From NCBI GenBank assembly GCA_946488855.1, contig CAMLWC010000006.1, positions 1-46,436 on the forward strand: a DNA stretch of 46,436 nucleotides, given 5' to 3'. A program made the translations under genes and the position numbers. Below the pieces are notes generated by a model. The model had not been told where the DNA came from, ran no database searches, and was given only the letters and a program-made list of their open reading frames with translations. The stretch is from an uncultured Mycoplasmatota bacterium (GTDB lineage Bacteria; Bacillota_I; Bacilli_A; RF39; UBA660). Shown here in pieces: positions 1 to 46,436 of this stretch; the stretch's first letter is position 1; every line of letters starts with the position of its first letter.

Positions 1-82
1 ACATCGGGACATTTTCGCAAGTTAATACTTAAGACATTATCACAAATTAATCATATATTTTGTATATTTTTTGAAGAAATAT

Positions 83-111
83 TTGACTTATTTAAAATAA
101 TATAGTAAAAT
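83..111 (+). promoter_or_regulatory. Sigma-A-like promoter of rpmB
   Basis: TTGACT (83-88), 17-nt spacer, TAAAAT (106-111), about 30 nt upstream of the rpmB start. Confidence 0.6.
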
Positions 112-141
112 GTAATAGCGAAGAAAACAAGGAGGAATAAT

Positions 142-312
142 ATGGCAAAGAAAATAACAAGTAAAAAACCTTTATCAGGTAATTTAAGATCACATTCTTG
201 TAAAGCAACTAAACATTCTAGAAAACCAAATTTACAAAAAGTAACATTAGATAATGGTCAAACAGTAAGAATGAGCGCTAGAGAATTAAGAACATTAAAT
301 AAAGCAGCTTAA
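142..312 (+). CDS. rpmB: 50S ribosomal protein L28 (56 aa, absent from the supplied ORF track)
   Basis: AGGAGG RBS; translation MAKKITSKKPLSGNLRSHSCKATKHSRKPNLQKVTLDNGQTVRMSARELRTLNKAA is L28-like. Confidence 0.9.
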   Translation: MAKKITSKKPLSGNLRSHSCKATKHSRKPNLQKVTLDNGQTVRMSARELRTLNKAA

Positions 313-334
313 TACCAATTTTGGTATTTTTTTA
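312..334 (+). terminator. Intrinsic terminator after rpmB
   Basis: ATACCAA-TT-TTGGTAT stem followed by a T run. Confidence 0.7.
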
Positions 335-337
335 TTG

Positions 338-373
338 AAAAAAGTATCGGTTAATTTAAACCAATACTTTTTT
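338..373. terminator. Hairpin between convergent genes, probably a bidirectional terminator
   Basis: AAAAAGTATcGGTT ... AACCaATACTTTTT inverted repeat with A/T tracts on both sides. Confidence 0.6.
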
Positions 374-3300
374 AATATCTACATGCATCAAAATTATCTG
401 GGTCATTATATGTTCTATATTTATCATCAACACAAACTCCAGGTTGATTTTTAGCATTTGTAATATCAATTAAATATGTTAAATAATCACTTATACAATT
501 TCTTCCTGTACCTTCATTACATTTAAAATCAAATGTTTTACCACTATAACTTCCATAATAATCAGCATATGAATTGTTATCATTATATCTTCTTATTTCT
601 TTAATTGTTGAAGGAGTTAATATAAATGTATACATAGGCTCTTCTGAATAAATTTCATGACTTTCAACACCTCTATTATTAAGTATATAATCTTGAACAT
701 TTTGATTAGTATTTGAACAATCAGAACGTTCTGAATCTCCAATGCACCAATTGCTACCAGTATTTCTACCATTTGCATCTATATCTGGAAAAGGATTATA
801 TAAATCAATTGGTCTATATATTAAATTAATATCACCTTTTTTTGAACCGTCTCCCCCACCCCCAGGATTGTCTGGATTGTCTGGAATTAATTCAGAAACA
901 ACTTCAAATTGACATTGCCATTCACCATACTTTTCTGCATCGACTGCATCTAATATTGTATCAACATCAGTTTTCTTATCAGGTAGCTTATTTCCTAAAT
1001 TTTCATAAGTTATTGATAATTCGCCATTACCATATTCTTTGCCATATAAGCCATCAGGTGTTTTATATTCAACTGGAAAATTACTGTAACCTAAATATAT
1101 ATAATTGAAAGATTTACCTTCAGAAATATATTGAGACTTAAGTGTTTCAAATTGATCAGCATTAAATGATGTATGCCCATCTTTATTTATATATTCATAT
1201 ATACCATCAGGAATATTAAATTCAACATTAGCTCCTTTACTCATTTCAACTTTTGTACACTTCTTAATGTTTAAATTTTGTCTAATACAACTATCACCAG
1301 TTCCAATTTCACAGCTCAACATTATAATATTTGTATCATTACTTTTATTTTTTGAACAATCATAATTAATATTATTACAATTTAACGAACAATTATTATC
1401 ATTGCATTCTAAATCACATGATTTTATTGTTCCATCAACAAATGTACAATTTTCCTTTGAATCACATGTTATATCAATATTTTCTTTTTCATTGCAACTA
1501 ATAAGTACTTCTACTCCACCACTAAATGTTTGGCAGTCATTAGTTTCTTTTTTTTCAGTATAAGTTATATTTTTATCCATTTCTTGATCAACACTATATA
1601 TTCCTGCTGTTCCATTAATCGTATAATTATATTTTATAATTGCACTTGGATTTACGGTATATAGCCATTGATCCCAAGATGATCCCTCACCAGATGCAGA
1701 ATTCATAGAACTAATCCAGCTGGATCCTCTATCTTCATTATAACACTTTTTCATTTGATCATATATTTTCTTAGAATCGTTCTTAATTTTATTATATTCT
1801 TCTAATTTTCCAGCAACATCAAATGTAACACCAGATTTTTGACAAGTTTTACTTACTTTAACTTTTTCAACATAAGTTCCATTTTCCTTACTACCATATG
1901 CCGGACTACTATAACTATAATTATATCCTGTAAAATAACATGTTTCTGGTTCTTCCTTTGTACCACAATCATAAGAACATTTATGTGTTGTTTCTTTATA
2001 ACTTGCAGCTTGATCTCGTTCAGACAAATATTCATTAAAAGCAAGTTCTATTTCATTATTTTTATTTTTTAAATCTTCGGTAAATTTGTCCCATTCAATT
2101 GATTTAGTTTTACAAGTTCTACTACCACTAACACTATGATCATTCCAAATAAAGTGTTGACCAGCAGTAACTTGAATTGTTTCTGAATTAAAACCTCCTG
2201 TTAAATTTTCGATACAATAAACTTCACAATATGGAGAACTAATGTTACTATCAAAATATGTTAACTTGCTACTATCACTATGATCTGACCATTTATGTTG
2301 ACTAATATCATAACTAGCACCTTCATCACTAAATACACAGTATTTCCAATAATCTTCACTATTTAATTCTTCAGATGAATCATTATAAAATACATTTTCC
2401 CCATTAATACACGTTCCAACATTATATCTTGGAGTACAATTATATTTTTTAACAACTTCTACATCACTTGGAAAACATCCTGCATCTATATAACTACCAA
2501 GATTCCAGTTTGGTGCATATTTATCAGAATTATCATTGTAATATTCGAAACATCTATCATATAAATCACTGTTAGAATTAACAAATTCTGTAGTAAAATC
2601 ATCATCAGGATACAAAGGTAACTGTCTGCACTGCTCAAGTATTTCATTACTTTCATCAAGTCGATCAATGTAGTCATAATAACATTTTCTTTTGCATCTT
2701 GATCCCTGAATACCACCAACATAACTATCATTAGGGCAATTATTAAGACACCTAGATAATTCCCTTGAAGCAGAAATATCTCTCATATCATCAAAATTTA
2801 CTTCTTCACAGCTTGATTTTATATATCCACATCCTAAACTTTCATATTTTCCATAATCCCAAGTAGTTACTGGTCCAACAGAATCAGGATTAGTAATTTC
2901 TATTATTTTTACTTGATTTTTTATATTATCAACAAATGTTTTGAATAATTCTTGTTTTTGATCAAAAATTGTCATTATATTTCCTTTTTGTAATTTATAT
3001 ATTTCTTTTCCAGTAGATGTTTTATATGTGTCATATGCACCATAGCAAGTACATTCATTAATATACCAAGTTTTGTCAGCAATTTTTTGTTCTCCATTAT
3101 ATGTATATTTTATTCCGTTTGCAACTTCTGGCAATGCGTAAATACCAGCTAATCCACCTTTTTTATATGCATTATCTATTTTACTCATAAATCCATTATA
3201 ATCTGACATACCATTATTTACTCTTTCACAACTTAAATCATTTTTTAAAAGATCACGAAAATAAATTAACCCCACACCAACACCTTTGTTTGAATTAGGA

Positions 3301-4229
3301 TAACCATTTTTAAATTTTTTTGTTGATGAACATATTTGATTAATTGTAGAACTTCCTGTAGATGATGCAACTTCTGTATCAGGATTAACATATACCAATT
3401 TCCCTTCAAAGTAACTTCCTGCTGACACACCTGGAGCATCAGGATACTTTCTTGCTATATCACCTGTAGTCATAGCAGAACATGGCATCTTTCTACCAAC
3501 AACAGAAGTAATATTTGATCTAAGCATTCCCGCATAATCTAATTTTGCTAATTCATAATTAGTTCCTAAATAAGTATTATAATTATATCTAAGCATTGTT
3601 ATTGGTTCAACAACAATCCATAAATCATTTAACAAATCTGGATTACCAGCCATGTCCAAAATTTGCTCTTCTGAAAGACCAAATAATAAATTTAATAATC
3701 TAATTGTTCTATCATCAGATATTGGCAATTTTTCAGTATCTGCCCATTGCCATATATCATCAATATTCCAATTTGATAAATAACTTTGAACTGGAATATT
3801 CAAATGTGAAAAATAACTAGAAACTGCTGAAGCAACTCCTAAGCGGCCGTTTTTCCAAGGACTTCCAGACCAATTTTTTTCAGTTTGAACATATACGTTA
3901 CACTTTCCCATTTCATATTGAACTTTATTGCAATTTGAACCTAATACAATAAAATTTCCATAATCTGTTAAAAGTCTATAATGATCATTATCGGCAACTA
4001 TATTATATGTTTGACCAACAGAAGTTCCATCCGTTTTCATTAATGAAACACGCATACCACGCATTGATTTTCCAACTTTTGAATTGTATTGTGGCCAACA
4101 ACTATGTTTCGTACACACATTTGAAACATTTGATGGCAAACTTTCAATATCTGTATAAGCATTTACAAAAGAGGGCCATAAAATAAAATTTATTAAAGTA
4201 AAAATTAAAAACAATTTACTTTTTCTCAT
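372..4229 (-). CDS. Large secreted cysteine-rich protein of unknown function
   Basis: Signal peptide MRKSKLFLIFTLINFILWPSFVNA; RBS AGGTGA before ATG at 4229 (the ORF track start 4247 is probably too early); about 48 Cys; no LPXTG or C-terminal TM segment seen. Confidence 0.8.
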   Translation of the reverse strand: MRKSKLFLIFTLINFILWPSFVNAYTDIESLPSNVSNVCTKHSCWPQYNSKVGKSMRGMRVSLMKTDGTSVGQTYNIVADNDHYRLLTDYGNFIVLGSNCNKVQYEMGKCNVYVQTEKNWSGSPWKNGRLGVASAVSSYFSHLNIPVQSYLSNWNIDDIWQWADTEKLPISDDRTIRLLNLLFGLSEEQILDMAGNPDLLNDLWIVVEPITMLRYNYNTYLGTNYELAKLDYAGMLRSNITSVVGRKMPCSAMTTGDIARKYPDAPGVSAGSYFEGKLVYVNPDTEVASSTGSSTINQICSSTKKFKNGYPNSNKGVGVGLIYFRDLLKNDLSCERVNNGMSDYNGFMSKIDNAYKKGGLAGIYALPEVANGIKYTYNGEQKIADKTWYINECTCYGAYDTYKTSTGKEIYKLQKGNIMTIFDQKQELFKTFVDNIKNQVKIIEITNPDSVGPVTTWDYGKYESLGCGYIKSSCEEVNFDDMRDISASRELSRCLNNCPNDSYVGGIQGSRCKRKCYYDYIDRLDESNEILEQCRQLPLYPDDDFTTEFVNSNSDLYDRCFEYYNDNSDKYAPNWNLGSYIDAGCFPSDVEVVKKYNCTPRYNVGTCINGENVFYNDSSEELNSEDYWKYCVFSDEGASYDISQHKWSDHSDSSKLTYFDSNISSPYCEVYCIENLTGGFNSETIQVTAGQHFIWNDHSVSGSRTCKTKSIEWDKFTEDLKNKNNEIELAFNEYLSERDQAASYKETTHKCSYDCGTKEEPETCYFTGYNYSYSSPAYGSKENGTYVEKVKVSKTCQKSGVTFDVAGKLEEYNKIKNDSKKIYDQMKKCYNEDRGSSWISSMNSASGEGSSWDQWLYTVNPSAIIKYNYTINGTAGIYSVDQEMDKNITYTEKKETNDCQTFSGGVEVLISCNEKENIDITCDSKENCTFVDGTIKSCDLECNDNNCSLNCNNINYDCSKNKSNDTNIIMLSCEIGTGDSCIRQNLNIKKCTKVEMSKGANVEFNIPDGIYEYINKDGHTSFNADQFETLKSQYISEGKSFNYIYLGYSNFPVEYKTPDGLYGKEYGNGELSITYENLGNKLPDKKTDVDTILDAVDAEKYGEWQCQFEVVSELIPDNPDNPGGGGDGSKKGDINLIYRPIDLYNPFPDIDANGRNTGSNWCIGDSERSDCSNTNQNVQDYILNNRGVESHEIYSEEPMYTFILTPSTIKEIRRYNDNNSYADYYGSYSGKTFDFKCNEGTGRNCISDYLTYLIDITNAKNQPGVCVDDKYRTYNDPDNFDACRY

Positions 4230-4287
4230 AACATCACCTATCATCAAGTAACATTATATCAAATAAATTAAAAATAGTAAATTGTTT

Positions 4288-4716
4288 TTATCTTCTTTTT
4301 GATATTTGTTCATCATCTATATAATACATATTCAAACTGTTTTTCAATTCTTTTTCAATTATACCCATTTTTTTATTTAGTAACTCCATATATTTTTCAT
4401 CTAAATAAATAGAGTATTTTTCTTTTATTACTTTTTTATATCTTTCCAAATCACCTAATGCAATTCTTGTATCATCATCATTATCACCATCTAAATTTTC
4501 AATGATTATTTTCAAATAAAAATCTAGTCTATTTTTTATTTTTCTTTTAATTATTTTTTCAATTAATGAGGGTTTTATTACAATCATTTCATTTACTTTT
4601 ATACCATCATATTGATAATTATTTTTAGGATTTAACTTATAACCATTTAACTTATCATAGTTAACTAAAACCACTTCACCATTATAATTTTTTTTCGATA
4701 TTAAATATTGTCTCAT
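4288..4716 (-). CDS. Hypothetical protein (142 aa) downstream of trmD
   Basis: Intact ORF directly after trmD, same strand; no recognised family. Confidence 0.6.
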   Translation of the reverse strand: MRQYLISKKNYNGEVVLVNYDKLNGYKLNPKNNYQYDGIKVNEMIVIKPSLIEKIIKRKIKNRLDFYLKIIIENLDGDNDDDTRIALGDLERYKKVIKEKYSIYLDEKYMELLNKKMGIIEKELKNSLNMYYIDDEQISKRR

Positions 4717-4717
4717 A

Positions 4718-5386
4718 TTAATCTTCCCCCAATAAATCTGGTCTACGTTCCTTGGTTTTTTTTAAACTTTGTTCATAACGCCATTTTTTAATATTTTCAT
4801 GATGTCCTGACAATAACACATCAGGAACTTTCATTCCATTATAATCGGCAGGTCTAGTATAAACAGGATAATCTAGTAAATTATTATTAAATGAATCATT
4901 TAAGTGTGAATTAGTAGCTATTACGCCATCTATTAATCTTACAACACTATCAGTTACTACCATACTAGCTAATTCACCACCTGTTAGAATAAAATCTCCA
5001 ATAGACAACTCTAAATCTGCTAACATTCTAATTCTTTCATCAAATCCTTCATAATGCCCACATATGATAATTAAATGTTTTTTATTTTTCAATTCATAAG
5101 CTTTTTTTTGATTGTATTTAACTCCTTGTGGTGTCATTAAAATAACATATGAATCTTCAGTTTTTAAATTATTAACAGCATCAAATATTGGCTGAGGCAT
5201 TAAAACCATTCCTTCTCCTCCACCAAACGGATAATCATCAACTTTTTTATGAGGATCTGTAGAATAATCCCTTATATTATGAATATTTATAACCACTTTA
5301 TTATCTATTATTGCCCTTTTAATAATTGATTCAGTTAAAAAATTATCAAACATATGAGGAAATAGTGTTAAAATATCAATTTTCAT
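4718..5386 (-). CDS. trmD: tRNA (guanine-N1-)-methyltransferase
   Basis: [25 protein letters not shown]..., [42 protein letters not shown]; overlaps the end of rimM. Confidence 0.95.
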
Positions 5387-5861
5387 CTAATAATCCTTCT
5401 ATTACATTAATATTTAATATTTTTTTATCTAAATCAATATTTTTAATAAATTCATCTACAAAAGGTATTAAATAATTTTTACTTCTATTTTTAACTACTA
5501 ATATTTCCTGCTTATTTTTAATTATACTAGTTACTTTTCCAATTAATTTTTCATCATCATAAACTTTCAACCCTATTATATCTTCATCAACATATCCATC
5601 AATAACTAATTCTTCTCTTTTAACAAAGACTTCATCACCTTTAAAAATAATTGCATCGTTTATATTATCAATACCATTAAATTTAACCATATCATAATTT
5701 TTATGTTTTCGATAGCTATCTATTATAACTTTTTGCTTTCTTTTACCTAAATAAAGTTTATTACCTTCAAAAAAAACTTTATCTTTATACTTAAAATCAG
5801 ATACAATTCTTAATTCACCCTTAATTCCATGTGTATTTACTATTTCACCAACATAAACCAT
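5376..5861 (-). CDS. rimM: 16S rRNA processing protein RimM
   Basis: [37 protein letters not shown]; upstream of trmD. Confidence 0.9.
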
Positions 5862-5869
5862 AAAAATCC

Positions 5870-6595
5870 CTACTTATCTAATTCATATAAAATAATACTA
5901 GTCGCTACACCGACATTTAAACTTTCACATTTATCATTCATATCAATATATATAAATTCATCACAAAATTCACTACTTAATTCACTGATGCCATTTCCTT
6001 CATTGCCCATTATTATAACAAATTTAGAAACTTTTTCAAGAGTTTTTAAACTTTTCCCATGAGTTACTTTTGTTCCATATATCTTATATCCATCACTTTT
6101 TAATTTTGGACCAAATTCATTAATATCAGATATAACTATATTCAAATGAAATATCAATCCTTGAGTTGCTCTAATAACTTTAGAATTATATAAATCAACA
6201 CAATCTCTACTTAAAATTAACGTATCAATATTAAAAGCAACACAACTTCTAATAATTGTACCTAAATTACCTGGATCTTGAATACAATCTAAATAAACTA
6301 TTCGATTTCCCTTAATAACTCCTTCTTTTTTATTACAAATTCCTATTACATTAGTAGGAGTTTCTAATTCACTTAAATAGTTTTTAACATTATTTGTCAT
6401 ATAGTATGTCATTACATCTAATGGTAGTAATTCATTTTCTTCTAATAGCATTTCTTTTAAATATCCTGTTTTATATGCTTCTAAAACTAAATGCTTACCT
6501 TCAACCAAAAACATATTTTTTTTATCACGATATTTTTTATTATGTAATTTTTTTAAATCTTTAATTTTATTATTATCAATAGAACTATATAACAT
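5870..6595 (-). CDS. TrmH/SpoU-family RNA methyltransferase
   Basis: FLVEGKHLVLEA, LDCIQDPGNLGTIIRSCVAFNIDTLILS, IIMGNEGNGIS, NVGVATSIILYEL; RBS AGGTGA before ATG at 6595. Confidence 0.9.
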   Translation of the reverse strand: MLYSSIDNNKIKDLKKLHNKKYRDKKNMFLVEGKHLVLEAYKTGYLKEMLLEENELLPLDVMTYYMTNNVKNYLSELETPTNVIGICNKKEGVIKGNRIVYLDCIQDPGNLGTIIRSCVAFNIDTLILSRDCVDLYNSKVIRATQGLIFHLNIVISDINEFGPKLKSDGYKIYGTKVTHGKSLKTLEKVSKFVIIMGNEGNGISELSSEFCDEFIYIDMNDKCESLNVGVATSIILYELDK

Positions 6596-6620
6596 AATAA
6601 TCACCTTAATAATAATATCA

Positions 6621-6657
6621 AAAATAAGCAAAAAAGTAAATTATTTTTGCTTATTTT
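6621..6657 (-). terminator. Intrinsic terminator after the pilin-like gene
   Basis: AAAATAAGCAAAAA ... TTTTTGCTTATTTT inverted repeat downstream of the 6699 stop. Confidence 0.6.
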
Positions 6658-6698
6658 AAAACAACTTATTATATATTTGTTAGTAAAATATTATATTT

Positions 6699-8444
6699 TT
6701 AAATCTGATATGGATTACTCCAAGTACCATTACCTCTGGTAATGGTGACATCAGAGTTAACAACTATAACTGCACGAAGGCCATTCGCGATGGACACACC
6801 AGAGTTGTAGGCATCACCATAGTCGTACACGCGCCAAGCGAGAGAACTACTTGTATATGGTGTCATTGTCCAATAACTTTTTGCATTATTATAACTACTT
6901 GTACCATTATATCCATTAGTCAATATACTACTGCTTTGACTTGATAACATTTCTCCTACTCTTATTAATCCAACTGTTGCTTGTATACTTCTTGTTGGAT
7001 TTTCTTCATTCAATGATATTGTATAATTTTGTCCATAATCAAAATTATTTTGATACCAAGTATAGTTACTTACTAATTTTGATTTTTCTGTTTCACTATT
7101 ATTTGTTAGCCAATTTAATACATCTCCATTTAATTTTTGTCCTATTCCTGTTGTTGTTGAAAATGTATTATTTGAACCATATGACATATTATATATTGTT
7201 CCAGATATCTCCTCATAGTATCCATCTAGTATTAATTTTGTATTGCCAGTACTATCTTTATCTACTACACGATATTTTCTTCCAGCAAACAATACATATT
7301 CGCCACTTATTGTTTTTTCATTTAATTTTCCTGTTACTTCCACATTTTTATCTTCGTTTAAAATATATGGCCCGGATTGACTGCTCCAAGTTGCTCCTAG
7401 AGTACCATTACCTCCGGTAATGGTGACATTAGAGTTGACATTTATAACTGCACGAAGCCCATTCGTGAGGAACACATCATCGTTGTAGGCATTACCATTG
7501 CTGTTCACGTACCAAGCGTTAGAACTACTATATGGTGTCATTGTCCATTGCCATTGTCCTATGTTTAAATACGAACTGCTTCCTCCTGCTAGATTATATT
7601 CATCTAGTGTCATTAAGCCTACTTTTGATTTTTCAGTTGATAAATTACTTGCACAAGTAGTTCTTGCACTTGAATTACTAGTAGTTGTTTCACTACACCA
7701 AGTTTCTTCTTCTATGATATTATTTCCTTTTAATCTGGAATAAAAATAATTATTTAACCAATCTTTGGCATAACTTTCATCCCAATTCTCAGCAGTGTTA
7801 TCTGCTCCCCAAGGTATTGATGTTATAGGTTCGTCAGTTATTAATCTTACTGTTCCATCTGAATTTATTCCCATTATTCGCCATAAAAACCCTGAATACC
7901 ATAGTGAATTATTAGTTGAATTTTCTTTTATATAACATCCGCCCATATATTGATATGTTGTTCCATCTGTTTTACAAGAATCATTTGAATACACCAATTC
8001 TTTAGCTTTTTCTATTATTGGATCACCTACTAATGCTATTTCATCACCACATTCTTCATCATCCATTGCAAATTGATTATTTGAGCATAATGTAAATTTA
8101 TGATTATTACTTTCAATCACTAATTCTGTTAATTTGCTTCCATTATATTTTATACTTGTTATTTCAGCATTACCTAAATTAACCATTGTTTGTACATCAT
8201 CAACATCCATATCTGATGTACATATTTTTGCATAACTATTATCTAATTGATATTTTACATCCTCTGTTGCACAATAGTTATTTATTCCACCTAATATCAT
8301 TTGAGCTTCTGACTTACCAGCAGATATCTTAGCATCCTCAATTACATTTAATATAATTGGTGTAGCAATAAGAGCTACTATGGCTAGTATAATAATTACT
8401 GCTAATAACTCAATCAAAGTAAAAGCATTTTTTATTTTCTTCAT
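6699..8444 (-). CDS. Prepilin-leader surface protein with two tandem DUF6273/C-type-lectin-like domains; candidate DGR target
   Basis: N-terminus MKKIKNAFTLIELLAVIIILAIVALIATPIILNVIEDAK (class III prepilin leader); two domains (WRIMGINSDGTVRLI... and YRVVDKDSTGNTKLIL...), each ending WTMTPY...GLRAVI.VNS.VTIT.GNGT. Confidence 0.85.
   Translation of the reverse strand: MKKIKNAFTLIELLAVIIILAIVALIATPIILNVIEDAKISAGKSEAQMILGGINNYCATEDVKYQLDNSYAKICTSDMDVDDVQTMVNLGNAEITSIKYNGSKLTELVIESNNHKFTLCSNNQFAMDDEECGDEIALVGDPIIEKAKELVYSNDSCKTDGTTYQYMGGCYIKENSTNNSLWYSGFLWRIMGINSDGTVRLITDEPITSIPWGADNTAENWDESYAKDWLNNYFYSRLKGNNIIEEETWCSETTTSNSSARTTCASNLSTEKSKVGLMTLDEYNLAGGSSSYLNIGQWQWTMTPYSSSNAWYVNSNGNAYNDDVFLTNGLRAVINVNSNVTITGGNGTLGATWSSQSGPYILNEDKNVEVTGKLNEKTISGEYVLFAGRKYRVVDKDSTGNTKLILDGYYEEISGTIYNMSYGSNNTFSTTTGIGQKLNGDVLNWLTNNSETEKSKLVSNYTWYQNNFDYGQNYTISLNEENPTRSIQATVGLIRVGEMLSSQSSSILTNGYNGTSSYNNAKSYWTMTPYTSSSLAWRVYDYGDAYNSGVSIANGLRAVIVVNSDVTITRGNGTWSNPYQI
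6726..6746 (-). promoter_or_regulatory. Inverted repeat at 3' end of VR2, candidate DGR target-recognition hairpin
   Basis: Perfect 9-bp stem ACCATTACC-AGA-GGTAATGGT (coding strand). Confidence 0.6.
6726..6872 (-). repeat. Candidate DGR variable region VR2 with 3' hairpin
   Basis: 147 bp aligned with 7404-7547: 21 substitutions plus one extra codon (ACA); 19 of 21 at codon positions 1-2; 16 of 21 have A in one copy. Confidence 0.72.
7404..7424 (-). promoter_or_regulatory. Inverted repeat at 3' end of VR1, candidate DGR target-recognition hairpin
   Basis: Perfect 9-bp stem ACCATTACC-GGA-GGTAATGGT (coding strand). Confidence 0.6.
7404..7547 (-). repeat. Candidate DGR variable region VR1 with 3' hairpin
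   Basis: 144 bp; paired with 6726-6872, same substitution pattern. Confidence 0.72.
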
Positions 8445-8455
8445 ATATTTACTCT

Positions 8456-9217
8456 CTACCTTTCTATTAAAATTATTTTTTCAACCACTTTTCTAATATC
8501 TCTTTCATTAAATGGCTTTCTTAATACATCAACTATTTTATAATCAAATGATTTTTTAACAATATCATCATTGCCAACACCAGTTATTATTGCCACAGGA
8601 ATTTTTTCTAATAAATTATTTCTTTTCATATATTCTAATACGACAAAGCCATTAACATTCGGCATATTTAAATCTAACAACATACCTACTAATTTATCAT
8701 TATTTAATTGTTTTACCGCTTCCATACCATCTTTAGCAACAACTACATTAAATTCATTATTAAATATTTTTTTAATAAAACTACTAATTACTTCTGAATC
8801 ATCAACTACTAATATTGTTTTATCTTTGACAATATTAATTTCTTCTTTTTTAATTGTTTCTTTACCAAAATACTCTCTTACAATATTAAGTATTCTATTT
8901 GTTTCATTCATTAATTCATCAAAATGATCATAAACATAATAAATGTGATTAGCTTTGCTTTCTAATTCATGATTATACGCTAATCCAGCTAATTTATCAA
9001 AGCCAAAATATTTAGCATCACTTTTTAAAGAATGAACTAATATAGCATAATTAGCCATATCAGCAATTTCTTTATATTTTTTAATATTATTTATCTTTTC
9101 ATCAATTTCTCCTAAAAATGTTTCTAAGGTTTCATTATAAGTATCCATATCACCAAATAATTCTAAACTTTTTTCAACATTAACACCATTATTTTTTAAT
9201 ATATTAACATCTTTCAT
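8456..9217 (-). CDS. Hpt-domain plus response-regulator receiver protein
   Basis: Hpt-like helices with AILVHSLKSDAKYFG; REC domain TILVVDDSEVISSFIKKIF, LLDLNMPNVNGF, VAIITG, VLRKPF; ends 11 nt before the pilin-like gene. Confidence 0.85.
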   Translation of the reverse strand: MKDVNILKNNGVNVEKSLELFGDMDTYNETLETFLGEIDEKINNIKKYKEIADMANYAILVHSLKSDAKYFGFDKLAGLAYNHELESKANHIYYVYDHFDELMNETNRILNIVREYFGKETIKKEEINIVKDKTILVVDDSEVISSFIKKIFNNEFNVVVAKDGMEAVKQLNNDKLVGMLLDLNMPNVNGFVVLEYMKRNNLLEKIPVAIITGVGNDDIVKKSFDYKIVDVLRKPFNERDIRKVVEKIILIER

Positions 9218-9235
9218 ATTATCACCTATAATTAA

Positions 9236-9721
9236 TTATATCACATTTTTAATTTTTATTTTATTATTATTTATTTCATTTACACATGTTTTTAATAATT
9301 CTTCTAAAGAATCAATTGGTTCTTTATTATAATCTAATCTATATAACCAATCTAAATATTTTATTTTTTCAGCATCATTTGGTCTACCATAAACTACTTT
9401 ACCAGTATGTAACCAATAACCAAATTCAACATTTGTTGTAAAAGCTGGCATATCGGGCAAATACCTAGGTATCCAAAAGACAATTATAGTAGCATTACTT
9501 AAACCATTTCTTTCCCACATTGCTTGATCAACATAATCTGTTTTAGGTTTCCATGTTGAATATTCAGGAACATAAACAATTCCATCAAATCCTAATTTTT
9601 CTAATATTTTTATTGCTTCATTTCGCCAAGATATTATATCTTTATCTCTAGGGGTTGGACCAGCTAAAAATATTGATTTATCTCCTTTTATAATTTCTTG
9701 ATTTGAATAATTTACTATCAT
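9236..9721 (-). CDS. Nucleoside 2-deoxyribosyltransferase-like protein
   Basis: SIFLAGPTPRDKDIISWRNEAIKIL, IIVFWIPRYLPDMPAFTTNVEFGYWLHTGKVVYGRP. Confidence 0.8.
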   Translation of the reverse strand: MIVNYSNQEIIKGDKSIFLAGPTPRDKDIISWRNEAIKILEKLGFDGIVYVPEYSTWKPKTDYVDQAMWERNGLSNATIIVFWIPRYLPDMPAFTTNVEFGYWLHTGKVVYGRPNDAEKIKYLDWLYRLDYNKEPIDSLEELLKTCVNEINNNKIKIKNVI

Positions 9722-9807
9722 TTTTCATACCTCTATTCTAAATATCAATTAAAATTTCATTATTTAATAAACTAAAATCATATATATCTAAATTACTGAT
9801 AATTTAA

Positions 9808-9978
9808 TTATTCCAATATCAATGCTTTTTTAGGACAAAAATTAGAACATTTACCACACTTAATACACTTATTATAATCAACTATTGGAGCATTAAAACC
9901 TTTTTGTGATAAAGCGTTAACAGGACATACTTTAACAGCAGGACATTTATGATTCTTTGGGCATCTTTCAATAATCAC
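9808..9978 (-). CDS. Small 4Fe-4S dicluster ferredoxin-like protein (56 aa, GTG start uncertain; absent from ORF track)
   Basis: VIIERCPKNHKCPAVKVCPVNALSQKGFNAPIVDYNKCIKCGKCSNFCPKKALILE; CX2CX2CX3CP motif. Confidence 0.75.
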   Translation of the reverse strand: MIIERCPKNHKCPAVKVCPVNALSQKGFNAPIVDYNKCIKCGKCSNFCPKKALILE

Positions 9979-10060
9979 TTTTAAATTTTTCTAATTATAT
10001 CACCTTTATCTTTAAAAATATTATATAATATATTTAGAAATTAAGCAAGGAGAATTAATT

Positions 10061-10321
10061 ATGGAAATATTTGAAGGATTAGAAGTTATAATAAATATGA
10101 TTATTGAATTGATATATAACAAAGCATTTGATAAAAATAAAAACTTAACTAAAAGAATACCTTATATTATGTTATATTCTTCTTTGTTAAGTTTAATAAT
10201 TATAGGATTAATTTATTTAATTATAATTTTATTTAAAAGTAATTATATTCTTTTACCTATATTATTATTTTTAATAGTAATATTACTTTTATATTTATTA
10301 ATTAAACCATTTTGGAAATAA
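10061..10321 (+). CDS. Small membrane protein (86 aa)
   Basis: AGGAG RBS; two hydrophobic segments. Confidence 0.6.
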   Translation: MEIFEGLEVIINMIIELIYNKAFDKNKNLTKRIPYIMLYSSLLSLIIIGLIYLIIILFKSNYILLPILLFLIVILLLYLLIKPFWK

Positions 10322-10335
10322 AATCTTATAAAGTT

Positions 10336-11142
10336 CTAATTTTCTTCTTTTATATATTTAATATCGGCATTATTTAGTATTTTTATTTGTGATATTGCAA
10401 TTTTATTAAGTCTTTCTAGCCTTTCCGATTGTTTTAATCCATCATTTATAAATACCGAATTTAAATTTTCTAAATTTACTAAACAAATTAGTTCATTTAT
10501 ATTTGCATAATCTCTAATGTTTCCATTTAAATTTGGATTTTTCTTTCTCCACTCTTTTGCGGTTGTTCCAAATAATGCCATATTTAAAACATCAGCTTCT
10601 TCTGCATATATATAATTTATTTGTTCTTTATTAAGTTCATTAGGTATTAAATTTTGCCTTATGGCATTTGTATGAAGCCTATAATTTATTTTAGATAATT
10701 CTCTTTTTGCATTCCATCCTAATTGTTTTTGTTCTAAACTTTTTAATCTTTCAAATTCTTTAATTAAAAGTAATTTAAATTTTGGACTAATCCACATTCC
10801 AAATTCAAAAGCAATATCTTTATGAGCATAAGTTCCTCCATATCTTCCTGCTTTTGATATTATTCCAATCGCATTTGTTTTTTCTGTCCATTCTTTAACA
10901 CTAATTTTATAACTATTTAAACCTGCTTGACTTTTAATTATGGCGAATTCGCCATAATTAAAATTAGGATTATGAATTTCTTCCCAAATTCCTAAAAATT
11001 CAATTGTATTTCTATTTCTTAACCAATCTGAAATAAAAAAATCACCATCTTTTGATTTTAACATATCAGTAATTGATATATAATCTTCATTTTCAAATTT
11101 CATATATGAAATTTTTTGATTCATTACTGTTAGTTCTGACAT
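10336..11142 (-). CDS. KilA-N domain protein (phage-type)
   Basis: YISITDMLKSKDGDFFISDWLRNRNTIEFLGIWEEIHNPNFN...AGRYGGTYAHKDIAFEFGMWISPKFKLLLIKEFERLK; RBS AGGTG before ATG at 11142. Confidence 0.88.
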   Translation of the reverse strand: MSELTVMNQKISYMKFENEDYISITDMLKSKDGDFFISDWLRNRNTIEFLGIWEEIHNPNFNYGEFAIIKSQAGLNSYKISVKEWTEKTNAIGIISKAGRYGGTYAHKDIAFEFGMWISPKFKLLLIKEFERLKSLEQKQLGWNAKRELSKINYRLHTNAIRQNLIPNELNKEQINYIYAEEADVLNMALFGTTAKEWRKKNPNLNGNIRDYANINELICLVNLENLNSVFINDGLKQSERLERLNKIAISQIKILNNADIKYIKEEN

Positions 11143-11460
11143 TTCTACACCTCGATTCAATATAAATTTTAAGTAAGTCATTAACTAATATAACAAAATA
11201 TAGATAATAACTTTTTGATTTACAAAATTATTTGTTACCAAACACAAATGAATTATCTATCGGATGTGTGCATTTCTCCTTTAGTAATCGTTCATTTTTT
11301 AAATTAATCAGACGTGTTTTTACAATTTTCTAATCTTTATATATGTTATTTTATATCTAAAATTGTTCTTCAATAATACATTTAAAATTTTATACATTGT
11401 TTTATTCTTTATTTTTCAATAATATTCTAATTATACCCATATAAATTATACCACAAAAAA

Positions 11461-11479
11461 AGAAGATATTAAATCTTCT
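11461..11479 (-). terminator. Terminator hairpin after the ABC permease gene
   Basis: AGAAGAT-ATTA-ATCTTCT with A/T tract. Confidence 0.5.
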
Positions 11480-14400
11480 ATTCAACTGATTTTAATGATT
11501 CAATCATATCTATTTTTTTTAGTGAGAAATGTGTTACTACTTGAACTAAAACAGTAAAGAAAATCATAATTAAGAATGTATAAACATAACTTAATGTATT
11601 AATATTTTTAACAAATAATATTTCATCTGTTTCTGCTATTGCTAAAACAAAATTATTTAAAACAACTCCTAAAAATAATCCTATTACTATACCTATAGAT
11701 GTTAATATAAGAGTTTCTCTATAAACATAAGTTGATACTTCATTATCTTTAAAACCTAATACTTTTAAAGTAGCTATTTCTCTTTTTCTTTCATTAATGT
11801 TTATTGTCGTTAAATTATATAAAACTATGATAGTTAATAAACTAGAAGCAATAATTATTAAATAAACTATGTTATTCATACCACTTATAATATCATTAAA
11901 CACATCTAAACTATCAGTTGTGAATTGGATATTACTAAAATATCCAGTATCCATTAAAGCTGTAGCTAAAGATTCATCAACATTAGTAATAATAGTATTA
12001 TAAGTTATTTCATTAAATATTTTATTATAGTAATTACTACTCATATAAATATAACTATTAACGTAGTTTTCGCATATCCCTTCTACTTTTAAAATAAATA
12101 ATTCATTTTCACTATTTCTAATACTAATTGATTTACCTAATTCAGCATCTAATAATTCTGCCATTTTAGAAGTTATAATAACGCCATTATCAGATAATTC
12201 TATTTTATTACCATTTAAATCATTTATTTTGATATAATTATCAACTAAAGATAAATCATCAAAAGCTAATAAGTAAGTGTCAATATTTTTATTATCAGCA
12301 TTAAATGTATAATTTTCCATATGAGCATATAATAAATTATTTATATTATTATCATTTAATGTTTTATTTATTTCTTCATTAATAATGGGTTGTTCATCAT
12401 TTAATATAAGCATTGTATCATAAACATGTATTTTATCATATTGAATACTTACTAATGAACTAACACTATCTCTTATACCAAATCCAGTTAATAATAATGC
12501 TGTACATCCTGAAATACCTAAAATAGTCATAATAATTCTTTTTTTATACCTAAACAAATTTCTAAAAGTAACTTTCCAAGTAAAAGATAATCTTTTCCAA
12601 ATAAATTTAATTCTTTCTAATAAAACTTTTTTTCCATTTTTAGGAGGTTCTGGTCTTAATAATGTAGCAGGAACATATTTAAAATCCTTTAAAACAGTTA
12701 ATAAAGTTACGATTACCATTAAAGATATTGTAACTAAAATAATCGAAATACAAGGAATAACTTCCGCGTAAGTTTTTAATTCTGGTATTACAAAATTAGC
12801 GTGATAAATACTATATAAAACATGTGGAACATAAGCATATCCAATTGTTAAACCAATTGATAATCCAATTGATGTTGCTATTAAAACATAAAATAAATAA
12901 CTTGATACTATTTTTATTTTACTAATACCTAAAGATACATATGTACCTATTTCTCCTCGTTCTTCTTCTATCATTCTTGTCATTGTATTTAAACTCATTA
13001 AAAATACCACTAACATAAAAAATATTGGAAAAACAGCAGCTATAGCATCTATTTTAACGGCACTTTCATAAAAATTAGTATAACCTATATTATCTTCTCT
13101 TGATAACAAATACCATTTAGGTTTTTCAATTGTATTTAATTCTTCTTTAGCATCGTTTATTTCATTTTCTGCTTTAGTTATTTCTTCAATATATTTGTTA
13201 TAATTTTCTTCATATTCTTTATAACCATCTTCTAATTCTTTTTTAGCATCATCTAATTCATCATATTTTCTATTTAAAGTATTAACTTGTTTTTCAAATT
13301 CTTCATTCCACAAATCTATGTTATTATTTAATTCTTTTTCTTGACTAGCTAATTCATTTTTAGTATTTATTAATAATTCTATATTTTTTTTATTTTCTTT
13401 TAATAACTTTAATTGGTTACTATAAGTTATATATTCTTCACTTTCAGGATCTAAAGTACTTAATAAATTATTTAAATTAGTAATTTGTTCATTTAATAAT
13501 TTTAAATTAGATTCCAATTCACTTTCTTTTAAGTTATATTTTTTTAAAGCAGAATTATATTCTTTTTTAGCGTTAGCTAATTTACTATTAGCCTCATTAA
13601 ATGTTCGTTCCATTTCTTTATTGGTTTTATCTAATTGTGCTTTACCTTCATCTAATTCTTTATAACCATTATTAATTTTTTCTTTATTTTCATCTAATTC
13701 TTTTTTAGCATCTTCTAATTTTTTACCATTAGTTTCTTTTTCATTTAATAATTTATCTTCAGCTTCATTAATAATATCCATAGCTTCTTTTAATATTTCT
13801 TCATATCTTATTGTTTCTCTAATCGGCTTTAATTCTTTTAATTTGCTATCTAATACATTTATAACTTCTTTATAATCATCTAGATATGAAGTTTTATCGA
13901 TACTATTTTTATCAATTATATATATTTCAGTATAATATTCGATATCAAAATTATCAATTGGAATATAAATAAATGTATCTAATTTACCATCACCAATAGT
14001 AGATATTCCCTTAGATTTATATGTATATAGTGAACTTGTAACTGTACCAGATACTGTATATTCTTTAATTTTTAAATTATCACTTTCAATAGTTATTTTA
14101 TCACCTATTTGATAAGTACCATCTTCTACTAAACATTCATTACTATTAGGCATTTTTCCACTTACTAAATTAACTTTATTAACTTCTGTAATAGCATGAA
14201 CTCTTGTTACATCACCATTTAGTAAAATATCAAAAGAATAAGATGGAACAACTATTAAATCAGATGATATTTCTTTAATTGATTCGACATCACCTTCTGT
14301 TAATCCCATAGTACTTACTATTTTATAATCCATTAAAGAAGTTTCATCATAATATTCATCCATTGTTTTAATCATATCAGTAGCAGATTCTCTAATACCC

Positions 14401-14501
14401 GAGAAAAAAGCACTACCTAACATAACTATAAATATTAATGATAAAAATCTTCCTAATGATTTTTTTATTTTTCTAAAACTATTTTTATATATCATCACCA
14501 A
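11478..14501 (-). CDS. FtsX-like ABC transporter permease with long extracytoplasmic coiled coil
   Basis: Two FtsX-type TM modules; long E/K/N-rich coiled coil between about aa 240 and 470; adjacent ATPase gene. Confidence 0.88.
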   Translation of the reverse strand: MVMIYKNSFRKIKKSLGRFLSLIFIVMLGSAFFSGIRESATDMIKTMDEYYDETSLMDYKIVSTMGLTEGDVESIKEISSDLIVVPSYSFDILLNGDVTRVHAITEVNKVNLVSGKMPNSNECLVEDGTYQIGDKITIESDNLKIKEYTVSGTVTSSLYTYKSKGISTIGDGKLDTFIYIPIDNFDIEYYTEIYIIDKNSIDKTSYLDDYKEVINVLDSKLKELKPIRETIRYEEILKEAMDIINEAEDKLLNEKETNGKKLEDAKKELDENKEKINNGYKELDEGKAQLDKTNKEMERTFNEANSKLANAKKEYNSALKKYNLKESELESNLKLLNEQITNLNNLLSTLDPESEEYITYSNQLKLLKENKKNIELLINTKNELASQEKELNNNIDLWNEEFEKQVNTLNRKYDELDDAKKELEDGYKEYEENYNKYIEEITKAENEINDAKEELNTIEKPKWYLLSREDNIGYTNFYESAVKIDAIAAVFPIFFMLVVFLMSLNTMTRMIEEERGEIGTYVSLGISKIKIVSSYLFYVLIATSIGLSIGLTIGYAYVPHVLYSIYHANFVIPELKTYAEVIPCISIILVTISLMVIVTLLTVLKDFKYVPATLLRPEPPKNGKKVLLERIKFIWKRLSFTWKVTFRNLFRYKKRIIMTILGISGCTALLLTGFGIRDSVSSLVSIQYDKIHVYDTMLILNDEQPIINEEINKTLNDNNINNLLYAHMENYTFNADNKNIDTYLLAFDDLSLVDNYIKINDLNGNKIELSDNGVIITSKMAELLDAELGKSISIRNSENELFILKVEGICENYVNSYIYMSSNYYNKIFNEITYNTIITNVDESLATALMDTGYFSNIQFTTDSLDVFNDIISGMNNIVYLIIIASSLLTIIVLYNLTTININERKREIATLKVLGFKDNEVSTYVYRETLILTSIGIVIGLFLGVVLNNFVLAIAETDEILFVKNINTLSYVYTFLIMIFFTVLVQVVTHFSLKKIDMIESLKSVE

Positions 14502-15196
14502 TCAATCTCCTCAACTAATTTAGGATTTTTATTAATAATAATATCTTTTACAGTACCATTTTTTATTTTAATTACTTTATCTGCTATATCTGATATAACA
14601 GCATTATGAGTTATTATAATTGTAGTCATTTTAGAATCATGACATGTTTTTTGTAATAATTCTAATATTAATTTACCTGTTTTAGAATCCAATGCTCCAG
14701 TTGGTTCATCACATAATAATAATTTAGGATTTTTAGCTAAAGCACGAGCAATACTAACTCTTTGTTGTTCACCACCTGATAATTGAGCAGGAAAATGATT
14801 AATTCTATCTTCTAATCCAACACTTTTCAAAGTTTCTTCACTATCTTTTGGATTTTTACATATTTGACTTGCTAAAGAAACATTTTCTAAAGCAGTTAAA
14901 TTACCTACTAAATTATAAAATTGAAACACAAAACCAATATCGTATCTACGATAATTAGTTAATTGTTTTTTACTGTATTTAGCAATATCTTTTCCATCAA
15001 TTATAATGCTGCCACTATCAGTTGTATCCATACCACCTAAAATATTCAAAACAGTTGTTTTACCAGCACCAGAAGGACCTAAAATAACTACTAATTCACC
15101 TTTTTCTATTTCAAAAGAAACATTTTCTATTGCTTTAATAGAAACTTCACCCATCTTATAAGTTTTATTTATATTTTTAACTTCTATATATGCCAT
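14495..15196 (-). CDS. ABC transporter ATP-binding protein (LolD/MacB type)
   Basis: Walker A LGPSGAGKTT; signature LSGGEQQRVSIARAL; Walker B LLLCDEPTGALD. Confidence 0.95.
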   Translation of the reverse strand: MAYIEVKNINKTYKMGEVSIKAIENVSFEIEKGELVVILGPSGAGKTTVLNILGGMDTTDSGSIIIDGKDIAKYSKKQLTNYRRYDIGFVFQFYNLVGNLTALENVSLASQICKNPKDSEETLKSVGLEDRINHFPAQLSGGEQQRVSIARALAKNPKLLLCDEPTGALDSKTGKLILELLQKTCHDSKMTTIIITHNAVISDIADKVIKIKNGTVKDIIINKNPKLVEEIDW

Positions 15197-15254
15197 TTTA
15201 TCACCTATTTATATTATATCATTAAAATAAGAAAAAAACTGAAATAATTCAGTT

Positions 15255-16721
15255 TTAAATCATCATATTAGCAATAACAGAAATAACAATTACAATACCA
15301 AATATGATTAGTAAATATTTATAAATATATTTTACCCATTCTTTATAAGGTATTTGTAAATATGATAAACCTGCTATTAAGAAAATACTTGTTGGTGCAA
15401 TTAACATTACTAAACCATACATAGTTTGGAACATTAATGCTACAATTTGAATAACATTTTCGTCAAATGCACTAAATGGACTTGACATAGTTGCTACTAA
15501 TGTATAAAAGTCATTATAGAAGAAACTAGATGTTAGAGTTGAAATAGTAGTACCTGCTATTGAAAAGTTTTCTCCAACGAATTGATTTGTAATAGTATTT
15601 ACAAAATCAGCACCTTCCATATTTAATATTGCAGCAAATACTACACATGATAATCCAGCATAAACTGCAGGAACAATCATTTCTTTCATGCCTTTAACAA
15701 ATCCATCTATTGCTTCACTAAATTTAACACTATATACCCAAGTAATAATTAATGATGCAATAACTAATATAGCTATTATGTCATAATTTCCCCATAATCC
15801 TAAAGCTGATGTTCCGCCTAATAAATTAGAGAAAATTTCATAATTTCCTATCTTAGCACTCATCAATGATTCATGGAAATCTTCTAAGAATGAAATACCA
15901 AATGTGTAAGATAAATTATAAACACCTACTACTAATAAAACAAACATTAAAATTACAACAACTATAAGAGGTAATATACCTTTTTCAGTTCTTAATTCGC
16001 TATATAAAGGAATATTAACTTTTTCTTCTTTAACTTCTGCTGTTTTTTCTTTTGATTTTTTATCTTTAACTACTTCTTTTTTAGTTACTTCTTTTTTAAA
16101 TAAGCTTTTTTTACTAACTAATATAACAAATAAAGATGTTACAATAATTAATAGAATAATTCTTATTAAAATTAAACTAGTCATAGTAAAAGTTGTACTT
16201 GATTGACCAAAAACTATTTTTAAATATCCCCAAGTACCAAAACCAATAGTCGAACCAATTTGTCCCACTAACATAGCCCCAATGGTTGAAGCTAAAGCAT
16301 TAATTTTACTATAGCCTAATTTCAAAAGAACTGTTACGAAAAAAGGTACTAAAATTAAAATTACATTAAGAGTTCCAATAATAGAAGATAATAAAGCAAA
16401 AAGTATTATTGTAATAATCATAAATTTTTTACTATTATCTTTATATTTTTTAGTAATTCCTTCAACTATCTTAGTGTAAACACCAGTTTTGTTTAAAACT
16501 CCATAAAAACCACCAATAGCTAAAATCAATAAAATATATTGAATAAATGTAGCCATTGAAATAAATGGTAATCTAACAAGATCATATAATCCTAATGGAA
16601 CAGCAGCATCCGTAGAACTAAATGATCCACTTGAATAACCTCCAGCTGGAATAACCCAACTCATTAAAAATACAACTAAAAATGTTATCCCTAATACTTT
16701 TAATAAATCATATTTTTTCAT
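15255..16721 (-). CDS. YfcC/C4-dicarboxylate anaerobic carrier-family transporter
   Basis: MSWVIPAGGYSSGSF, IGTLNVILILVPFFVTVLLKLGYSKINALAS; multiple TM segments. Confidence 0.8.
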   Translation of the reverse strand: MKKYDLLKVLGITFLVVFLMSWVIPAGGYSSGSFSSTDAAVPLGLYDLVRLPFISMATFIQYILLILAIGGFYGVLNKTGVYTKIVEGITKKYKDNSKKFMIITIILFALLSSIIGTLNVILILVPFFVTVLLKLGYSKINALASTIGAMLVGQIGSTIGFGTWGYLKIVFGQSSTTFTMTSLILIRIILLIIVTSLFVILVSKKSLFKKEVTKKEVVKDKKSKEKTAEVKEEKVNIPLYSELRTEKGILPLIVVVILMFVLLVVGVYNLSYTFGISFLEDFHESLMSAKIGNYEIFSNLLGGTSALGLWGNYDIIAILVIASLIITWVYSVKFSEAIDGFVKGMKEMIVPAVYAGLSCVVFAAILNMEGADFVNTITNQFVGENFSIAGTTISTLTSSFFYNDFYTLVATMSSPFSAFDENVIQIVALMFQTMYGLVMLIAPTSIFLIAGLSYLQIPYKEWVKYIYKYLLIIFGIVIVISVIANMMI

Positions 16722-16786
16722 TTTTCTTATACCTCCAAGATAATTATAATAAAAAAAACAAATTATTACAATAAAAACACTAAAAT

Positions 16787-16815
16787 TTCACAATATTTTT
16801 ACAAAATGGTATAAT
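16787..16815 (+). promoter_or_regulatory. Sigma-A-like promoter upstream of radical SAM gene
   Basis: TTCACA (16787-16792), 17-nt spacer, TATAAT (16810-16815). Confidence 0.65.
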
Positions 16816-16831
16816 TTAGGTGGTGATTTTT

Positions 16832-17752
16832 ATGAAATTTATATATTCTAATACAAATAAAAGATATCATACCTTAGATTATTATTATAAAAATAAATTT
16901 AATACTAAAATTATTAAAGTAAGTTTAAATGCTGGTTTTAGCTGTCCACACTTAAAAAGTGGCGGTTGTATTTATTGTAGTAACTTAGGTAGTGGTGAAT
17001 ATGCTGGAAATATTACTGATGATTTAATTACCCAATTCGTTAAAGGTAAAGAAATGATGAATAAAAAATGGCCAAATGGCAAATATATTGGATATTTTCA
17101 AGCAAGAACAAATACTTATGCCCCACTTGAAATACTAAAAGAAAAATATGAAACTATTTTAAATTTAAAAGATGTAATTGGATTATCGATAGCTACAAGA
17201 CCGGATTCCATTAGTGATGAATGTTTAGAATATTTAAGTGAATTAAACAAAAAAACTTTTTTAACTATAGAACTTGGATTACAAACTGTTCATGAAGAAA
17301 CATCTAAATTAATAAATCGTGGTCATGATTTAAAATGTTTTACTGATATGGTTAAAAAATTAAGAGATAAAAATATCAATGTTGTTGTTCACATTATCAA
17401 TGGTCTACCTTATGAAACTAAAGAAATGATGCTAGAAACTGTAAAATTTTTAAATAAGTTAGATATTCAAGGAATAAAAATTCATATGCTTCATATATTA
17501 AAAAATACTAAATTAGAAAAATTGTACAATCAAAATAAATTTGATTTATTGACTAAAGAACAATACATAAAATTAGTTTGTGAACAATTAGAATATTTAA
17601 GACCTGAAATAGTCATTCATAGATTAACTGGTGATCCTAAAATAGATGATTTAATTGAGCCAAAATGGATTACAAAAAAAATTGATGTGTTAAATGGCAT
17701 AGATAAATATATGGCTGATAAAAATATTGTACAAGGTGATAAAATTATATAA
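16832..17752 (+). CDS. Radical SAM protein, TIGR01212/YtqA-like
   Basis: VSLNAGFSCPHLKSGGCIYCSNLGSGEYAG, IGYFQARTNTYAP; ATG at 16832 preceded by AGGTGGTGAT. Confidence 0.9.
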   Translation: MKFIYSNTNKRYHTLDYYYKNKFNTKIIKVSLNAGFSCPHLKSGGCIYCSNLGSGEYAGNITDDLITQFVKGKEMMNKKWPNGKYIGYFQARTNTYAPLEILKEKYETILNLKDVIGLSIATRPDSISDECLEYLSELNKKTFLTIELGLQTVHEETSKLINRGHDLKCFTDMVKKLRDKNINVVVHIINGLPYETKEMMLETVKFLNKLDIQGIKIHMLHILKNTKLEKLYNQNKFDLLTKEQYIKLVCEQLEYLRPEIVIHRLTGDPKIDDLIEPKWITKKIDVLNGIDKYMADKNIVQGDKII

Positions 17753-17913
17753 TTTTATTAATTACAATTATTATTTTTAATTTATATATTCTAATATTTG
17801 AAAATAGTATAAATAATTTTTAAAATTAATAATTTTTTTTTACTAATTTTAAAATTCCTTCATTTGATTTAAAATTTTATTTAATTATAATTGTAGATGA
17901 AGGAGGAGTTATT

Positions 17914-18120
17914 ATGGAAAAATTTATACAAAAAAAATCCCATCTTTCTGAAGATGAGATTAATGAATTATTATATTATTATGAACAAGGAATAAATATC
18001 GGAAAAGAAGAAATTTTATTAACTGTTATAAATAATATGATAAATTTAAAATTTGATAAAAACATAATTGCTAAAATTATTAATAAAAAAGAAAACACTA
18101 TAGAAAATTACTTAAATTAA
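17914..18120 (+). CDS. Hypothetical protein (68 aa)
   Basis: AGGAGG RBS before ATG; no recognised family. Confidence 0.5.
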   Translation: MEKFIQKKSHLSEDEINELLYYYEQGINIGKEEILLTVINNMINLKFDKNIIAKIINKKENTIENYLN

Positions 18121-18140
18121 CAAAGTCATAAATTGACTTT

Positions 18141-19907
18141 TTATTTTTTTTCAACAAACCATACTCCACTAATATCACAACTATTGCTAGCTGGTGCTGG
18201 ATTTGGCATATCTAATTTTATCATAACTGGAACTTTAAACGCAGAACCAAAGGCAATACAATTACCAGGTTGGAAAATACGTAATCTTTTTATTATTTCA
18301 TTTGTAATATTAGGTACCATCTTTCTTATATATTCAACATCAACTGGATGTAGCATTTTAAATATTAAGAAATTATTACATTGTGATAAAGAAGTTTCTG
18401 ATAATTCACTAGGTCTTTGTGAAATAAGTCCTAATAATACTCCATATTTTCTACCTTCTTTAGTAATTCTTTCAAATATGTTATATCCTAATAATTCAAC
18501 ATCAATATCATTTTGAACATACCTATGTGCTTCTTCTAATATTATATGAAATGGCAATGTTGCTCTTCTATCCATTGACTTAGCATAATCAAATAATAAT
18601 TTTGAATATATTTTAGTTAATGTTTTAGCAAATCTATCATCAACATAATTTATATTGAAATTAATTATTTGTGCTTTTCTTCCATTAGGTGCTGTTAATA
18701 ATTCTTTAATATATTCTTCTTTAGTAACAAACTTATCATATTCAAAATACTTTTTATAATCACTATTTACTAAAGAATGTAATCTTACTTTTAACACATT
18801 TGATTCATTATAAACTTTATCACTATTTAATATTCCTTCACTAATTAAAGCAAATTCAAAAGCTTTTTCTAAATCTTCTAATCCATACATAAAATCGCCT
18901 TTTGGTAATTTTAATTCCAAATCATTTTGAACAAATTTTTCTATAAAAGTCGTTAATAATTCCATTTCTCTTATTTTACCTGATGCATCAATCAACAAGC
19001 ATTGTTTTAATGGCCTAGTATATCCTGGTTGAAAAATTGGTGTTTCCAAATTTAATTCAGGTGTATTATAAAAAGATAAAATAGAAAAAATTTGATCTCT
19101 TATTTGAGCTGGTGGATTACCACTTGCTAATATATCTAGTAAAGATCTAGCAATTATATCATTTTGATGTTTTACTACATCAGCTCCATTTCTCGCAAAG
19201 ATATTTACTAATTTTAACGCTTTTTCTATTATTGGTAATTGCGATGGACTAGTAGCATTTAATAATAAAGCTAAATCATCAACTCCTAATAACCAAGTAG
19301 GTATTCTTAAAATTTCTGACTCACTAAAATGAGTATTAGTAGTATAAGCTTTAAAAGATATTTCTTCACTGCCAACATTTTTAAATGCATTATGATATTC
19401 TCCATATGCATCAAATATAAATAAGCTTGCCCTATAAGGTATATATCTTTTTTTATCAAAAACATTTTGAATTATACGAGCAACACCACAAGATTTGCCT
19501 GAGCCTGTTGAACCTAATATAGCAAAATGATTACTAAAAAATTGATTAATATTAGCCCCTATCTTAACACCTTTATAAATAGGACTCATTCCCAAATAAA
19601 CATCAATATTTTCTTGATAATTTTCAACACCAATTATCATCGGAATTTTTTCTTTAGAAATTAATTTAACTATTGAACTAAAAGATGGCTTAACAATTAC
19701 ACCAAAAACAAATTTATTATTAATTATTTCACCTAATAAATTTATATGTGCTATATTATCTTGAATATCAATAATTTCTCCGACTAATCTTCTATTGTTA
19801 TCTTCCATAACAACATGAACATTAATTAAATTTTCAAATTTATTAATATCAATAGCTAATTTTAATAAAACTTCATTTTCAACTATTCCTATAATACTAC
19901 CCAACAT
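18141..19907 (-). CDS. HerA-like/DUF87 ATPase
   Basis: Walker A ILGSTGSGKSCGVARI; Walker B-like LPFHIILEEAHRYV; GLISQRPSELSETSLSQCNNFLIFKM; RBS GGAGGG before ATG at 19907. Confidence 0.88.
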   Translation of the reverse strand: MLGSIIGIVENEVLLKLAIDINKFENLINVHVVMEDNNRRLVGEIIDIQDNIAHINLLGEIINNKFVFGVIVKPSFSSIVKLISKEKIPMIIGVENYQENIDVYLGMSPIYKGVKIGANINQFFSNHFAILGSTGSGKSCGVARIIQNVFDKKRYIPYRASLFIFDAYGEYHNAFKNVGSEEISFKAYTTNTHFSESEILRIPTWLLGVDDLALLLNATSPSQLPIIEKALKLVNIFARNGADVVKHQNDIIARSLLDILASGNPPAQIRDQIFSILSFYNTPELNLETPIFQPGYTRPLKQCLLIDASGKIREMELLTTFIEKFVQNDLELKLPKGDFMYGLEDLEKAFEFALISEGILNSDKVYNESNVLKVRLHSLVNSDYKKYFEYDKFVTKEEYIKELLTAPNGRKAQIINFNINYVDDRFAKTLTKIYSKLLFDYAKSMDRRATLPFHIILEEAHRYVQNDIDVELLGYNIFERITKEGRKYGVLLGLISQRPSELSETSLSQCNNFLIFKMLHPVDVEYIRKMVPNITNEIIKRLRIFQPGNCIAFGSAFKVPVMIKLDMPNPAPASNSCDISGVWFVEKK

Positions 19908-19982
19908 TTTATCCCTCCAATTATAATTATTATACAATTTTTTGAAATAAAAGAAAATAGTTTATACGAAATTTAACAAAAA

Positions 19983-20027
19983 TAAAAAAAGGTAATTATT
20001 TTATTATAAAAATAATACCTTTTTTTT
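19983..20027 (-). terminator. Intrinsic terminator overlapping the end of the histidine kinase gene
   Basis: AAAAAAGGTAATTATT ... AATAATACCTTTTTT inverted repeat. Confidence 0.55.
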
Positions 20028-21243
20028 CATTGTTAACGCTTATTTCATACCCTAATAAATTAAGGGTTTTTTTAACAATTGATAAACCTAGTCCAAATTG
20101 ACCTTTTATCCCTTTTTTGTAAGGAGTAAATATATTATTTAGGATATCAGGATCAATATGTGGTCCATCATTATATAGTGTAATTTTATTATTTTTAATT
20201 GTTATTTTTATTTCTTTTAAAGCATATCTCATAAAATTATTTAATAAGTTATCAATTATTGCTTCCCACATGTCTAATGTACCATTAAAAACAGTTTTTC
20301 CACTAATATTAACGATAAAATTAACATCTGGTCTTTGTATTTTAAACTTATTAACACTACTTTCAATAATTGGTTTTATATCAATAGTTTCATCTTTTTT
20401 TTCAATATCTTTGAGATATACTAATTTATTTAAGTATAAAAGGGAGTGTACTTTTATTTCGAGTTTGTTTATTTGTTCTTTAATTATACTTCCGCCTGTT
20501 TGAGGATCCATTATACCATCCTCAATAGCTTCCATATGCGATTTTATAACAGTAAGTGGAGTTTTAAAATCATGAGAAATATTCTGATACATTTGATTTT
20601 TATATTCCTCTTGTTTTTTTAAGGTAGATTTCATATCATCTATTGCTTTATTTAATGTACTTAATTCATCATCTACCATATATTCATATTTATCAACATA
20701 ATCATCATTGTCTAAATTATCGACTTTTTCTTTCAGATGATATATTTTAGTTACTATTTGATTAGCCCATAATATAATAATACCAATTGTAATTAACAAT
20801 GTTCCGATTATTACTGGAAGTAAAGTTTTCATAATATCAGCTCTTATTTCCAACAAATAATCATTATTAGTAATTGCAATCTTATTAATATATTCGGTAT
20901 CAATATTATAATAATAATATGTTTTACCTAAATAAGTAAATTTGCCATATTCATTATTTATTCTATCTAATATTTGCTTAGTATCGATGTTAATTATCTC
21001 TTTTAAATTTTCAGAAACTATTACCTTATTATCAACAACATATAAATAAGCTATATCTTCAAATTCTACTTTATCAACATTACTTTCAATTAATTCTAAT
21101 GGTTGTTTTAAATATTGATATATATTTTTTTCATAGATAGGGAGTAAAAGTTTTGGGAGGAGTAAGCCCAAACTTATAAATATAATTCCACATATAATAA
21201 CTGCTAAAGAAATCAATTGTCTATATAAAGTAGTTTTTATCAT
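19996..21243 (-). CDS. Sensor histidine kinase
   Basis: Two TM segments, H-box NISHDFKTPLTVIKSHME, N box AIIDNLLNNFMRYA, G box GQFGLGLSIVKKTL. Confidence 0.92.
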   Translation of the reverse strand: MIKTTLYRQLISLAVIICGIIFISLGLLLPKLLLPIYEKNIYQYLKQPLELIESNVDKVEFEDIAYLYVVDNKVIVSENLKEIINIDTKQILDRINNEYGKFTYLGKTYYYYNIDTEYINKIAITNNDYLLEIRADIMKTLLPVIIGTLLITIGIIILWANQIVTKIYHLKEKVDNLDNDDYVDKYEYMVDDELSTLNKAIDDMKSTLKKQEEYKNQMYQNISHDFKTPLTVIKSHMEAIEDGIMDPQTGGSIIKEQINKLEIKVHSLLYLNKLVYLKDIEKKDETIDIKPIIESSVNKFKIQRPDVNFIVNISGKTVFNGTLDMWEAIIDNLLNNFMRYALKEIKITIKNNKITLYNDGPHIDPDILNNIFTPYKKGIKGQFGLGLSIVKKTLNLLGYEISVNNEKKGIIFIIK

Positions 21244-21905
21244 GTTAAACGATACCCAAAACCATAAATTGTATTAATATTCAATTTTGGCATTTTCTTT
21301 CTTAACCTTCTTATTAAATCATCAACTACTCTATCACTACCAAAATAGTTTTCCCCCCAGATAATATTTAATATATCATCTCGACTATATGATTTACCTT
21401 TATTTGTTAAAAACACGCACAATAAATCAAACTCTAGAGTTGTCAAATTGATTTCTTTGTTATTATGTAAAACTATTCTTTTATCAATATCAATTTCATA
21501 ATCTTCGTATTTTATTTTATTAGAATTTGTATAAACTCTTTTTAATATATTATTGATTCTTAACATCAATTCTTTTGGTGAATATGGTTTAGCGATATAA
21601 TCATCACTTCCTAATTCAAGGCCTAAAATTTTATCCAAATCTTGATCACGTGCTGAAGTGAATATTACAGGAACATTTTTATCTAAATTTCTTATTTTTT
21701 TAATCAAATCATATCCACTAATTGAATCACCGAGCATAATATCTAAAACCCAAAGATCAATTTTTTCTTTACCTATATATTCTAAAGCATCATTTCCTTT
21801 ATAAAATTGGATTACATCATATCCCTCTTTTTCCATATAGGACTTTATTAAATTATTCAATGATATTTCATCTTCTACTAAACAAATCTTATACACATTC
21901 ATCAC
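21240..21905 (-). CDS. OmpR/PhoB-family response regulator
   Basis: REC (KICLVEDEISLN, LWVLDIMLGD, YIAKPYSPKEL) plus winged helix (LTTLEFDLLCVFL...NTIYGFGYRLT). Confidence 0.93.
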   Translation of the reverse strand: MMNVYKICLVEDEISLNNLIKSYMEKEGYDVIQFYKGNDALEYIGKEKIDLWVLDIMLGDSISGYDLIKKIRNLDKNVPVIFTSARDQDLDKILGLELGSDDYIAKPYSPKELMLRINNILKRVYTNSNKIKYEDYEIDIDKRIVLHNNKEINLTTLEFDLLCVFLTNKGKSYSRDDILNIIWGENYFGSDRVVDDLIRRLRKKMPKLNINTIYGFGYRLT

Positions 21906-22053
21906 CTATTTTTAGTATAACATAAATTTACTCATATACCACCTTCTTTCTTCAATATTTTAAAATTTTATTTCTTCATCTATCACCTCCAACACATTAA
22001 GTATATAATATCATTGTGGTAATATTTTGATAAAAAAATGGGAAAATATGGTA

Positions 22054-24501
22054 TCAAACATTTTCTATATAATTACATCCTTTATGATAATTGGTACACC
22101 CTATAAAATCATAATTTTTTTTATTACTATGTTTAACAATTAAAAAGCCATCACATTTAGGACATTTTTTTATTTCTTTTTTATATTTTAAATTATTAGT
22201 TTTAAAATTACATAATTCTTTATCATTGGAACACACATATAAATTACTTATTTTAAAATTATTATATTTTCTAATTAAAGGATAACCACATTTTGGGCAC
22301 ATATGAGTTTTTTTAGATAATTTTATGCCTGTTTTATTATATAAGAATACATTATCATATTTAATTATTTCCAAAATAAAGTCAGACGGATTATTGATTG
22401 GTGTTAAAATATAAACTTTATTTTTAGTTCTAGTTAATGCTACATAAAATAATCTTCGTTCTTCTGCAAACATAAAAGATTTATCAGTAACATTAATTAT
22501 CTTCATAATTGGATCATCTTTAATTTGAGATGGAAAACCATAAATTCCGTCATCTCCATTTAAAATAATTATTTGATCGTAACCTAATCCTTTTGAAGAA
22601 TGGGCTGATAAAAAATCAATCTCAAAATTAGGAAATTTTTTAGATTTTATTTTATCACTATTTATTTCATAAAAATCTTCACTATTTATTAAATAATATT
22701 TTTCAAAATTATATCTACCAATTAATAGTATCTTTTGTTTATCTCCAAATTTACTTTGAATATTTTTTAAACACTTATTTAACATACTAATCTTATTTTT
22801 TAATTTATTACTAGAATCATCATATGCAATAACCATAATAGGATTTTTTAATCTTTTAGGAGATACTAATTTCTTTTTTATTTGTTTATTATTAATCATA
22901 ACAAATTTGCCAGCCACATCAATTAATTGTTGACTATTACGATAAGTATGAGTTATTTGTAAAATTGAAGCATATCCCATTAATTCTTTAAATTCTGTAA
23001 ATAATGATATATCACTTCCTGCAAAAGCAAAGATACTTTGAAAATCATCGCCAACTGCTATTATTTTAGAATTACTTACTTCCCCTATTTTTTTAGTTAG
23101 ATTAAATCTTTGCATAGAAATATCTTGATACTCATCAATAATTACATATTTATAATTTAATTTAATATTATCCAATTTATAATAAGCTTCGTTTATCATA
23201 TCTTCAAAATCAATATAATTATTTATTTTTAATTGTTCTTGATAATAATCATATACACCTTCAATAAAATTTAAAAATAAACTAGTGCGCTCATCAGTAT
23301 ATATATGTTTTAATTTAGTAAAATCTTCTTTAGTATAACCTTTTATTTTAAATCCTTGAATAAAATTTAAACAAAATATTATAAACTTATTATAATAAAC
23401 ATCTTTAGAAGTATCGACTAATTTAGAATATATTTCAATATCTTTTTTCGGATTTAAAATAATATTATGTTTTATTAATTGTTCTTTTAAATCTTTTAAT
23501 AATTCACTATTTGAATAAATTTCAATTAAAGTTGTATTATTTAATTTATGAATTTTTCTATTATTATTTATTTGATATTTATATTTTATACTATTTAAAC
23601 AACCATATAGTTTATTATAACTTTTTTTATTTAAATTATAATGCTCTAAATAAAGCACTTTTTCTCCTTGATAAATAGTAAAATCTGGTAAATAAGCTTT
23701 ACCTTTGTATAACTTGGGATAAGGCTTTTCATATTCATAATCAATATTATTTAGATATAAGAAGTTAGCTATCATTACTTCTTCATTCGATTTTAAAAAC
23801 TCACCTAAAATAGTATATCTTTTATTAGTTTTTTCATCTATTTCTTGTTTATTATAATCATTTAATCTTGATTTTAAAGTAATATAATCATATTTTTTCT
23901 TATAATTCAAATACTCATTTAAACTATTAAATTTTAAAGCAAAATCAGGTATATCAAAATAAAATACAAAAAACTTTAAAAATTCTTTTAATTTTTTATT
24001 ATCATTACATAATTCTTTATCAAAATAATCTTTAACTAGATTATATGGATTAGTTAAAACTTTTAAATATTCATCAGTATTACTTTTTAATATTTCAACT
24101 CCAAATTTATGAAAAGTACAAACTAAAGCAGGTATTTTAAAATCTTTATTAATTCTTTGTTTTAATTCAGATACAGCTTTATTTGTATATGATATTAATA
24201 TTATATCTTTTGGATTTATTTTTTTTATATCAACTAAAAATTTAACTTTAGCTGCCATAGTTGTTGTTTTACCCGCTCCTGCACCTGCTATTATTAAATT
24301 ATAATCTTCATCTGTTAATATAGCAATTCTTTGCTCTTCATCTAAGATAATATTATCATCTATGCCTTTATACATATTATCGAAATAATCTTTATATTTA
24401 ATTAAACTTTCTTCAATATATTTTTGATTATGTATTTTTACTTTATCATAATCTAAATTATATTTTTTTATATCTTTAATAGAAATATATTCAAAAGGCA
24501 T
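22054..24501 (-). CDS. UvrD/HelD-like superfamily 1 helicase with C-terminal topoisomerase-type zinc fingers
   Basis: IAGAGAGKTTTMAAK, YVIIDEYQDIS, FMFAEERRLFYVALTRTKNKVYIL; two C4 zinc-finger units (CPKCGYPL..., CPKCDGFL...). Confidence 0.92.
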   Translation of the reverse strand: MPFEYISIKDIKKYNLDYDKVKIHNQKYIEESLIKYKDYFDNMYKGIDDNIILDEEQRIAILTDEDYNLIIAGAGAGKTTTMAAKVKFLVDIKKINPKDIILISYTNKAVSELKQRINKDFKIPALVCTFHKFGVEILKSNTDEYLKVLTNPYNLVKDYFDKELCNDNKKLKEFLKFFVFYFDIPDFALKFNSLNEYLNYKKKYDYITLKSRLNDYNKQEIDEKTNKRYTILGEFLKSNEEVMIANFLYLNNIDYEYEKPYPKLYKGKAYLPDFTIYQGEKVLYLEHYNLNKKSYNKLYGCLNSIKYKYQINNNRKIHKLNNTTLIEIYSNSELLKDLKEQLIKHNIILNPKKDIEIYSKLVDTSKDVYYNKFIIFCLNFIQGFKIKGYTKEDFTKLKHIYTDERTSLFLNFIEGVYDYYQEQLKINNYIDFEDMINEAYYKLDNIKLNYKYVIIDEYQDISMQRFNLTKKIGEVSNSKIIAVGDDFQSIFAFAGSDISLFTEFKELMGYASILQITHTYRNSQQLIDVAGKFVMINNKQIKKKLVSPKRLKNPIMVIAYDDSSNKLKNKISMLNKCLKNIQSKFGDKQKILLIGRYNFEKYYLINSEDFYEINSDKIKSKKFPNFEIDFLSAHSSKGLGYDQIIILNGDDGIYGFPSQIKDDPIMKIINVTDKSFMFAEERRLFYVALTRTKNKVYILTPINNPSDFILEIIKYDNVFLYNKTGIKLSKKTHMCPKCGYPLIRKYNNFKISNLYVCSNDKELCNFKTNNLKYKKEIKKCPKCDGFLIVKHSNKKNYDFIGCTNYHKGCNYIENV

Positions 24502-24553
24502 AATATCACCAAAATTATTATATATTAAATGCTTAAAAAAATCAAAGCAAATA

Positions 24554-24632
24554 AAAAATGCACAATATTTTCAAAATGCTGTGCATTTTTATGTTTTTGA
24601 TACACCATTTTGCACAATCATTGTGCATTTTT
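24554..24632. repeat. 79-bp direct repeat, copy 1, with two internal hairpins
   Basis: AAAAATGCACAATATTTTCAAAATGCTGTGCATTTTTATGTTTTTGATACACCATTTTGCACAATCATTGTGCATTTTT; 73/79 identical to 25755-25833. Confidence 0.85.
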
Positions 24633-25705
24633 TAATTTTTTCCAACAAAAACATCATATATTTCTTTATATCGATATCCTAACTTAGCATGAGTTGAATC
24701 ACTTACTATAATACCTAAATTAATTAATTGATCAATTAAAGTAGATATGGTATTTCTTGATACACCAGTTTCATCTTCTATTTCCTTTTTTGTAAATACA
24801 ATTTGATGCATCATAGCAGGCATTACACGATAAACAGCATTACTATTTAAAGATTTGATTTTTTCCATATCTTTTTTATATATTTTTTTAATCATATTTA
24901 TTTTAGCAATATAATTATTGCATTGTTCAATTATGCATTGCAAGAAAAATTTTATAAAGCCAACAATATTTCCTTTTCTACTTTCATTTAAAAATTTATG
25001 ATAACTAGGTTTATACAATTCTAGGACTTCCGACAAGAAAAGAATCGGTTCATCCTCAGTTAATTTAGCTAATTGAATAGATATTAAAGCTCTACCTAAT
25101 CTTCCATTCCCATCGCGATATGCATGAATCGTTTCAAATTGATAATGAGATATTGCTAAATTAATGAAAATAGGGTCTATAAAATTATCATTCATATATT
25201 TAAATAAATTATTAAGTAAAATTGGAACATCTTCTGGAATTGGGGGAACAAAAATTGCTTCATTAATACCACAACCAGCTGGTCCAATCCAATTTTGAAT
25301 AGATCTTATTTTACCAGGTTCTTTTTCATTACCTCTTACACTATCTAGTAATATTTTATGAATATCATTAACAAAATAAATATTTATATCATTATTTTCA
25401 ACTAAATAATTTTTTGCATATTCAATAACTTTTTTTAAATTTTGAATTTCTAAATTATCATCAGTTTTAGGCATATATTTTAAATAATACATTTCATCTT
25501 GTGAAATTTGTGTTCCTTCTATTTGAGTTGATTTTAAACTTTCACTTAATATAATTGAATCTAAAAAATATTTTGAATCAAATTCAACATTATTCAAATA
25601 AGTTTTATATTCACCATATTTATAATTTGCCTCAGCTAATAAATTTAAAAGTTCTTTATCTATATTATATTCAATTGGTAATTCTTTAACTTTCATTGGT
25701 TTCAT
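24632..25705 (-). CDS. Fic/DOC family protein with C-terminal winged-helix domain
   Basis: Fic motif HAYRDGNGRLGRALI; N-terminal ESLKSTQIEGTQIS; C-terminal ETGVSRNTISTLIDQL; RBS AGGTGA before ATG at 25705. Confidence 0.92.
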   Translation of the reverse strand: MKPMKVKELPIEYNIDKELLNLLAEANYKYGEYKTYLNNVEFDSKYFLDSIILSESLKSTQIEGTQISQDEMYYLKYMPKTDDNLEIQNLKKVIEYAKNYLVENNDINIYFVNDIHKILLDSVRGNEKEPGKIRSIQNWIGPAGCGINEAIFVPPIPEDVPILLNNLFKYMNDNFIDPIFINLAISHYQFETIHAYRDGNGRLGRALISIQLAKLTEDEPILFLSEVLELYKPSYHKFLNESRKGNIVGFIKFFLQCIIEQCNNYIAKINMIKKIYKKDMEKIKSLNSNAVYRVMPAMMHQIVFTKKEIEDETGVSRNTISTLIDQLINLGIIVSDSTHAKLGYRYKEIYDVFVGKN

Positions 25706-25754
25706 AACCATCACCTAACTTAATAATATCACATAAATGACTACTTGTAAACAC

Positions 25755-25833
25755 AAAAATGCACAATATTTTCAAAATACTGCGCATTTTTATCTTTTTT
25801 ATACCCTATTTTGCACAATCATTGTGCATTTTT
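25755..25833. repeat. 79-bp direct repeat, copy 2
   Basis: 73/79 identical to copy 1; overlaps the 3' end (NAQ-stop) of the upstream MBL gene. Confidence 0.85.
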
Positions 25834-26349
25834 AAAATAAATATTATTTTCTTTTTCATAACCTAAATTAGTTATTTCTCCATGTCCTGGATATAATGTT
25901 ATATCATTTGAATATTTTTTTATTTTGTTAATTGATTCAAACATATCTTTTTTATTACTATTTTCAAAGTCAATTCTACCGATGGAATCTTTAAATATAA
26001 AATCGCCTACAAACATAACTTTTTCTTTTTCAAAATAAATAGTTATACATGTATCATCATGGCCTTTAGTATAAATTATCTTGAATTTAAAATTATCGAT
26101 AGCATATTCTTTTTCTTCTAATTTATAATCATATATTTTTACATTATACTTGTTAACCAATTCTTTTAAAGCTCCGATATGATCAAAGTGGTAGTGAGTT
26201 ATAATAATTCCAATCGGTTTTAAATTACCGATTTCATTTATAATTTTATCTACATCATCACCTGGATCGATTATTAAACAATCATTGTCAATACTTACAA
26301 TATAACAATTAGTTTCTAAATATCCAACCTTAACTGTTTTTATTTTCAT
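25819..26349 (-). CDS. MBL-fold metallohydrolase (glyoxalase II-like)
   Basis: THYHFDHIGALKEL, YTKGHDDTCITIYFE, FVGDFIF, LYPGHGEIT. Confidence 0.93.
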   Translation of the reverse strand: MKIKTVKVGYLETNCYIVSIDNDCLIIDPGDDVDKIINEIGNLKPIGIIITHYHFDHIGALKELVNKYNVKIYDYKLEEKEYAIDNFKFKIIYTKGHDDTCITIYFEKEKVMFVGDFIFKDSIGRIDFENSNKKDMFESINKIKKYSNDITLYPGHGEITNLGYEKENNIYFKNAQ

Positions 26350-26817
26350 TTATAACTCCTTTTTCATTTTATACATTTCAATATCATTGCCTAGTTTCTT
26401 ATATAAATTATAAGCATCAATATTATCTTTAAACACTGATATTTCAACTATTTTAACATTATTATCTTTGCACCATTCATAAAACTTGTTTATTAAAGAA
26501 GTAGCAATTCCTTTTTTACGATAACTATCTAGTACATATAAAGCATCTATTTGAGCTACAGTTTTATAAAATAAATTGCTTGTAGCAGATTTTATATAAC
26601 CATAAACAAATCCCACCGGTTTATCATTATCATAAACTATAAATAAAATATTGTTTTCTTTTTTATATAAATTAACATAATTATTCGTAACAACAAAATC
26701 TTCTTTTACGTTATTATCATATATTCTTTCATATTGGACTAGTTTAGTTAATAGATTATCACATTCTTTAGCCATTTTATCGTTAATTACTTTTTTTATT
26801 TCAATCATTATTATCAT
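26350..26817 (-). CDS. GNAT-family N-acetyltransferase
   Basis: IDALYVLDSYRKKGIATSLINKFYEWCKDNNVKIVEISVFKDNIDAYNLYKKLG. Confidence 0.9.
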   Translation of the reverse strand: MIIMIEIKKVINDKMAKECDNLLTKLVQYERIYDNNVKEDFVVTNNYVNLYKKENNILFIVYDNDKPVGFVYGYIKSATSNLFYKTVAQIDALYVLDSYRKKGIATSLINKFYEWCKDNNVKIVEISVFKDNIDAYNLYKKLGNDIEMYKMKKEL

Positions 26818-27697
26818 CCTTTATAGTAGCATCTTTAAATATTTCTTTAATTATTTTTTCTTTTAAATTAATTGGGATTGGGCTACCAGCTGCATTAAAA
26901 TGACCTCCACCATTATATTTTTTAGCTATTACACTCAAATCAACTTTATTATTACCACGATAGCTAATGCTTTTATCTACATTAATTAATATTATATAAT
27001 CTAAATAATCATGTTTATTAATTAAATAACTACCTAATTCACTCATATTTCTTTCAGCAAATACTACTCCAACTTTTTTATCATCTAATGAAATTTCAAT
27101 TATTTCTTTTTCTTCAATATATCTTTTTATCCTTAGATTTTCTAATTCAATTAAATTTAAATCTTCTTTACTATATAATTCATCACTATTAATAATTACA
27201 TTATAAAATTTATCTATAAATAGTTCTCTTCCATATATTTTAAATAATACTACAATATTATTAGCTTCTTCTTTACTAGTAATACTAAAATCATATGTAT
27301 CCATTGTTCTTACATGTTCAACTAATTTTTTAGTCACATCTTTATTTAATAAATCATTGTTATAGTTTTCTAATAAATATTTGTAATATAAAGTAGTTCC
27401 AGATTGTTTAATGTTATCAAAATCAACTACTTTAATAAATGGATATTTATTCATATGAACATTACTTAAATGATGATCAAATACTAAAACATCTTTATTA
27501 TTATTTAAAATATAATCTGCAGTTTCTTCTTTTATATTTAAGTCAACTACTATAATTTCTTCATCTATATTGTCCATTACGAATTTATCTACTTCATCTA
27601 TATCAGCTAATATATATTTAAAATCTTTAAACACTAATTTAGATAATATAATTGGCGTTACTCCATCTGGATCAGCTTTATGACTAATTATTAGCAT
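26801..27697 (-). CDS. DHH-family phosphoesterase
   Basis: SHKADPDGVTP, VFDHHLSN, KYNGGGHFNAAG. Confidence 0.92.
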   Translation of the reverse strand: MLIISHKADPDGVTPIILSKLVFKDFKYILADIDEVDKFVMDNIDEEIIVVDLNIKEETADYILNNNKDVLVFDHHLSNVHMNKYPFIKVVDFDNIKQSGTTLYYKYLLENYNNDLLNKDVTKKLVEHVRTMDTYDFSITSKEEANNIVVLFKIYGRELFIDKFYNVIINSDELYSKEDLNLIELENLRIKRYIEEKEIIEISLDDKKVGVVFAERNMSELGSYLINKHDYLDYIILINVDKSISYRGNNKVDLSVIAKKYNGGGHFNAAGSPIPINLKEKIIKEIFKDATIKDDNND

Positions 27698-28310
27698 CTA
27701 ATACCTCCTTTACTGGACCATAAGATTTTCTATAACCATCAATTAATCCATATTTATGAATTGCTTCAATATGTTTTTTAGTAGGATATCCTTTATGTGA
27801 TGCGAATCCATACATCGGATATTTTTTATCCAATTCATACATCATACTATCTCTAGTTACTTTAGCTATAACACTAGCTGCAGCAATAGAAATACTTTTA
27901 GCATCACCTTTAATAATACTAGTAGTTGGAATATCTAAATTAATCGGCATAGCATCAATTAAAACATGTTCTAAATTAATTTGTTCTCTTACTTTATTTA
28001 TAGCTATTATCATTGCTTTCCTACTTGCTTCATAAATATTTATTTTATCTATTTCTTCCGGCGATACAATACCTACTCCATAAGCTACACAATTATTAAT
28101 TATATAATCATAAAATAAATTTCTTTTTTTCTCAGATAATTTTTTAGAATCAGTTAAACCTTCTAATACAAAATCTTTAGGTAGTACAACACAACTAGCA
28201 ACAACAGGTCCTATTAAAGGACCACGGCCAACTTCATCTACTCCACCTATATATTTAATTCCATTATCATATAATTCATTTTCATATTCGTATAAATCCA
28301 TGTTAATCAC
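27684..28310 (-). CDS. rnhB: Ribonuclease HII
   Basis: YIGGVDEVGRGPLIGPVVASCVVL, LIDAMP, GDAKSISIAAASVIAKVTRD, YGFASHKGYPTKKH. Confidence 0.96.
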   Translation of the reverse strand: MINMDLYEYENELYDNGIKYIGGVDEVGRGPLIGPVVASCVVLPKDFVLEGLTDSKKLSEKKRNLFYDYIINNCVAYGVGIVSPEEIDKINIYEASRKAMIIAINKVREQINLEHVLIDAMPINLDIPTTSIIKGDAKSISIAAASVIAKVTRDSMMYELDKKYPMYGFASHKGYPTKKHIEAIHKYGLIDGYRKSYGPVKEVLDANN

Positions 28311-28409
28311 CCTTATTATTATATCATTTTTATATGTAAAAATTTTAATTTTTTTAAAATAAATGATATAATATAACTAATTGATAAATTATAATTTGGT
28401 GAGGATGAT

Positions 28410-28967
28410 ATGATGAAAAAAGTATTAAGTTTATTAATTATTTGTTTTTTAGTTACCGGTTGTAACAAAGATGACAACAAGTTTGAACACTATGATTTAA
28501 AAGATAAAGATTTAAATACATATGTATATTATAATGATGAAAATAAAAAAGAAATATATGTTTTAGCAGACATAACACCATCTAATTATGAAATTTGTTT
28601 AACTGGATTATTTTACAAAGTTGCAGAAAATGATTATATACTATTAGAGACTTTAGAATTCAATCAAAAAGAATCATATAAAAAAGATTATGTATATCAA
28701 TTTTATGGGAATAAATTGTATGGCATAGGTAATGGTAATTCCCCAATGGTATTTGAAATTGAATTAAAAGGAAAAGAAAGCAAAATAGAAGAAATCAAAT
28801 ACAAAGTAGATAATAAAATAAATCCTTTCTTAATAACTCAAATAAAACATATAGATAATAATGAGATATTATATTATGGACATACAACTATTGATGGAAA
28901 TAATAGTTCTGCTTTAATTAAATGTTCTATTTCTAAATATGAATGCTCTATTACTAGCAATGATTAA
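28410..28967 (+). CDS. Putative lipoprotein
   Basis: MKKVLSLLIICFLVTGCNKDD lipobox. Confidence 0.75.
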   Translation: MMKKVLSLLIICFLVTGCNKDDNKFEHYDLKDKDLNTYVYYNDENKKEIYVLADITPSNYEICLTGLFYKVAENDYILLETLEFNQKESYKKDYVYQFYGNKLYGIGNGNSPMVFEIELKGKESKIEEIKYKVDNKINPFLITQIKHIDNNEILYYGHTTIDGNNSSALIKCSISKYECSITSND

Positions 28968-29001
28968 ATGATTATAACTATATAAAAAGGATAATTTATA
29001 A

Positions 29002-29034
29002 AAAAAAATCAATTTTAAAAGTTGATTTTTTTTT
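29002..29034 (+). terminator. Intrinsic terminator
   Basis: AAAAATCAATTTTAAAAGTTGATTTTTTTT. Confidence 0.6.
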
Positions 29035-29116
29035 TTTAAAGTTATACAAAAAACTAATCTATTTCTAAATTAGTTTTTTTTATTACAACTTGATAAAAAT
29101 CAAGTATATATCACTA

Positions 29117-29191
29117 TGGAGGGCCTAGCCGGACTTGAACCGACGCTCGGGGAGTTGCAGTCCCATGCCTTACCAACTTGGCTATAGACCC
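29117..29191 (-). tRNA. tRNA-Cys (GCA), CCA encoded
   Basis: Reverse complement GGGTCTATAGCCAAGTTGGTAAGGCATGGGACTGCAACTCCC...GGTTCAAGTCCGGCTAGGCCCTCCA; acceptor GGGTCTA/TAGGCCC, anticodon loop CTGCAAC. Confidence 0.92.
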
Positions 29192-29272
29192 GTCTAAATA
29201 AATTATAACAAAAATATTTTTTTTAATCAAGTATTTTTTTATAATTTATTTATTATTACTATAATTTATTCA

Positions 29273-31024
29273 TTATTTAAATAAATTATACCTAATTATA
29301 TTATTTGAAGTTTCGATTAATTTTTTAGCATAATCTTCTTTTTCTTTGATATATTCTTTTGTAACTTCTTCATATTCTTTATATTCACTTAATTGATTAC
29401 TATAATATATTTTATCAGTTACCCAATTACCATTTGGAAATACAACTATATTATCTTCTATACTAAATATATCATTACCTAAAGCATATTTAGTATTAAC
29501 ACCAAACATATTACCAAGCGTAGGCATAACATCAATAGCTCCCATTATTTTATCAATTTCTTGATGTTTTATATCTTCACTCCATATAATTAAAGGTACT
29601 TTAGTTAATTCTTCATATTCATAAAAATCTAATGTTTTACCTAAATATTTTTCATATTCTTTTTTTGTAAATTTAGCATCATGATCACCATATATGACAA
29701 TTATTAAGTTTTCTTTATTATTTAATTTATTAATAAATTCTCCTATTGCTTCATCAGCATAATGAACTAATTTAATGTAATTACCTATTCTAGTACCTTC
29801 AGCATCTCCAACATCGAATTCTATTCCTTCAGTATAAAAAGGTGTATGATTAGAAAGCATTATTAAAGTTCCATAAAATTTATCATATTCTAAATTATTA
29901 ATTATATCGGCTGATTGATTAAAAAATGATTTATCAGATAATCCTAATCCGATTTGATCAGTTAAATCATAATCATTATAGCAGTAAAATCTATCATATC
30001 CTATTTGCTGGTACATTTTATTTCTATTCCAATATTCACATATATTACCATGCATACTAAATGTATAATATCCTTTATCTTTAAATGCTTTAACTAATGA
30101 ATTGTATTCATTATTATCATAATTAATAAACACTGTACCTGTTCCTATTGGTAATATAGAATTAGTTATAGTAAATTCAGTATCACTACTTGTCCCAACA
30201 CTTTCTTCTGAATAATAATTATTGAAATAAATACCTTCATTTTTTAATCTATATAAATTAGGTGTTATAGTTTCATTTATAAACATACTTTGAATGCTCT
30301 CTGCATGAATAAATAAAACACTTTTATCATTAAATATATTTGTATATTCATTTGTTTTTATTTCTTTTTTACGATAAAATTCTTCAACCTCTTGTTTAGC
30401 ATTTTCATAGCCACATTTAGAACATACAAATTTAGATGTTACATAAAATATATCATTTAATTGATATGTATAAACTCCCATATTTCTTACAACATATGCC
30501 TTGTTCCAATCGTTCTTTAATCTATAAATATCATTTGCATTTAATGTTATTAAAGATAGTACTAAGAAAATAAAATAAATTAAAAAATTTTTCTTAAATA
30601 ACTCGATATTTTTATTACTTGGAAATTTTTTATACAAAATAATCATTAAAATTATCTGCCACAAAAATATAAAATCATTTAATTGAAATACATTAGTTAC
30701 AGCTTCAGATGGAAGTAAAAAAGCTTGATATAATGTTTCTAATAAATAAAATGAAGTAAAATCATTATAATTATTATAATATATTGAATTAACTATACAT
30801 ATAATAGTTAAAATAATTGAAAATACTAAAAAATATAAATTTCTTTTTTTAAACAAATAAGAAAAACTATATATAAATAACAAAAAACTCAAATCAAACA
30901 ATATAAATCTTAAATCTTTAAATCCTATTGTTAGAAAAATTAAAATACAACTATTAATTAAACTAGAAATAATAAATATTATTCCGTAATCTTTTAATGA
31001 TGATGAAATATTAAACTTATGCAT
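29273..31024 (-). CDS. LTA synthase-family sulfatase-like membrane protein
   Basis: N-terminal TM helices; SVGTSSDTEFTITNSILP, TFSMHGNICEYWNRNKMYQQIGYDRFY, VIYGDHDAKF. Confidence 0.9.
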   Translation of the reverse strand: MHKFNISSSLKDYGIIFIISSLINSCILIFLTIGFKDLRFILFDLSFLLFIYSFSYLFKKRNLYFLVFSIILTIICIVNSIYYNNYNDFTSFYLLETLYQAFLLPSEAVTNVFQLNDFIFLWQIILMIILYKKFPSNKNIELFKKNFLIYFIFLVLSLITLNANDIYRLKNDWNKAYVVRNMGVYTYQLNDIFYVTSKFVCSKCGYENAKQEVEEFYRKKEIKTNEYTNIFNDKSVLFIHAESIQSMFINETITPNLYRLKNEGIYFNNYYSEESVGTSSDTEFTITNSILPIGTGTVFINYDNNEYNSLVKAFKDKGYYTFSMHGNICEYWNRNKMYQQIGYDRFYCYNDYDLTDQIGLGLSDKSFFNQSADIINNLEYDKFYGTLIMLSNHTPFYTEGIEFDVGDAEGTRIGNYIKLVHYADEAIGEFINKLNNKENLIIVIYGDHDAKFTKKEYEKYLGKTLDFYEYEELTKVPLIIWSEDIKHQEIDKIMGAIDVMPTLGNMFGVNTKYALGNDIFSIEDNIVVFPNGNWVTDKIYYSNQLSEYKEYEEVTKEYIKEKEDYAKKLIETSNNIIRYNLFK

Positions 31025-31710
31025 ATTATCAAAACTCCTATTATAAATCCTGTTATGTTATTTTTTTTATCTTGATGTTTTAAATGTTCTAATAATTCAA
31101 AAAACACTATATATACTAACATACCTAAAGTAATTGCAAACATCATTCCTATAAAATATTCATTAATATCACCTATCAAATATAATACAAATGAGCCAAT
31201 GAAAGTAGATAATGAAATTACAAAACTTATCAAAATAATTTTTGTTTTACTATATTTAGCATCTTTTAATGTACTACCTATTACCATTCCTAATGGAATA
31301 TTATGTAACCCAATACCTATTCCTAATAAAATACCTAAATTAAAATTTTTATTTAATGTAGAATATAAAACCATACCTTCTATTAAATTATGAATAATTA
31401 AAGCAATAGCAGACATTAAACCAATATGAAAGACATGTTCTTTATGATTAGAATGTTCATGATCTGGAATAAATAAATCTAACAACTTTAATAAAACAAA
31501 ACCAATTAAAGCATATATAATCATTTCAAAATAATTTATATGTTCTAAAGTGTGAGGTATTACTTCTAAAAATATTAAACAAAATAATACACTAAAAGCA
31601 ATGCTAATAGATAATTCAGATATTTTTTTCTTTCTTTTAAATAATAAAATTATAACTGTACCTAATAAAACAGTTAATCCAAATAAAAATGTAATAAACA
31701 TAAAAATCAC
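30994..31710 (-). CDS. ZIP-family metal transporter
   Basis: MSAIALIIHNLIEGMVLYSTL, GIGIGLHNIPLGMVIGSTL; His-rich loop. Confidence 0.9.
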   Translation of the reverse strand: MIFMFITFLFGLTVLLGTVIILLFKRKKKISELSISIAFSVLFCLIFLEVIPHTLEHINYFEMIIYALIGFVLLKLLDLFIPDHEHSNHKEHVFHIGLMSAIALIIHNLIEGMVLYSTLNKNFNLGILLGIGIGLHNIPLGMVIGSTLKDAKYSKTKIILISFVISLSTFIGSFVLYLIGDINEYFIGMMFAITLGMLVYIVFFELLEHLKHQDKKNNITGFIIGVLIICISLIFHHH

Positions 31711-33956
31711 TCCTTAAATATTTTAGGGTATTTTTTTATTAATTTATCAACAAAAATACTCATTAAACCAAATATTATAATTGATATAAACACTAATATC
31801 AAGATAAAAATAAACATTTTTAAATTTAAAATAGTTAATGCGAAAAATTCTCTAAAACCAACTATTGTAGTTATAAAACCAATTATTAACGAAATAATTA
31901 AAACTAATCTTAATTTATTTAAAGGATAACATATTTTAAATAAAAGTAAGAATCCTGTAAAACCAGTCATTAACACACATAATGTTGAAATTTGATTATC
32001 AGTTAATTTAAATAAATTACCTAAAATAGCCAAAATAACAATATTTAAAACAATAGTTAATGAAGCTGGTAAAGATTTACTAAAAACATTAATTAAAAAA
32101 TTACCCTTAATTCGATTATTATTTGGCTCTAAAGCTAAAATAAATGAAGGAACACCTATTGTAAAAAAGTTAGTTAAAGTTAATTGAATTGGTTGAAATG
32201 GATAATTAAAACTAACAAACATAAAAATTAAAACTAATAAAAACGCATAAGTAGTTTTAGCTAAAAATAAAGTAGCACTTCTTTCTATATTATTAATTGT
32301 TCTTCTTCCCTCTTTGATTATACTTGGAATTGAATTAAAATCATCATCCAATAAAATTAATTGGCTTACATTTCTAGCTGCATCTGTTCCACTTTTAATT
32401 GTAATACTACAATCAGATTGTTTTAAAGCCAAAACATCATTTACTCCATCACCTGTCATTGCTACAAAATGATTGTTATCTTGAAGTTCTTTAATTATTT
32501 GTTTTTTTTGTATTGGCGTTACTCTTGCAAAAACATTATATTTATTTATATCATCAATTTTATCTTTTGATAAATCAATTCCTTTTACTTCAATTCCAAC
32601 ATTATTAGCTATTTTACTAATTGTTTTTAAATTATCACCAGAAATTATTTTTATATCAACATCTTGAGATTTTAAATAATTTAACATTTTCTTAGCATTT
32701 TTTCTTATTTCATCTTTTAAAACAATAATACCAATAGGTGAATCATCTTTTGTAATTAATAATGTTCTATTGTCTTGATTATCAATAACTTCCTTTATGC
32801 TTTTTTTACATAAAAATTCTGGAGCACCAATTAAAAATTTTCCTTCTTCAAATTCTACTCCACTATATTTATTAATAGGTGAAAATGGTATTTTTTTAAT
32901 TACTTTATAATTATCATATTTTTTAAAATAATTACTTAACGCTTCACTAGTAGCATTATCAGCTTCTAAATTATTTACTATATTTCCTATTATTTCATCC
33001 AAATTATAATCTTCTAATTTTATAACATCAATAACTTCCATTTTACCGCTTGTAATAGTACCAGTTTTATCTAAACAAATAGTATCAACTCTAGCTAACA
33101 TTTCAATACAGTATAACTCTTGAACTAAAACATTTAATTTTGCTAATCTAATTACTGAAACAGCTAAAACAGTACTAGTTAATAAAACTAATCCTTCTGG
33201 TATCATACCTAATAAAGCTGCTACCGTATTAACAATAGATACTTCTAAATTTTTATCCAAATTATATTGATTAATAAATAATAATAATCCTAACGGAATA
33301 ATAAAAATTGAAACTAACTTAATTATTTTATTTAAAGAATTCATTAAAATTGAATTTAAAGGTTTTACATATTTAGCATCTTTACTTATAGTATTAACGT
33401 AATTATCACTACCAACATGTTCTACCTTAGCTATTACTTTCCCCACTACTATAAAACTACCAGATTTTAATAAATCACCTTTTTTATAACTTACTAAATC
33501 AGATTCACCAGTTATAAAAGATTCATTTACTTCAACATTACCTTCTAATATAATACAATCTGTTACAATTTGATTACCTGATTTTAAAATAATTATATCA
33601 TCTAATACAATATCCTCATTATCAATAGTAACTATTTTATTATCTCTTATTACATTAGATTTTAAAGAAGTAATAATTGATAATTTATCAACTACTCTTT
33701 TAGATCTTATTTCTTGAATCATACTTATTAAAGTATTACATATAACAATACCCATAAATAATAAGTTTTTATAAGAACTAACAAAAAATATTAATAAAGC
33801 TAAAACAAAATTCAATAAATTAAATAAAGTAAATATATTATCTGTTATTATTTTTAAAATACTTTTTGTTGGAACTACTTTATTTTCATTATTTAAACCT
33901 TTTTTAATTCTTATATTTACTTCTTCACTACTTAATCCTTTATAATTATGTTCCAT
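31707..33956 (-). CDS. P-type cation-transporting ATPase
   Basis: TICLDKTGTITSGKMEVI, AMTGDGVNDVLALKQSDCSI, ESFITGESDLV. Confidence 0.93.
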   Translation of the reverse strand: MEHNYKGLSSEEVNIRIKKGLNNENKVVPTKSILKIITDNIFTLFNLLNFVLALLIFFVSSYKNLLFMGIVICNTLISMIQEIRSKRVVDKLSIITSLKSNVIRDNKIVTIDNEDIVLDDIIILKSGNQIVTDCIILEGNVEVNESFITGESDLVSYKKGDLLKSGSFIVVGKVIAKVEHVGSDNYVNTISKDAKYVKPLNSILMNSLNKIIKLVSIFIIPLGLLLFINQYNLDKNLEVSIVNTVAALLGMIPEGLVLLTSTVLAVSVIRLAKLNVLVQELYCIEMLARVDTICLDKTGTITSGKMEVIDVIKLEDYNLDEIIGNIVNNLEADNATSEALSNYFKKYDNYKVIKKIPFSPINKYSGVEFEEGKFLIGAPEFLCKKSIKEVIDNQDNRTLLITKDDSPIGIIVLKDEIRKNAKKMLNYLKSQDVDIKIISGDNLKTISKIANNVGIEVKGIDLSKDKIDDINKYNVFARVTPIQKKQIIKELQDNNHFVAMTGDGVNDVLALKQSDCSITIKSGTDAARNVSQLILLDDDFNSIPSIIKEGRRTINNIERSATLFLAKTTYAFLLVLIFMFVSFNYPFQPIQLTLTNFFTIGVPSFILALEPNNNRIKGNFLINVFSKSLPASLTIVLNIVILAILGNLFKLTDNQISTLCVLMTGFTGFLLLFKICYPLNKLRLVLIISLIIGFITTIVGFREFFALTILNLKMFIFILILVFISIIIFGLMSIFVDKLIKKYPKIFKE

Positions 33957-34081
33957 AAATTATTACCTCTTTATTATTTTATCACACCAAATAAATTATA
34001 TCAAAAAAAACTAATATTTTATATGACATTTTTGTAATATTAATTAAAATATGTATACTCTACAAACTAATATGATATAAA

Positions 34082-34113
34082 GTAAAAAGTTAAACTTCAT
34101 CGTTTAACTTTTT
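34082..34113 (-). terminator. Terminator overlapping 3' end of the PFOR gene
   Basis: AAAAAGTTAAAC-TTCATC-GTTTAACTTTTT. Confidence 0.6.
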
Positions 34114-37100
34114 ATAATATTCATAAGTTTTAATAGCATTTTCTTTATTTAGTTTTAGTAATTCATTTGAATCATCATTTACTTTATCTAACATTGTATA
34201 TCTTGTTTGTTTAGTTAAGAATTCTTCATAAAGATTAAAATCAGGATTACAATCTAAAGTAAACTTAGTTAATGGATTTCTTCTAAATATTGGAAAATAT
34301 CCACATTTAACTGCTTCTTTCTCTATGTCAATACTATTAACCATACCACCTTTAATACCATGTGATATACAAGGAGCATAAGCAATTATAATAGCTGGAC
34401 CATTATAACTATTAGCTTCATTAAATGCTTTAATTAATTGCATTGGATTTGCACCTAATGATACTTGAGCTACATAAACATCAGGATAAGTCATCATCAT
34501 TTTAGCTAAATCTTTTTTATTTGTTTGTTTACCAGAACTGGCAAATAAGGCAACACTACCTTTTGGTGTAGCTTTACTAGCTTGACCACCAGTATTAGAA
34601 TATACTTGGGTATCAAGAACTAATATTTTAACATTTTCTCTACTTGCCAAAACATGATCAATACCAGAAAATCCAATATCATATGCCCAACCATCACCAC
34701 CGATAGTCCAAATATTTCTTTTAACAATATAATCTTTATAAGGTAATAATTCTTTATATTTATTAAAATCGATACTATCATAATATTTTTTAGTTATATT
34801 ATAGTCGTTAATATTATTGATATATTCATCAAATTCTTTATACTTACTCATAATATTAACAATCTTTTGTTTATTAATTTTATCTGCTTGTAAGAAGCCA
34901 AATCCATATTCAGCATTATCCTCAAATAATGAACTCGCCCAAGGTATAGTATAAGGTGTTGATGGAGCACTAGCACCATATATTGAAGAACAACCTGTTG
35001 CATTAGCAATTATCATACTATCACCAAATAATTGGGTTAACAATTTAATATAAGGTGTTTCTCCACAACCTGCACAAGCACCACTAAATTCAAATTTAGG
35101 TTGTTTAAATTGGGTATTTTTAACATTATTTAAATTGTTTTCTTTACAAGTGATATTAGTAGATAAATAATCAAATACTTTTTGTTCTTCTTCTACATCA
35201 ATTAATTCTTTAAATTCTAATGATTTTTCTTTAGACATACAAGATTTAATACATAATCCACAACCAGTACAATCTTTAACACTAATTCCAATTATATAAT
35301 TATTAACGCATCTTTCTTTAATATAATCTGGTGCTTTAAGATATTCTTCATCTGATAATTGATATGGTCTAATCACTCCATGAGGACAAACAAATGAACA
35401 CATATTACATTTAATACAATTACTACTTATCCAATGAGGAACAAAATCAGAAATACATCTTTTTTCATCTTTACTAGTTCCAGCATTAAATGTTCCATCT
35501 GGCATAGATTCAAAACTAGATACTTTTAGTTCATCACCTTTACGATGACGCATCGCTAAATAAACATCAATATATTTTGGTCTTTTTACATATTCATAAT
35601 TACCATCTAATTTAACTTCTTTTAAATAGCTAATTGCATTATCAATAGTAAAAATATTAGCTTTGACAATTTCTTCACTTTTCAAACCAAATCTATTCTT
35701 TATATCTTCTTTTAATTGATTAATAATATCATCATTTAACAAATTAGATAAATATAGTATTATAACTTCCATAATAGTACTTATTTTATTTTTAATACCT
35801 GCTTTAGAAGCTAATTCATAAGCATTAATAATATAAAATTTAATATTTCTATTCTTAATAATATATTTAACATCATCTGGTAAAAAGTCTATAACTTCTT
35901 TTTCAGATTTAACAGTATTTAATATAAAAGTACCATTTTCTTTAATTTTATTTAATATTTCATAATCATCTAAATAAGTATCTTTAGTAACTACAATTAA
36001 ACTAGGATCTTCTACATAATAAGTTGATTTTATTTTGTTGTCACTAAATCTTAAATGACAATTAGTTACTCCACCTGATTTTTTTGAATCATATTGAAAA
36101 TACCCTTGAACATATTTATTAGTATTTTTGCCTACCAGTTTAATTAATGATTTAGAGGCACTTACCATACCATCAGAACCATAACCATATACCAACATTT
36201 CTAGACTATTATTTAATTTATAATCAGTTTCTTTTAAACTCAAATTAGTTACATCATCTGTAATACCAATGGTAAAATTATGATGAGGATTATCTAACAT
36301 GTCATATATAGCTTTTATTTGTGAAGGTGTTGTATTTTTACTAGATAATCCATATCTTCCTCCTACTACTTTAATATTTTTATCTTTCAAAACATTTACA
36401 ACATCTAAATATAAAGGTTCATTGTTAAATTCTTTTGTTCGATCTATTACTGCAATACTTTCTACTGTATCAGGTAATACATTTAAAAAGTATTTACTAG
36501 AAAATGGACGATATAAATGAACTTCAATCAAACCATATTCTTTTAAATCATCTATTACTTCTTTAATCGTTTCACAAACAGATCCCATTGCTACAATAAC
36601 TTTTTTAGCTTCTTTATTCCCATAATAATTAAATGGTTTATAATCACTATTAGTTATTTTATTAATTTTTTCCATATAACTATTAACTATATCAGGAACA
36701 TTATCATAATATTTATTTCTTATTTCCGTAGCTTGAAAGTAAACATCATCACTCTCACTAGTGCCATAAGTTTTAGGATTGTTTGGATTAATAGCTTTAG
36801 ATCTAAATTCATTTAATTTATCATAATTAATTAAATCCTTAACATCATCACTCTCTAAAATATCTATTTTTTGTAATTCATGAGAAGTTCTAAAACCATC
36901 AAAAAAATGCATAAATGGTAAACTAGATTCAATCGCTGATAAATGAGCAACTGCACCTAAATAATTCGCATCACTTACATTAGAAGAAGCTAACATATTA
37001 AATCCTGTTGCTCTAGTTGCATAGATATCTTGATGATCACCTAAAATAGATAAAGCATGAGTAGATAAACTACGAGCTGCCACATGCATAACACATGGTA

Positions 37101-37416
37101 ACATCTCACCTGCTATCTTATACATATTAGGTATCATCAAAAGTAGTCCTTGACTTGCTGTAAAAGTACTAGTTAAAACACCAGCTCTAAGTAACCCATG
37201 AACTAAACCACTAGCTCCTGCTTCACTTTGCATTTCAATTACCTTTACATTATCACCAAAAATATTAGTTAATCCTTTATTAGACCATTCATCCATATGT
37301 TCTGCCATTGGACTAGAAGGAGTAATTGGATATATACCAGCTGCTTCTGTAAATAAATAAGCTGCATTACTACAAGCTTCATTACCATCAATAATAACTT
37401 TTTTCACTTTGATCAC
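34090..37416 (-). CDS. nifJ: Pyruvate:ferredoxin (flavodoxin) oxidoreductase
   Basis: IDGNEACSNAAYLFTEAAGIYPITPSSPMAEHMDEW; two 4Fe-4S motifs; GACAGCGETPYIKLLTQLFGD; WTIGGDGWAYDIGFSGIDHVLAS. Confidence 0.96.
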   Translation of the reverse strand: MIKVKKVIIDGNEACSNAAYLFTEAAGIYPITPSSPMAEHMDEWSNKGLTNIFGDNVKVIEMQSEAGASGLVHGLLRAGVLTSTFTASQGLLLMIPNMYKIAGEMLPCVMHVAARSLSTHALSILGDHQDIYATRATGFNMLASSNVSDANYLGAVAHLSAIESSLPFMHFFDGFRTSHELQKIDILESDDVKDLINYDKLNEFRSKAINPNNPKTYGTSESDDVYFQATEIRNKYYDNVPDIVNSYMEKINKITNSDYKPFNYYGNKEAKKVIVAMGSVCETIKEVIDDLKEYGLIEVHLYRPFSSKYFLNVLPDTVESIAVIDRTKEFNNEPLYLDVVNVLKDKNIKVVGGRYGLSSKNTTPSQIKAIYDMLDNPHHNFTIGITDDVTNLSLKETDYKLNNSLEMLVYGYGSDGMVSASKSLIKLVGKNTNKYVQGYFQYDSKKSGGVTNCHLRFSDNKIKSTYYVEDPSLIVVTKDTYLDDYEILNKIKENGTFILNTVKSEKEVIDFLPDDVKYIIKNRNIKFYIINAYELASKAGIKNKISTIMEVIILYLSNLLNDDIINQLKEDIKNRFGLKSEEIVKANIFTIDNAISYLKEVKLDGNYEYVKRPKYIDVYLAMRHRKGDELKVSSFESMPDGTFNAGTSKDEKRCISDFVPHWISSNCIKCNMCSFVCPHGVIRPYQLSDEEYLKAPDYIKERCVNNYIIGISVKDCTGCGLCIKSCMSKEKSLEFKELIDVEEEQKVFDYLSTNITCKENNLNNVKNTQFKQPKFEFSGACAGCGETPYIKLLTQLFGDSMIIANATGCSSIYGASAPSTPYTIPWASSLFEDNAEYGFGFLQADKINKQKIVNIMSKYKEFDEYINNINDYNITKKYYDSIDFNKYKELLPYKDYIVKRNIWTIGGDGWAYDIGFSGIDHVLASRENVKILVLDTQVYSNTGGQASKATPKGSVALFASSGKQTNKKDLAKMMMTYPDVYVAQVSLGANPMQLIKAFNEANSYNGPAIIIAYAPCISHGIKGGMVNSIDIEKEAVKCGYFPIFRRNPLTKFTLDCNPDFNLYEEFLTKQTRYTMLDKVNDDSNELLKLNKENAIKTYEYYKKLNDEV

Positions 37417-37483
37417 CTTTATTAATTATATCATAAATTTGATTTTTTTTACTAAAATGCTATAATATTTCAGAGGTGATAAG

Positions 37484-38230
37484 ATGAAATTTAAAAAAAT
37501 TAACAATAAAAAAATAATATGTATTCTATTATCAGGATTTATCATTGTATCTATTTCTGGATGTTCTAAAACTGATTCCAGTTTAAATAAAACTTATGAA
37601 AAAAATAATGAAATTATAACTGAAACAAATAATACTGATGAAAATACAAAAGAAATAAATAATATAGATGAAATTCAAAATACTTCAAACAATAATTTAC
37701 AAAATAAAATAACATATTCTGATAATGATGAAATTGCTATTGAAACATTTAATAATGTAAATGATGAAATAGATAATTTATTAAATAGTGAAAAAATTGA
37801 AGATGTCAAAGAAACCGCTAAAGGAACATTTATAACAATTGTTGACTTTATATTTTACGATAGTGAAATAAATGGTGTAACATTTGATGAATTAACTGAT
37901 TCAGGTAAACAAAAAGTATTAGAAATAGCTAATAAAATAGATACAAAAATAGAAAATAAATTTCCTAATTACAAAGAAACAATTTCTGATAAAACAAAAA
38001 AAGCATTTAATAAAGCTAGTGAATTAATTAAAAAAGGCGCTAATAATTTAAATGATTTTTCTAAAGAAAAATTAGGAGAAGATAATTACAATGCTATCAT
38101 TGATGCTAAGGATGAATTTATAGATTATACCAAACAAGCAATTGAAATAATTGGTGATGTTGGTAGTAATATATTTAAAAGTGGTAAAGAATATATTAAA
38201 AATTGGTATGAAAATTTAAAAAGAGATTAA
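37484..38230 (+). CDS. Putative lipoprotein
   Basis: ILLSGFIIVSISGCSKTDSS lipobox; Asn/Lys/Glu-rich; TATAAT and GAGGTGAT RBS upstream. Confidence 0.75.
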   Translation: MKFKKINNKKIICILLSGFIIVSISGCSKTDSSLNKTYEKNNEIITETNNTDENTKEINNIDEIQNTSNNNLQNKITYSDNDEIAIETFNNVNDEIDNLLNSEKIEDVKETAKGTFITIVDFIFYDSEINGVTFDELTDSGKQKVLEIANKIDTKIENKFPNYKETISDKTKKAFNKASELIKKGANNLNDFSKEKLGEDNYNAIIDAKDEFIDYTKQAIEIIGDVGSNIFKSGKEYIKNWYENLKRD

Positions 38231-38243
38231 TATCTCTTTTTAT
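38219..38243. terminator. Bidirectional terminator between convergent genes
   Basis: AAAAGAGAT-TAAT-ATCTCTTTT. Confidence 0.65.
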
Positions 38244-38974
38244 TTTGTAAAATTTTCTTCCATTTCTTTACTATATATTGCGCTATTATTTTTACCATTT
38301 CTTTTTACATAATATAATGCAACATCAGCATCTTTAATCGTTTCAGTAATTCTTTTACTACCATCATAAATAGAAATACCTGCTGAAAATGATAAATTTA
38401 AATTCTTACTCTTACTATTAAATTCTTGATTTATTTTATCAATTCTTTTTTTCACTGATTCAATATTATCTGTATCAAATATAATTAAAAATTCTTCTCC
38501 ACCATAACGACCTGCAAAATCTTTATCACGTATATTGCTTCTAACAATACTTCCTAATAAATTTAATACTTGGTCACCTACTGGATGCCCATAATTATCA
38601 TTTACTTTTTTAAAATCATCTATATCACATAAAACAAAAATACTAGTTTTTCTTAATTTAGAAATATAATCTTCTAAATCCTCTCTAGTTGCTAAACCTG
38701 TTATTTTATCTTTTTTTAAAGCTAAAACAAATTCAATATATTTTGTAATATCTTCTAAATATTCAATTTTATATTCTATACCATCGATTACAATTGTTTT
38801 TGTTTTTTTCTTATAATAATTGTTTTCAAACTGAAAAGTATCTTCATAAATTTTATTTACTGTTAATTTTTTATATTCTTCACTATATACAAATTCATTA
38901 TCAAAAGATATTTTATATTCCCACCCAAATTTAGTTAATAATTCTTTTACATTTTCTAAAGACAAAATAATCAC
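38240..38974 (-). CDS. GGDEF diguanylate cyclase
   Basis: FVLCDIDDFKKVNDNYGHPVGDQVLNLLG; GRYGGEEFLIIF. Confidence 0.92.
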   Translation of the reverse strand: MIILSLENVKELLTKFGWEYKISFDNEFVYSEEYKKLTVNKIYEDTFQFENNYYKKKTKTIVIDGIEYKIEYLEDITKYIEFVLALKKDKITGLATREDLEDYISKLRKTSIFVLCDIDDFKKVNDNYGHPVGDQVLNLLGSIVRSNIRDKDFAGRYGGEEFLIIFDTDNIESVKKRIDKINQEFNSKSKNLNLSFSAGISIYDGSKRITETIKDADVALYYVKRNGKNNSAIYSKEMEENFTK

Positions 38975-39015
38975 CTCTACAAAGATTATAAATTATTATA
39001 AAAAAAAAGTCAAAA

Positions 39016-39561
39016 TCATAATATTTCAACTTCTTCATTATTTTTTAATAAAAATGCATTAGCATCATCAGTATCCAAATGAATTTCAAAATAAGCTTCT
39101 TCACTAGTTTTAACGTTAACTTCAATAATTCCAGGTTTAATACCATCTATTTTAACTAATATTTTATCAGGTATATTATATTTTTCTTTATCTTTGTAAG
39201 TTATGTGTAAATGTCTATCAGCTATAATACATCCATTTGTTTTAATACTTCCATTTGGCCCTATTATAGTAACAACTTCACTATTATCTAAATCGCCAGA
39301 TGTTCTAACAGGTGGATTTAATCCTAATTTATATGCATCCGTTTTAGAAATTTCAATTTGAGTATAATTCCTAACTGGTCCTAAAACTCTTACATTATTA
39401 ATTTCTGATTTATCAGTTTTAATAGTTACAACTTCATTACAAGCAAATTGGCCAGGTTGATTTATTTCATTTTTAATAGTTAAATCTTTACCAAATAAAA
39501 TATCTAAATCGCTTTGTTTTAAATGAACATGGCGATTTGAAATTCCTACTTTTACCTTCAT
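39016..39561 (-). CDS. pduL: PduL-type phosphate acyltransferase
   Basis: VGISNRHVHLKQSDLDILFG, LGPVRNYTQIEISKTDAY, CIIADRHLHIT, DTDDANAF. Confidence 0.93.
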   Translation of the reverse strand: MKVKVGISNRHVHLKQSDLDILFGKDLTIKNEINQPGQFACNEVVTIKTDKSEINNVRVLGPVRNYTQIEISKTDAYKLGLNPPVRTSGDLDNSEVVTIIGPNGSIKTNGCIIADRHLHITYKDKEKYNIPDKILVKIDGIKPGIIEVNVKTSEEAYFEIHLDTDDANAFLLKNNEEVEIL

Positions 39562-39633
39562 ATTTAATCACCTTAACAATTATATCATATTTTTAATAAA
39601 TATTAATATATTTTATTATGAAAGGAGATTATT

Positions 39634-39978
39634 ATGAATTATTACAATCAATATAATGGGCAACCAATGTATGTCAAACCTACACCTCCAGGAAATACAA
39701 ATTATCAACAAATGGCACTTCCTGCTGAACAATCATATATTGAAAACATATTAAGATTAAATAAAGGAAAGAAAGTTAGAGTTCATCAAACATTTCCAGA
39801 TTCTAACGAATGGCGAGATTTAGAATTTACTGGGATTATTGAACAATCCGGAAGAGATCATATTATATTAAGTGATCCCACTAATGGTGTATGGGAGATG
39901 TTATTAATGATATATGTTGATTATATATCTTTTGATGAACCAATCAATTATGATCCAGATTTTTATCCAAGTAATTGA
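39634..39978 (+). CDS. gerQ: Spore coat protein GerQ-like
   Basis: SYIENILRLNKGKKVRVHQTFPDSNEWRDLEFTGIIEQSGRDHIILSDPTNGVWEMLLMIYVDYISFDEPINY. Confidence 0.85.
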   Translation: MNYYNQYNGQPMYVKPTPPGNTNYQQMALPAEQSYIENILRLNKGKKVRVHQTFPDSNEWRDLEFTGIIEQSGRDHIILSDPTNGVWEMLLMIYVDYISFDEPINYDPDFYPSN

Positions 39979-40020
39979 TATTTAACAAAAAATTTGTTAT
40001 AATAAATACGGTGAATGTAG

Positions 40021-40566
40021 ATGAGTGTATTTTTTATAACATTAATAATGATTATTTTTATTTGTTTAATACTAGTTTGGTATGTAAATACCTATAATAA
40101 ATTTCAAAGTTTTATTATAAGAATAAATGAAGTAGAAGCAAATATTGATACAACTTTAAGAAAAAGATTCGATTTATTAAATAAATCTATAAGTATAATT
40201 AAGGGTAATATTAAAACAGAAGAAGATGTTTTAGGATTAATAGTCAAATTAAGAAGTCGAAAACTATCTAATTTTGATTTAGACCGACAATTATATGAAG
40301 CTATTAATGAATTTAATTATTATAAGGATAATTATCCAGAATTAAGTGAAAGTGATGCTTTACTTAAAATAGATATTTCATTAAATGAAAGTGAACATGA
40401 AATAACAGCTTTAAGAAAATATTATAATGATATAATTACCGATTATAATAAATTAGTTAGAAAATTTCCAAGTAATTTAGTAGCTATGATTTCAAAATAT
40501 AAAGAAAAAACGTATTATGATGGTAAAAATATGAATGATGATATTACAAATGATTTTAAATTATAA
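40021..40566 (+). CDS. LemA-family protein
   Basis: Single N-terminal TM then YNKFQSFIIRINEVEANIDTTLRKRFDLL...LIVKLRSRKL... Confidence 0.8.
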   Translation: MSVFFITLIMIIFICLILVWYVNTYNKFQSFIIRINEVEANIDTTLRKRFDLLNKSISIIKGNIKTEEDVLGLIVKLRSRKLSNFDLDRQLYEAINEFNYYKDNYPELSESDALLKIDISLNESEHEITALRKYYNDIITDYNKLVRKFPSNLVAMISKYKEKTYYDGKNMNDDITNDFKL

Positions 40567-40594
40567 AAAGAGAAATTATTTTTTCTCTTTTTTC
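40566..40594. terminator. Bidirectional terminator
   Basis: AAAAAGAGAAA...TTTCTCTTTTTT. Confidence 0.6.
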
Positions 40595-40983
40595 TTTAAT
40601 CTAAATATTACTATTAAAAATAAGAATATTCCAACTCCAATTATTAAATAATAATTATTGTTATTTGAAACACTATTAACAACTGGTGTTGTATCATTTA
40701 TTTTTAAAACATATTCTCCATCTTCTGAATATAAATAATTTTCTTTAGCATATCTTGCAACATATTCAGGATCATTTAATTTTTGAATTTCAACTTTTAA
40801 ATTTACTTTTTTATCTTGCAAAGAAACTAATTGATTTTTCAAATTATTTTCTTCGTTTTTTAAAGAAATATAACTATAAGTATATCCAATTAAAGTTACA
40901 AAAAAATAACCTATTGCAATAATAGAAAGAATACCGAATATTAATAATCTTCTTTTTGACTTTTTTGAAACTTTCTTCTTCAT
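40576..40983 (-). CDS. divIC: FtsB/DivIC-like septum formation initiator
   Basis: Basic N-terminus, one TM, coiled coil ending DPEYVARYAKENYLYSEDGEYVLKI; next to yabQ/yabP. Confidence 0.8.
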   Translation of the reverse strand: MKKKVSKKSKRRLLIFGILSIIAIGYFFVTLIGYTYSYISLKNEENNLKNQLVSLQDKKVNLKVEIQKLNDPEYVARYAKENYLYSEDGEYVLKINDTTPVVNSVSNNNNYYLIIGVGIFLFLIVIFRLKKKEKK

Positions 40984-41006
40984 ACCTATCCTCCTAAAAG
41001 ATTATA

Positions 41007-41288
41007 TCACTTTTTTTTAAATAATACAATTTGTTTTAGAAGTTTTTTCATAATAATATGTAAAATAAAACCTATTAAAAAAGAAATAACATAATAAGGA
41101 TGAATAATAGCATTATTTATTTTTAATAATGTCAAAAAATAAACAAAAGTAAAAATAAGAACAAATATTAAAGATAATATTATATTAAAAACTTTTTGTT
41201 TATAAATTAAGTCAATCAAAAAGGAAAATATAGTTCCAAATAAAATTGATATTAAAAAAGTTTTAATTTGTATATCTAATGTCATCAT
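41007..41288 (-). CDS. yabQ: YabQ-like sporulation membrane protein
   Basis: Small polytopic protein in yabP-yabQ-divIC order; QIKTFLISILFGTIFSFLIDLIY. Confidence 0.7.
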   Translation of the reverse strand: MMTLDIQIKTFLISILFGTIFSFLIDLIYKQKVFNIILSLIFVLIFTFVYFLTLLKINNAIIHPYYVISFLIGFILHIIMKKLLKQIVLFKKK

Positions 41289-41563
41289 TTAAATAATTTA
41301 CTAAAAACCCCTTCTTCTTTTTTTATACTATCATAGGTTAAACTATTTATAGTTCCTTTTATTGACACAGTACCTTGATAAGTATCTAATTTAATTATTT
41401 CTAATTCAGTTCCTTTTATTATAATATTACCCATTGTAGTTTCTAATAAAAATTCTTCATTATCAAAGCTTTCTATTTTTTTCACACCACTTATAATTAT
41501 ATTTTTTCTTTCATTTATTGTTACATTATGGTTTAAGTTATTTAATGAATCTATCTTGTCCAT
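41285..41563 (-). CDS. yabP: YabP-like sporulation protein
   Basis: HNVTINERKNIIISGVKKIESFDNEEFLLETTMGNIIIKGTELEIIKLDTYQGTVSIKGTINSLTY. Confidence 0.82.
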   Translation of the reverse strand: MDKIDSLNNLNHNVTINERKNIIISGVKKIESFDNEEFLLETTMGNIIIKGTELEIIKLDTYQGTVSIKGTINSLTYDSIKKEEGVFSKLFK

Positions 41564-41617
41564 AGATATCCTCCTTTATTAATATATATGAAAAAAATAT
41601 AACTTTTATGTTATATT

Positions 41618-42607
41618 TTAAATCCAAACTCCCCATAATATAGCAATAGCTGCTAATACAATTCCAAAAAACCAAAATGTTTTAACTATATCTAATTCAT
41701 GCCATCCTAATTTTTCAAAATGATGATGCAAAGGAGTCATTAAAAATAATCTTTTCCCCATAAATCTAACTGATAATCTTTGAATAATACAAACTAGTGT
41801 TTCTACTACGAATACACCTGCTACTACAATTAAAGTTAATTCATGACTTGATACTATTGATACAGCAGCTAAAGTTCCACCTAACGCTAAAGATCCTGTA
41901 TCTCCCATAAATACTTTAGCAGGATAGGTATTAAAGAAACAAAAGGCTATTAAAGCTCCTACTAATATAAAACAAAATACTCCAATATCTTCATTTCCTT
42001 CTATTCCTAAAGAAGCCCAAGCTATCATACCAAAAGCTAAGAACGCAATTGCAGATAAGCCACCTGCTAAACCATCTAATCCATCAGTTAAATTAACAGC
42101 ATTAGTGGTAGCTACTAACATAAGTAATATTAACAACCAATAAAAATTACCTAAAGGAATAGTTAAATTAAATGTATATATTTCTAATACAGGTTCTCTA
42201 CCACCAGCTCTAAATAAAATAAAAAATATAAACGCTATTAATATTTGCCCTATTAATTTTTGTATCTCACTTAAACCAATATTGTTATGCCTTTTAATAA
42301 TTAAATAATCATCAATAAATCCTAATAAAGCATAAGCTAAAAATACAAATAACACTATTCCTAAATTATAAGTCATTTCTAATTTATTCAATAATAACAA
42401 TATAATAACTGATAGTATAGTTGGTATTATAAATATTAAACCTCCCATTGTAGGAGTTCCTTCTTTACCTTTATGTTTTGTTAAAAATATACTTACTGAT
42501 TGTTTGATATTCATTTTTTTAAGTATAGGTATTAAAAATACTCCAAACATAATTGATAATATAAAACCTATCATGAATGCTAGTACAGCCTTTGCTAAAA
42601 TTAACAC
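41618..42607 (-). CDS. mraY: Phospho-N-acetylmuramoyl-pentapeptide transferase
   Basis: HKGKEGTPTMGGLIFI, LTDGLDGLAGGLSAIAF, PAKVFMGDTGSLALGG, PLHHHFEKLGW. Confidence 0.96.
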   Translation of the reverse strand: MLILAKAVLAFMIGFILSIMFGVFLIPILKKMNIKQSVSIFLTKHKGKEGTPTMGGLIFIIPTILSVIILLLLNKLEMTYNLGIVLFVFLAYALLGFIDDYLIIKRHNNIGLSEIQKLIGQILIAFIFFILFRAGGREPVLEIYTFNLTIPLGNFYWLLILLMLVATTNAVNLTDGLDGLAGGLSAIAFLAFGMIAWASLGIEGNEDIGVFCFILVGALIAFCFFNTYPAKVFMGDTGSLALGGTLAAVSIVSSHELTLIVVAGVFVVETLVCIIQRLSVRFMGKRLFLMTPLHHHFEKLGWHELDIVKTFWFFGIVLAAIAILWGVWI

Positions 42608-42621
42608 ATAATCATCTCCAC

Positions 42622-43926
42622 TTATATATTTTTTATTACTGTTTCTTTATCATCAAAGTGATGTTTTACTCCATTTATAATTTGATAATTTTCATGTCCT
42701 TTTCCCAGTACTAATAGTATATCATTTTTATCAAGCATTTGTATACCCTTTATGATAGCTTTTTCCCTATTTAAAATAATTTCATAATTAAATTTGTCAA
42801 GATTATGTAACATATCACTAATAATATTATTAGGATTTTCATTTCTCGGATTATCATTTGTAAATATAACATAATCACTACTAGAACATGCTATATTACT
42901 CATAATTGGTCTTTTAAAACTATCTCTATCGCCTCCACAACCTATTATAGTTATTATTTTATTATGTTTTAACTCTTTAACTGAATTTATTATCTTACTT
43001 ACTGCATCAGGAGTATGAGCATAATCAATTATAATTAAATTTTCATCCTTATTTACAATATCCATTCTTCCAGGAGGACAAGTTAAATCTTCTACTACTT
43101 TAGTATCTAATTTTAATTCACTTAATAATGCTATAACAACTAACAAATTATATATATTATGTTTCCCAATTAAATTAGTTTTATAAGTTTTATCATTAAC
43201 TTTAAATGTTCTATTATTTAAATCAATATCTGATAATTTATAATTACCATTTAACCCATAAGTTATTGTGTTATTTCTAATAAAATAATCTTTATATTCA
43301 TCATCACTATTTACTAGAGTTTTAATAGTAACTTTATCAAATAATTTTTGTTTTGCTTTAATATAATTTTCAATTGTCTTGTGATAATCTAAATGATCCA
43401 TAGTTAAATTAGAAAAAATACCATATTTAAATTCTAGTTTATCTAATCTATGCATATCTAAAGCATGACTGCTACATTCCATTACTACATACTCAATATC
43501 ATTATTAACACATTCTAATAATAACTCATATATTTCTAAAATATCTGGGGTAGTATTATTTAAAGATTTTATTTTTTTATCTAAATAAAAACCAATTGTT
43601 CCAATATAGGCACACTTAATGCCTAATTTATTTAATGCTTGATAAATTAAAAAGCAAGTTGTTGTTTTACCATTAGTTCCTGTCATACCAATTAGTTTTA
43701 AATTTTTAATTTTGTCATAATAATTATCATATAAATATTCAACTAAAAATTTATGAGTATCAGCTACTTTTATAGTTTCAACATCATAATTTCCTTCTTC
43801 AATGACTACTTTACTAGCACCATTTTTAATGGCATCCAGCACATATTTATGGCCATCATTTACTTTTTTTAAAGCAACAAAAATATCTCCTTTTACTACT
43901 TTCCTTGAATCATCTTTTATATTCAT
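42622..43926 (-). CDS. murE: UDP-N-acetylmuramyl-tripeptide synthetase MurE
   Basis: DSRKVVKGDIFVALK, LIGMTGTNGKTTTCFLIYQAL, MECSSHALDMHRL, GCGGDRDSFKRPIM; ATG at 43926. Confidence 0.94.
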   Translation of the reverse strand: MNIKDDSRKVVKGDIFVALKKVNDGHKYVLDAIKNGASKVVIEEGNYDVETIKVADTHKFLVEYLYDNYYDKIKNLKLIGMTGTNGKTTTCFLIYQALNKLGIKCAYIGTIGFYLDKKIKSLNNTTPDILEIYELLLECVNNDIEYVVMECSSHALDMHRLDKLEFKYGIFSNLTMDHLDYHKTIENYIKAKQKLFDKVTIKTLVNSDDEYKDYFIRNNTITYGLNGNYKLSDIDLNNRTFKVNDKTYKTNLIGKHNIYNLLVVIALLSELKLDTKVVEDLTCPPGRMDIVNKDENLIIIDYAHTPDAVSKIINSVKELKHNKIITIIGCGGDRDSFKRPIMSNIACSSSDYVIFTNDNPRNENPNNIISDMLHNLDKFNYEIILNREKAIIKGIQMLDKNDILLVLGKGHENYQIINGVKHHFDDKETVIKNI

Positions 43927-43936
43927 AAAAAAACAC

Positions 43937-43954
43937 CTCATAATATTTTATGAG
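43937..43954 (-). promoter_or_regulatory. Hairpin overlapping the murE Shine-Dalgarno, followed by T7
   Basis: CTCATAA-AATA-TTATGAG then GTGTTTTTTTATG on the minus strand; GAG of GAGGTG lies in the stem. Confidence 0.45.
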
Positions 43955-43998
43955 AATGTTTTAATTAATTTACTTTCATTTTTATTAAAATTATTACA

Positions 43999-46071
43999 TT
44001 ATCCTATTCTGAAAGCTGGCGATACACCAATTTTACTATTTGAGATACTTTGTCTACACTTTCCACTCATCTCTACATAGTAAAAGCTATCATCATCAAA
44101 GTAATAAGCCGTACGTAACCACCATGATACTTCATTTTCTTGATAATATTTTATCGCTCCTAAATAGTTATCTATAGTTACATTATTATTTTTATAATAA
44201 TCTAATTGTCTTGTTAAATTTGTAGAAGTATCTCCACCATCTGGATTGTTATCCCACACTTCTTTTGGTGATAATAAATATAGTTTATCGGTGGAAGTAA
44301 AATTTGATGTTTCTGATTTACCATGACTAGAAACAACAAAAGTATTTATTATGACATTTTTTAATTCATTTGATAAATTATTATAAATAGTTGTATTTAC
44401 AAGACTATACAATTCAGTTGATTGCCATCCACCAATACTATCATTTGGATAATTCATTCTATTTGGAGTAATTATATCAACAAATTCTACAACAAATCCA
44501 CAAGCTGTTTGTGAAAATCCTGATGTCGCACATTCTGATGGAGTTGATTTATTTGCTATTCTTACTGTAAATGTACCATATCCGGATACTGTTACTTCTT
44601 TTGTATCTCCTACATTATACATACTAGTATTATTATTTCTTACTGCATCTGCTATTGTTTCCCATGAATCTGTTGCAAATGATACTGGTTTTGTTTTAAT
44701 AGTTATCCGTTTAGATGCTGTTACACTTTTACCATTTCCTCCTGTTGCTGTACAACTTACTGTTTGTGTTCCTACTCCTAAACTATTTGTATTAGCTGGA
44801 TTACAACTTATACTTCCCCCACTTATACTATATCCTACATTGAAATAATTACTTACTATATAACTATCTCCTTGGTATATTGTAACGCTTCCACCTTTAT
44901 CTGTTAATGTTGGACTATTCTTATCTAATTTTATTGTATAACTTCGTGTAGCACTATTCCCTGCTAAATCTGTTGTTGTTATTATTACTGTTGTTCCTGT
45001 ACTATTTGTTGTTATTTTACTTGTATTACTTGTTGTACTTAAATGTCCTGATAAACTATCACTTCCATTTACTACATTTACTGTCACATCTGATGTATAC
45101 CAAGCATTACTTCCTAAAGTTCCTACTAAATTTGCTGTTCCTGCTACTGGAGCTGTTTTATCTAATTTATATGTATCACTACATATTTTTGTTGTTTTAT
45201 TATTATTATCTGTTACTTCTATACATAGTCTATTACTTCCTTCTACTTCTATATAGAAATCTTTTGTTGTTCCACTTATATCTGCTGTTGGAATACATTC
45301 ACTACTACTATTACTTGTACAACTTTTTGCTACTTTTATTCCACTTCCACTATTATCAGTTATCGTTGCTCTTACATAGAAGTTTTCTTTCGCCCACCCA
45401 TTACTATTTATACTTGATGGATTTACTAAATTATATACTATTGTTGGTGATTCCGCATCTATTATTATATTTCTTATTACTTCTCTTTCATTTCCTGCTT
45501 TATCTTTTACTTTATATGTTACTTTTTTTGTTCCTGTTATTGATGTATCTATACTACTTGGTTCTATTATTATTTCTCCATCTATTCCTGATAATGAATC
45601 ATTTGCTGTTACATTTTCTTTTAAATTTACTACTTCATTTTTTTGGACTACTTTATCTCCTATTCCTTCTATATTTGGTATTGTTTTATCTAATTTTATA
45701 ACTTCACATTTCTTTTCACTACTACCTAAACTATTACTTGCTATTGCACATATGTAGTTTATTCCTTCTATTGTTATAAATTTGGTATTATTTCCTGTTT
45801 CTATTATATCATTCGGTTCACATTCACTATTTCCTATACAGTATTTTATTTCACCTATTCCTGTTATACTTACTGATATATTTTCTTTTGCCCAACCATT
45901 ATTATTTATTAATTCATTATTATATACTATATTTACTTCTGGAGGATCATCAGTTTTTTTACATTCACTATCATATTCAAATATATATTGTTTATTTTCT
46001 TCATTCCAATAATACCATACACATCCAGACATTTCTTCATTTGTTACTGGATTTATTATTTTTGTATTCAA
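43999..46071 (-). CDS. Surface protein with Ig-like repeats and C-terminal DUF6273-like domain; probably the C-terminal part of the 46343 prepilin gene
   Basis: Repeated WAKENxxV.. and DUF5011-like modules (LDKTxPxxxG); DUF6273-like end GGWQSTELYSLVNTTIYNNL...WWLRTAYYFDDDSFYYV...GVSPAFRIG; no own signal peptide. Confidence 0.8.
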   Translation of the reverse strand: MNTKIINPVTNEEMSGCVWYYWNEENKQYIFEYDSECKKTDDPPEVNIVYNNELINNNGWAKENISVSITGIGEIKYCIGNSECEPNDIIETGNNTKFITIEGINYICAIASNSLGSSEKKCEVIKLDKTIPNIEGIGDKVVQKNEVVNLKENVTANDSLSGIDGEIIIEPSSIDTSITGTKKVTYKVKDKAGNEREVIRNIIIDAESPTIVYNLVNPSSINSNGWAKENFYVRATITDNSGSGIKVAKSCTSNSSSECIPTADISGTTKDFYIEVEGSNRLCIEVTDNNNKTTKICSDTYKLDKTAPVAGTANLVGTLGSNAWYTSDVTVNVVNGSDSLSGHLSTTSNTSKITTNSTGTTVIITTTDLAGNSATRSYTIKLDKNSPTLTDKGGSVTIYQGDSYIVSNYFNVGYSISGGSISCNPANTNSLGVGTQTVSCTATGGNGKSVTASKRITIKTKPVSFATDSWETIADAVRNNNTSMYNVGDTKEVTVSGYGTFTVRIANKSTPSECATSGFSQTACGFVVEFVDIITPNRMNYPNDSIGGWQSTELYSLVNTTIYNNLSNELKNVIINTFVVSSHGKSETSNFTSTDKLYLLSPKEVWDNNPDGGDTSTNLTRQLDYYKNNNVTIDNYLGAIKYYQENEVSWWLRTAYYFDDDSFYYVEMSGKCRQSISNSKIGVSPAFRIG

Positions 46072-46094
46072 ATATCCTTTTCTTTGTATTTCAT

Positions 46095-46343
46095 TTAAAT
46101 ATAACTCTGTTTTTTTGTTGGATATCCTATATCATGTTCTACACTATAGCTATAAGCTGCTTCTTCTATATTGTCAATAATTCTTTCTAATGCTTGCTCT
46201 TTACTATTTTTTATTGATTTATCTATTATTGGATATGTTATTAACGCTATTACTCCTAATACTATTATTACTCCTATTAATTCTACTAATGTAAAAGCAT
46301 TATATAATGCCCCCTCTGCTTTGCTATTTGCTATTTTTAACAT
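46095..46343 (-). CDS. Prepilin-leader N-terminal fragment, out of frame with the 43999-46071 ORF
   Basis: NAFTLVELIGVIIVLGVIALITYPIIDKSIKNSKEQALERI; RBS AGGAGTGA before ATG at 46343; runs off-frame at an A7 tract. Confidence 0.8.
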   Translation of the reverse strand: MLKIANSKAEGALYNAFTLVELIGVIIVLGVIALITYPIIDKSIKNSKEQALERIIDNIEEAAYSYSVEHDIGYPTKKQSYI

Positions 46344-46436
46344 ATCACTTCACTCCTATCATTACTTATAAAGTATACATTAGACCGTAAAAATTTAACT
46401 GTGTAAGTTTGAATATTTGTTATTTTTACCTTTCTA

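Follow-up and report, generated by a model that had tools for sequence, protein, structure and literature searches.

A surface gene at one end of the window is split by what we read as an ordinary frameshift that inactivates the gene or, at best, reverts very slowly, in a surface protein family marked by redundancy and recombination, and not as programmed recoding, an interpretation drawn from sequence comparison to which we give a probability of about 0.68. It builds on the split itself, the uninterrupted homologs, a lesion common to the window gene and a second copy in the same genome (contig C15), and the ordinary nature of the A7 tract beside the break. The window is the whole stretch of DNA analysed, one complete contig (C6; 46,436 bases, 24% GC) of a MAG of 1.23 Mb in 76 contigs that is 71% complete, and its relatives in the genus are deposited as "uncultured Bacilli" MAGs. 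Around 25 prepilin-type heads are present in this genome, and the window holds a second prepilin-type surface protein that is intact (6699-8480, minus strand, an open frame of 593 codons). The split gene starts 93 bases from the contig end. An Rfam search returned nothing besides a tRNA. The features discussed below are the following:

46095..46343, minus strand: prepilin-like head ORF, 82 aa, with the type IV pilin N-terminal motif NAFTLVELIGV...
43999..46071, minus strand: downstream ORF, 690 aa, first possible start TTG; read as the same gene continued in the -1 frame
45460..45615, minus strand: bacterial surface Ig-like domain (PF16403, E=1.1e-5, just under gathering)
44005..44433, minus strand: C-terminal DUF6273 (PF19789, E=5.7e-15)
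46110..46116, minus strand: A7 tract (T7 on the plus strand), zero-frame phase A AAA AAA
46104..46109, minus strand: CAG (conserved Gln, zero frame) and the next codon, the best frame-change site by frame-aware scoring
46310..46316, minus strand: GAGGGGG in the leader, in frame with the prepilin motif, at the site of the G9-G14 tracts of sister species
46382..46436, minus strand: right end of an IS256-family element (inverted repeat ...ACGGTC), inside which the contig stops

Two open reading frames form one gene

The head ORF carries the N-terminal cleavage and methylation motif of type IV prepilins (TIGR02532, 18.5 bits against a cut-off of 16.3; PF07963, E=0.00067, just below gathering) and ends in ...GYPTKKQSYI*. 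Direct reading confirms the arrangement described in the sequence-only reading: after the A7 tract the zero frame continues as CAG AGT TAT ATT TAA, while the -1 frame is open from just 5' of the tract into the ORF at 46071-43999, giving an open frame of 710 aa. The same reading had noted that this downstream ORF lacks a signal peptide of its own, which is correct, and it has no prepilin head either.

Of 46 distinct heads from the genus in which an NPV linker can be recognised, 44 continue in frame into the NPV region that follows, and the only two broken ones are those of the window and of C15, both in this genome. In three paralogs of this genome (C26, C30 and C12) one unbroken ORF covers the same head, the linker GY-x-[ST]...NPVT and a following domain. 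Because homologs carry both parts in one frame, the join of the two ORFs is more than chance, as had been proposed, and the comparison identifies them as parts of a single gene interrupted by a one-base frameshift. Single-ORF relatives composed of a prepilin head, Ig-like and DUF6273 domains (the three paralogs as well as G009, G010, G017 and others) share with the window gene its head, the GY-x-T/S...NPV linker and related downstream domains, but unlike the window gene they have an uninterrupted reading frame and no A7 at the site. An intact gene would encode a prepilin-like head of type IV, followed in the same protein by Ig-like repeats and a C-terminal DUF6273 domain. Since 44 of the 46 heads read through, the short "pilin" is the truncated end of a longer protein; none of the homologs argues for the short form as a product in its own right.

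The break lies at or beside an ordinary A7 tract

We scored every possible switch point against the homologs in a frame-aware manner. In the alignment, the zero frame of the window agrees with intact homologs up to and including the CAG directly 3' of the A7 tract, and this column holds Gln in 13 of the 18 nearest homologs and K, R, N or E in the others, but never Thr, which a slip or indel inside the tract would place there. The best frame switch falls at the codon after CAG, with a score of 139.7 versus about 136 when all 36 same-length homologs are used and, at a moderate margin, of 89.4 versus 83.4 and 80.2 inside the A7 for the 18 nearest. Indels are commoner in A-runs than elsewhere, which offsets this modest difference in alignment score. 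The lesion sits in the A7 or only a few bases from it, most likely just 3' of the tract; its exact position is estimated from scores of moderate margin, and the A7 should not be taken for granted as the lesion. Loss of one base at this place in the window copy would stop translation after 82 aa, and the surface domain would then presumably not be made from the broken copy.

The A7 tract is at background frequency and ordinary. Sense runs of at least seven A number 63 in the 36 ORFs of the window versus 70 +/- 7.4 after codon shuffling, so that the tract is neither longer nor commoner than background, whereas a contingency locus would be expected to exceed it. No A-tract of this kind occupies the column in aligned homologs. 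In G007, two homologs have an A7 at a distance of about 7 nt and remain in frame. MutS scores over the cut-off in 16 of the 18 genomes of the genus and MutL in 17 of 18, and the presence of these mismatch-repair genes would hold down slippage in short tracts. It is in this light that we consider slipped-strand phase variation between A7 and A8, by which the cell would alternate between full-length adhesin and short pilin. A surface-exposed multicopy family is a typical target of such switching, in related species these genes contain poly-G tracts that resemble switches (see below), and the downstream ORFs are open in both broken copies. Nevertheless, a tract that is short, at background frequency and unconserved at its site, next to a lesion that fits better outside it and in a genus with mismatch repair, makes a switch at the A7 quite unlikely.

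Programmed frameshifting and transcriptional slippage

The heptamer A AAA AAA at 46116-46110 follows the slippery pattern X XXY YYZ in zero-frame phase. This part of the sequence-only reading stands, but its further suggestion of a working recoding site is not supported: homologs do not have the heptamer, no stimulator structure accompanies it, and many others like it occur. A programmed -1 ribosomal frameshift at this place would yield both a short pilin and a long adhesin, and an AGGA resembling a Shine-Dalgarno sequence is found 8 nt 5' of the heptamer, but this AGGA also encodes the conserved D-I-G-Y. In the alignment, 44 of the 46 homologous heads are in frame without the heptamer, and no 3' stimulatory RNA structure was found (-2.3 kcal/mol for the 60 nt that follow and -9.2 for 100 nt, where the pairs are scattered). 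Moreover, heptamers in the same phase occur 29 times in ORFs of the window, others of them in ordinary ORFs, the slip product would read Thr-Glu where homologs have Gln-Ala/Pro, and A_AAA_AAA is a weaker shift site than A_AAA_AAG in E. coli (PMC5009743). The likeness to the dnaX-type -1 frameshift on A AAA AAG ends with a slippery heptamer in the correct phase, whereas the window has AAA instead of AAG, no conserved site and no 3' hairpin. We regard programmed frameshifting as the most improbable of the explanations considered. What looked like a slippery site would turn out to be a broken copy in a redundant family, and sightings of slippery heptamers in genomes of 24% GC need a background count.

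Slippage of the RNA polymerase at the A-run, partly rescuing the reading frame, appears very improbable as well. Backward transcriptional slippage, that is, insertions, is known from A/T runs of AT-rich Buchnera and increases with run length (PMC5574713), and the window with its 24% GC resembles the cases of poly(A) slippage rescue in Buchnera and Blochmannia in being part of an AT-rich small genome with a frameshift beside an A-run. However, the A7 is short in comparison, nothing indicates a lesion inside the run, and any effect would be low-level and non-specific given the 63 such runs in the window. An inserted A would also not restore the conserved Gln.

The same break at a second locus

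Around the break, the window gene and the C15 copy show no difference over 423 bases (window 45839-46261), yet they are distinct loci with mur genes versus a RelA-like gene downstream and with different leaders. The ORFs downstream of both breaks are still long and open, at 690 aa in C6 and about 550 aa in C15. A recent gene conversion or duplication probably brought the lesion to C15 or spread it between the two loci. Before their sequences diverge, the copies differ by three synonymous and two nonsynonymous substitutions, which may predate the conversion; beyond the identical tract, substitutions are too few to show decay or constraint, and dN/dS of C6 versus C15 and C36 is uninformative on the time since the break.

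Since the identical 423 bases hold the break at both loci, an independent sequencing slip is unlikely. An assembly or sequencing indel, with one or both loci intact in the living cell, had been among the options raised at the outset and is less likely because the second locus carries the same break; we consider it unlikely, though foremost among the alternatives. The gene lies at a contig end of a fragmented MAG beside a multicopy IS end, and the assembler may have copied one collapsed 423-bp repeat consensus into two contigs, in which case the copies would not be independent and one or both could be intact. Set against this are the two separately resolved contigs that carry the break and the 62 other A>=7 runs of the window, all of which sit inside open ORFs. 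The genus relatives are, besides, metaSPAdes-style (NODE) assemblies, in which single A7 errors are uncommon. The long open downstream ORFs remain a counterpoint to the broken-copy reading, as a switch would also give them.

Probable decay and mosaicism, and an IS256-family element

Other prepilin-surface genes of this genome are broken in other ways. In C1 (L014, C1:70392 region) about 4 bases are lost before the DPRDSS linker, and in C13 (L019, C13:19737 region) the middle of the gene is lost and the head is joined out of frame to the tail; both lesions are unlike homopolymer slips. With at least two further members broken by other lesions, ordinary decay of a redundant family is favoured over a programmed device. 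As a separate observation, the C36 gene (L009, G000:C36, 4824-2410) combines a different prepilin head with an Ig-like/DUF6273 body almost identical to that of the window gene, a structure that we interpret as mosaic head/body shuffling within the family.

An IS256-family element of about 2.17 kb accompanies these genes and consists of a transposase (PF00872) and an upstream ORF matching the C-terminal part of the same family (copies at L140 2432-4604 and L141 305-2496, and at the window end 46382-46436). Its right end lies directly 5' of a prepilin-type gene in all 8 of 8 clear copies (C6, C15, C26 and C1 of this genome; G009, G012, G001 and G005) and is 96-100% conserved in most copies, across species; C15, compared over a longer stretch, and G005 reach about 89%. 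No target-site duplication of the element is evident by eye. Assembled contigs tend to end within this element, and the contig break of the window is explained by the fact that the contig stops inside this multicopy IS end. IS ends 5' of prepilin genes support the picture of a recombining, repeat-rich family, and no role of the element in the frameshift was found. A 54-bp repeat at the contig ends was considered as a crossover site for phase variation and rejected, as it is the end of the IS256-family element. In G001:C93 (L141), where two divergent prepilin genes flank the element, its left end borders on the sequence (AAATTAATTATAGG...) next to which its right end is found in G009. The element may either have inserted in opposite directions at a single hotspot or have been inverted.

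Poly-G leaders in sister species

A search of 18 genomes of the genus for G8 found tracts of at least eight G in 11 species, while the genome of the window has no G8 tract. Most of them, 35 out of 43 distinct tracts, belong to a conserved leader that directly precedes a prepilin or related hydrophobic head and typically has the form ...AACAAATAGCAAAAAT-Gn-CATTTATTAAATAATGC..., and these leader tracts range from G9 to G14 in ten sister species (for example L140 (G009:C26) at 4690, L143 (G005:C49) at 403, and L182-L221). With the in-frame state defined simply by an upstream ATG in frame with the prepilin motif, about 10 of the 35 are in frame and 23 out of frame, with 2 unassigned, and the in-frame share comes near the third that a free-running tract should give. 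Out-of-frame genes retain long open bodies (e.g., 1085, 805 and 717 aa), and others are cut by contig ends. The leaders thus combine a long 5' G tract in surface genes and conserved flanks with lengths that give in-frame and out-of-frame states while the bodies stay intact, as contingency loci do. The tract encodes glycines in a leader that is presumably cleaved, so that its length would alter the frame and not the mature protein.

We therefore see in the poly-G leaders a putative contingency-locus pattern, likely a phase-variation system, and a better lead than the A7. The initial intuition of phase variation finds support in this form for the gene family in sister species, but not for the A7, which is at background and unconserved. 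The pilC genes of Neisseria, with G9-20 in the reading frame, are a known poly-G contingency locus (PMC5953494), and the prepilin genes of the sister species resemble them with leader tracts of G9-G14 that occur in frame as well as out of frame. In the window gene this leader contains only GAGGGGG (46316-46310), in frame, which we interpret as a short in-frame remnant of the poly-G tract; the window gene differs from pilC in having this remnant only and in a break that lies elsewhere, outside any G tract. If the leader poly-G switches in vivo, uncultured small-genome Bacilli would vary their surface by the mechanism of Neisseria and Campylobacter, and a literature search of incomplete coverage found no paper on poly-G surface switching in such Bacilli. 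A broader scenario, in which the genus has a large phase-variable prepilin-adhesin repertoire run by leader G-tracts and the A7 region of the window species is a replacement switch copied between loci, strikes us as improbable.

The same leader with poly-G also precedes a second class of genes with the head GFAISGII in G012 and G014 (L193, L194 and L196). In G113, which belongs to another genus of the family, seven G7-G9 tracts follow the same GCAAAAAT motif (L229, L231-L236). These tracts are outside the reading frame, several of them shortly before prepilin-type genes, and after some of them come C-rich sequence and runs of T, as in a terminator hairpin; the tracts are possibly a transcriptional version of the same switch.
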